Below are positions 1 through 44,232 of a DNA stretch of 44,232 bases, piece by piece (position 1 is the stretch's first letter; every line of letters starts with the position of its first letter). The stretch lies in the NCBI GenBank assembly GCA_029881725.1, contig JAOUMB010000020.1, positions 1 through 44,232 on the forward strand, in the 5' to 3' direction. The notes below the pieces were generated by a model. It was not told the origin of the DNA. It was given only the letters and a program-made list of their open reading frames with translations, and searched no databases. A program made the position numbers and the translations under genes. The DNA is from Nitrospirota bacterium (GTDB lineage Bacteria > Nitrospirota > JACRHL01).

Positions 1-1
1 C

Positions 2-511
2 GGGATTCTGGAAATCCTCACCCGCATGGGGGCCAACATCACCCGCGTCAACGAGCGCGAGGCCGGGGGTGAACCGGTGGCCGACCTGATCGTGCGCCAC
101 GCGCCGCTCAAGGGTGTGGAAATCGAACCGGAACAGGTGCCCGCCGCCATTGACGAGTTCCCCATCCTGTTCGCCGCCGCCGCACTGGCCGAGGGCGACA
201 CACGGGTGACCGGAGCGGGTGAACTGCGGGTCAAGGAATCGGACCGTATCGCCGCCATGGCGCGGGAACTGGCCCGGGTTGGTGTGAACGTGGAAGAGTT
301 GCCGGACGGCTTGGTGGTGCGCGGCCCGTCCATCGTAAAGGGGGCCGCCTGCGAAGCCTATGGCGACCACCGGCTGGCCATGTCCATGGCAGTGCTGGGG
401 ATGGTGGCCGACAGCCACTTGACCGTGGAGGCCGACCCCATTGCCACCTCATTCCCCGGCTTTGCCGACCTGTTCAGCACCCTCGGCGCCACCATCGAAA
501 AGGGCGGCTGA
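2..511 (+). CDS. aroA: 3-phosphoshikimate 1-carboxyvinyltransferase (EPSP synthase), 3' part
   Basis: The window opens inside this gene and only the C-terminal 169 residues are present, read in frame from base 2. EPSP synthase transfers the enolpyruvyl group of PEP to shikimate-3-phosphate in cytoplasmic aromatic amino-acid synthesis. Family signatures are visible: AIDEFPILFAAAA carrying the catalytic aspartate, LRVKESDRI, GDHRLAMSMAV and the closing TSFPGF. The reading frame runs unbroken to a TGA at 509-511. The next gene starts 37 bases downstream. The missing N-terminal part must lie upstream of the window; nothing suggests a pseudogene. Confidence 0.96.
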   Translation, partial: GILEILTRMGANITRVNEREAGGEPVADLIVRHAPLKGVEIEPEQVPAAIDEFPILFAAAALAEGDTRVTGAGELRVKESDRIAAMARELARVGVNVEELPDGLVVRGPSIVKGAACEAYGDHRLAMSMAVLGMVADSHLTVEADPIATSFPGFADLFSTLGATIEKGG

Positions 512-548
512 GCGAAGCGCTCCGCGCACGCCTCTCCCCTTCCGGTCC

Positions 549-1727
549 ATGCGCGCCAAAAAACCACTGGCCGGCACCTCCCCCGCACAGTTTTTACGCG
601 AATACTGGCAAAAAAAACCGCTGCTCGTACGCGGCGCATTTCCGCGCCTCCGCCCCCCCCTGGAGCCGGAGGAACTGGCCGGACTGGCACTGGAGGAGGA
701 GGTCAACAGCCGCATCGTGCGCCAGCACGGCCCCCACGGAGAGCCGTGGCACGCGGCCCACGGGCCGTTCACCGAAGACGATTTTGCCTCCCTGCCCGAA
801 ACCGGCTGGACCCTGCTGGTGCAGGAGGTCAATCATCACGTGCCGAAGGTGGCCGACCTGCTGACGCCGTTCTCGTTTTTGCCCGCCTGGCGGCTGGACG
901 ACGTGATGGTCAGCTACGCCGCCGAAGGGGGCGGGGTGGGGCCACACACGGACAGCTACGACGTGTTTCTGATTCAGGCCCAGGGACGCCGCCGCTGGCG
1001 CATCGCCCCGGCGGGCACCGGCGGTGAACTGGTGGATGGCCTCGACGTGCAGATCCTGAGCGATTTCCAACCCACCGAAGAGTGGGTGCTGGAGCCGGGC
1101 GACATGCTCTACCTGCCCCCCGGAGTGCCCCACGACGGCGAGGCGGTGGATGGGCCGTGCATGACCTGTTCGGTGGGCTTTCGCGCCCCGTCGGTGCTGG
1201 ACCTTCTAGGCTGCGCCCTGACCGACGCGGCCCGGCGCATCAATCCGGAGGCACGGTATACCGACCCGGACCTGACCCCGCAAAAACATCCCGGCTGGAT
1301 CGGCCCGGAGGCGGTGGACAAGGCGCGCCGCATTCTGGAACAGGCAATTCTGGACCCGGACACTATCACGGGCTGGTTCGGACAACTGATGACCGAACCC
1401 CGGCGGGGCTCCCCCCCCGACCCGGAACTGGGACCCGCGCCGGAGGAGGCCGCGGCACTGCTGGACAGCGGCCAGCGCCTGATTCGCCATCCGGCCTCAC
1501 GTTGGGCTTGGAGCGAGCCGCCGGGCGGCCCCGTGCTGTTCGTGGACGGCACCGCCTACCCCCTGCCCCACCGGGCCCTGGGACTGGCCACCCTGTTGTC
1601 CGGAAAGGATGACCTGACCCGCAACGCCGTGCTGCCGTTTGAGCGCGTGCCCGAGGCTCGCGCGCTGCTCATCGACCTGATCCGCACCGGCGCACTGCTG
1701 CCGGATGAGGAAGAGGAGGACGAATGA
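549..1727 (+). CDS. roxA: JmjC/cupin ribosomal oxygenase (RoxA/YcfD-like, uL16 arginine hydroxylase)
   Basis: This 392-residue protein resembles the bacterial 2-oxoglutarate/Fe(II)-dependent oxygenase YcfD/RoxA, which hydroxylates an arginine of ribosomal protein uL16. The iron-binding triad is visible as H133 and D135 (GPHTDSYDVF) and H195 (PPGVPHD) within a cupin_4 fold, and the N-terminal FLREYWQKKPLLVRGAF matches the family opening. The C-terminal 150 residues fit the dimerisation and winged-helix part. I chose ATG 549, although the frame stays open to 441, because the conserved N-terminus begins there and the longer version would overlap aroA. The stop overlaps the next start as ATGA. 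uL16 as substrate is inferred from the family. Confidence 0.88.
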   Translation: MRAKKPLAGTSPAQFLREYWQKKPLLVRGAFPRLRPPLEPEELAGLALEEEVNSRIVRQHGPHGEPWHAAHGPFTEDDFASLPETGWTLLVQEVNHHVPKVADLLTPFSFLPAWRLDDVMVSYAAEGGGVGPHTDSYDVFLIQAQGRRRWRIAPAGTGGELVDGLDVQILSDFQPTEEWVLEPGDMLYLPPGVPHDGEAVDGPCMTCSVGFRAPSVLDLLGCALTDAARRINPEARYTDPDLTPQKHPGWIGPEAVDKARRILEQAILDPDTITGWFGQLMTEPRRGSPPDPELGPAPEEAAALLDSGQRLIRHPASRWAWSEPPGGPVLFVDGTAYPLPHRALGLATLLSGKDDLTRNAVLPFERVPEARALLIDLIRTGALLPDEEEEDE

Positions 1728-2164
1728 CCGATCCGGTCATCGTGCGCCGGGTCACCTGGGCAGAGGCCCGGAAGGAACTGTCGTATATTCGCCGCGTGGT
1801 GTTCATGGACGAACAGCAGGTGCCGCCGGAACTGGAGTGGGATGGCCAGGACACAACCGCGGTTCATGTGCTGGCGGAGGCCGGCGGCGATCCGGTGGGG
1901 TGCGGGCGGCTGCTGATGAGCGGTGACACTGCAAAAATCGGCCGCATGGCGGTGCTCAAACCCTTTCGGGCCAAGGGCATCGGCGCACGGTTGCTTACAG
2001 AACTGTTAACGGCGGCGCGGCAGGCGGGCGCTCGCACCGCCGCCCTGTCGGCCCAGGTGCATGCGCTGCCCTTCTATGAAAAATTCGGATTTGTGGCGCA
2101 CGGCCCGGAGTATCCGGATGCGGGCATTCCGCACCGGAACATGACGCGCCCCCTGGCCGACTGA
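1724..2164 (+). CDS. GNAT-family N-acetyltransferase (ElaA/YjcF-like)
   Basis: This 146-residue protein has the GNAT fold. The acetyl-CoA-binding loop is seen as RAKGIGARLL after the beta-strand IGRMAVLKPF, and the C-terminal part carries HALPFYEKFGFVAHGPEYPDAG. The N-terminal VFMDEQQVPPELEWDG is typical of the ElaA/YjcF branch, whose substrates are mostly unknown. Its ATG overlaps the stop of the RoxA-like gene by four bases, so the two are probably translated together. A link to ribosome or protein modification would fit that neighbour but is only inference. Confidence 0.85.
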   Translation: MTDPVIVRRVTWAEARKELSYIRRVVFMDEQQVPPELEWDGQDTTAVHVLAEAGGDPVGCGRLLMSGDTAKIGRMAVLKPFRAKGIGARLLTELLTAARQAGARTAALSAQVHALPFYEKFGFVAHGPEYPDAGIPHRNMTRPLAD

Positions 2165-2212
2165 CACCGGCGGCGTCATGATGGAGAAAGAGGGCACTCC
2201 GGAGAGGGAACC

Positions 2213-2641
2213 ATGCCAACGCGCTGGGAACACTTCGAGCATCAGGCGGATATCGGGGTGCGCGGCTATGGACCAACCGTAGAAGACGCCTTTGAGGCGG
2301 CCGCCACCGCCCTCACCGCAGTGATCGTGGCTCCGGAGCAGGTGGCCACCCCCCTGCGCGTGGAGGTGACCGCCCGGTCCGCCGATCGGGAACTGTTGCT
2401 GGCCGCATGGCTGAATGCCATTATTTTCGAAATGGCCACCCGCCGCGCCCTGTTCTCCCGCTTTTCCGTGCGCATCACCGCGGACGGAACGGGTGACCGG
2501 CTGTACGGGGTTCTGGAGGGGGAAGCGGTGGACGTGGCCCGCCATCAGCCTGCAGTGGAGATCAAGGGTGCCACCTATACCGCCCTCAAGGTGGTGCAGG
2601 TGGACGGCGGATGGATCGCCCAGTGCGTGGTGGACGTATGA
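2213..2641 (+). CDS. Archease, activator of the RNA ligase RtcB
   Basis: This 142-residue protein matches archease (MTH1598/TM1083 family): N-terminal EHFEHQADIGVRGYG with the metal-binding aspartate, central ELLLAAWLNAIIFEM and C-terminal EIKGATYTALKV. Archease speeds RtcB guanylylation and allows multiple turnover. A good ribosome-binding site (GGAGAGGG) sits just before ATG 2213. The gene ends 7 bases before rtcB, the expected partner arrangement, so co-transcription is very likely. Confidence 0.93.
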   Translation: MPTRWEHFEHQADIGVRGYGPTVEDAFEAAATALTAVIVAPEQVATPLRVEVTARSADRELLLAAWLNAIIFEMATRRALFSRFSVRITADGTGDRLYGVLEGEAVDVARHQPAVEIKGATYTALKVVQVDGGWIAQCVVDV

Positions 2642-2648
2642 GGGGGTT

Positions 2649-4079
2649 ATGGACCTGAACCGGCTGACGCGACAATCGGAATTCGAATGGCACATCCCCA
2701 TGCAGGGCGCCATGCGCGTGCCGGGGGTGCTGTTCGCGGATGCGGAACTGCTGGCGGGGATGGACGACAAGGTGTTCGAGCAAGTGGTGGGGGTGGCCTG
2801 TCTGCCGGGCATCGTCACCGCCTCCTACGCCATGCCCGACGCCCACTGGGGCTACGGCTTTCCCATCGGCGGGGTGGCGGCCTTCGACCCGGACGCGGGC
2901 GGTGTGGTATCCGCCGGAGGGGTGGGGTTCGACATCTCCTGCGGGGTGCGCACCCTTACCACCGGCATGACCGCCAGCCAGTTGCGCCCGATCCTGCCCA
3001 AACTGGCGGAAAGCCTGTTCCGTACCGTGCCCGCCGGGCTCGGCAGCACCGGGCGCCTGCACCTGAACGCGGACCGGATGGAGGCCATGCTCTCCGGCGG
3101 CGCCTCCTGGGCGGTGGGCGAGGGGTATGGAACCCCTGCCGACCTGGCCCACACGGAGGAACACGGACACATGCATGGCGCCGACCCGTCCGCCGTGTCA
3201 CCTCAGGCCAAGCGCCGCCAGCAGGACGAGATGGGCACCCTGGGTTCCGGTAACCACTACCTGGAAGTGCAGGAGGTGACCGAAATCGCCGACCCGGAGG
3301 CTGCCGCCGCCTTTGGCCTCCGGGTCGGCGACGCCGTGCTCAGCATCCATTGCGGCTCGCGGGGGCTGGGGCACCAGATCGGCACCGAATTTCTTAAGGC
3401 CATGGTGGAACAGGCCGCCGCCCACGGCCTCACCCTGCCCGACCGGGAACTGGCCTGCGCGCCGCTTGCCAGTGAACTGGGCCGCCGCTATCTGGGGGCC
3501 ATGCGGGCGGGCATCAACTGCGCCCTGGCCAACCGGCAGATCATCACCCACCTGGCCCGCCAGGCGTTCATGCACGTGGTGCCGGACGCCGTCCTGAACG
3601 TGCTGTACGACGTATCCCACAACACCTGCAAGCTGGAAACCCATGCCGTAAACGGAAAAACCAAAAAACTGTTCGTGCACCGCAAGGGGGCCACCCGCGC
3701 CTTTGGCCCCGGTCACCCGGATGTGCCCCCCGCTTTTTCCGCCGTCGGCCAGCCGGTGCTGATCGGCGGCACCATGGGCACCGCCAGTTGGGTACTGGCG
3801 GGTACCGGACGCGGCATGGAGGTGGCCTTCGGCTCCGCCTGTCACGGGGCCGGCCGCACCATGAGTCGCCATCAGGCCAAAAAGAAATGGCAGGGGCGCA
3901 AAGTGGTGGACGACCTGGGCGCGCGTGGCATCCTGATCCGCTCCCCGTCCCTGCGCGGGGTGGCGGAGGAGGCCCCCGGCGCGTACAAGAACGTGGACCG
4001 GGTGGTGGCCGCATCCCACAACGCGGGGCTGGCCCGCAAGGTGGCGCGCCTGACTCCCATGGCCTGCATCAAGGGGTAA
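2649..4079 (+). CDS. rtcB: RNA-splicing ligase RtcB (3'-phosphate/5'-OH, GTP dependent)
   Basis: RtcB joins RNA 2',3'-cyclic or 3'-phosphate ends to 5'-hydroxyl ends using GTP and Mn2+. The 476-residue protein carries all landmarks: D95 and C98 in GVGFDISCGVR, H203 in GSGNHYLEV, H234 in SIHCGSRGLGHQ, H324 in DVSHNTCKLE, and H399 in SACHGAGRTMSR, the histidine that takes GMP. ATG 2649 follows a GAGGGGG ribosome site and directly begins the family N-terminus. In-frame starts further upstream lie inside archease and are rejected. No RtcR regulator or RtcA cyclase is present in the window, unlike the Escherichia coli rtc locus, so the trigger for expression is unknown. Confidence 0.96.
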   Translation: MDLNRLTRQSEFEWHIPMQGAMRVPGVLFADAELLAGMDDKVFEQVVGVACLPGIVTASYAMPDAHWGYGFPIGGVAAFDPDAGGVVSAGGVGFDISCGVRTLTTGMTASQLRPILPKLAESLFRTVPAGLGSTGRLHLNADRMEAMLSGGASWAVGEGYGTPADLAHTEEHGHMHGADPSAVSPQAKRRQQDEMGTLGSGNHYLEVQEVTEIADPEAAAAFGLRVGDAVLSIHCGSRGLGHQIGTEFLKAMVEQAAAHGLTLPDRELACAPLASELGRRYLGAMRAGINCALANRQIITHLARQAFMHVVPDAVLNVLYDVSHNTCKLETHAVNGKTKKLFVHRKGATRAFGPGHPDVPPAFSAVGQPVLIGGTMGTASWVLAGTGRGMEVAFGSACHGAGRTMSRHQAKKKWQGRKVVDDLGARGILIRSPSLRGVAEEAPGAYKNVDRVVAASHNAGLARKVARLTPMACIKG

Positions 4080-4154
4080 AGCCGCGCACTCCGGCACAAA
4101 TCGCGTGATAATAAATAAGAGAACGGATCAACCTGAAGCGGGAGCGGATTCCAC

Positions 4155-4772
4155 ATGACCCCAGTCAACCCCACCAGTTGGCGCATCGGCCCGGCAGACG
4201 CCCTGTTGATCGTGGACGTGCAGAACGATTTTCTGCCCCCCGACGGAGCATTGGCAGTCCCCGGCGGCAACCAGGTGATCGAGCCGCTCAATCACTACAT
4301 CGCCCTGTTTCTCGCCCGTCGCCGCCCGGTGTTCGCCAGCCGCGACTGGCACCCGGTGAACCACTGCTCGTTCACCGCCCAGGGAGGCCAGTGGCCGCCC
4401 CACTGCGTGGCCGACACTCCCGGCGCGGCCTTTCCCTCCCGGTTGGAACTACCCAACCGGACCGAAATCGTCACCAAGGCCAACACCCCGGATGCCGACG
4501 CCTACTCCGCCTTTGAAGGCACGGACCTGACCATGGAACTGCGTGACGAGGGCATTCGCCGCCTGTTCGTGGGCGGCATCGCCACCGAGTTCTGCGTACT
4601 GGCAACGGTAAAGGACGCCCTGCGCGAGGGTTTTGCGGTGTTTCTGCTCACCGACGCCGTAGGCGCCGTGGATGCCGCCGATGGTGACATGGCCATTGCC
4701 GAAATGACCGCCCTGGGCGCGGTGCCGATCCGCCAGCGCCCGCTACCCCTCGCGGCCACCGCATCCGCATGA
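4155..4772 (+). CDS. pncA: Nicotinamidase
   Basis: The 205-residue protein hydrolyses nicotinamide to nicotinate in NAD salvage. The catalytic triad is visible as D21 (LIVDVQNDF), K108 (VTKAN) and C147 (ATEFCV). The metal site D64-x-H66-x3-H70 (SRDWHPVNH) separates it from generic isochorismatase-like hydrolases. ATG 4155 follows a GGGAG ribosome site. The TGA overlaps the pncB ATG by four bases, so both steps of nicotinamide recycling are translated as a pair. The 75-base gap before it is AT-rich (4110-4125) and may hold its own promoter, so it need not depend on rtcB transcription. Confidence 0.95.
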   Translation: MTPVNPTSWRIGPADALLIVDVQNDFLPPDGALAVPGGNQVIEPLNHYIALFLARRRPVFASRDWHPVNHCSFTAQGGQWPPHCVADTPGAAFPSRLELPNRTEIVTKANTPDADAYSAFEGTDLTMELRDEGIRRLFVGGIATEFCVLATVKDALREGFAVFLLTDAVGAVDAADGDMAIAEMTALGAVPIRQRPLPLAATASA

Positions 4773-6109
4773 ACCACCCCGCCGCCTCCACCCTGCTCAC
4801 CGATCTGTATCAGTTGACCATGATGCAGGCCTATCTGGAGCACGGCATGGATGAAACGGCGGTGTTCGAGTTCTTCGTGCGCAGGCTGCCCGAGAACCGG
4901 GGGTTCCTGATGGCCGCCGGGCTGGAGCAGGTGCTGGAGTATCTGGAAACCCTGGCCTTCACCGATGCGGAACTGGAGTGGATCCGCGCCAGCGGCCGCT
5001 TTGCCCCCGACTTCGCCGACCGGCTCACCGGCCTCACCTTCACCGGCGACGTGCACGCCATGCCGGAAGGGACAGTGTTCTTCGCCGACGAACCGATCCT
5101 GCGCGTCACCGCCCCGCTGCCAGTGGCGCAACTGGTGGAAACCCGCATCATCAACCTGCTCCAGTTCCAGACCCTGATCGCCACCAAGGCCGCCCGCGTG
5201 GCCCTGGCCGCACCGGGCCGGATGCTGGTGGACTTCGGCCTGCGCCGCGCCCACGGGGCCGAGGCCGGGCTGCTGGCCGCCCGCGCCGGATACATCGGCG
5301 GTCTCACCGGCACCGCCACCGTGGAGGCGGCACGCCGCTTCGGCATTCCGGTGTTTGGCACCATGGCCCACTCGTTCATTCAGGCCCACGGAGACGAATC
5401 CGCCGCATTCGAGCACTTTGCCCGCAGCCACCCCAAAAACACCGTGCTGCTTATCGACACCTACGACACCGAGCAGGGCGCACGCAAGGTGGTGGAACTG
5501 GCCCCAAGACTGGCCGCCGACGGCATCGCCATCCGCGGCGTGCGCCTCGATTCCGGGGATCTGGCCGAGCACGCCTTCCGGGTGCGGCGCATTCTGGACC
5601 ACGGGGGACTCACCGACACCACCATCTTCGCAAGCGGCAGCATCGATGAGTTCAAGTTGCAACGCCTGACAGAAAGCGCCGCGCCCATCGACGGCTTCGG
5701 CATCGGCACCCGACTGGACACCTCCGCCGACGCCCCCTGTCTGGATTGTGCCTACAAGCTCCAGGAATACGCTGGTACTCCCCGCCGCAAGCGCTCCGAG
5801 GGCAAGGCCACCTGGCCCGGCCGCAAGCAGGTGTTCCGCGCCTTTTCCGCCGACGGTCGGATGGCCGCCGACACCCTGACCATTGAGGGCGACGACCACC
5901 CTGGCGAACCACTGATCCGCAAGGTCATGTCCGCTGGCCGCCGGGTGATGCCCGCACCCGATCTGGAAGTGATCCGCAAGCACGCCGCCCATCAACTCGA
6001 ACGGCTGCCGCAAGCGGTACGCCGCCTGATCGACGCGGACACGGTGCCGGTGCATGTGGCGCCGGCGCTGGTCGATCTGGCGGAACAGGTGGACCGCGCC
6101 ACCGGATAG
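4769..6109 (+). CDS. pncB: Nicotinate phosphoribosyltransferase
   Basis: This 446-residue enzyme converts nicotinate and PRPP to nicotinate mononucleotide, the step after nicotinamidase. It opens with LLTDLYQLTMMQAYLEHGM and contains the family blocks DFGLRRAHG, GTMAHSFIQAHGDES (conserved histidine loop), VRLDSGDLAEHA and FASGSIDEFKL. Length and motifs fit the bacterial NAPRTase type rather than nicotinamide phosphoribosyltransferase. It overlaps pncA by ATGA. No NAD kinase, NadD or NadE is seen nearby, so this is a two-gene salvage cassette. Confidence 0.95.
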   Translation: MNHPAASTLLTDLYQLTMMQAYLEHGMDETAVFEFFVRRLPENRGFLMAAGLEQVLEYLETLAFTDAELEWIRASGRFAPDFADRLTGLTFTGDVHAMPEGTVFFADEPILRVTAPLPVAQLVETRIINLLQFQTLIATKAARVALAAPGRMLVDFGLRRAHGAEAGLLAARAGYIGGLTGTATVEAARRFGIPVFGTMAHSFIQAHGDESAAFEHFARSHPKNTVLLIDTYDTEQGARKVVELAPRLAADGIAIRGVRLDSGDLAEHAFRVRRILDHGGLTDTTIFASGSIDEFKLQRLTESAAPIDGFGIGTRLDTSADAPCLDCAYKLQEYAGTPRRKRSEGKATWPGRKQVFRAFSADGRMAADTLTIEGDDHPGEPLIRKVMSAGRRVMPAPDLEVIRKHAAHQLERLPQAVRRLIDADTVPVHVAPALVDLAEQVDRATG

Positions 6110-6193
6110 CGCGGTAAAATAGCGGCCATGGGAATGCGTCCAGCATCCACATGCCGACGAACCCGAAGAATCACTTACCGGAGAGGGTAATCC

Positions 6194-6715
6194 ATGATGA
6201 ATCATTTCCATTCGAACCCGTTTCGCCTGGCGGGTGTTCTGCTCCTGTCCACCCTGTTGTTCGCACCGGCGGCCTTTGCCCAGCACGGACCCGACCATCC
6301 CGGCATGGGCAACATGCCCGGCATGCACGACGGCATGCACGCATCAGGCGGCAAGGGCATGCATGACAAGGGGCGCCACATGGCCCCCCACAACGCCGCC
6401 GCGCACTTTCTGCAAATGGCCGACATGCTCAACCTGACCGACGGTCAGATCGCCTCCCTCCGCACCCTGCGCGACGATTGGGTCACCAAACATTCGGTGC
6501 ACGCGGCCCAACTCGCCGCCGCCCAGTCCGATCTCAAATCCGCCCTGCACGCCCCCACAGTCGATAAAGCCGGCGCGGAAAAGGCACTGGTCACCATCGG
6601 CGCCCTCGAAGGCCAACTATGGCGTGCCTTTGTCGATCAACTGGCGGAAATCAAGGGCATGCTGGACAAAAACCAACGCGCGCGGCTGGGCGAGATGCAC
6701 CGCCGTCATCGGTAA
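6194..6715 (+). CDS. Periplasmic Spy/CpxP-like protein with His/Met-rich N-terminus
   Basis: The 173-residue product has a clear Sec signal peptide (about 1-29, ending FAPAAFAQ) and then a stretch of about 45 residues unusually rich in His, Met and Gly (GMGNMPGMHDGMH). A helical segment with LNLTDGQIASLRTLRDDW follows, which resembles the LTxxQ repeat of Spy/CpxP chaperones. A second helix pair ends near 165. The His/Met cluster suggests copper or other soft-metal binding, as in CpxP/CnrX/ZraP relatives, but this is inference. The ribosome site GAGAGGG precedes the ATG. No two-component sensor is adjacent, so the regulating system is unknown. Confidence 0.75.
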   Translation: MMNHFHSNPFRLAGVLLLSTLLFAPAAFAQHGPDHPGMGNMPGMHDGMHASGGKGMHDKGRHMAPHNAAAHFLQMADMLNLTDGQIASLRTLRDDWVTKHSVHAAQLAAAQSDLKSALHAPTVDKAGAEKALVTIGALEGQLWRAFVDQLAEIKGMLDKNQRARLGEMHRRHR

Positions 6716-6831
6716 CCGCATATAGCGCTTCGTAATACTGCGTATACGAATGCGGGTTTTTCCCGATAGCGCGACTCCTTATCGTACGCTGTAATGGAAG
6801 TGCGCAATCATCCGGTCCAAACGCCGGAAAA

Positions 6832-6877
6832 GGGAGCGAGTGACTTGCCGGGGGGGGAGTCACCCGCTCCCTTTTTT
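6832..6877 (+). terminator. Strong Rho-independent terminator after the Spy-like gene
   Basis: A 13-base stem (6832-6844 pairing with 6859-6871, with one internal mismatch that can form a wobble) encloses a G-rich loop and is followed at once by six T. It lies 116 bases after the Spy-like stop and before the cysteine-rich gene, so it closes the upstream unit. Confidence 0.85.
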
Positions 6878-6926
6878 GTATTTTCCGCTGCTGCACACGG
6901 ACGGTGACTCCGGCTATCCTGTGCGC

Positions 6927-7250
6927 ATGAGCACTCCCGATTCCGACTGCGACGCCTGTAACCGGCGGTTCGATCCCGGCGCCCACCCGGTGGTCTATGA
7001 GAGCGTGCATCTGATGCTCCACGTATGCCCCGCGTGCATTGAGGGATACATCACCCGCTACGGCGCCCGCTGCATCAACTGTGAAGGCCGCATCGTGCCC
7101 CACACCCAGGTGGCCGTTTACAAGGGTGATCACGGCGAAACCCTGCTCGGCCACACTACCGTCGCCTGCAACCCCGCCGGCAACAGCTTCTACGGATACT
7201 GGGGACAAGGCCAACTCAACAGCGTCTTCGCCTGCATCGAACAATGCTAG
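6927..7250 (+). CDS. Small cysteine-rich protein, probable zinc-binding
   Basis: A 107-residue soluble protein with three CxxC pairs (CDAC at 8-11, CPAC at 34-37, CINC near 49-52) and three further cysteines near the C-terminus. The spacing suits two structural zinc sites. I do not recognise a named family. ATG 6927 was preferred over an in-frame start at 6840 because the longer version would begin inside the terminator hairpin. There is no signal peptide. The tldD gene follows after about 80 bases; an obvious functional link is lacking. Confidence 0.6.
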   Translation: MSTPDSDCDACNRRFDPGAHPVVYESVHLMLHVCPACIEGYITRYGARCINCEGRIVPHTQVAVYKGDHGETLLGHTTVACNPAGNSFYGYWGQGQLNSVFACIEQC

Positions 7251-7331
7251 CGGGCCCTGCCCGCCTTTACGGGTGGGCGGGGTATTGGTAGTCTGTGTGG
7301 TGGGCAGGATGATCGACCGGGAGGGCGTCAC

Positions 7332-8732
7332 ATGACTCAGACTGTTGGGGTGAAAACCCTGGGGGCAACCTTGTCCGCGCTGGTGGCGCGGATGGAGGAG
7401 CGGGTGCCGTATGCCGCCGTACTGGTCACCGACCAGTCGGGCGAGGCGGTGCGCATGGCCACCACCGAGGAACAGGTAAGCGAGCCGGCCCCGTCGCGTG
7501 GGGCGGTTTTTACCGTGCATACCGGGCACTCCCTGATCGAGGCGGCCACCGACGACCTGACCGAGCAGGCCCTGACCGAAGCCGCCGAGCGGGCGGTAAA
7601 CGCCGCCATCGACGCGGGCATCGACCGGGCCGCGCCACCGGTCAATCCCGGCCCCCCCGCCGAGGCCGCCTTCGACACCCGCCAGCACATCCCGTGGGAA
7701 TCGGTGCCCTTGGCCGAGCGCGTGCAGCGCGCCCGCGAACTGCGCGAGGCCGCCTGTTCCGTGGACAGCCGGGTGGTGAACGCCTTTGGCATGATCTCCC
7801 ACACCCGTACGCGGGAATTGTTTGTAAACCGCAGCCGCACCCTGTTTCAGGATCTGGCCCGCACCCAGTCGGTGGTGGGCGTCACCACCCGCGAAGGCGA
7901 CCATCAGGCGCAACTGTGGGACGGCCGGGGAAGGCGCGGCGGCTGGGAGGCGGCGGAAATGCCCGAAGGCACCGTGGATACCCTGGTGGCCGACTGCCTC
8001 AAAATTACCGGCGCACCACGGCTGGAGGCCGGATATTACGACTGCGTGTTCTCCCCCGAGTTTTCCGGCATCTTCGCCCATGAGGCCTTCGGCCACGGGA
8101 CCGAAGGTGACATGTTTCTGAAAAAACGCTCCCGTGGCGAACAATTTCTGGGCAAGGAGGTGGCCGCTCCCGGGGTGGACATGTACGACGATCCGTCCCG
8201 CGACGGCGAGGCCGCCAGCTACTATTTCGACCACGAGGGTCAAACCGCCACCCGCACCCAGGTCATAAGCAACGGGGTGCTGGTGCGGCCGCTGACCGAT
8301 CTGCACACTGCCCACGCGCTCAAAATTCCGCGCACCGCCAACGGCCGCCGCGAGTCATTCTCCAAAAAGGCCTACACGCGCATGAGCAACACCTTCTTCG
8401 GCCCCGGCAATGCGGAGTTCGCCGACATGGTGGCCGACGTGGCATACGGCTTTTATCTTGAGCGCCCCTCCAACGGCATGGAAGACCCGAAAAGCTGGGG
8501 GATCCAGCTGGAAGGTTACATGGCCTCGGAAATTCGCGACGGCAAACTCACCGGACGGGTATTCTCGCCGGTCATTGTCACCGGTTACGTGCCGGAGTTG
8601 TTGCAATCCATCAGCATGGTCGGCCGTCAGGTGGAGATCACCGGCCTGGGCATGTGTGGCAAGGGCTACAAGGAGTGGGTGAAGGTGACCGACGGCGGTC
8701 CTCACCTGCGGCTGAAGGCGCGGCTGGCATGA
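7332..8732 (+). CDS. tldD: Metalloprotease TldD
   Basis: The 466-residue protein is the metal-carrying half of the TldD/TldE heterodimer, which cleaves unfolded peptides and matures microcin B17 and CcdA in E. coli. The zinc motif HExxxH is visible as HEAFGH at 250-255 in IFAHEAFGHGTEGD, and the C-terminal GLGMCGKGYKEW supplies the conserved cysteine ligand. The ribosome site GGGAGG precedes ATG 7332. The stop overlaps the TldE start by four bases, which supports stoichiometric synthesis of the two subunits. No peptide antibiotic precursor is seen nearby, so a general peptide-turnover role is most likely. Confidence 0.95.
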   Translation: MTQTVGVKTLGATLSALVARMEERVPYAAVLVTDQSGEAVRMATTEEQVSEPAPSRGAVFTVHTGHSLIEAATDDLTEQALTEAAERAVNAAIDAGIDRAAPPVNPGPPAEAAFDTRQHIPWESVPLAERVQRARELREAACSVDSRVVNAFGMISHTRTRELFVNRSRTLFQDLARTQSVVGVTTREGDHQAQLWDGRGRRGGWEAAEMPEGTVDTLVADCLKITGAPRLEAGYYDCVFSPEFSGIFAHEAFGHGTEGDMFLKKRSRGEQFLGKEVAAPGVDMYDDPSRDGEAASYYFDHEGQTATRTQVISNGVLVRPLTDLHTAHALKIPRTANGRRESFSKKAYTRMSNTFFGPGNAEFADMVADVAYGFYLERPSNGMEDPKSWGIQLEGYMASEIRDGKLTGRVFSPVIVTGYVPELLQSISMVGRQVEITGLGMCGKGYKEWVKVTDGGPHLRLKARLA

Positions 8733-10039
8733 GCGGGAACATGGACCTTGAATCGATCGCCCGCGTGCTGAAGGCGGCCCCGGGAGTGAGCGGCTGGGCG
8801 TTGCACGCCCGGCAGGTGGAAAGCCACCAGTTGTACCGCGTCTTCCGCAACGAGCAGGCGCGGCGCGTGGCCCACACCCATTCAGTGCGGGTGACGGTCC
8901 ACACCCGCAAACAGGAGGGCGGCAAGGAGTCCCAGGGCGAGGCGGCGTTTACCCTTACCGGTCCCCGTCCAGAATTAACTCCGGCCCAGGTGGCGGTGGC
9001 GGTGGAGCGGGCGAAACTGGTGGCCAATGCCCCGTGGGCCCTTCCCGGCCCCGCCAGTCTGCCCCAGGTGCCACTGGAAGACCCCCGGGTGGCCGCCGAG
9101 CCGGATGCGGTGATCGCCGAGCTGGTAACCGAAATGGACGCTGCCGCCGGGGATGCCCCCCTGTGCGCCAGCGAACTGTTTGCGGACCGGGTGCAGACAA
9201 CGGTATGCACCTCGGAAGGATTTGAAGGTAGCTACGGAGCCACCGAGCTGTTCAGCGAATTTGTGCTGCTGGCCGACAACGGCACCGACAGCGTGGAGGT
9301 CCAGGGCATTCGCCGTGCGCGCCGGGCACGGGAACTGGACCTGGGCGCGGTGGTGGGGCGGCACGCCTCCTGGGCGGGGGACCGACTGATCGCCACCCTG
9401 CCCACCGGCGGCACCCTGCCGGTGGTGTTCGGCGAAGAGTCGCTGGACACCCTGTTCGATACGTTTCTGGCCCACGCCGGAGGGCGCTCCCGCTACGAGG
9501 GGTGGTCGCGCCTGAGCGAGGGAAAGCCGCTCATCGAAGCCCTGTCCGGCGACCCGATCACCCTCACCGTGGATCCCCTGGCCCCGTGGATGCTGGGCAG
9601 CCAGCCCATGGACAGCGACGGCCAGATTGCGCACAAGGTGACGGTGGTGGATCAGGGGCGTTTCGTGGAGCGCACCGCCTCCAAACGCTTTGCAGACTAT
9701 CTGGGCATTCGCGCCACCGGCGCCAGCGGCAACACCGTGGTTGCGCCCGGCAGCACGCCGCTGGCGGACCTGCTGGCCCACGGGCCGGTACTGCACGCCC
9801 TGCGTTTTTCCACCTTCCACCCCAGTTCGGTGACCGGGGCGTTTTCCGGTGAGTTGCGCACCGCCTACCTGCACCTGCCGGACGGCAGCGTGCGTCCGGT
9901 GGTGGGCGGCAGCGTGTCCGGCGATGTATGGCACGCCTTTGCACGGGCCACCCTGTCCGCCGAGGAAACGGTGCGCGGCGGATACCGGGGTCCGGCGGGT
10001 ATCAGGCTGGAGGGGGTAACGGTGGCGGGCGCCACCTGA
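8729..10039 (+). CDS. pmbA: TldE/PmbA, non-metal subunit of the TldD protease
   Basis: This 436-residue protein is homologous to TldD but lacks an HExxxH motif, as expected for TldE/PmbA. Supporting blocks include VCTSEGFEGSYGATELF, PVVFGEESLDTLFDTF, QIAHKVTVVDQGRFVERTAS and the C-terminal RPVVGGSVSGDVWH. ATG 8729 gives the ATGA overlap with tldD; a second ATG at 8741 is possible. The last ten codons and the stop lie inside the first copy of a 32-base tandem duplication, so the duplication does not lengthen the protein. Confidence 0.92.
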   Translation: MSGNMDLESIARVLKAAPGVSGWALHARQVESHQLYRVFRNEQARRVAHTHSVRVTVHTRKQEGGKESQGEAAFTLTGPRPELTPAQVAVAVERAKLVANAPWALPGPASLPQVPLEDPRVAAEPDAVIAELVTEMDAAAGDAPLCASELFADRVQTTVCTSEGFEGSYGATELFSEFVLLADNGTDSVEVQGIRRARRARELDLGAVVGRHASWAGDRLIATLPTGGTLPVVFGEESLDTLFDTFLAHAGGRSRYEGWSRLSEGKPLIEALSGDPITLTVDPLAPWMLGSQPMDSDGQIAHKVTVVDQGRFVERTASKRFADYLGIRATGASGNTVVAPGSTPLADLLAHGPVLHALRFSTFHPSSVTGAFSGELRTAYLHLPDGSVRPVVGGSVSGDVWHAFARATLSAEETVRGGYRGPAGIRLEGVTVAGAT

Positions 10040-10073
10040 AAGAGGGGGTAACGGTGACGGGCGCCACCTGAAA
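10010..10073 (+). repeat. 32-bp tandem duplication spanning the end of pmbA
   Basis: Bases 10010-10041 and 10042-10073 are identical apart from one G/A change. Each copy contains the codons and TGA that end PmbA, so the second copy is an untranslated echo. The single mismatch implies a fairly recent slippage or duplication. Confidence 0.9.
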
Positions 10074-10124
10074 AAAGACCGGGGCCGAAGGGCGTCGTCG
10101 TGCAACAACCTCCCTCCGGCCCCG
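10071..10124 (-). terminator. Terminator of the zinc-ribbon gene
   Basis: A GC-rich stem (10080-10092 pairing with 10112-10124, one wobble) is followed on the minus strand by a run of T (plus-strand A run 10071-10076). It ends leftward transcription from the zinc-ribbon gene and may also stop rightward transcription from pmbA. Confidence 0.75.
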
Positions 10125-10169
10125 CAAGTCGATCCTGTCCGCCCGGCTGGCGGTCAGGAGAAAATTCAA

Positions 10170-10370
10170 TCAGGCGGTCTTGGCCAGCAGCGGAACCTTC
10201 TCGGTGTCCATGCGGTTGCCGTGCAGGCCGAACTTGTTCTCAATGATGCCCGCATCCATCACCGTTCCGCAGTTGATGCACTTCCAGGCGAAGAAGGTGA
10301 GTGAAAAATCGGCGAAGCGCTCTTTGTACATGTAACCACGGCACTTGGGGCAATCTGCTGCGTGTTCCAT
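10170..10370 (-). CDS. Small zinc-ribbon protein
   Basis: A 66-residue protein with CPKC at 8-11 and CINC at about 31-34, a classic four-cysteine zinc ribbon (MEHAADCPKCRGYMYKERF then FAWKCINCGTVMD). The function is unknown; such proteins may bind nucleic acid or protein partners. It is transcribed away from mobA, has its own terminator, and is preceded by a close match to a sigma-54 promoter 58 bases upstream of the start. That is striking for such a small protein. Confidence 0.75.
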   Translation of the reverse strand: MEHAADCPKCRGYMYKERFADFSLTFFAWKCINCGTVMDAGIIENKFGLHGNRMDTEKVPLLAKTA

Positions 10371-10438
10371 CCTGCGTCCTCAAAAAAAGCAAAAGGGTGT
10401 GAGCCAATGGCCGCCGGGCGACCGTGCCCCGAAAATAG

Positions 10439-10454
10439 AGCAAGAGCCTTGCCA
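10439..10454 (-). promoter_or_regulatory. Sigma-54-type -24/-12 promoter before the zinc-ribbon gene
   Basis: Read on the minus strand the sequence is TGGCAAGGCTCTTGCT. This has the diagnostic GG-N10-GC spacing and matches TGGCACG-N4-TTGCW at all core positions but one. Predicted transcription starts near 10428, leaving a leader of about 58 bases. The same -12 box, TTGCT, recurs at the other two candidates in this window. Confidence 0.6.
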
Positions 10455-10574
10455 CACCGGACGATTCCCTGCTAACTTTTTATAACGCTATGTTTTTACG
10501 TTCTTTTCAGTTTAGTGCCGAAACCGCCGGAAGGGGGGCAACTGTTCGCATCCGCACCGATTGTGAAATCCTGG

Positions 10575-10623
10575 TGACACCCAAATGCCAAAATTTTGCC
10601 ACTTGGTTACAGAACGGGTGTCA
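10575..10623 (+). other. Hairpin in the mobA leader
   Basis: A perfect 8-base inverted repeat (10575-10582 with 10616-10623) encloses a 33-base loop holding a small AT-rich palindrome (CAAAATTTTG). It ends 12 bases before the chosen mobA ATG. It could be a leader structure or a protein-binding site. I could not fit it to the molybdenum-cofactor riboswitch from its known conserved elements. Confidence 0.35.
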
Positions 10624-10635
10624 GCGGACCGGCAC

Positions 10636-11277
10636 ATGACCAAATTTGCCAATAAACGGGCAATTACAGGTGCCCTGCTGGCTGGCGGGCGCGGACGGCG
10701 GATGGGGACCGACAAGGCATTGCTGCCGTTTGCCGGGGGCGCCACGTTGGCGGAGGGGGTGCTGGCGGTGCTGGCGGCGGTATGTGACGAGGTGCTGGTG
10801 GTGGCCCGCCCCGGCCAGCGGGATGGAACAGCGTGGCCGCAGGGGGTACGAGCGGTGACGGACCGGGCGGAGTTTCCGGTCTGCGCCCTGTCCGGCATCC
10901 ATGCGGCGCTGGAGGCGGCGGCGCACCCGTGGGTGCTGGTAATGGCGGCGGATCTGCCATTTCCCTCCGCCGCCCTGGCTACCGGGCTGATCGACATCGC
11001 CCTGGAACGGGGGGAGCCGACCCTGGTGGTGCCGGAAGTGGGGGGAGTGGTTCACCCGCTGGTGGGAGTGTATCATCGCTCCCTTGCCAGGGAGATCGCC
11101 CGGCGAATCGGTAACGGGGAACTGCGGGTGCAGGCCCTGGCCCGGGAGTGCGGCCACCTGGTGCCGGAACCGACGGTGCGTGGCTGGGATCCGGAACTGG
11201 CCGGGCTGATCAATGTGAATACACCGGACGAACTGGCCGGAGCGCGTGCGCGCCTGGCGGGAAAGGCAGGGTCATGA
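10636..11277 (+). CDS. mobA: Molybdenum cofactor guanylyltransferase
   Basis: MobA adds GMP from GTP to molybdopterin to form MGD. The 213-residue product shows the nucleotidyltransferase signature LLAGGRGRRMGTDKALLPF, the metal/GTP loop MAADLPF and the C-terminal LINVNTPDEL. I chose ATG 10636 because conserved sequence starts soon after it; an in-frame ATG at 10585 lies inside a hairpin loop. Neither has a strong ribosome site. The TGA overlaps the moeA ATG. Pairing with moeA implies that molybdoenzymes are encoded elsewhere in the genome. Confidence 0.9.
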   Translation: MTKFANKRAITGALLAGGRGRRMGTDKALLPFAGGATLAEGVLAVLAAVCDEVLVVARPGQRDGTAWPQGVRAVTDRAEFPVCALSGIHAALEAAAHPWVLVMAADLPFPSAALATGLIDIALERGEPTLVVPEVGGVVHPLVGVYHRSLAREIARRIGNGELRVQALARECGHLVPEPTVRGWDPELAGLINVNTPDELAGARARLAGKAGS

Positions 11278-12488
11278 TTCCGTTTGAAGAGGCGCTGGCC
11301 CATGTGATGAAGCATGTGCCCTCACCGCGCCACGAGCAGGTACCGCTGGAAGAAGCCGTGGGCCGGGTGCTGGCGGAGGAAATCCGCGCCCCGCGCGACC
11401 TGCCTCCGTGGAACAACAGCGCCATGGATGGCTTTGCGGTGCGCGCCGCCGATGTGACCGCCGCTACGCCGGCCAATCCGTTCCGGCTGGTGGTACTGGA
11501 AACCGTGGCCGCCGGCGCCATGCCCAGTTGCCGGGTGGAAACCGGCGAGGCGATCCGCATCATGACCGGCGCCCCCATGCCGGAAGGGGCCGACGCAGTG
11601 GTGATCGTGGAGGAGACCGAGCCCGGCCCGGACGGCGACATCCTGATTCATTCCGGTGTGGCCCCGGGCGAAAACGTGCGCCTCAAGGGCGAGGACGTAA
11701 CCGAGGGGCAGTTGATGATGCCCCCCGGAACCCTGTTGCGCCCCGGCCACATCGGCATGCTGGCCTCCTTCGGCCGTTCCCAGTTGCGGGTCACCCGCAG
11801 ACCGGTGGTGGGCATCCTGTCCACCGGCGACGAACTGGTGGAGGTGGACCAGGCCCCAGGCCCGGACAAGATCATCAACGTGAATTCCCACGCCCTGGCC
11901 GCGCAGGTGAAGGAGAGCGGCGCAATCCCCGTGCGGCTGGGCATTGCCAAAGATACCCGCGAGGCCACCCGGGAAGGCATCCGGGAAGGACTCAACTGCG
12001 ACATCCTGCTGATCTCCGGCGGCGTGTCCATGGGAGACTTCGACTACGTGCGCGAGATCATGAGCGAACTGGGGGGCGGCCTCACCTTCTGGAAGGTGCG
12101 CATGAAACCAGCCCGCCCGCTGGCCTTCGGGCCGGTGTCCGGGGTGCCCACCTTCGGCCTGCCGGGCAACCCGGTCAGTTCCATGGTGTCGTTCGAGGTG
12201 TTCGTGCGCCCCTTCATTAAAAAGTGGATGGGCCACACCCACATCGAGCGCCCCGTGGTGCAGGCGGCGCTCACCGAAAAGGTGTCCAAAAAGCCGGGGC
12301 GGCGCTTTTTCCTGCGCGCGCTGGTGGAAAACGATGGCAACGGCAGCTACACCTGCCGCACCACCGGCGATCAGGGCTCCGGCGTGCTCACCAGCATGAT
12401 GCTGGCCGAAGGGCTGATGGAGTTGTCCGAGGAACTGGACGGCCCGCTCCAGCCCGGCACCCGCGTGCCGGTGCGGCTGCTGGCCTGA
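11274..12488 (+). CDS. moeA: Molybdopterin molybdenumtransferase
   Basis: MoeA inserts molybdate into adenylated molybdopterin. The 404-residue protein contains NNSAMDGFAVRAADV, AIRIMTGAPMPEGADAVV, VGILSTGDELVE, the MPT-binding loop LLISGGVSMGDFDYV and FGLPGNPVSSMVSFEVFVRP, in the expected order, and ends with domain IV. ATG 11274 overlaps the end of mobA, so the two are translated together. The length matches bacterial MoeA. The partner adenylyltransferase MogA is not in the window. Confidence 0.95.
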   Translation: MIPFEEALAHVMKHVPSPRHEQVPLEEAVGRVLAEEIRAPRDLPPWNNSAMDGFAVRAADVTAATPANPFRLVVLETVAAGAMPSCRVETGEAIRIMTGAPMPEGADAVVIVEETEPGPDGDILIHSGVAPGENVRLKGEDVTEGQLMMPPGTLLRPGHIGMLASFGRSQLRVTRRPVVGILSTGDELVEVDQAPGPDKIINVNSHALAAQVKESGAIPVRLGIAKDTREATREGIREGLNCDILLISGGVSMGDFDYVREIMSELGGGLTFWKVRMKPARPLAFGPVSGVPTFGLPGNPVSSMVSFEVFVRPFIKKWMGHTHIERPVVQAALTEKVSKKPGRRFFLRALVENDGNGSYTCRTTGDQGSGVLTSMMLAEGLMELSEELDGPLQPGTRVPVRLLA

Positions 12489-12494
12489 GGCCAC

Positions 12495-12510
12495 TGGCAC
12501 ACCAGTTGCT
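12495..12510 (+). promoter_or_regulatory. Sigma-54-type promoter before the VanZ/propeller operon
   Basis: The sequence TGGCACACCAGTTGCT has GG-N10-GC spacing and departs from TGGCACG-N4-TTGCW at only one base. It begins 7 bases after the moeA stop. It would start transcription near 12521, 53 bases before the VanZ-like ATG. Confidence 0.6.
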
Positions 12511-12573
12511 ATACTATCCATAAGCACGGAAACTGCCTGTTATCTGGCGCTTTCCATTCTGGATGGGAGCACG

Positions 12574-12996
12574 ATGGCCCGGGACCGGACAACCGCACAT
12601 GAACCGTCTGCCCTGCCCGCCCTCACGGCGGGAAGCGCGGCGCTGCTGTTGGGGGCACTGGTCTACCTGAGCGCCCGCGCACCCGGTAGTTCCCCCGCCG
12701 CCCTGGGGTGGTTGCCGCCGTTGTCCTCCTTTTGGACCCCGCTATTGGGGCAGTTCCCCTCCCTGCTGCATGCCTTCGCCTTCACCCTGCTCACCACGGT
12801 CCTGCTGGGAACCCGCCGGGTGATATTTTCCGCCCTGTTGTGGGCGGGCATCGACGCCGCCTTCGAAATCGCCCAGCATCCGGTTATCGGCGGCGTGGGA
12901 GGCACCTTCGACCCGCTGGACCTGCTCGCCATCGCCACCGGCGCGGGTCTGGCAATTCTGTTCCTCACCCGTTCCCCGCAAGAGGGCGCCCAGTGA
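12574..12996 (+). CDS. VanZ-like membrane protein
   Basis: A 140-residue membrane protein with about four hydrophobic segments (roughly 15-33, 44-60, 64-98 and 113-131). The blocks SLLHAFAFTLLTTVLLG and LLWAGIDAAFEIAQ resemble the VanZ-like family, which is tied to teicoplanin resistance in Gram-positives but has unknown function in most Gram-negatives. Its stop overlaps the GTG start of the next gene. Because that gene and its paralogue encode exported proteins, this protein may assist their placement or anchoring; that is inference. Confidence 0.7.
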   Translation: MARDRTTAHEPSALPALTAGSAALLLGALVYLSARAPGSSPAALGWLPPLSSFWTPLLGQFPSLLHAFAFTLLTTVLLGTRRVIFSALLWAGIDAAFEIAQHPVIGGVGGTFDPLDLLAIATGAGLAILFLTRSPQEGAQ

Positions 12997-14267
12997 CCCG
13001 TTCCCCCCGCCTGCGCGCCATCCTCACCGCCCCGCTGCTGGCCCTGGGCGTACTGACCATCCTGGCCAGCGAAAGCGGACCGATCAACCCGGCCAGCAGC
13101 CCGCGCATCGCCGTGCATCAGGCCACCGGCACCACCGTGCTGGCGCTGCTGCGGGATGCCGCCATCTCGCTTAACGCGTCGGATGCCATTGGGCCGCTGG
13201 CGGAGTTGTCCGGTGAAACCGGCGACGCGCTAGCCCTATCCATGGACGGCGGCGGCAACGCCAGCGCGGTGTGGGCCGACGCTTCCCGAGGGGTGTTCAC
13301 GGCGCGTTTCAACCGGGCCGCCACCGCCTGGAGCGCGGTACAAACCCTGGCCACGGCGGGGCCGGAGCCGGCGTACTTCCCTCACGCGCACCTGAACGCC
13401 GCCGGTCCCGGCATGGCGGTGTGGTATCAGCGCACCCCGGAACCCAATTTCGGCCACCTGTGGTCCGCCCCCGTCACCGCCGATGGCACCGTGGGCACTC
13501 CGTTGGAAATCCCCACCGGCGGCACCAACATGACCGGCCCGCCCAAAGTGGCGGTGGATCCCGCCGGAAACGCCGTGACGGTATGGCGCGAAGGAGTGGA
13601 CTGGGGCGACGTGACCACCCCGCAGGTGTGGGCTGCCGAATACCGGGCGGGCCTGATCCCCGCGTGGACCACCGCCATGACACACCTCAACGCCTCCCTG
13701 CCCGCCGCACAGGTGTTTGACGTGGCCGTGGGCGCGGACGGCGCGGGCAACATGGTTGCCGCCTGGAGCCAGGGCACCGAGGTATACGCGGCCCACCGCC
13801 CCGCCGGTTCGTCCATGTGGGGCGCCCCATGGCTGTTGCACACCGTGGCCGGGGGACGCGCCTTCGGCCTGCAACTGGCCGTGGACGACATCGACCCGGC
13901 GGCGGAAGGCAGCGCCTTCGTGGGCTGGATGGTAGGCCGCGCCGCCTGGGCGGTGCGCTACGATCCCATGGCGGCTTTGTCCGGCTGGGAGGCCGCCATT
14001 CACGTGAGCGATCTGGACATGAATTCCCAGGACGGCCCGGTGCCCCCGTCGCTGGACACCAACGGCGCGGGCGGCGCGGTGTTCGCCTGGAGTTCCCAGG
14101 ACCCGGCAACAATCGGCTACGCCATCTACAACCCCGCCACCCCCGGCTGGACTGCATTTCCGCAATTCGATTACGGCCGCAACGTATCGGCGTCGATGGA
14201 CGGCGCCATGCTGGGGCTGGCCTGGAGCAAAAACTCCGGCGCACACACAACTCGCGTGACCCCGTGA
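12993..14267 (+). CDS. Exported seven-repeat (beta-propeller-like) protein A
   Basis: The 424-residue product starts at GTG 12993 inside the stop of the VanZ-like gene. An in-frame ATG at 12708 was rejected because it would put an Arg/Pro-rich shadow of the VanZ gene in front of the signal peptide. An N-terminal signal (ILTAPLLALGVLTILASES) precedes seven repeats of the pattern D-x-x-G-x-x-x-A-x-W, for example DPAGNAVTVW and DGAGNMVAAW, spaced about 45-60 residues. Seven units suggest a seven-bladed beta-propeller outside the cytoplasmic membrane. No catalytic motif is recognised. It is clearly paralogous to the next gene. Confidence 0.7.
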   Translation: MTRSPRLRAILTAPLLALGVLTILASESGPINPASSPRIAVHQATGTTVLALLRDAAISLNASDAIGPLAELSGETGDALALSMDGGGNASAVWADASRGVFTARFNRAATAWSAVQTLATAGPEPAYFPHAHLNAAGPGMAVWYQRTPEPNFGHLWSAPVTADGTVGTPLEIPTGGTNMTGPPKVAVDPAGNAVTVWREGVDWGDVTTPQVWAAEYRAGLIPAWTTAMTHLNASLPAAQVFDVAVGADGAGNMVAAWSQGTEVYAAHRPAGSSMWGAPWLLHTVAGGRAFGLQLAVDDIDPAAEGSAFVGWMVGRAAWAVRYDPMAALSGWEAAIHVSDLDMNSQDGPVPPSLDTNGAGGAVFAWSSQDPATIGYAIYNPATPGWTAFPQFDYGRNVSASMDGAMLGLAWSKNSGAHTTRVTP

Positions 14268-14286
14268 CCGCCCGAAAGGAAACCGC

Positions 14287-15549
14287 ATGAATCCCGCCCT
14301 CTCCCCCCGCCTGCGCAAACTGTTGCTGGCCCCGCTATTGGCCTTGGGCGTGCTGTCCATTATGGGCACCTCCCAAGTCGTGGACCCCAAGGCCCACGTT
14401 CGCATTGCCGTGGACGACGGGGGAACGGCGGTACTGGCGGTGGAGTTCGACGGCCAGTTGTTCCTCCAGGATTACGACACCTCCGGGTGGGGTCCGATCA
14501 TCAGCGGCGGCTCCGTGTCGGAGATGGCGCTGGCCATGGACAGCGGCGGGTATGCCCGTGCGGTATGGACCCACGCCCCCACCGGCCTGTTTCAGGCGGG
14601 CTTTGACCCCACCACCGGAAAATGGGGCAACTCCACACTCGCGACCAGCGCCCCGGAGTATTCCTATCAACCGGATCTGCACCTGGACCCGGCGGGGCTC
14701 GGCATGGCCGCCTGGTATCAGACCGCCGGTCCCGGGATCGGGCACATCCGGGCAGTTCCGTTGGATTTGACCGGCACGCCTGGCCTGGCCTTGGACATTC
14801 CCACCTACTACGCCGCGGACCCCCGCGCCGCCGTCATCGACGCCACCGGCAACGGCATGGTGGTGTGGCGTGAAGGGCGGACCGCGAACGACTACACCAC
14901 CCCGCAGGTGTGGGCCTCCGGATTCCTGAGCGGACCGCTGCCGGCCTGGAATTTATCGCCAACGCAAATCGACACAAACTCAGGAATTCTACCAATCACC
15001 GACCTGCGCCTCGCCAGCGACGGTGCGGGAAACGCCATTGCGGTGTGGAGCCAGGGCATTGAAATTTACGCCAACGACTCTATATCCGGCGCCGGTTGGG
15101 GTACGGCCCAGCGGATCGACCCGGGCACCGTTGGCAACATACCTCTCGGCCTGCAACTGTCCATGGATTTGAGTGGCAACGCCGTTGTCGCGTGGATGGA
15201 CGGCAGTGACTTGCTCGCGTTGCGCTATGACGCCGGGCTCATTACCCCTGCCTGGGAAGCATCACCCACGGTGCTCGACACCCTCCCACCCGGGGTGATT
15301 CCGGCGCCGCCCGCGCTGGATACCGACGGCACCGGCGGAGCGGTGGTGGCCTGGAGCGGGGCCGACCCGTCGGTGATTTCCTACCGGGTGTACGACCCGG
15401 CAACGCTGCTGGCCCCCATATGGGGACCGGCCAATACCCTGTTGGGCATCGGAAACCACGTGGCGGTGTCCATGGACGGGCGGGTAATCGGCATCGCCTG
15501 GAGCGATTCCGGCGGACACGAACAGGCCACCATCATCACCCTGCCTTAA
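14287..15549 (+). CDS. Exported seven-repeat (beta-propeller-like) protein B
   Basis: The 420-residue protein is a paralogue of the preceding one. It shares the signal-peptide core LLLAPLLALGVLSIMG, the block TTPQVWAS, the block AVWSQGIEIYA and the same seven D-x-x-G-x-x-x-A-x-W repeats, here DATGNGMVVW, DGAGNAIAVW, DLSGNAVVAW and others. A ribosome site (GAAAGGAAA) precedes ATG 14287. Divergence is substantial, so the duplication is old. Its TAA overlaps the stop of the convergent TPR-barrel gene by three bases. Function is unknown; a propeller for ligand or surface binding is the simplest reading. Confidence 0.7.
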   Translation: MNPALSPRLRKLLLAPLLALGVLSIMGTSQVVDPKAHVRIAVDDGGTAVLAVEFDGQLFLQDYDTSGWGPIISGGSVSEMALAMDSGGYARAVWTHAPTGLFQAGFDPTTGKWGNSTLATSAPEYSYQPDLHLDPAGLGMAAWYQTAGPGIGHIRAVPLDLTGTPGLALDIPTYYAADPRAAVIDATGNGMVVWREGRTANDYTTPQVWASGFLSGPLPAWNLSPTQIDTNSGILPITDLRLASDGAGNAIAVWSQGIEIYANDSISGAGWGTAQRIDPGTVGNIPLGLQLSMDLSGNAVVAWMDGSDLLALRYDAGLITPAWEASPTVLDTLPPGVIPAPPALDTDGTGGAVVAWSGADPSVISYRVYDPATLLAPIWGPANTLLGIGNHVAVSMDGRVIGIAWSDSGGHEQATIITLP

Positions 15550-17015
15550 TAACGCCCGGTAACCGCCACGGTGTAGACGTTGCGCTGGTAATCCCGGTCG
15601 GTGTAGTCCGCCGCGCTGTCGATGTTGGAACGGCGCAGTTCGCGCCTCCAGCCCAGTTCCAGTTCCAGGAGATTCCCCAGATCACGGGTGACGGCCAGAT
15701 CCATGCTCAGTTTGTGGTCCTGGCGCTTGCGGCGGGTGGCGCCGAAATTCCATACATCCGCATCCAGGTACCCCCGGTACTGATAACGCGCCCCCAGGTC
15801 CACGGTCAGGCCGAAAAAGAACGGCTGCACCAGCGACACGGACGGGGAGAACCCCGCGTGGGAATACGACACGTGCTGAACCCCGGCGACGGCCCCGAAG
15901 TCGGGCCGGTCCTTGCGGTCCAGATACTCCGCGCTCACGGAGGTATACAGGCTGCCCATTCCCAGCGGCCGGTAGCGGGCCAGAATCGCCTCGGCCCCGG
16001 TGCCGGAAAGATAGCCGTAGGCGGCGGACGCGTCGTACCGCTTGATGCGCGTGTACAGATAGGTGGAGCGCTGCCCGCCCCGGGAAAGCGTCCATCGCGC
16101 GCCCGCCGTGTGGGATGCCATATAGGCGGAGGTGCCAAGAGTGGAACTGCTGAAGGCGTATTCCCAACGGGAACGGCGGGGTGTTTTTCGGTGCTCCATC
16201 CGCACCCGCAGGGTGTGGGTGGTCAGGTCCAACTGGCTGAGGGTGTCGTACTCACGGGCGAACAGGTCGTAACGCACCTCCATCCGCCGCGCGCCGGATA
16301 ACGCAAAGGAACGGGCCAGCCGCGCCGACAGGCCGATGCGTTGGTCCGACTGGTTGCCGGTGGTGGGGTCGTCCGGCGTGGCAAACACGTTGCTGTCGAA
16401 TTCCCGCCGCAGGGTAAGGCGGGCGTCCCATCGGTGATCCGGGGATTTACGGGCAGCCTCCGTGGGGTCGGAGGCCGGGGTGGCGCCCGGCAGGTTTCCG
16501 TCCAGGGCGGCCAGCATCTGCACCGCGCTTTTTCCGCTTCCGGTGCCCGGCCCTACTGCCGCCGCCTCCTGAAACAGTGCCCGTGCGTCCGCCTCGCGCC
16601 CCTGCTTCAGGCGCGCCAGCCCGGCGTTCAGATAGGCGGCGGAGGCCAGTTGGGGGCGGGCCCGGGCAGTGCTCAGGAACTCGGAGGCGGCCTGCTCCCA
16701 CTGGGCAGCACGGAACAACAAGATGGCCAGATTGTAATGGGCCAGTCCGTGGGTGGGGTCCAGGGCCAGGGTTTTTTCAAACGCCGCACGGGCATCCCCG
16801 GAGCGTTCCTGCTCGCTGTAGGCCACCCCCAGCAGGAACCAAACCCGCGCGTTGTCCGGTTCCTCGCGGGATTCGGTCTCCAGCAGCGGAATCGCCACTT
16901 CGTAGCGGCGGTCGTCCATCAACACCTCCGCCTCCGGCAGGTGATCGGCCCACGTCAGCGACGGCAACCCCACCCCCAGAGCCAGAACTCCGGCCAGCAC
17001 ACGTTTCAGGGTCAT
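15546..17015 (-). CDS. TPR protein with C-terminal outer-membrane beta-barrel (SLAM-like)
   Basis: The 489-residue protein has a signal peptide (MTLKRVLAGVLALGVGLPSLTWA) and four or five TPR motifs at about 25-175 (ARVWFLLGVAYSEQ, GLAHYNLAILLFRAAQWEQA, AAYLNAGLARLKQGREADA). The C-terminal half of amphipathic strands opens with RREFDSNVFATPDD and ends in an aromatic residue (VTGRY). This layout matches SLAM/DUF560-like outer-membrane proteins that move lipoproteins to the cell surface, and also some polysaccharide export barrels. I cannot choose between them. ATG 17015 has a GGGAGAAGGGG ribosome site; the longer form would begin within a terminator. A surface-displayed giant lipoprotein lies 4.7 kb away and could be a client. 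Confidence 0.7.
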   Translation of the reverse strand: MTLKRVLAGVLALGVGLPSLTWADHLPEAEVLMDDRRYEVAIPLLETESREEPDNARVWFLLGVAYSEQERSGDARAAFEKTLALDPTHGLAHYNLAILLFRAAQWEQAASEFLSTARARPQLASAAYLNAGLARLKQGREADARALFQEAAAVGPGTGSGKSAVQMLAALDGNLPGATPASDPTEAARKSPDHRWDARLTLRREFDSNVFATPDDPTTGNQSDQRIGLSARLARSFALSGARRMEVRYDLFAREYDTLSQLDLTTHTLRVRMEHRKTPRRSRWEYAFSSSTLGTSAYMASHTAGARWTLSRGGQRSTYLYTRIKRYDASAAYGYLSGTGAEAILARYRPLGMGSLYTSVSAEYLDRKDRPDFGAVAGVQHVSYSHAGFSPSVSLVQPFFFGLTVDLGARYQYRGYLDADVWNFGATRRKRQDHKLSMDLAVTRDLGNLLELELGWRRELRRSNIDSAADYTDRDYQRNVYTVAVTGRY

Positions 17016-17040
17016 CCCCTTCTCCCGAATTTCGCACGCC

Positions 17041-17075
17041 AATAAAAAGGGGAGCCGTTGCAGCGGCTCCCCTTT
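17041..17075 (-). terminator. Terminator between the acidic-protein gene and the TPR-barrel gene
   Basis: A perfect 12-base stem (17046-17057 with 17064-17075) with a 6-base loop is followed on the minus strand by a T-rich run. It lies after the acidic-protein gene and only about 25 bases before the TPR-barrel ATG, so it may act as a partial terminator or attenuator. Confidence 0.8.
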
Positions 17076-17139
17076 CATTGTGCGAAGATGAGGCCCGAAT
17101 CACAAGGCCCAAACCGAACAGGGGCCCATCACTCCCACC

Positions 17140-17607
17140 CTACAGCGGCATGTGACCTTCGGCGGCACCGGCGTTGTCCTCCGCCAGTTCGGCAGCGTCG
17201 TTCGCGTGATCCGCGGCGTCGTCGGCAGCGTCCGCAGCATCGTCGGCGTGGTCGCTGGCATCATCCGCGTCCTCGTCCGCGTCATCGTCCATGTCGTCCA
17301 TCTGACCGTGATCGTCGTCGGCCTGTCCGTGGTCATCGTCGGCCTGTCCATGATCCTCATCGGCGGCGGAACTGGCATCGTTGGGAATGTCGATGGACAC
17401 CAGGTGGATCTCGTTTCCGTCGTCATCGGTGACGGTGATCTCAATGGAGCCGTCCACGTCGCCTTCGTCGTGCACGATGTCCATGTGGATTTCCACCGGC
17501 AGGTCCACATCGTCCGGCACATGGGAGGTCGGCTCCTGGGCCAGGGCCGGCATGGCGGCGGCCAGGGTGATGGCGGCGGAGAACGTCAGGATGTTGTTCA
17601 GTTTCAT
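17140..17607 (-). CDS. Exported, highly acidic Asp/His-rich protein
   Basis: The 155-residue protein has a signal peptide (MKLNNILTFSAAITLAAAMPALA). A short ordered part follows at 24-78 (VEIHMDIVHDEGDVDGSIEITVTDDDGNE), then a long low-complexity tail. The tail repeats DDHGQAD at 84-103 and then uses Asp/Ala heptad-like units (DDAADAADDAADHANDAAE). No family is recognised. The Asp/His content suggests divalent-cation binding in the periplasm or at the surface, by inference only. ATG 17607 has a GGAG ribosome site. It lies 43 bases after the anti-sigma gene and is probably the last gene of the ECF sigma unit, so it may be a main output. Confidence 0.75.
   Translation of the reverse strand: MKLNNILTFSAAITLAAAMPALAQEPTSHVPDDVDLPVEIHMDIVHDEGDVDGSIEITVTDDDGNEIHLVSIDIPNDASSAADEDHGQADDDHGQADDDHGQMDDMDDDADEDADDASDHADDAADAADDAADHANDAAELAEDNAGAAEGHMPL
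17317..17358 (-). repeat. 21-bp tandem repeat inside the acidic-protein gene
   Basis: Two adjacent 21-base units (17317-17337 and 17338-17358), with a third degenerate unit beside them, encode the DDHGQAD repeat. In-frame multiples of 21 make length variation between strains likely. Confidence 0.7.
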
Positions 17608-17650
17608 TTGTTGGAACTCCATATCGTGGTTAATTCGGTTAAATAAGTGG

Positions 17651-18385
17651 TTACACACCATTCACATGCACGCCGATGGATTTCTCCCGGCGCGCCGATC
17701 CCTTCTCCAACGTCGCGGTAACGGTCCATTCGCCCCGGGCCACGCCGCGCACCTTCAGCGGGATGTGGTTAATCCCCCGCTCCAGATCGCCCACCCAGGT
17801 CAGCGATGCGGACTCGATCAACTGGCCATTCACCACCGCGCGCACCCCTTCCGGCAGGGTGATGGAAAAACGCACCCCCTGCACCGGGCGGGCGGCGTCG
17901 AAACGGATGTTCACCACCGCATCGGTGCCCATGTCCAGATGGGTGCCTCCATAGGCGGCGGCAATCGCTTGCGGTGCGGCTCCGCCGCTGACCATCGGAG
18001 CGGTGGGGCGATCCACCACGAACAGCAGCGCCATCCCGGCCACCGCGCAGGTGGCAAGACCGGCAGCAAAGCCCCGGCCCCAGGCACCGAAGCGGGTGAA
18101 AAAACGCCCCCGGGCCGGCCGGGCCGGCCGGGCCACGGCCCGCGCACGCATGGCTTCGGTTTCGTTCAACAGCCGCGCGTGCAACCGCTGCTCAAACCCG
18201 GCAGGCAGCGCGGGGGCCTCGATTTCCGCCAACGCGCTCACCAGCCGCCGGGTGGCCTTCAGCTCGCCCGCACAGGCCGGACATCCGACCAGGTGAGCAT
18301 CCATCCGGCCACGGGCCAGCGGTGGTAACGACTGGTCCAGATAGTCGACGAAACGTTCGCGGATTTGATCGCAGCTGGAATCCAT
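17651..18385 (-). CDS. Anti-sigma factor with zinc-finger (ZAS) domain, single-pass membrane
   Basis: The 244-residue protein opens with CDQIRERFVDYLDQ and the zinc motif H31-x3-C35-x2-C38 (HLVGCPAC), the hallmark of ZAS anti-sigma domains that hold ECF sigma factors at the membrane. A linker rich in Ala-Arg-Pro leads to one transmembrane segment (about 105-124). The C-terminal extracytoplasmic domain of about 115 residues has a beta-rich pattern (RFSITLPEGVRAVVNG). ATG 18385 was chosen at the start of the conserved domain; the longer frame overlaps the sigma gene and reads as shadow. Unlike typical pairs it does not overlap the sigma gene; 196 bases separate them and hold a promoter-like sequence. 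Confidence 0.85.
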   Translation of the reverse strand: MDSSCDQIRERFVDYLDQSLPPLARGRMDAHLVGCPACAGELKATRRLVSALAEIEAPALPAGFEQRLHARLLNETEAMRARAVARPARPARGRFFTRFGAWGRGFAAGLATCAVAGMALLFVVDRPTAPMVSGGAAPQAIAAAYGGTHLDMGTDAVVNIRFDAARPVQGVRFSITLPEGVRAVVNGQLIESASLTWVGDLERGINHIPLKVRGVARGEWTVTATLEKGSARREKSIGVHVNGV

Positions 18386-18413
18386 GATTGACCTCAAAAA
18401 AGCCTCATGCCCA

Positions 18414-18442
18414 TTAGACGAGCAGCGGATGAAAAAAGTTCC
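18414..18442 (-). promoter_or_regulatory. RpoE-type ECF promoter before the anti-sigma gene
   Basis: On the minus strand GGAACTT (18436-18442) is followed after 17 bases by TCTAA (18414-18418), close to the E. coli sigma-E consensus. The -35 element sits inside a 7-base inverted repeat (GCAGCGG and CCGCTGC). Transcription would cover the anti-sigma and acidic-protein genes. Confidence 0.6.
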
Positions 18443-18581
18443 CGCCGCTGCCGGATTTTTTTCGTACGCATATCCACGTATATCAAGGGATTGCGCGGCG
18501 GGTGGGAAAATTTTACCCCTTCCGGCACATGGAAATACGCAGGTTAAGACGAAATTCCGGCAGTTGTGGAAAAAGGCCGGA

Positions 18582-19169
18582 TCAGGTGACCGGGGAGTGC
18601 TCATCCGCGGTGAGCAGCGCACGCAACCGTTCGCGGGCGCGGGACAGGCGGCTCTTGATGGTGCCTTCCACTTCGCCGGTGATGGCGGCGATCTCCCGGT
18701 AGGAAAATCCCTGCAAATCGCGCAGCACCACCAGGTCGCGCAGGTCCGGGGGCAATTTGAAGATTCCCGCCAGCAGCCACTCCTCGCGCTCCTGGCTGCG
18801 CAGGTCATTAAAGAAGCGCTCCATGGCCTCGGCGGCGGCCGCGGGGGGCTCGGAGCCGTCCTCGGGCATCTCCAGTTGCGGCATGGACGGCTTTTTCACG
18901 TGGTCGAGGAAGGTGGTGTAGATGATGCGGAACAGCCAGGTGGAGAACGCCGATTTTCCGGCAAAGGAGCCGATGGCGCGATAGGCTTTGATGAACGCCT
19001 CCTGACACACGTCCTCGGCCACGGTGGGGTCGCCGGTGTGCCGCATGGCATAGGCGTAGGCCCGCTTCATGTAAGGGGAAAGCAGTTCCTCGAAGGCCAC
19101 CGGATCGCCCTGGGCAGCGGCCTGGGCCAGATGCTGCTCGCGGCTGCGTATGTCGTTGGTGTCACTCAT
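18582..19169 (-). CDS. ECF RNA polymerase sigma factor (RpoE-like)
   Basis: The 195-residue protein contains sigma region 2 (about 25-93, with DVCQEAFIKAYRAIGSFAGKSAFSTWLFRI) and region 4 (about 139-186, LPPDLRDLVVLRDLQGFSYREIAAITGEVEGTIKSR split by the usual turn). It lacks region 3, as ECF factors do. Similarity is closest to the RpoE-like class, which agrees with the GGAACTT promoter before its anti-sigma gene. Stimuli cannot be read from sequence, but the neighbours are all envelope proteins. A sigma-54-type element lies directly upstream. Confidence 0.92.
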   Translation of the reverse strand: MSDTNDIRSREQHLAQAAAQGDPVAFEELLSPYMKRAYAYAMRHTGDPTVAEDVCQEAFIKAYRAIGSFAGKSAFSTWLFRIIYTTFLDHVKKPSMPQLEMPEDGSEPPAAAAEAMERFFNDLRSQEREEWLLAGIFKLPPDLRDLVVLRDLQGFSYREIAAITGEVEGTIKSRLSRARERLRALLTADEHSPVT

Positions 19170-19195
19170 CTCGGCTCGGTCCGTCTGTCACATGC

Positions 19196-19211
19196 AGCAA
19201 GCAGCGTGCCA
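19196..19211 (-). promoter_or_regulatory. Sigma-54-type promoter before the ECF sigma gene
   Basis: The minus-strand sequence TGGCACGCTGCTTGCT matches TGGCACG-N4-TTGCW at every defined base. It lies in the 62-base gap between the MipA-like stop and the sigma ATG. Transcription would start near 19185, leaving about 15 bases of leader. Confidence 0.65.
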
Positions 19212-19231
19212 CATTCCCGCCCGGAGTCGAA

Positions 19232-20110
19232 TCACGGCGGCCGGTCGCCATTCACCCGACGCCCGCTGACCATCCGTGTGGAAGCGGCAAAGGTCCAGTT
19301 GACCCCCACCCCGGCGGTAATGCTGGTGGGGGTTTCCACCAGCGGGCTGGCGCCGACCACCCCCGGTCCCAGGTGCCTGCCCCCAACAAACCCACCCACC
19401 GTCCAGCGCGGGTGCAGACGCCAACCAAAGGACAACCGCACCCCCACCGACTGCAACCCGGCCGGGGCCTCCCAGGCGGGGCGCTCCGGTGTGGAAAAGG
19501 CGGCAGGCACACCATAATAGTAGGCGTTCAATTCCCGATCGGCCCAGCGTGCGGACAGGGTGGAAGTGAACTGCACCCCCCCGTCGTGCCCCCGGGGGCG
19601 CCATACCAGACGAATTTGTGGCTCGGCCAGATAACCCCGGTACGCATTGTCGTTGAAGGCGGCAAAGCTCCACGCGCCGCGCACCCCCACCCGCACCAGC
19701 GCCTCGTGATGCTCCCCCCGGGACAGCATGCGCCCGGCGCGGGGTCCCAGTTGCACCACCATGTCCAGATCCGGCATGCTCTGGCGACGCGCCTCTTCGC
19801 TGGAATCCACCGGCACCCAGCCACCCCCGGAAAGATCGATCCAACTGGTCGGCGTTTCCAGGAACACCACCCGCGCCGATCGCCCGGAAGCACGCAGGTG
19901 CCGCCCCCGATAGATGAACCACGGCGCCCCGGCAATCAGCGCGTGCCGGTTGGCGGATCCGGGATAGCTTTCGAAATCCGCCCACCCGAGGGCCAGCCCC
20001 GCCTCCCAGGCCGGCTTGGGCAGTTCGTGCTCGGCGGCGGCGAGCGTGCTGGTAAGCACCCCGAGTAGTAAAGCGGCCACCCACGGACCGTGCCGCATCA
20101 ACAATCCCAT
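19232..20110 (-). CDS. MipA/OmpV-like outer-membrane protein
   Basis: The 292-residue protein has a signal peptide (HGPWVAALLLGVLTSTLAAA) and then PAWEAGLALGWADFESYPGS, which resembles the opening of the MipA/OmpV family. A run of alternating amphipathic strands follows and the protein ends in a barrel-like region (ITAGVGVNWTF). MipA scaffolds a peptidoglycan hydrolase and synthase in E. coli, but many members are simple outer-membrane barrels, so the exact role is open. I chose ATG 20110; ATG 20098 is equally possible. The frame is open further upstream, but that part is Arg/Pro-rich and not signal-like. Confidence 0.7.
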   Translation of the reverse strand: MGLLMRHGPWVAALLLGVLTSTLAAAEHELPKPAWEAGLALGWADFESYPGSANRHALIAGAPWFIYRGRHLRASGRSARVVFLETPTSWIDLSGGGWVPVDSSEEARRQSMPDLDMVVQLGPRAGRMLSRGEHHEALVRVGVRGAWSFAAFNDNAYRGYLAEPQIRLVWRPRGHDGGVQFTSTLSARWADRELNAYYYGVPAAFSTPERPAWEAPAGLQSVGVRLSFGWRLHPRWTVGGFVGGRHLGPGVVGASPLVETPTSITAGVGVNWTFAASTRMVSGRRVNGDRPP

Positions 20111-20167
20111 GCGCAGAGCATACCCCGCCCGCGGGCAACCCGCCACCGTGGGGGCGCAGGGTTGCCG

Positions 20168-20196
20168 TTGACCGCCCTTTTTCAGATCGGTACAAT
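20168..20196 (+). promoter_or_regulatory. Sigma-70 promoter for the NYN-domain gene
   Basis: TTGACC (20168-20173) and TACAAT (20191-20196) are spaced by 17 bases, close to consensus. Transcription near 20203 gives a leader of about 100 bases before ATG 20304, which contains the short palindrome GGACCAGGGTCC. Confidence 0.65.
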
Positions 20197-20303
20197 CCGA
20201 ACCGTTTCGTATTGCCGGTGCCATTTTGGATTGGTGTTCCGCCCCCTGTCAGGTGTCCGGGCGGACCAGGGTCCGGTTAAATTTCTATTTGTCGAGTATT
20301 GCC

Positions 20304-20975
20304 ATGCCCACTGCAATTCTGGTGGACGGTGCGTTTTTTCTGCGCCGCCACAACCTCACCTACGGCCATACCGACGCCGCGCAGACCGCCAAAACCCTGC
20401 ACACCATGTGCCTCAACCACTTGAACGACAAGCAGGGCAACCGGGTGCGCGACCTGTACCGGATTTTTGTTTACGACTGCCATCCGCTGACCCGCAAGGC
20501 CCAGCACCCGCTCACGGGCGATACGGTTGATTTTGGGGAAACCGGCAGTGCCCGCTTCCGGCGCGAGTTTCACAACGAGCTGAAAACCCAGCGCAAGGTG
20601 GTGCTGCGCATCGGCCAACTGGATGCCGTGGGCTGGAGCCTGCGCCCGGACGCGGCGCGGGATCTGTTTGCCGGGGATCTCCACTCGGAGGACCTGGACG
20701 ACGACGATCTGCATTACCCGGTGCGCCAGAAGGGGGTGGAAATGCGAATCGGCCTCGACGTGGCCACCCTGACCTACAAGCGGCAGGCGGACCAGATCGT
20801 GCTGATCACCGGCCAAACCGACTTCGCTCCAGCGGCCAAACTGGCCCGCCGCGAGGGCATCGATTTTATCCTCGACCCCATGTGGCACCCGATTCCCGCC
20901 GCCCTCAACGAACACATCGACGGACTGCGTTCTGTCTGCCCGCGCCCGGACCGGCAGATGGAAGCCGGCAGGTAG
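20304..20975 (+). CDS. NYN-domain (LabA/DUF88-like) putative ribonuclease
   Basis: The 223-residue protein begins with PTAILVDGAFFLRR and has the later acidic blocks GLDVATLTYKRQADQIVLITGQTDFAPAAKLARREG, which together form the PIN-like NYN fold that usually binds Mg2+ and cuts RNA. The key aspartates D8, the one in GLD and the one in QTDF are all present. A DLDDDDLHYP insertion near 140 is unusual. ATG 20304 lacks a strong ribosome site. RNA cleavage is inferred from the fold; the substrate is unknown. Confidence 0.8.
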   Translation: MPTAILVDGAFFLRRHNLTYGHTDAAQTAKTLHTMCLNHLNDKQGNRVRDLYRIFVYDCHPLTRKAQHPLTGDTVDFGETGSARFRREFHNELKTQRKVVLRIGQLDAVGWSLRPDAARDLFAGDLHSEDLDDDDLHYPVRQKGVEMRIGLDVATLTYKRQADQIVLITGQTDFAPAAKLARREGIDFILDPMWHPIPAALNEHIDGLRSVCPRPDRQMEAGR

Positions 20976-20981
20976 CCTGCC

Positions 20982-21167
20982 ATGGCGGATTCCGATCGCT
21001 ATGTAAAGCTGCCCGACGGCAGCATCGTGGATACCGCTCCCGCCAAGGAGTGGGGCGACCCGCTGGTGCTGCAGGGTGGCAAGTGGGTCACCTTCACCGG
21101 CAATATGGGTGACCTGCTGGAGGCAACGCCGATCAGCGAGGACGAGGCGAACGGCCTCCCCGGCTGA
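20982..21167 (+). CDS. Small acidic protein of unknown function
   Basis: A 61-residue frame starting 6 bases after the NYN gene, with balanced composition (VKLPDGSIVDTAPAKEWGDPLVLQGGKWVTFTGNMGDLLEATPI). It has no signal peptide or cysteines and I do not recognise a family. The close spacing suggests translation from the same transcript. The ribosome site is weak, so expression is probable rather than certain. Confidence 0.55.
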   Translation: MADSDRYVKLPDGSIVDTAPAKEWGDPLVLQGGKWVTFTGNMGDLLEATPISEDEANGLPG

Positions 21168-21193
21168 CCGGGCACGGCCCGGCGCGAATGGTT

Positions 21194-21213
21194 CGGGCGC
21201 ACTCCGGCGCCCG
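21194..21213. terminator. GC hairpin between convergent small genes
   Basis: A 7-base stem (21194-21200 with 21207-21213) with a 6-base loop lies between two convergent small genes. It lacks a strong T run on either strand, so it is at best a weak bidirectional terminator. Confidence 0.3.
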
Positions 21214-21241
21214 TATCACCCCTTTCCCCCGCTACCGGCCG

Positions 21242-21448
21242 TTAATGGTACGGCACGTTGTCGACCTGCTCCTTCAGATCGAACAGGGACTGCATGGTTT
21301 CCGACTGATGCTGCATCAACAGCATGTGCACCCGGGACATGGCATCGAGCATGGCCTCCAGGGCCTCACGGGTGTCGGTTTCGCTCACCCGCATCACCAG
21401 GTCCCGCGCGGTTCCCATGGATGTCAGATACTGTTCCTCCAGTGTCAT
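21242..21448 (-). CDS. Small helical protein of unknown function
   Basis: A 68-residue protein starting at ATG 21448, preceded on the minus strand by one of the best ribosome sites in the window (AAGGAGGTGTGCC). The sequence looks fully helical (DTREALEAMLDAMSRVHMLLMQHQSETMQSLFD) with heptad-like hydrophobics, so a short coiled coil is likely. The open frame continues upstream for 3 kb, but only because it lies antisense to the repetitive PKD gene. No family is recognised. Confidence 0.65.
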   Translation of the reverse strand: MTLEEQYLTSMGTARDLVMRVSETDTREALEAMLDAMSRVHMLLMQHQSETMQSLFDLKEQVDNVPYH

Positions 21449-21596
21449 GGCACACCTCCTTCCCCCCTCCGGCGGGTTCTCCGCTCCCGCCGTCCCTGAC
21501 GGATCACACCCTCCTTCCTTGAATATACCCCCGCCGGAGACCGGAGGGTAATCGGTCCGGAATACCCGCCCCACTCCCCCGCTCTCTCGCTGGCGG

Positions 21597-21626
21597 TTGA
21601 CGAGTGCAGCACGAAAAAGGTACATT
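21597..21626 (+). promoter_or_regulatory. Sigma-70-like promoter of the giant lipoprotein gene
   Basis: TTGACG (21597-21602) and TACATT (21621-21626) are separated by 18 bases. Transcription would begin near 21633, about 50 bases before the chosen ATG. Confidence 0.5.
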
Positions 21627-21682
21627 TTCAGAGGGTCACTGTGTTCACGGGGAACCATATCCCGGCGAAGGGGATCGCAAGC

Positions 21683-24600
21683 ATGAGTCTGTCGTGTCGT
21701 TCGTGTATGACGGGGTTCCGCCTGTTGCTGGCGGCGACGCTGGCCCTTGCCCTTTCCGCTTGCGGCGGCAGCGTGGGCGGCGGTTCCAATCAGGCCAGCA
21801 TTTCGTTTCTGCTCACCCCGAATCTCTCGCAACGGGTGGTGGACCAGAACACCATGCGCGTGAGCGTCATCTTCGACAAGGGCACCTCCCGGGAACGCAC
21901 CCACATCATCGACCGCCCCGACCGCTACGATTACCTGTACCTGTACGAAACCGGCAACGACCAGATTCGCTTCACCGTTCCGGCGGAACCCGGCCACCAC
22001 ACGGTCTCGTTCAGCATCTCCAAGGACGAGGACCCGACTTCCGACCACGACGATGTGGAACTGGTGCATAACGAGTCCGAGTGTGACGTGGACGGGAACC
22101 ACGCCAACGACCAGGAAATCGATGAGTTCGACTACCCGGACGACGACAAGGACGGTTACTCCAACCACGACGAGGAGGAGGAAGGGACCGACCACCACGA
22201 CCCCCACAGCCACCCCAATTACCCGCCGGTGGTCGTGCTGGGCCCGGACCAGACGGTGCCCGAGGGCACCCTGGTCACCGTGGACGCCTCCGCCTCCAGC
22301 GACTACGAAAAATCCCCGCTTACCTTCATCTGGACCCAGTTGCCAACCAGCCCACCGGTCGTCCTTACCGACGCAGACAAGGCCATCGCCACGTTTACCG
22401 CCCCTCTGGTGGCGCAGGACACGGTGCTCGCCTTCCAGGTGGCGGTCAGCGACGGGGCCTCCACCACCACCGGGGTCACCCTGATCACGGTGCTCAACAC
22501 AGACAACGAGCCGCCCTCCGCCAACGCCGGTGCGCCGCAGACCGTGGGTGAAAACCTGCCGGTATCCCTGGACGGCAGCCAGTCGTCCGACCCCAACGGC
22601 AATCCCCTCACCTTCGCCTGGATCCAGACCGGTGGCCCCACCGTTTCCCTGACCGGCGCGAACACCGCCAACCCCACCTTCACCTCGCCATTCGTGCTGA
22701 GCGTGCAGGTGCTGCAATTTTCGCTCACGGTTACCGATAGCTGGGGGGCCACCAGTCTGGCCACCACCACGGTGACCGTGCTGGACAACATCAACGAACT
22801 CCCCATCGCCAATGCCGGGCCCGACCAGACCGTGGGCGAGCAGGTAACCGTGGTGCTGGACGGCAGCGCGTCCTCCGATCCGAACGGGGAGGCCATCACC
22901 TATTCCTGGACCCAGATCGGCGGCCCCGCCGTCCTTCTCACCGGGAACGATACCGCCACCCCCGCCTTCACCAGCCCGCTGGTGACCGGACCCACAACGC
23001 TGACCTTCCAGTTGATGGTCTCCGACTCCCGGGGCGGCGCGTCCCTGGCCACCACCACGGTCACCGTGGTGGACACCATTAACGACGCGCCGGTGGCCAA
23101 TGCCGGACCGCCGCAGACCGTGGGCGAGCAGGTGCCCGTGGTTCTCGACGCCACCGGCTCCACCGACCCCAACGGCAATCCGCTCACCTTCCTTTGGACC
23201 CAGACCGGCGGTCAGGCCGTCACCCTGTCCGGCGCTACCACCGCCACCCCGGCCTTCACCTCGCCCACCGTACTCACCGACAGCGTACTCACCTTCAGCG
23301 TGGCGGTAAGCGACGGCACCTATACCACCACCGCCACCACCACGGTGACCGTGGTCAACGACGTGAACGAGGTTCCCGTTGCCAGCGCCGGGGCGCCCCA
23401 AACCGTGACCGAAGGGGCCTCCGTAACCCTCTCCGGCAGTGCCACCGACCCCAACGGCGAGGCGATTACCTTCGCCTGGACCCAGACTGGCGGCCCGGCG
23501 GTGACCCTGATCGGCGCCAATACCGCCACCCCCACCTTCACCGCACCGCTGGTGACCGCCTCTACCGTGTTGACCTTTGAGCTGGTGGTCACCGATTCCC
23601 TGGGAGGCGCAAGCTCCCCCGCCAGCACCACAGTGACCGTGCTGGACAGCGTCAACGACGCCCCCCTGGCCAACGCAGGAGCCCCCCAGACCGTGGGCGA
23701 GCAGGTGCCGGTGACCCTCAGCGCCGCGGGCTCCTCCGACCCAAACAACGACCCGCTCACCTTCACCTGGACCCAGACCGGCGGCCCGGCGGTTTCCCTC
23801 ACCGGCGCCGCTACCGGGCAGCCCGGGTTTACCTCGCCCACGGTGCTGGCCGACACCGTGCTCACCTTCAGCGTGGCGGTCAGTGACGGGGCCTCCACCA
23901 CCACGGCCACCACCACGGTGACGGTGGTCAACGACGTGAACGAGGCCCCCACCGCCGACGCCGGGGCCCCGCAAACCGTGGGCGGCGGCGTGCTGGTCAC
24001 CCTCACCGGCAGCGGCTCCGACCCCAACGGCGACGCCATCACCTTTGCCTGGACCCAGTCCGGCGGCGAACCCGTCACCCTTTCCGGCGCCACCACCGCC
24101 ACCCCAACCCTGACCACCCCCTCGGTGGCGGGTCCCCTGACCTTCACGCTGGTCGTCACCGACTCCCTGGCTGCGGCCAGCCTCCCCGCCACCACCACGG
24201 TTAGCGTGGTTATCGGCGCCAGTGGCGCACCCTCGGCCAACGCGGGTCCAGGGCAAGTCGTGGGGGAAGGGGTGGCCGTGACCCTGGATGCCTCCGGCTC
24301 CACCGACCCCAACAACGACCCACTCACCTTCGTCTGGACTCAGACCGGCGGCCCCCTGGTTTCCCTCACCGGCGGGAATACCGCACAACCCGGATTCACC
24401 TCACCCACGGTGCTGGTGGATACGGTGCTCACCTTCACGGTGGCGGTCAGCGACGGAACCAACACCACCACCGCCACCACCACGGTGACGGTGATCAATG
24501 ACGTGAACGAACCGCCCACCGCCAGCGCCGGTCCCAACCAGACCGTGGGGGAACAGGTGCCGGTGACCCTTTCGGGCAGCGGCTCGGACCCCAACGGCGG

Positions 24601-27600
24601 ACTGGTCACCTTCGCCTGGACCCAGGTGGGCGGCCCGACCGTGGCCCTGACCGGCGCCAACACCGCCACCCCGTCCCTGACCACCCCCATGGTGTCCGGC
24701 CTGACGGTGCTGATCTTTGAACTGGTGGTCACCGACGCCCAAGGCGGCGTGAGCCTTCCCGCCACCACCACCGTTACCGTGCTGGACAGCGTCAACGACG
24801 CCCCGCTGGCGGATGCGGGCGCGCCGCAAACCGTGGGCGAAGGGGTGGCCGTGGGGCTCAGCGCCGCGGGCTCCTCCGACCCCAACGGCGACCCGCTCAC
24901 CTTCCTTTGGACCCAGACCGGCGGCCCCACCGTGATCCTGACCGGCACCACCACCGTCGCCCCGGCGTTCATCTCGCCCACGGTGCTGGCGGATACCGTG
25001 CTGTCTTTCGACGTGGCGGTCTCCGACGGCACCACCACCACCGCCGCCAGCACCACGGTGACGGTGCTCAACGACGTGAACGAACTGCCCACCGCCGCCG
25101 CGGGCGCGGGCCAGACCGTGGCCGAAGGGGTGCTGGTCACCCTCACCGGCAGCGGGTCCGACCCCAATGGCGATCCCATTACCTTTGCCTGGACCCAGAC
25201 CGGTGGCCCCTCCGTGGCCCTGACCGGTGCCACTACCGCCACCCCCACCTTCATCAGCCCCACGGTGCCGGCCCCCACGGTGCTGATCTTTGAACTGGCG
25301 GTGACCGATTCCCTGGGCGGCGCCAGCCCCCCGGCCACCACCACGGTCACCGTCATCAACGGCGCCAATATTCCCCCGGTGGCCAGCGCGGGGGCGCCGC
25401 AAACCGTGAACGAACTGGCGCCGGTGGCCCTCAACGCCACTCTCTCCTACGACCCGGACGGCGACCCGATCACCTTCGCCTGGACCCAGACCGGCGGCCC
25501 CTCGGTCACCCTGTCCGGCGCCTCCACCGCCACCCCGGCCTTCACCTCGCCACGGGTGCTGGCGTCCACCGCCCTCACCTTCAGCGTGGCGGTCAGTGAC
25601 GGCATCGCCACCAGCTCCGCCACCACCACGGTCACGGTGCTGAACAACCTCAACGAATCACCGGTGGCCGATGCGGGCCCGTCCAAAACCGTGGGCGAAA
25701 ACCTGCCCGTGGCCCTGGACGGCAACGCCTCCTACGACCCCAACGGCGACCCCATCACCTATGTCTGGGTCCAGACCGGCGGCCCGGCCGTCACCCTCAC
25801 CGGCGGGAACACGGTACTGCCCCTGTTCACCTCGCCCACGGTGACCGTCCTCACCGACCTGACCTTTGAACTGGTGGTCATCGATATCCACAACGCGGTG
25901 AGCGCCCCGTCCGCCACCACGGTCACCGTGAGTCCCGCCGTCAATCTGCCTCCGGTGGCGGATGCCGGTGCCGATCAATCCGTGCCCGCCACGGTCACCG
26001 TCACCCTGGACGGCTCCGCCTCCAGTGACCCCGAAGGCGATCCGTTGACCTTTGCCTGGCTGCAAACCGCCGGCCCCGCCGTCACCCTGAGCGACCCGGC
26101 GGCGGTGATGCCCACCTTCGTCGCCCCCGGCCCCGGCCCGCTGACGTTGACCTTCGACCTGACCGTGACCGATTCCCGCGGCGCGGCCAGCCTGCCCACC
26201 ACCACCACGGTCACCGTGACCGGCGGCGTCAACCAGCCGCCCACCGCCGATGCCGGGCCCATGCGCTACGGCCGCGCCGGCAGCCCGGTGACCGCCAGCG
26301 CCAGCGCCTCCATCGATCCGGATGGCCATTCCCTGCACTACCAGTGGCAGGTGCCCACCGGGGTGCCGGTGGTGGGCGGCCTCAACCGCTCCACCCTCAC
26401 GGTCATCACCCCGGATCACGTGCACGGACCCATTACGGTAAGCCTCACGGTCAGCGACGGCCTGCTCACCTCGCCGCCGGCCACCACCCAGGTGCAGGGC
26501 ATCCCCATCACCGGCAACGCGCGGCACACCTGCGTGATCCGCGGTGATCAATCCCTGTGGTGCTGGGGCGACAACACGGATGGCAAGCTGGGCGACGGCA
26601 CCACCGTCAACCGCGCCGCCGCGGTGGAACCGGTGTCCGGCAGCACCTGGCGCTCGGTATCAGCGGGTCCGGCCAGCACCTGCGGGATCCGCACCGACGG
26701 CTCCCTGTGGTGCTGGGGCGAACCACTCATTGGCGTGGGCCAATGGACCAGTCCCATCCAGGTGGCGCCCACCGCCGACTGGTCCCACGTGGGCACCGGC
26801 GCCGATCACGCCTGCGCCATCAAGACCGACGGCTCCCTGTGGTGCTGGGGCACCGGCACCCGCGGCCAGTTGGGCCAGGGCGACCCGGCCAACCCCGGTG
26901 CGCTGGAAGGGTTACTGAACATCTCACTACCCACCCGGGTGGGGCTGGACACCAACTGGCGTCAGGTGGCCCCGGGCGGCGGGCACACCTGCGCGGTGCG
27001 CACCGACGACACCCTGTGGTGCTGGGGCAGCGCCGGGTATGAATACGGCGCGCCCACGCCCATTCCGTTTGCCTACATCACCAGCCCCATCCCCATGCAC
27101 ACGGCGGACAACTGGGCCTCGGTGACCGTGGGAGAACACGGCACCTGTGCCACCCCCACCAGCGGCGGCGTGGTGTGCTGGGGCGAAAACGCCACCGGCA
27201 ACGCCGTCACCGTGGACGCCACCGGCGACTGGCGGCAGGTGGGCATGGGCGTGGCCCGTGCCTCCGCCGTGCAGAACGAGAGCGCTTACGCCTGCGGCGT
27301 CAAGGGCGACGGCACCCTGTGGTGCTGGGGTGCCCCCAACTACCTGTGGGGCGGCCTGATCCCCCTGCCGTACAGCCCCACCGCCATCACCCGGGTGAAT
27401 GCGGACACCGACTGGATGACCGCCATCCCCGGCGCGTTCCACGTGTGCGCCATGAAGGGCGACGGCAGTGTCCTGTGCTGGGGCAACAACCAGCATGGCC
27501 AGCAGGGGCGTGACGTGCCGGTGTACATCACCAGCCCGCAGCCGGTGGTGACCGCCATTGCCGACTGGCAACAGTTGAGCGCCAACGACAACCGCAGTTG

Positions 27601-28693
27601 CGCCACCCGCGCCGACAACACCCTGTGGTGCTGGGGCAATCACATGCTCACCACCGGCGTGCTGGACGGGGCCGACATCACCCCCTCCGATACCGCGCTG
27701 GACACGGCTCCGGGGGGACTCGGCCTCGGCACCGGCCACAGTTGCCTGATCCGCCCGGACGGCACCCTGTGGTGCTGGGGAGCCAACCGCTTTGGCCAGC
27801 TTGGTCAGGGCAGCACCGAGGCCCTGCCGGACAGCGTGCCGCTGCAGGTGGGCTTTGCCACCGACTGGGTGGCGGTGGCACCGGGCGGGCTGTTCACCTG
27901 TGCCATCCGCCAGAACCCGTTGGGCGAGCGCACCCTGTGGTGCTGGGGCTCCAACGACCGGGGCCAGGTCGGTATCGGCTCCACCGGCCTGCCGGTGGTG
28001 TGGCCGACCCAGGTGGAGGCCCAAATCGATTGGGACATGGTGAGCACCTCCGGTGTGTCCGCCTGTGGCATTCGCGACAACCCGGTGGACGGCCGCACCC
28101 TGTGGTGCTGGGGAGAAACCTGGCTCGACCTGCCCATCGGCGGCCTGACCAAGGACGGCTTCCGCGACTTCCCCACCTCCCCCACGCGGGTGGATCTGGC
28201 CACCAACTGGGCCGAAGTGGGCGTAAGTGACAACCACGCCTGCGCCCGCCGCACGGACAACACCCTGTGGTGCTGGGGCCGCAACCGCTATTGGGAAGTG
28301 GGCAACAACAGCGGCAGCTACCAACTGTCGCCGCTCCAGATCGGCCTCGCCGAATGGGCCTCCATATCGGTGAGCCCCATCGAGCCGTACAGTTGCGCCA
28401 TCAAGACCGACGGCACCCTGTGGTGCTGGGGGCGCAACCGCACCGGCGCCCTGGGCAACGGCCGTTACGAGATCGGCACCGTATTCAACTTGGAATCCCG
28501 CCCGGCCCAGGTGGGGGTGGATACGGATTGGGTTTCCGTTTCGGCGGGCTTCCCCAACGTGTGCGGGATTCGGCAGGCGGGCATCCCCGCCCAGCGCACC
28601 GCCTGGTGCTGGGGTTCCGACTGGGGCGGTGCGGTGGGCATTGGCGCCGGCTACAACGAACAGATCGTGCCGATCACCCTGCCGCTGCCATAG
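21683..28693 (+). CDS. Giant surface lipoprotein with 15 PKD-like domains and 14 RCC1-like repeats
   Basis: This is a lipoprotein precursor of about 2336 residues. The signal ends in LALSACGG, a clean lipobox. An unrecognised N-terminal domain (about 30-150) is followed by a very acidic, calcium-loop-like stretch (DDDKDGYSNHDEEEEG, about 152-170). Residues 181 to about 1607 hold 15 PKD-like beta-sandwich domains of 92-96 residues (typically ANAGAPQTVGE, DPNGDPLTFAWTQTGGP, ATTTVTV). The rest, to 2336, is 14 RCC1-like blades, each with a conserved C and then LWCWG. PKD and RCC1 arrays usually build adhesive stalks and propeller heads. ATG 21683 gives a normal lipoprotein n-region; GTG 21641, which has a better ribosome site, and ATG 21707 are alternatives. 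Confidence 0.88.
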   Translation: MSLSCRSCMTGFRLLLAATLALALSACGGSVGGGSNQASISFLLTPNLSQRVVDQNTMRVSVIFDKGTSRERTHIIDRPDRYDYLYLYETGNDQIRFTVPAEPGHHTVSFSISKDEDPTSDHDDVELVHNESECDVDGNHANDQEIDEFDYPDDDKDGYSNHDEEEEGTDHHDPHSHPNYPPVVVLGPDQTVPEGTLVTVDASASSDYEKSPLTFIWTQLPTSPPVVLTDADKAIATFTAPLVAQDTVLAFQVAVSDGASTTTGVTLITVLNTDNEPPSANAGAPQTVGENLPVSLDGSQSSDPNGNPLTFAWIQTGGPTVSLTGANTANPTFTSPFVLSVQVLQFSLTVTDSWGATSLATTTVTVLDNINELPIANAGPDQTVGEQVTVVLDGSASSDPNGEAITYSWTQIGGPAVLLTGNDTATPAFTSPLVTGPTTLTFQLMVSDSRGGASLATTTVTVVDTINDAPVANAGPPQTVGEQVPVVLDATGSTDPNGNPLTFLWTQTGGQAVTLSGATTATPAFTSPTVLTDSVLTFSVAVSDGTYTTTATTTVTVVNDVNEVPVASAGAPQTVTEGASVTLSGSATDPNGEAITFAWTQTGGPAVTLIGANTATPTFTAPLVTASTVLTFELVVTDSLGGASSPASTTVTVLDSVNDAPLANAGAPQTVGEQVPVTLSAAGSSDPNNDPLTFTWTQTGGPAVSLTGAATGQPGFTSPTVLADTVLTFSVAVSDGASTTTATTTVTVVNDVNEAPTADAGAPQTVGGGVLVTLTGSGSDPNGDAITFAWTQSGGEPVTLSGATTATPTLTTPSVAGPLTFTLVVTDSLAAASLPATTTVSVVIGASGAPSANAGPGQVVGEGVAVTLDASGSTDPNNDPLTFVWTQTGGPLVSLTGGNTAQPGFTSPTVLVDTVLTFTVAVSDGTNTTTATTTVTVINDVNEPPTASAGPNQTVGEQVPVTLSGSGSDPNGGLVTFAWTQVGGPTVALTGANTATPSLTTPMVSGLTVLIFELVVTDAQGGVSLPATTTVTVLDSVNDAPLADAGAPQTVGEGVAVGLSAAGSSDPNGDPLTFLWTQTGGPTVILTGTTTVAPAFISPTVLADTVLSFDVAVSDGTTTTAASTTVTVLNDVNELPTAAAGAGQTVAEGVLVTLTGSGSDPNGDPITFAWTQTGGPSVALTGATTATPTFISPTVPAPTVLIFELAVTDSLGGASPPATTTVTVINGANIPPVASAGAPQTVNELAPVALNATLSYDPDGDPITFAWTQTGGPSVTLSGASTATPAFTSPRVLASTALTFSVAVSDGIATSSATTTVTVLNNLNESPVADAGPSKTVGENLPVALDGNASYDPNGDPITYVWVQTGGPAVTLTGGNTVLPLFTSPTVTVLTDLTFELVVIDIHNAVSAPSATTVTVSPAVNLPPVADAGADQSVPATVTVTLDGSASSDPEGDPLTFAWLQTAGPAVTLSDPAAVMPTFVAPGPGPLTLTFDLTVTDSRGAASLPTTTTVTVTGGVNQPPTADAGPMRYGRAGSPVTASASASIDPDGHSLHYQWQVPTGVPVVGGLNRSTLTVITPDHVHGPITVSLTVSDGLLTSPPATTQVQGIPITGNARHTCVIRGDQSLWCWGDNTDGKLGDGTTVNRAAAVEPVSGSTWRSVSAGPASTCGIRTDGSLWCWGEPLIGVGQWTSPIQVAPTADWSHVGTGADHACAIKTDGSLWCWGTGTRGQLGQGDPANPGALEGLLNISLPTRVGLDTNWRQVAPGGGHTCAVRTDDTLWCWGSAGYEYGAPTPIPFAYITSPIPMHTADNWASVTVGEHGTCATPTSGGVVCWGENATGNAVTVDATGDWRQVGMGVARASAVQNESAYACGVKGDGTLWCWGAPNYLWGGLIPLPYSPTAITRVNADTDWMTAIPGAFHVCAMKGDGSVLCWGNNQHGQQGRDVPVYITSPQPVVTAIADWQQLSANDNRSCATRADNTLWCWGNHMLTTGVLDGADITPSDTALDTAPGGLGLGTGHSCLIRPDGTLWCWGANRFGQLGQGSTEALPDSVPLQVGFATDWVAVAPGGLFTCAIRQNPLGERTLWCWGSNDRGQVGIGSTGLPVVWPTQVEAQIDWDMVSTSGVSACGIRDNPVDGRTLWCWGETWLDLPIGGLTKDGFRDFPTSPTRVDLATNWAEVGVSDNHACARRTDNTLWCWGRNRYWEVGNNSGSYQLSPLQIGLAEWASISVSPIEPYSCAIKTDGTLWCWGRNRTGALGNGRYEIGTVFNLESRPAQVGVDTDWVSVSAGFPNVCGIRQAGIPAQRTAWCWGSDWGGAVGIGAGYNEQIVPITLPLP
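22223..26506 (+). repeat. Array of 15 PKD-like domain repeats
   Basis: Fifteen units of about 285 bases run head to tail. From unit 4 to unit 11 they alternate between two subtypes: one with DPNGNPLTF and SVAVSDG, the other with a one-residue-shorter SGSATDPNG and FELVVTDSLGGAS. Two-domain steps measure 567-573 bases and four-domain steps 1140 bases. The last unit is divergent and lacks the WTQTGGP core. Confidence 0.85.
26507..28690 (+). repeat. Array of 14 RCC1-like repeats
   Basis: Fourteen blades each end in CWG (mostly LWCWG) after a cysteine-containing strand such as HTCVIR or CAIKTDG. RCC1 propellers have seven blades, so 14 suggests two complete propellers. The paired cysteines in nearly every blade suggest disulfides, which fits a location outside the cytoplasm. 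Confidence 0.85.
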
Positions 28694-28790
28694 GCACCCT
28701 TGCGGCCGAATAGCCGTCCGCCGGGGATGCGGGAGTGATACTGAATGAAGGGCGCCTCACGGGGCGGTCCGGCACCGGGCGGGACGCCGG

Positions 28791-29282
28791 TCAGCCCAGT
28801 TGCCCCGCCCCGGCCAGGGCAAAGTAGCCGGCGTTGTACCAGCAGTGCATCAGAATCGGCGGAATCACGCTGCGGGTACGGTCGCGCAGGTGACCGAACA
28901 CCAGCGACGGCACAAACACCGCCGCCGCCCACATGGGGGGGTGGTAGATGAAGTGCACTGCGCAGAACAGCACCGAGGCCATCAGGTTGGCGCGGGTGAT
29001 CGCCCCCGCCACCCGCGTTCGGCCCCAGGCATAATCGCGAAACCACCCCATCAGGGCGCCGCGGAACGACAGTTCCTCCAGCAGCGGCGTGATGAACACC
29101 AGATACAGGTACGGCCAGCCGAACAGCTGTTTCAGGGACGCGGGCGCCAGCGGCAGGGTCACCCACATGACACCCCACACCATCACCCCGGCGGCGGCCG
29201 CCAGCCAGAAATGCCGGTCCTGCAGCAATCCGGGAACCGGCCTCCACGCCAACGCTTCCTTTACCGCACGCATGCGGTGCAT
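28791..29282 (-). CDS. CPBP-family intramembrane metalloprotease
   Basis: A 163-residue polytopic protein of the CPBP/Rce1-like family. The motifs are E69-E70-x3-R74 (EELSFRG), H110 (LFCAVHFIYHPP) and H146-x3-N150 (HCWYN), all in or near membrane segments. Such proteases process prenylated proteins in eukaryotes and serve in bacteriocin immunity, envelope regulation or protein-sorting systems in bacteria. It is on the short side for the family. It converges on the giant lipoprotein gene, but that protein shows no C-terminal sorting signal, so a functional link is not supported. Confidence 0.85.
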   Translation of the reverse strand: MHRMRAVKEALAWRPVPGLLQDRHFWLAAAAGVMVWGVMWVTLPLAPASLKQLFGWPYLYLVFITPLLEELSFRGALMGWFRDYAWGRTRVAGAITRANLMASVLFCAVHFIYHPPMWAAAVFVPSLVFGHLRDRTRSVIPPILMHCWYNAGYFALAGAGQLG

Positions 29283-29537
29283 TGTGACCGCAGCGCCGCC
29301 GCCTGTCCAGAAGGCATTTTGACGGACCGTAAGGTCATTTATTTATGAACACTTATGTGCATTGTGTCAGAATTTTGTACAGCCTCAATCGCCCGGAACC
29401 GATAAGATAGACAGACGTGTCAGATGGGGGGATGGCGACGTCTGGACTTGGTATTTTTTTCCGGTTTTGGTGCTGGACCCCGCATGAGGGTAGGCGCAAA
29501 ATCGGTTTTTCACCCGGATGCACGCGGCGAGGCAATC

Positions 29538-30179
29538 ATGACAACCTTGGGAATCCCGTTGGTGGCTACCGTAGCAATTGCCACCTGGGGTGCGACCAAT
29601 TTTATGAAGCTGCAACGCCTGCAGGCGACGCGGGACCACGCCCTGGCCAATCTCGCCGCCGCCCTGCACGAACGGCAGGACCTGACCCTGGAGCTGGTGC
29701 GCTTCTGCGCCAGCTATCTGGTGCCGGAGAAGACCCTGATCGAGGCGGTGGCCCTGTCCCGCTCCTATGCCATGCAGGCGCGCACGGTGCTGGCCCGCAC
29801 CAAGACCGAAACCGATTTGTGCTGGGCCCTGGCCCGTCTGCTGCTGGCGGCGGAAAACCACCCGGAACTGCTGTCCCAGCCGCGCTATTCGGAACTGCTG
29901 ACCGGGCTGGGCGAGAGCGAAAATCAGGCCACCCAGGCCCGCAACGAATACAACCGCGCGGTGGAGGAGCTGGAGGATTTCCTGCACGGCCCATCCATGC
30001 GTCCCCTGGCCCACACCTTGCACATGATCGCGGGGCAGCCGTTTGAGCTGGATCCGAAAATCGCCCGCGAGGCGATGATGACCATGCTCACCCCGCGCCG
30101 CGCGACCGGTGCGCCGGAAGGGGCGGAACTGGCCCAGCCCATGTTGCCCAAGGTGGCATCGGTGGCCTTCAACCTGTGA
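29538..30179 (+). CDS. LemA-like membrane protein 1
   Basis: The 213-residue protein has one N-terminal membrane segment (LGIPLVATVAIATWGATNF) and a helical domain of LemA type: LQATRDHALANLAAALHERQDLTLELVRFCASYL, later SENQATQARNEYNRAVEEL. It lacks the RYDLIPNMV core of canonical LemA and is therefore a divergent paralogue. ATG 29538 precedes the membrane segment; the frame opens earlier but that part is not conserved in character. LemA proteins are membrane-anchored with unclear function. It forms a pair with the next gene, 59 bases downstream. Confidence 0.75.
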   Translation: MTTLGIPLVATVAIATWGATNFMKLQRLQATRDHALANLAAALHERQDLTLELVRFCASYLVPEKTLIEAVALSRSYAMQARTVLARTKTETDLCWALARLLLAAENHPELLSQPRYSELLTGLGESENQATQARNEYNRAVEELEDFLHGPSMRPLAHTLHMIAGQPFELDPKIAREAMMTMLTPRRATGAPEGAELAQPMLPKVASVAFNL

Positions 30180-30238
30180 CCTTTTCACCCGGGGGAACCG
30201 TTGCCGCCCTGTCACGGGCGCGGATACGGAGTTGAACG

Positions 30239-30883
30239 ATGGAACAGTCCAACCACATCATGCCACTGCTGACCGTGGCGCTCGTTCTCATCCCGCTGGG
30301 GGTGATGGTGTGGGAGGTGATGCACCTGGCCCAGTTGACCCGCTGGCGGGACGAGGCCTGGAAGCGGCTCGAGGGCGATCTGCGCGACCGCCACGGGCTG
30401 GCCACGCAACTGGTTACCATTGCCACCCAGTATATTCCCTGGAAAGACCCGGTGGTGGAGGCGGTCAACCAGTGTCGCCTGCGCGCCATGGGCACCCGTA
30501 ACGTGGGCGACCGGGTGGCGGCGGAGGCCGACCTGTCCTGGGCACTGGCGCGGCTGATCCTGCGCATGGACGAGGAAGGCGGACTGGAACGCCACGCGGA
30601 CTTCTCCAGTCTGGCCGAAAAGCTTTCCAAGGCCGAAAATCACGTGGCCCGCACCCGAGTGGAATACAACCGGAGCGCACGGGTCATCGCCAACCGCAGC
30701 GACCACCTGCTGACCCGCATTGCCGCCCGTTTTTCGCCCCTGCCCCAGGTGGAAACCTTCGATCTGGACCCGCTGCTGGCCCGCCAGTCGATGATGAGCG
30801 CCCTGGCCGCCGGCATGGTGCGCACCCAGAGCCGCCCGGCGCCGGAAACGCCGGAGCCCGAGCCCACCCGCACCGTGGCCTGA
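30239..30883 (+). CDS. LemA-like membrane protein 2
   Basis: The 214-residue protein resembles the preceding one: membrane segment at about 8-26, then WRDEAWKRLEGDLRDRHGLATQLVTIATQYIP, a central ADLSWALARLILRMDEEGG and the LemA-type AENHVARTRVEYNRSARVI. A Pro/Glu-rich tail ends the protein. Together they look like a duplicated, co-transcribed LemA subfamily. No terminator is seen after it before the ssrA promoter region. Confidence 0.75.
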   Translation: MEQSNHIMPLLTVALVLIPLGVMVWEVMHLAQLTRWRDEAWKRLEGDLRDRHGLATQLVTIATQYIPWKDPVVEAVNQCRLRAMGTRNVGDRVAAEADLSWALARLILRMDEEGGLERHADFSSLAEKLSKAENHVARTRVEYNRSARVIANRSDHLLTRIAARFSPLPQVETFDLDPLLARQSMMSALAAGMVRTQSRPAPETPEPEPTRTVA

Positions 30884-30915
30884 ACAGCCCGATCTCCGCC
30901 CGCTGCATGGACACC

Positions 30916-30945
30916 TTGCATGCGAGTACGCGGAGGCTGTGATAT
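30916..30945 (+). promoter_or_regulatory. Probable ssrA promoter
   Basis: TTGCAT (30916-30921) and TGATAT (30940-30945) are spaced by 18 bases, with an overlapping TATTAT at 30943. Transcription near 30953 would leave a 5' precursor of about 60 bases for RNase P to remove. Confidence 0.4.
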
Positions 30946-31013
30946 TATGATCCTTGGAAATGTTCTTTGACAGGACCGGTTTTTCCCGACCTTCCAACCG
31001 GCTGTCCCCGTAT

Positions 31014-31401
<388 letters not shown>

Positions 31402-31424
31402 ATTTTGAACCGCCCTGTATCCAG

Positions 31425-31450
31425 AAAACCCGCCTCGCGCGGGTTTTTTT
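31425..31450 (+). terminator. ssrA terminator
   Basis: An AAAACCCGC stem pairs with GCGGGTTTT around a 5-base loop and runs directly into seven T. It ends 49 bases after the CCA of tmRNA. Confidence 0.9.
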
Positions 31451-31642
31451 GTGCCGCGCACAGCGAAATGCGCTGCCGCGACGGCCCGCAGCCTCCCGCC
31501 TGGGCGCTATCGGTTTACAATAAAAATTACATATAACCTTCTGTTTTTCCATCCTCCTTCCGAATGGACTCCACGGCCTGCAATGGATTGCGGCCGGGGG
31601 AGGTTGGGGTTCGCCCCTTTTAAATCCGGGGAGAGGGAAATC

Positions 31643-32860
31643 ATGAAATCAAACGAATGGATTCGTAACGCCGCGTCGTGTCTTGTGGTTGGCGGATTGC
31701 TGGCAGCCGCGGCAACCGCTCATGCGGGGCTGATGGATCAGGATGCGCTCACTGGCGACTGGGGCGGCAAGCGCTCATCCATGGCCGACAAGGGCATTAA
31801 CTTCGAGGCCGTTTACACCGGCGAATATTTTTTGAACAATGGCGGCGCCGCCCGTGGCGACGGCTATCTGGACAACAAGGACGTCACCCTGGAACTGGAT
31901 GGCGAAACCCTGATGGGCATCAACGGCGCCACCCTGTTCTTCTACGTGCTGGGCAACGAGGGCGGCGACCCGTCCCGCTATGTGGGCGACGCGCAGGCCA
32001 CAAGCAACATCGAGACCGACTCGATCACCTGGAAGCTCTACGAGGCCTGGTGGGAGCAGCGCTTTGGCGGCAGCTACAGCGCCAAGTTCGGTCTTATCGA
32101 CCTGAACAGCGAGTTTGACGTTACCGAAACCGCCGGGCTGTTCCTGAACAGCTCCCACGGCATCGGGCCCGACTTCTCCCAGAGCGGCAACGGCCCGTCC
32201 ATCTTCCCAACCACCAGTCTGGCCCTGCGCCTGTCGGCTGGCATCGGAGATTCCGGCTATGCCCAACTGGGTATTTTTGATGGTGTTTCCGGTGACGTTA
32301 ATAACGGCGAGGGCACCCAGGTGGAACTACACCCCGGCAAGGAAGGGTGGCTGGTTGCCGCCGAGGCCGGGTTGGCGCAGGGACTGGATGAGGACGACGA
32401 CCGTCCGTTCCAGAAACTGGCCCTGGGCTACTGGATGTATACCGAGGATGTTGCGGCTGCGGACACCGTCACCGGCGTCCCGGAGACCGGTTCCGGCTTC
32501 TACGTCATTGCCGATCGTGCCTTCAGTGACCGGCTGAGCGCCTTTGTGCGCTTCGGTATGGCCAACGACAGCGCTTATGGCATCGGCTCCTATCTTGGAA
32601 CCGGCGTCGTCCTCACCGGTCTGATGAACGATGAGGACCAGTTGGGGCTGGGCATTGCCCATGCCATGATCGGAGATGCCCTGGCCACTGCCGACCCCAC
32701 GCTGGAGGCCGCCGAAACCAACATCGAACTGTCCTACCAGACCGCGCTTACCCCGTGGCTGACGGTGAAGCCGGACATCCAGTACGTGATCGCGCCTTCC
32801 GCCGATCCGGCGCTGGACAACGCCGTCATCACCAGCGTCCGCTTCGAAGCCGCCTTCTAG
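31643..32860 (+). CDS. OprB-family carbohydrate-selective porin
   Basis: The 405-residue precursor has a signal peptide (to about ATAHAG, residue 28). The OprB signatures are DQDALTGDWGGKRSSMADKGINFEAVYTGEY, YEAWWEQRFG, FGLIDLNSEFD, FLNSSHGIGPDF, IFDG and a C-terminal aromatic (VRFEAAF). OprB porins are outer-membrane channels for sugars and other small solutes. ATG 31643 has a GAGAGGGA site. The coding style is less GC-extreme than its neighbours, in keeping with an abundant envelope protein. It has its own terminator and no transporter genes beside it, so the substrate is unknown. Confidence 0.9.
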   Translation: MKSNEWIRNAASCLVVGGLLAAAATAHAGLMDQDALTGDWGGKRSSMADKGINFEAVYTGEYFLNNGGAARGDGYLDNKDVTLELDGETLMGINGATLFFYVLGNEGGDPSRYVGDAQATSNIETDSITWKLYEAWWEQRFGGSYSAKFGLIDLNSEFDVTETAGLFLNSSHGIGPDFSQSGNGPSIFPTTSLALRLSAGIGDSGYAQLGIFDGVSGDVNNGEGTQVELHPGKEGWLVAAEAGLAQGLDEDDDRPFQKLALGYWMYTEDVAAADTVTGVPETGSGFYVIADRAFSDRLSAFVRFGMANDSAYGIGSYLGTGVVLTGLMNDEDQLGLGIAHAMIGDALATADPTLEAAETNIELSYQTALTPWLTVKPDIQYVIAPSADPALDNAVITSVRFEAAF

Positions 32861-32894
32861 GTGGTGTCGGGCACACGGCGCTAACTCAAACTGG

Positions 32895-32939
32895 GCGGGG
32901 CATCGGAAGATTCTGAAAATCCGATGCCCCGCTTTTTTT
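32895..32939 (+). terminator. Terminator of the porin gene
   Basis: A perfect 13-base stem (32895-32907 with 32920-32932) is followed by seven T, 34 bases after the porin stop. Confidence 0.92.
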
Positions 32940-33071
32940 GTGCCGGGCGCGATGGACATGACGCACATTTTTGTTTAATTTGAGCCCATTTGTGCCGATA
33001 AGTCTTTCATCGCCCCGCTGTTGGCGGGTTGCGCCGTGTTACCGGAGAGGGTTCTCGCGCAAGGGACTGCC

Positions 33072-34388
33072 ATGAAGAACTACCTGCTCCGCATCCAGAA
33101 CTGGCTGATCGGCGACCCGAGCCGCACCCTGCGGGTGATGCTGCTCATCGGCCTGGGGGGCCTGCTGTACCTCGCCCTGCCCGATTCCGGCACCAAAAGC
33201 TACGGTGTTTCCGCCGGCTACAAGGAAACCGCCGCCCTGTTCTCCAGTTGGAGCCCCAAGGGATTCATCCAGGCTCAGGGCGCCCTTTATCCGCTGGTGC
33301 TGGCCATCGGCGCAGGGCTGGGCATGGCCCATTACGTGGCCGTGGGCCTGTTCAACATCATCGGCATTGGCGTGCTGGTATCACGCATGCACACGCGCGG
33401 CCTTTCCAGAATGGCCATGATCACCGGTGCCACCGCCGGGCTGCTGCTGTTCTCGCAAAAGAATCTGGGCTTCGCCACCGCGCGGCTGCCGGAATCCATC
33501 GCCTTGGGCGGCATGGCCCTGGTCGTCACCCTGCTGTTCGAGGCCTACGGTGGCAAACGCGATTTCAAGAAGCGCATGGGCTTCACCCTGGGCGCAATCT
33601 TCCTCGGCTACCACGTGAGCCCGGCCCTGTTGTTCGGCATGACGCTGCTGCTGCCCATGTGGGTCTGGGCATTGGCCGTGCGCTCCGGGGTGGCCGGAAC
33701 CCACAAGCTGGCCATCCACGCCGCCATCGGCACCCTGCTGGTGGTCGGCGGCATCGGCATGCTCAACGGCCAGCCACAAATGGTGGATAACATCAAGGAC
33801 GGCCAGACCCGCATCAGCACCTTTGCCCTGAGCAAAAAAGACGCCGGTGCCGTGCGCAAGCTGGCCAAGGAGCACGGGCGCGAACTGCCCGGCGCCATGC
33901 TTCAGTCGCAGCCGGGGCTGTTCGTCACTTACGGCTTTAAGCGCGTGGTTCCCGCCCTGTGGAACGGCTTTGTCAAAAACACCGGCAGCAGCGGCGTGTG
34001 CAGCCAGGGCCTCGGCCATCCGCGCGGCCTGCCGGGGTGGACCTGCTCGGTTACCGCCTGGGCTACCTATTTCGGCTATTCAATCATGTTCCTGGGCGGG
34101 CTGGCCGCCTGGGGGCTGCGCCGCAAGCTGGAGCAGGAAACCGCCGCCGTGCTGCTGCTGGCCGGAGGCTTCTGGGGCATCGCCGCCGCGTTCGGCTTCG
34201 GGGCCTTTACCAGCACCGGGCGTTATCTCTACTTCGCCCTGGCCTACGGCATGCTGGCCATGCCGCTCACGGCCCTGTTCTTCCGCCCGGTGTTCACCCG
34301 CCTGCGGCAGACCAACCCGTCCACCGCATGGAGCCTGCGCCCCCTCAAGGCCCTGATCCCCAAACGCAAAAAGAAACAACACGCCTAG
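33072..34388 (+). CDS. Polytopic membrane protein of unknown function (GT-C-like)
   Basis: The 438-residue protein has about nine or ten membrane segments (first LRVMLLIGLGGLLYLALP, last YFALAYGMLAMPLTALFF), one soluble stretch at about 240-325 (DNIKDGQTRISTFALSKKDAG) and a very basic end (PKRKKKQHA). The plan recalls GT-C glycosyltransferases, but no catalytic Asp or Glu motif is recognised in the first loop, so no enzyme activity is assigned. ATG 33072 follows AAGGGA; the longer frame from 33021 lacks a ribosome site. It stands alone between the porin terminator and a structured spacer. Confidence 0.6.
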   Translation: MKNYLLRIQNWLIGDPSRTLRVMLLIGLGGLLYLALPDSGTKSYGVSAGYKETAALFSSWSPKGFIQAQGALYPLVLAIGAGLGMAHYVAVGLFNIIGIGVLVSRMHTRGLSRMAMITGATAGLLLFSQKNLGFATARLPESIALGGMALVVTLLFEAYGGKRDFKKRMGFTLGAIFLGYHVSPALLFGMTLLLPMWVWALAVRSGVAGTHKLAIHAAIGTLLVVGGIGMLNGQPQMVDNIKDGQTRISTFALSKKDAGAVRKLAKEHGRELPGAMLQSQPGLFVTYGFKRVVPALWNGFVKNTGSSGVCSQGLGHPRGLPGWTCSVTAWATYFGYSIMFLGGLAAWGLRRKLEQETAAVLLLAGGFWGIAAAFGFGAFTSTGRYLYFALAYGMLAMPLTALFFRPVFTRLRQTNPSTAWSLRPLKALIPKRKKKQHA

Positions 34389-34453
34389 GTTCCGCGCACA
34401 CCGCGAAACAGGCGGCCTTTTTTGCAAAAAACCAAACAGTTATAAGCAACCCA

Positions 34454-34509
34454 CCCCCTGACGGGGGCCTCGGAATGCAGTTCGGTCCGGATCGGACCGG
34501 CTGCATTCC
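34454..34509. other. Tandem hairpins with a long palindrome
   Basis: A short hairpin (34454-34458 with 34463-34467) is followed by a near-perfect one: 34472-34480 pairs with 34501-34509, then 34483-34489 pairs with 34493-34499 around a GAT loop, with only a small bulge. There is no T run. It may be a REP-like element, an operator or an RNA processing signal. Confidence 0.6.
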
Positions 34510-34636
34510 CCCACCCCGGAGGCGGCCCCGCTTCACGCCTTCCGGAGGGAAGTGCGCCCACCGCCCCTTCAAACTGGTATGCTGATGCACAGGCGCTGCG
34601 GGGAGGCGGCGCGGGGACTCACAGGAGAGGGGATGC

Positions 34637-35200
34637 ATGACCGGCAAAAGGTGCCGCGCTGCGCCGTGTTTCGCCGTGATCCGGCTGGCAGGTCTGCTGC
34701 TCGCCGGGGCCGCGCTTCTGGCTGCTCCCGGATGCGGGGCGGCGACCAGCGGCGGGGGCGCTTCACCGCTGGTGTTTGCGGAGGTGAACCCGCAGGATCA
34801 GGCCGGCATGGTTTCCGCCATGTACGACGCACTCGACCGGGAGCGGGAATCCCGGCGGGCGGATCTGGTGGCGGAACTGACCCGCAACCGGATCGGAACC
34901 ACCATTGATGGCCCCTCGCAGGACCGCTTCGAGGGCATCGTAACCGGCTACCTGAGCGGCTATTATGCCGACATGGCGCTGCAAACGGCCCTCTGGTGGG
35001 ATCAATTTCCCGAACTCACCCGGCCCGCCGTGGTGGATCTATTTTTGACCCTGGGCCGCACGGACAGGGATTACCTGAGTGGCCTCACCGCTTCCTGGCT
35101 GCGCAGCTATGGCGACGGGAACATCGCTCGAAGCACCGACAGACTGCACGCCGCCACCGACGGCGCCGTGAACGACGCACTCCTTTTTCTCGGATTTTGA
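34637..35200 (+). CDS. Lipoprotein of unknown function
   Basis: The 187-residue precursor has a lipoprotein signal ending LLAAPGC. The mature part is mostly helical (PQDQAGMVSAMYDALDRERESRRADLVAELTRN, GYLSGYYADMALQTALWWDQFPEL) with no recognised family. The ribosome site AGGAGAGGGG precedes ATG 34637. It ends 7 bases before the Rho-like gene, so the two are almost certainly co-transcribed, a puzzling pairing of an envelope lipoprotein with an RNA translocase. Confidence 0.7.
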   Translation: MTGKRCRAAPCFAVIRLAGLLLAGAALLAAPGCGAATSGGGASPLVFAEVNPQDQAGMVSAMYDALDRERESRRADLVAELTRNRIGTTIDGPSQDRFEGIVTGYLSGYYADMALQTALWWDQFPELTRPAVVDLFLTLGRTDRDYLSGLTASWLRSYGDGNIARSTDRLHAATDGAVNDALLFLGF

Positions 35201-35207
35201 TTTTTCC

Positions 35208-36305
35208 ATGACCGAAACCGTTTCCGGCATCCTCTCCCTGACCAAAAAGGCCGGCGTGCTGCGCGACCCCAAGCGCTCCTACCGTCCCGACCCGTCCGAC
35301 CCGGTGGTGCCGCGTCCGTTGATCGACCGCTTCGGCCTGGTGGCGGGCGCCCGCGTGGAGGGAACCGCCACCTGGGGCCGAAACGGCGGTCAGGTGCAAA
35401 CCATCACCGCCATCTGCGGCCTGCCGCCGGAGGCGTTCAAAAAACGCACCCCCTACAACGATCTGGTGGCCATCTCCCCCAACCAGCGCTTCAATCTGGG
35501 TGCCGCGGGCAACATGTCCATGCGCGTGGTGGATCTGGTGGCCCCGGTGGGCATGGGCACGCGCGGCCTCATCGCCGCCCCTCCCAAGGCGGGCAAGACC
35601 GAGCTGCTGCAACAGATTGCCGAAGGCATCCGCGCCGGGCACCCGGATACGCGCATCATCGTGCTGCTGATCGACGAGCGCCCGGAGGAGGTGACCATGT
35701 TCCGCCGCCAGGTGGACGCGGAAGTGCTGTCCAGTTCCAGCGACCAGAGCCCCCGGGAGCACGTGGAACTGGCCGAACTGACCCTGGCCCACGTACGCAC
35801 GGAACTGGAATGCGGCCACCATGTGGTGGTGCTGGTGGACAGCCTGACCCGCATGGGCCGCGCCTTCAACCTGAAAGGTTCCGGCAGCGGACGCACCATG
35901 TCCGGCGGGGTGGACGCCGGGGCGCTGGAGGTTCCGCGCCGCTTTTTCGGTCTGGCGCGCAACGTGGAAAACGGCGGCTCGGTAACCATCATCGCCACCG
36001 CCCTCATCGACACCGGCAGCCGCATGGACGATCTGATCTTCGAGGAGTTCAAGGGCACCGGCAACAGCGAACTGGTGCTCGACCGCAAGCTGGCCGAGGC
36101 CCGCATCTTCCCGGCCATCGACATCGCCGCCAGCGGCACTCGCCGCGAGGAAGAGCTGTTCTCCCCCGAAAACGCCCAACGGGTTTCCGCCGTGCACAAG
36201 GCGCTGGCCGGACGCCGCCCGGAGGAGGCGGTCCGTTCCCTGCTCGCCGCGCTGGAAAAACACCCCGATAACGAAGCCTTTCTGGCCTCCGTGCCCCTGG
36301 CCTGA
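35208..36305 (+). CDS. N-terminally truncated, divergent Rho paralogue
   Basis: The 365-residue protein keeps the complete Rho ATPase core: Walker A APPKAGKT (124-131), catalytic E157 in LIDERPEEVTMFRR, Walker B VVVLVD (206-211), Q-loop DSLTRMGRAFN, R-loop GSGRTMSGGVDAGAL, and FEEFKGTGNSELVLDRK with SGTRREEEL (arginine finger). It lacks the usual N-terminal helical domain of about 47 residues, and the OB-fold RNA motif of ordinary Rho (GFGFLR type) is replaced by KAGVLRDPKRSYRPDP without the stacking aromatics. The R-loop lysine is Arg. It is probably a second Rho with altered RNA loading; the housekeeping rho is expected elsewhere. No ribosome site precedes ATG 35208, so it probably depends on coupling to the lipoprotein gene. 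Confidence 0.8.
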   Translation: MTETVSGILSLTKKAGVLRDPKRSYRPDPSDPVVPRPLIDRFGLVAGARVEGTATWGRNGGQVQTITAICGLPPEAFKKRTPYNDLVAISPNQRFNLGAAGNMSMRVVDLVAPVGMGTRGLIAAPPKAGKTELLQQIAEGIRAGHPDTRIIVLLIDERPEEVTMFRRQVDAEVLSSSSDQSPREHVELAELTLAHVRTELECGHHVVVLVDSLTRMGRAFNLKGSGSGRTMSGGVDAGALEVPRRFFGLARNVENGGSVTIIATALIDTGSRMDDLIFEEFKGTGNSELVLDRKLAEARIFPAIDIAASGTRREEELFSPENAQRVSAVHKALAGRRPEEAVRSLLAALEKHPDNEAFLASVPLA

Positions 36306-36525
36306 GCCACCCGTCCCATCCCCTCCCGGAAGACGCCTCCATGTACCCCCCATGGGGACTACGGCTTCTTATTTTCTGTTCCCGTTTTAGTTAACGAGCC
36401 CCTTTCCCGATAAGAGTGGATCGGACACGGTGCGGGGAATGCCGTGAATCGAATGGAAAGACAGGAATTCTGCATCCAACGGGTGCGCCGGACCTAACGG
36501 CGTACCGTCATCAGGGGTTTTCCAG

Positions 36526-38559
36526 TTGGCCGCAACACCCCACATATCCGCCCGCTGGCGCATCCCGCTGCTGGCCGTCACGCTGACTGCGGTGGTGGTG
36601 ACGGGCATGATCTATGTGGTTACCACCAGCACCCGCACCTACACGGTGCACCTGCCACTGGTGAACGCATCCATGACCGCCCGCGTGGAGGCCACTGAGG
36701 CGCATCTGGCACTGGACGAGTTGGCCACCGGCCGCTACGGCAAGGACACCGAGGCCGAACTGTGGGCCCGCCTGGCCAGCGCCGAGTGGCACCTGCGCGC
36801 CATGCGCGACGGGGCCAGCGGCAGCAGCCGCGATGACGGCCACGCGCACGACAACGACTATGAAGCCGGGTGGAATTACATCCCCCTCGACGACCGGGAA
36901 CTGGACACCAACCTGGGATTGGCCCTGCGCCGCCTGGACACCCTGCGCACCAACCTGGCCACCGATCTGCCGGACATCATCCGGAGCGGTCTGGGACCAG
37001 GTGCCAATCAGGCCATCGAAGGCCAGTTTCATGCCTACATGATCAGCGTGGACCGCATGGACGAGCGGTTGCACACCATGCTTGCGGATCAGTTCCGCGC
37101 CACCAACCGCACGCAGGGCATGCTGATCGCCGGCACCACCCTGCTGGGGCTGATCGCCGCGCTGCTGCTGTTCCGCTTCGACACCGAACGGGAACGCGCC
37201 ACCCAACGTGCCCGCGCCAACGACCGGCAGTTGATCAACGTGGTGCTGAACGGCATCGGCGAGGGGGTGGTGGCCTTCGACATGCGCGGCCAAATTACCA
37301 CCATGAACCGCGCCGCCCAAAGCTACATGTGCGCCGAGCACCCCGAAGACGATCGGAAGTTCGTGACGGATCTGTGCATGGGGCCGTGTGGCGGCGGCCG
37401 CCTGGACCCGGCGGACCTTCTTTCCCGTATCCACGCAGCCGGAGGACCGGTGGGCCTGGAGGAGGTCCGGATTCAGTGCAAGCACAGCGAACCGCGCTAT
37501 CTGGCGGTGATCGTATCCCCCCTGCGGGACGAAACCGGCGCCCTTTCCGGCGGCGTGATCAGCATCCGTGACGTGACCGAAAGCAAACGCATGGAACAGG
37601 CCCTGCTGGCCAGTGAAGCCCGCCACGAGCAGGCCCAGCGCATCGCCGGGCTGGGGCACTGGGACTGGAACATCACCACCGGAACACTGATGTGGTCCAA
37701 CGAAATTTACAGCATCCTCGGTCTGGATCCGGTGGAAACCGCCCCCGACTACGAGCTGTTCACGCAGATGATCCATCCGGACGACCGGGCCATGGTGCAG
37801 GAGGCGGTGCGCGCCGCCGTGGAGGATGGCGCGCCGTATCACGCAGAACACCGCGTGGTGCGCCCGGACGGTTCCGTGCGCACCGTGCTGGAACAGGGCG
37901 AGGCGAGTGTGGACCGTGTCACCGGCTTGCCGGTGCACATGATGGGCACCACCCTGGACATCACCGAACGCAAGGAACTGGAACGCAAGCTGGAGGAGTT
38001 GGCCATCACCGACGGCCTCACCGGCCTGTTCAACCGGCGCCACTTCGACATCCGGCTGGACGAGGAATTCCGCCGTGCGGTCACCTATTACGACCTGCCG
38101 GTCTCCCTGCTGATGATCGATGTGGACCACTTCAAACAGCTCAACGACACCCACGGCCATCAGGCCGGGGACGCCTGGCTGAAAGCGCTGGCCGACCTGT
38201 TGCGGCGCTCGGTGCGTACCGTGGATCTGGTGGCCCGCTACGGCGGTGAGGAGATTGCCGTGATCCTGCCGCAAACCCCCGGCAAACAGGCCATGATCAT
38301 GGCCGAGCGCATCCGCAAGGGGGCCGAAAGATTGCGCGTGGAGTGGAACGGCACCCAGGTGCATACCACTGTCTCCATCGGTCTGGCCGACCCCCGTGAA
38401 CTGGAATTGCCCGCCTGTGAGATGCTGCTGGAGGCCGCCGACCGGGCCCTGTATCAGGCCAAGCAGACCGGGCGCAATCAGGTGGTACGCGCCCATTCCC
38501 AGCAGATTCCGGAAAACCGGAAAAAGACCAACACCCGCTGGATCAGCGATCCGGTCTAG
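36526..38559 (+). CDS. Membrane sensor diguanylate cyclase (PAS-PAS-GGDEF)
   Basis: The 677-residue protein has two membrane segments (about 13-33 and 204-224) around a periplasmic helical sensor domain. PAS 1 (about 235-350) and PAS 2 (about 365-490, GLGHWDWNITTGTLMWSNEIYSILGL) follow, then a GGDEF domain. The active-site loop is GGEEI (573-577) and the inhibitory RxxD is RTVD (564-567), so it should make c-di-GMP and be product-inhibited. The start is TTG 36526 with AGGGG 9 bases upstream; no ATG or GTG is available before the first membrane segment. The stop overlaps the convergent membrane-protein gene by 17 bases. PAS 1 carries CMGPCGGG, a possible redox or metal-sensitive cysteine pair. 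Confidence 0.9.
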   Translation: MAATPHISARWRIPLLAVTLTAVVVTGMIYVVTTSTRTYTVHLPLVNASMTARVEATEAHLALDELATGRYGKDTEAELWARLASAEWHLRAMRDGASGSSRDDGHAHDNDYEAGWNYIPLDDRELDTNLGLALRRLDTLRTNLATDLPDIIRSGLGPGANQAIEGQFHAYMISVDRMDERLHTMLADQFRATNRTQGMLIAGTTLLGLIAALLLFRFDTERERATQRARANDRQLINVVLNGIGEGVVAFDMRGQITTMNRAAQSYMCAEHPEDDRKFVTDLCMGPCGGGRLDPADLLSRIHAAGGPVGLEEVRIQCKHSEPRYLAVIVSPLRDETGALSGGVISIRDVTESKRMEQALLASEARHEQAQRIAGLGHWDWNITTGTLMWSNEIYSILGLDPVETAPDYELFTQMIHPDDRAMVQEAVRAAVEDGAPYHAEHRVVRPDGSVRTVLEQGEASVDRVTGLPVHMMGTTLDITERKELERKLEELAITDGLTGLFNRRHFDIRLDEEFRRAVTYYDLPVSLLMIDVDHFKQLNDTHGHQAGDAWLKALADLLRRSVRTVDLVARYGGEEIAVILPQTPGKQAMIMAERIRKGAERLRVEWNGTQVHTTVSIGLADPRELELPACEMLLEAADRALYQAKQTGRNQVVRAHSQQIPENRKKTNTRWISDPV

Positions 38560-40129
38560 TTCCCCCGTCGGCCATTCCCTCCGACCGCACCCGGTAAACC
38601 CCTCCGGAACGATCCTGAAAGCGCACCATCGGCTGCAAGGGGATGCGGGCCGCAAGGTTGGGCAGATCCGCCAGTTGGCTGCGCCAGTGGTTGCTGAACC
38701 ACACCAGATGAACCACCTCTCCCCGCTCCAGCACCTGCCGCAATTCCTGCTCAAAGCGCGTCCGGGCCACCGGCGACTGCCACTGGTCCGCGGGCGGCGT
38801 GGAACGGGCAGGCCGTCCGGCCAGCAGATACACCAGGTCCGGATTGTTGGAAAACACCACCCCCTCCAGGGGGCGCTCCCGCAGGAAATGGGCCAGGTGC
38901 ATCCGTTGCCAGGTGGAGGTGGTGTAACCACCCACCCCCTCGTGATAGGCGAACACCCCCATCCCCACCGTCTTGGTGAGCGGATAGCAGAGCAGCCACA
39001 GGCACGCCAGCACCGGCAACCCCACGGTCACCACCCGCTCGGTCAGCGGGGAGCTGCCGGGCTCCAGCCGCAGCCGGGACAGGCCCCACACCGCCATCAT
39101 CACCAGCGGCGCGTGCAGGGGCAGCAGAAAACGGGGCTCGATGCCGCCCCCGCCCAGCACGGTGCGCACCAGCAACAAAAACCCGGCATAGATTCCTACA
39201 AAGGCCACCCACGGAACCAGTTCGCCGGGCAATCGCAAACGCTCCCGACGCCACCCGTCCCGGACCGCCCACAGGGCGATTCCCATCCCGGCCAGCAGCG
39301 CAATTCGCGCCACCAGAGGCAACACACCCGGCACGCCGGACGGCGGCCACACCCACTCCAGCCCCACCCCGGCCATGGCTCCCAGGTTGTCCGCCAGGGT
39401 GGCCGACCCCTGCCCCCGCTGCCCCATCAGGGTGCCGGTCAACATCTGGTTGCGGACCATCCACAGGGTGGCGGGCAGGGACGCCACCGCACCATACGCC
39501 AGCACGTCGCGAATCTTCACCGGCAGGCGCGCGCCGGGGCGGGTAAGCAGCAGGGCCACCCCGGTGAGCAGCAGGGCCACTCCCGCATAGCGGGTGGCAA
39601 AGGCCAGTGCGGAAAACCCCGCGAAGGCCGCCAAAGTGACCGGCGCGGGCGAGCGCAGGTAGCGCTGGGCACAGATCAGGGCCAGCAGCGCCAGCAGCAC
39701 GAACACGGCCTCCGACAACACATACCCGGCCAGCAGCAGCAGGTCGGAAGCAGCCACCGCCACCACCCCCAACACCACCCACAGAGGTTGACGCACATGG
39801 CCGCGCAGCCACCACCCCACGGTGAGCAGAATCAGTCCGAAGGCCCCCGCGCCCACCAGCCGGGCGGCGGTAAGCGGCTCCAGGCCGAACAGGGACAGGA
39901 GCGCCAGCAGCATCGGATAGAGGGGCGGCCACAGGGTGAGCGGGTCACCCGAGAAGCCGGTGATGCCGCCGCCGGTGACCAGATTGCGGGCGGCGGCCAG
40001 GTAGTTCACCCCGTCCGGCGTCACCGCCGGCCCATACCGGGCGGTGAGCGGCAGCAGGCTCAAGGCGCCGGCCAGCGCCAGCAGAACGGTCGCCATGGCG
40101 GTCCCCTGGTGCGCTGTGGGACGGAACAT
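38543..40129 (-). CDS. GT39-like integral membrane glycosyltransferase candidate
   Basis: The 528-residue protein has about ten or eleven membrane segments. The first periplasmic loop, TPDGVNYLAAARNLVTGGG followed by WPPLYPMLLALL, resembles the ArnT/PMT-type (GT39) catalytic loop with an acidic residue and a PPLYP motif. The C-terminal 130 residues form a soluble domain (VVFSNNPDLVYLLAGRPA). These enzymes move sugars from polyprenyl carriers to lipids or proteins; the acceptor is unknown. ATG 40129 was chosen because a sigma-70 promoter would start about 60 bases upstream; a GTG at 40183 would leave almost no leader. Confidence 0.7.
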   Translation of the reverse strand: MFRPTAHQGTAMATVLLALAGALSLLPLTARYGPAVTPDGVNYLAAARNLVTGGGITGFSGDPLTLWPPLYPMLLALLSLFGLEPLTAARLVGAGAFGLILLTVGWWLRGHVRQPLWVVLGVVAVAASDLLLLAGYVLSEAVFVLLALLALICAQRYLRSPAPVTLAAFAGFSALAFATRYAGVALLLTGVALLLTRPGARLPVKIRDVLAYGAVASLPATLWMVRNQMLTGTLMGQRGQGSATLADNLGAMAGVGLEWVWPPSGVPGVLPLVARIALLAGMGIALWAVRDGWRRERLRLPGELVPWVAFVGIYAGFLLLVRTVLGGGGIEPRFLLPLHAPLVMMAVWGLSRLRLEPGSSPLTERVVTVGLPVLACLWLLCYPLTKTVGMGVFAYHEGVGGYTTSTWQRMHLAHFLRERPLEGVVFSNNPDLVYLLAGRPARSTPPADQWQSPVARTRFEQELRQVLERGEVVHLVWFSNHWRSQLADLPNLAARIPLQPMVRFQDRSGGVYRVRSEGMADGGTRPDR

Positions 40130-40195
40130 CCGGATCTCCCGAAAAAAACGACATCGGTGTGCCTCCCCACCGAGACGGCTCACACCCGCGCGAGG

Positions 40196-40224
40196 ACCCT
40201 AGGATATACCGATGGAGGTGTCAA
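40196..40224 (-). promoter_or_regulatory. Sigma-70 promoter for the GT39-like gene
   Basis: On the minus strand TTGACA (40219-40224) and TAGGGT (40196-40201) are separated by 17 bases. The -35 is perfect and the -10 is weak. Confidence 0.5.
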
Positions 40225-40259
40225 CCGCGGCGGTGAACCGCCGGACGGAGCAGGTGGGG

Positions 40260-40700
40260 CTAGCGGGTAACGCCGGGCTGAATGCTCACCTGACCCAATT
40301 GCCGTGCCAGGTTCAGCGTATCCCCCACCACCCACACGTCCACCATGCGGCCGTTCTCGAAGCGGTGAATGGCGATTCCCGGATAGGCCACCCGCTCCCC
40401 GTCCCCCGGCACCTCGAACAGGGTGCCCTGGTGGGTGCCGGAAAAGGTGATGCGCGTCACCACCCGGTCGCCGTCGTGAATCACCTCCTCGATGCGTACG
40501 GCAAAGTCGGGAATCGCCCCCTGCACGGTGCGCACGTAACCGGAAACCCCGTCGTGGCCGGAGGCGGTCAGCCCCAAGGAGCCGCGAAAGGTGATTTCGG
40601 GAGACAGCAATTCAGCCAGTAGGGCTTCGTTGTCCACCGCCCACACCTCACGCCAGAAGCGCTGCACCAGATCGGGATAACGGTCGGAAGTTTCGGTCAT
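40260..40700 (-). CDS. SnoaL/NTF2-like protein
   Basis: The 146-residue protein has the NTF2-like cone fold seen in SnoaL-type polyketide cyclases and ester cyclases: VQRFWREVWAVDN, YVRTVQGAIPDFAVRIEEVIHDGDRVVTRITFSGTHQG and AIHRFENGRMVDVWVVGDTLNLARQLG. Many members are of unknown function, and no polyketide genes are nearby, so a general small-molecule role is as far as the evidence goes. It is divergent from the P-type ATPase gene, with 150 bases between them. Confidence 0.8.
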   Translation of the reverse strand: MTETSDRYPDLVQRFWREVWAVDNEALLAELLSPEITFRGSLGLTASGHDGVSGYVRTVQGAIPDFAVRIEEVIHDGDRVVTRITFSGTHQGTLFEVPGDGERVAYPGIAIHRFENGRMVDVWVVGDTLNLARQLGQVSIQPGVTR

Positions 40701-40850
40701 GCGGGAGGCGCCTCACTGGATGGAACGACGTCCCCGGAGGACGGTCGCATATGCCACCATATTGCCACAGGTTTTTGCTTCCGGGCCAGCGTCATGTGCC
40801 CCTTGCGATCGTTCCCCCTCCGGTGGCACGCTGAAGATGGGGAGATCACC

Positions 40851-43592
40851 ATGGCCGTGAACGAAAAACCACCCGCCCCGCCGCCTCACGCCGCCACCGC
40901 CGATGCGGTGCGCAGGACCCTGGGCACCGCCGAAGGCGGGCTGGACGCCGCCACCGCCGCCGCCCGCCTGGCGGAATACGGCCCCAACGTGCTGCCACGC
41001 AAACCGCCGCCCGGCTGGCTGACCGTGTTCGCCCACCAGTTCCGCTCCCCCCTGATTTACGTGCTGCTCGCCGCGGCGGCCCTGTCCCTGTCCATCGGCG
41101 AAACCTCGGACGCCGGATTCATTTTTATGGTGCTGATGATCAACGCGGGCATCGGCGCGGTACAGGAGTTCCACGCCCAGAAAAGCGCCGATGCGTTGCA
41201 GCAACTGGTCAAAACCACCGCCCGCGTGGTGCGCGGCGGCGAGGCCCACGAATTGGACGCGGCGGGGCTGGTGCCTGGTGACTTGGTGCTGCTGGAGCCC
41301 GGCGGCCGGGTACCCGCCGACCTGCGCCTGCTTTCGGGCTTGGGACTGAGCGTGGACGAGTCGCTGCTCACCGGCGAGTCCCTGCCGGTGTTCAAGCACC
41401 CGGATACGGTGCTGGACGCCGCCACGCCCGTGGCCGATCGGGTGAACATGGCGTTTGCCGGCAGCCTCACCGCCCAGGGGCGGGCGCGGGGAGTGGTGGT
41501 GGCCACCGGTATGGCCACCCAGGTGGGGCGCATCGCCCAGGCGGTGGCCACCGGCGTTTCCGCCCCGCCGCCGCTGCAACAGCGCATGGGGCGCTTTTCG
41601 GCACGCATCGGCCTGTTGATGCTGGGCGCCATTGCCGTGCTGGCGGCCACCGCCCTGATGCGCGGATCGGGACCGCTGGAGGTGCTCATCCTGGCCGTGG
41701 CGCTGGCAGTGGCGGCCATCCCGGAGGGGTTGCCGGTGGCCATCACCGTGGCGCTGGCGGTGGGCATGCGGCGCATGGCCCGGCGCAACGTGATCGTGCG
41801 CGAACTGGTGGCGGTGGAATCCCTCGGCTCCTGCACCCACATCGCCTCGGACAAAACCGGTACCCTCACCGTCAACGAACTCACCGTGCGCAATGTATGG
41901 CTGCCCGGCGACCCTCCCTGGCCGGTAACCGGCTCCGGCATCGACCCGGCGGGCAGCATTGAGGTTCCCGCCCCCCACACGGACCGGCTGGCCCGCGTGG
42001 CCCGCGCCGGAGCCCTGTGCAACGAGGCCTTTTTCGGCCATCGGGGCGGGGTCTGGAGCGCCCATGGCGACACCGTGGACGTGGCCCTGCTGGTGTTCGC
42101 CCACAAGGCCGGGATCACCCGCGAGGCAGAGGAGGAATCCCACCCGGTGCTGGACGCCATCCCCTACGAGCCCGCCCACCGCTTTGCCGCCACCCTCCAT
42201 CGCCACGGAGCGGGGCGGCTGGTGTGCGTCAAGGGGGCGGTGGAAACCGTGCTGCCCATGTGCAGCCACGCCCTTGGGCCCATCGGCCCCGTCCCGCTCC
42301 ACACGGCAGCCGTTATGGGGGAGGCCGAAACCCTGGCCCGCGGCGGCTACCGGGTACTGGCCGTGGCCGATTCCGAATGGCCCGCCCCCACGGGGACCGA
42401 TGGGAACGGCTCCTTTTCCGCACACCCCCAACCATTTGACGCGGACCGCCTTACCGACCTCACCCTGCTGGGATTGGTGGGACTCATCGATCCCCTGCGT
42501 CCCGGCGTGGTGGAGGCGGTGGCCGCCTGCCGTTCCGCCGGGGTGCGGGTGTCGATGATTACCGGGGACCACCCGGAAACCGCCCTGGCCATCGCCCGCG
42601 ACCTGGGGTTGGCGAGCGACCCGTCCCAGGTGGTCACCGGAGACCGGCTGGCGGTGGCGGCAGCGGATGGGCAACCGGCCCTCGATCGGCTGGTGGCCGG
42701 AGGTCTGGTATTCGCCCGCGTGGCGCCCACCCAGAAGCTGGCCATCGTGCAGTCCCTGTCCCGCCAGGGAGACTACGTTGCAGTTACCGGCGACGGGGTG
42801 AACGACGCCCCGGCGTTGCAGGCGGCCCATGTGGGCGCGGCCATGGGCAAGAGCGGGACCGATGTGGCGCGGGAGGTGAGCGACCTGATCCTCACCGACG
42901 ACAACTTTTCCAGCATCGTGGCCGGGGTGGAGGAGGGGCGGGTGGCCTACGGCAACGTGCGCAAGGTGATCCACCTGCTGATCGCCACCGGTTGCGGGGA
43001 GATCGTGCTGTTTGCCCTGTGCCTGCTGGCGGGCCTGCCGCTGCCCCTCACCGCCGTGCAACTGCTGTGGCTGAACCTGGTCACCAACGGCATTCAGGAC
43101 GTGGCGCTGGCCTTTGAACCGGCGGAGGGCAACGAACTGCGGCGGCGCCCGGTGCGCCCCTCCGAGCCGGTGTTCAACCGCCTGATGGCCAGCCGCGTGA
43201 TGCTGGTGGCCGGAGTCATGGGCGGGCTGGCGTTCGGGCTTTACAACAGCCTGCTGGCGACGGGCATGCCGCTGGATCAGGCCCGCAACGGTGTGTTGCT
43301 GCTGATGGTGCTGTTCGAGAACGTCTATGTGTTCGCCTGCCGCGCCGAAATCCGTTCCGCCTTCCGCCAGAGCCTCCTTAAAAATCCGCTGCTGGTGTTC
43401 GGCACCCTGGGGGCCCAGGCGATTCACGTGGGCGCCATGTTCACTCCCGGCGTGCGCGAGATACTGGGGGTGCAACCGGTGCAACCGGCCTTCTGGGGCG
43501 TCCTGCTGCTGATCGCGCTCACCCTGCTGGCGGTGGCCGAAGGGCACAAGGCGGTGCTGCGCTCCGGCTACCGGAAGCGACAGCCCCGGTAG
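40851..43592 (+). CDS. P-type cation-transporting ATPase (P2-type)
   Basis: The 913-residue protein has the full P-type layout: N-terminal cation_ATPase_N domain (about 15-60), TGES (174-177), membrane segment 4 with PEGLP (291-295), the phosphorylated D334 in DKTGTLT, the ATP-binding domain, TGDHPETA (571-578) and GDGVND (647-652). A C-terminal membrane bundle has six segments. PEGLP places it with Ca2+/Mn2+ or H+/Na+ P2 pumps. Segment 6 reads NLVTNGIQD where classic Ca2+ pumps have NLVTDGLP, so the ligand set differs and the ion is uncertain. A GGGGAG ribosome site precedes ATG 40851. Confidence 0.93.
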   Translation: MAVNEKPPAPPPHAATADAVRRTLGTAEGGLDAATAAARLAEYGPNVLPRKPPPGWLTVFAHQFRSPLIYVLLAAAALSLSIGETSDAGFIFMVLMINAGIGAVQEFHAQKSADALQQLVKTTARVVRGGEAHELDAAGLVPGDLVLLEPGGRVPADLRLLSGLGLSVDESLLTGESLPVFKHPDTVLDAATPVADRVNMAFAGSLTAQGRARGVVVATGMATQVGRIAQAVATGVSAPPPLQQRMGRFSARIGLLMLGAIAVLAATALMRGSGPLEVLILAVALAVAAIPEGLPVAITVALAVGMRRMARRNVIVRELVAVESLGSCTHIASDKTGTLTVNELTVRNVWLPGDPPWPVTGSGIDPAGSIEVPAPHTDRLARVARAGALCNEAFFGHRGGVWSAHGDTVDVALLVFAHKAGITREAEEESHPVLDAIPYEPAHRFAATLHRHGAGRLVCVKGAVETVLPMCSHALGPIGPVPLHTAAVMGEAETLARGGYRVLAVADSEWPAPTGTDGNGSFSAHPQPFDADRLTDLTLLGLVGLIDPLRPGVVEAVAACRSAGVRVSMITGDHPETALAIARDLGLASDPSQVVTGDRLAVAAADGQPALDRLVAGGLVFARVAPTQKLAIVQSLSRQGDYVAVTGDGVNDAPALQAAHVGAAMGKSGTDVAREVSDLILTDDNFSSIVAGVEEGRVAYGNVRKVIHLLIATGCGEIVLFALCLLAGLPLPLTAVQLLWLNLVTNGIQDVALAFEPAEGNELRRRPVRPSEPVFNRLMASRVMLVAGVMGGLAFGLYNSLLATGMPLDQARNGVLLLMVLFENVYVFACRAEIRSAFRQSLLKNPLLVFGTLGAQAIHVGAMFTPGVREILGVQPVQPAFWGVLLLIALTLLAVAEGHKAVLRSGYRKRQPR

Positions 43593-43731
43593 CCGTCCGC
43601 TGGCCGCTGCAATCGGTCACTGGCGCCAGAGACCGATTCGGCTATACTCCTTTGAAATACCGGCCGGGAAGGCAACGGGCAGGGACGCCCGCCCGCCTCA
43701 CCCGCCGTGGAACCCGAAAGGAGGGGGGTTC

Positions 43732-44232
43732 ATGGACGCAGTCAGTATCGGCATCCTGGTGGTGCTCGGGGTGCTGGTGATCAGCCTGGTCACCATCTTC
43801 AACCGCCTGGTGGCGCTGAAAAACCGCTTCAAGAACGCTTTTTCGCAGATCGAGGTGCAGCTCAAGCGGCGCTACGACCTGATTCCCAACATGGTGGAAG
43901 TGGCCAAGCGCTACATGCAGCACGAGCAGGACACCCTGACCAAGGTGATCGAGGCGCGCAACATGGCCTCCCGCGTGTTGCAGGCCGCCACCCGTGAACC
44001 GGGCGGCGCCGGCGCCATGCGCAAGCTGGGTGAGGCCGAAGGGGCGCTGGCCGGTGCCATGGGCGGGCTCAACTTCGTCATGGAGCAGTACCCGGACCTG
44101 AAGGCCAACGAGAACATGATGCAGTTGTCGGAGGAGATCAGTTCCACCGAGAACAAGGTGGCCTTCGCCCGTCAGGCCTACAACGACGAGGTGATGCTCT
44201 ACAACACCTATCGCCAGTCGTTCCCCAACAAC
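43732..44232 (+). CDS. lemA: Canonical LemA family protein, 5' part
   Basis: The gene runs off the window after 167 codons. It opens with one membrane segment (VSIGILVVLGVLVISLVTIF) and contains the canonical blocks NRFKNAFSQIEVQLKRRYDLIPNMVEVAKRYM, ARNMA and STENKVAFARQAYNDEVMLYN. A strong AGGAGGGG ribosome site precedes ATG 43732. LemA genes are often followed by htpX or a TPM-domain gene, which may lie just beyond the window. It differs clearly from the two LemA-like paralogues at 29.5-30.9 kb. Confidence 0.92.
   Translation, partial: MDAVSIGILVVLGVLVISLVTIFNRLVALKNRFKNAFSQIEVQLKRRYDLIPNMVEVAKRYMQHEQDTLTKVIEARNMASRVLQAATREPGGAGAMRKLGEAEGALAGAMGGLNFVMEQYPDLKANENMMQLSEEISSTENKVAFARQAYNDEVMLYNTYRQSFPNN

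Follow-up and report, generated by a model that had tools for sequence, protein, structure and literature searches.

The stretch of DNA analysed here, 44,232 nucleotides of a Nitrospirota genome (hereafter the window), raises the question of which factor drives the gene of a stress-type (ECF) sigma: this sigma itself, as in the usual self-activation, or another sigma factor. The gene in question (18582..19169, minus strand) encodes 195 aa with regions 2 and 4 only (domain matches to Sigma70_r2 and r4_2), as expected of an ECF sigma; among the NCBIfam models listed, the superfamily model alone passed its cut-off, with no equivalog or subfamily model that would define its ECF group. Upstream, on the same strand, lies a gene for a MipA-family outer-membrane protein (19232..20110, domain matches), and the 62-bp gap between the two genes holds a 16-base site pointing toward the sigma gene. 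This site, TGGCACGCTGCTTGCT in the minus-strand reading of 19196-19211 (TGGCAC-GCTGC-TTGCT), is a predicted sigma-54 (-24/-12) promoter located 26 nt from the ATG, which would place the transcription start at ~19185 and leave a leader of only ~16 nt. A first-pass annotation had claimed a match to the -24/-12 consensus at every defined base, in the correct intergenic gap and orientation, and both statements hold: TGGCAC-N5-TTGCW is fully matched, including the GG at -24 and the GC at -12. The longer textbook consensus for sigma-54 is YTGGCACG-N4-TTGCW, against which the sole miss is the first Y (here G), for a score of 16.8 of 17.8. An exact site on the right strand of a given 62-bp gap is expected by chance with a probability of ~6e-5. 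Across the whole window, six sites with at most one mismatch were found against 2.1 expected, a number reached by 2 of 100 shuffles, and two of these six are exact.

The second exact motif (12495-12510, plus strand) lies between a moeA-like gene, 6 nt away, and a gene for a small membrane protein, 63 nt further on, behind which a pair of paralogous exported proteins extends to 15549; the gene assigned to this site has no homolog in the three related genomes G001-G003. These three and the genome of the window (G000) are the four genomes compared within the family, each from another genus. All the genomes compared here are draft MAGs, that of the window being a 2.96-Mb draft of 126 contigs and 98% complete.

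A sigma-54 promoter requires its sigma factor and an activator, and rpoN, whose presence in the genome had been proposed as a check, was found in the four family genomes, that of the window included. In a search with the sigma-54 activator domain (PF00158), the latter also gave 12 strong hits and a weaker one. In the same 2.96 Mb, TGGCAC-N5-TTGCW occurs exactly six times, compared with one occurrence of the reversed-pattern control, and its other sites precede flhG-fliA, moaA, a c-di-GMP-I riboswitch leader and a probable flagellar-region gene adjoining a sigma-54 activator. Over the four family genomes, sites of the TTGCT type number 29 against 4 for the reversed pattern, with fliQ, pilin and pseudopilin genes and a second moaA among the genes concerned (gene names beyond the family searches were read from translations). 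Judged by the company it keeps, the exact motif is thus a mark of typical sigma-54 genes in these genomes. Two of these cases recur in a second genus and deserve mention on their own. An exact site lies ~60 nt upstream of moaA (molybdenum cofactor synthesis) in two genera (L005 1501-1516, L020 1501-1516). Similarly, in two genera (L006 1390-1516 and L025 1387-1516, both minus strand) an exact motif is followed directly by a c-di-GMP-I riboswitch and the ORF of a small membrane protein, a predicted stacking of sigma-54 and c-di-GMP control on one small gene.

Conservation at orthologous sigma genes, another of the checks put forward, gave a positive answer in two of the three other family genera. 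The ortholog of G003 (locus L009, 70% protein identity) is preceded by TGGCACAAGGCTTGCT (1460-1475), 19 nt before its ATG, and that of G001 (locus L010, 49% identity) by TGGCACGCGGATTGCT (2111-2126), 16 nt before its ATG, so that all 11 defined bases are identical in the three genera and the motif stays within 16-26 nt of the start codon. The fourth genus, G002, departs from this picture, since its ortholog (L013, 44% identity) has no exact site and the best candidate, TGGCGC-N5-TTGCA, lies ~260 nt upstream. A purely fortuitous 16-mer could be read into this missing site, as well as into the one exact site returned by the reversed control in the genome of the window. Such a chance match seems, nevertheless, hardly credible: the motif keeps a near-identical position in three genera, despite 60 bp of upstream flanks that cannot be aligned among them (alignment z of 0.9, 0.9 and -0.5), and the genome-wide rate of sites gives a joint probability of ~2e-8 for finding both ortholog matches within 100 bp.

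The same comparison bears on a second explanation, in which the sigma gene would be transcribed mainly by read-through from mipA and the sigma-54 site would contribute little. The short gap and the shared strand of both genes fit this reading; moreover, on either strand of 18380-20300 the only sigma-70-type sites detected are near 20168-20252, one of them a 9/12 minus-strand site upstream of mipA. However, the motif persists where the mipA-like gene ends ~450 bp before it, as in G003, or where a MazG-like gene takes the place of mipA, as in G001, which makes dominant read-through quite unlikely. A working sigma-54 promoter at 19196-19211, supplying the mRNA of the ECF sigma within the whole circuit described below, is the reading we favour, with a probability of roughly three in four. 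Against this reading, the three sigma genes preceded by this promoter would have very short leaders (~16, 9 and 6 nt) that lack a clear Shine-Dalgarno sequence and are shorter than those of most other sigma-54 genes in these genomes; nor did their upstream regions, when searched, show any convincing activator-binding dyad in common.

Outside the family, three genomes (G048, G053 and G061) encode a sigma ~46-47% identical, with the same order of sigma and anti-sigma genes. Neither rpoN nor a sigma-54 element before the sigma gene was detected in any of them, an absence of rpoN that is only suggestive because at least two of these genomes are incomplete (77-81%). In G053 and G048, a TTGACA-N17-TTTAAT site, read by eye, is found before the sigma gene instead. 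Both genomes lack TTGCT-type sites, which is only partly informative given that 1-2 TTGCA-type sites exist in these assemblies of 77-81% completeness.

Downstream of the sigma gene, the unit continues with a zinc-finger (zf-HC2) anti-sigma factor anchored to the membrane (17651..18385, minus strand), as indicated by its domain, an H31-x3-C35-x2-C38 motif invariant in five orthologs and one predicted membrane helix at about residues 106-124, which presumably leaves the conserved C-terminal domain outside the cytoplasm. Next comes an exported acidic (D/H-rich) protein predicted from its sequence (17140..17607, minus strand), similar ones being found behind the anti-sigma gene in L011 and L013, and the unit ends at a hairpin resembling an intrinsic terminator, GGGGAGCCG-CTGCAA-CGGCTCCCC-TTTTT (17044..17072, minus strand, read by eye). 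Because this strong terminator-like hairpin precedes it, the following gene, for a protein with TPR and putative outer-membrane-barrel domain matches (15546..17015, minus strand), probably forms a separate unit. On the plus strand, the window also carries a tmRNA gene (31014-31401; Rfam RF00023, 195 bits) and a very long repetitive exported protein (21641-28693) with PKD-like and then RCC1-like repeats, read by eye, which is possibly a surface protein.

Where, then, would the ECF sigma itself act? Between the sigma and anti-sigma genes lies a predicted ECF-type promoter, GGAACTT-N15-CGTCTAA (18414..18442, minus strand), 28 nt before the anti-sigma ATG. Elements of the form GGAACTT-N15-CGTC(T/A)AA occupy this place in the seven orthologous loci (the window, L009, L010, L011, L012, L013 and L044), G003 having the CGTCAAA variant, at 14-28 nt from the ATG where measured and with a 15-base spacer identical in all of them; the RNA fold of this gap is only modestly stable (z of -2.0). 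The element contains both a GGAACTT -35 and a GTCTAA-type -10, and resembles the sigma-E consensus of E. coli (GGAACTT / TCTAA). A survey of 61 genomes from the phylum gave nine copies of the exact element, all of them in sigma-bearing genomes (five of six), while the 55 genomes lacking the sigma have none (Fisher p ~1e-6); the remaining sigma-bearing genome has the CGTCAAA variant. This restriction to sigma-bearing genomes is good evidence that GGAACTT-N15-CGTCTAA is the cognate promoter of the ECF sigma.

Positive autoregulation is the rule for ECF operons (PMC8103513), and the sigma gene could accordingly be activated from a diverged or distant ECF promoter as well, in an ordinary positive autoregulation with an added sigma-54 input like that of E. 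coli rpoE. Our search was confined to consensus-like sites, and to that extent leaves room for such a promoter. Against it, no GGAAC...GTC-type site was found in the near upstream region of the sigma gene at any of the seven loci, none of which shows the layout of a classical self-activating operon, whereas the anti-sigma gene has one consensus in all of them; we therefore regard hidden self-activation as a minor possibility. The first-pass view of a two-sigma cascade under an enhancer-binding activator, in place of the usual self-activation, is thus favoured at the sequence level by rpoN, the PF00158 proteins, the conserved motif and the position of the ECF-type promoter.

Beyond the anti-sigma gene, candidate ECF targets in the genome of the window include an exported TPR protein (L130, with homolog L129 in G003), an exported Sel1-repeat protein (L135, with ortholog L131 in G001) and an alanine/proline-rich protein (L136, with ortholog L133 in G003). 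The leaders from promoter to start are long in L130, L123, L131 and L135 (~190-510 nt), unlike that of the anti-sigma gene. In L133 (G003) and L122 (G001) an exact sigma-54 site lies downstream of the ECF element on the same strand, at distances of 207 and 243 nt respectively, a tandem expected at ~4e-4 per ECF site, and L136 keeps a relaxed sigma-54 site (TGGCAT-N5-TTGCT) at the position corresponding to that of L133. Such tandem sites suggest a feed-forward arrangement on some targets.

The observed elements, namely conserved sites, an rpoN gene and a motif that goes together with the sigma across genomes, can be assembled into a circuit whose transcription, activator, signal and dynamics we infer. 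One of the enhancer-binding activators of the cell, together with sigma-54, would produce the mRNA of the ECF sigma, which the membrane zinc-finger anti-sigma would hold until an envelope signal releases it. Once freed, the sigma would recognise GGAACTT-N15-CGTCTAA before the anti-sigma gene and not before its own, so that, from the placement of this promoter, it would raise its own inhibitor in a direct negative feedback, along with exported and TPR/Sel1-type proteins. On some targets, the ECF promoter followed 200-250 nt further by a sigma-54 promoter would add the feed-forward branch. A further point weighs against this model, as read-through from the sigma-54 promoter would make anti-sigma too. 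In its widest form, we tentatively entertain a stable two-sigma circuit of Nitrospirota, where sigma-54 would be the sole supplier of an ECF sigma without positive autoregulation, this sigma would activate nothing but its inhibitor and genes of the envelope, tandem promoters on some targets would provide a feed-forward with a built-in shut-off, and relatives without detectable rpoN would retain the ECF part under a different input promoter.

Each half of the circuit has known precedents. The ECF gene hrpL of Pseudomonas syringae and Pantoea is transcribed by sigma-54 with HrpR/HrpS (PMC5263251), and the ECF exerts negative feedback by promoter occlusion (PMC5263251, PMC8103513); the locus described here shares with it, as predicted from sequence, both the sigma-54 promoter and a negative feedback by the ECF, but the phylum is unrelated and the feedback would proceed through an ECF-transcribed anti-sigma. 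In E. coli, rpoE P2 is a sigma-54 promoter with QseF (PMC6075780) and rseA P3 is a sigma-E-dependent promoter before the anti-sigma gene (PMC8595263), a similar pair of inputs. However, rpoE has several promoters, positive autoregulation included, and none of the ECF type was found before the sigma gene here; P3 lies inside rpoE, 228 nt from rseA, compared with the 14-28 nt given above. On the ECF side there is also a likeness to sigH-rshA of Corynebacterium glutamicum, where the anti-sigma gene alone is transcribed from the ECF-dependent promoter and sigH is not self-activated, its supply coming from four housekeeping promoters (PMC3489674) in contrast to the sigma-54 predicted here. Precedents thus exist both for ECF genes driven by sigma-54, in hrpL and E. 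coli rpoE, and for anti-sigma promoters driven by an ECF sigma, in rseA P3 and rshA, and what appears to be new is their combination in Nitrospirota: a sigma-54 input, no detectable positive autoregulation, an ECF-driven inhibitor and tandem target sites.

Altogether, the locus points to a sigma-54 to ECF cascade conserved at the sequence level beyond Pseudomonadota, in a phylum where gene regulation has seen little genetic work. With both promoters and a small regulon named, direct testing in a heterologous host becomes possible. Across the relatives compared, the ECF feedback core remains the same, whereas its sigma-54 input is apparently exchangeable for another.
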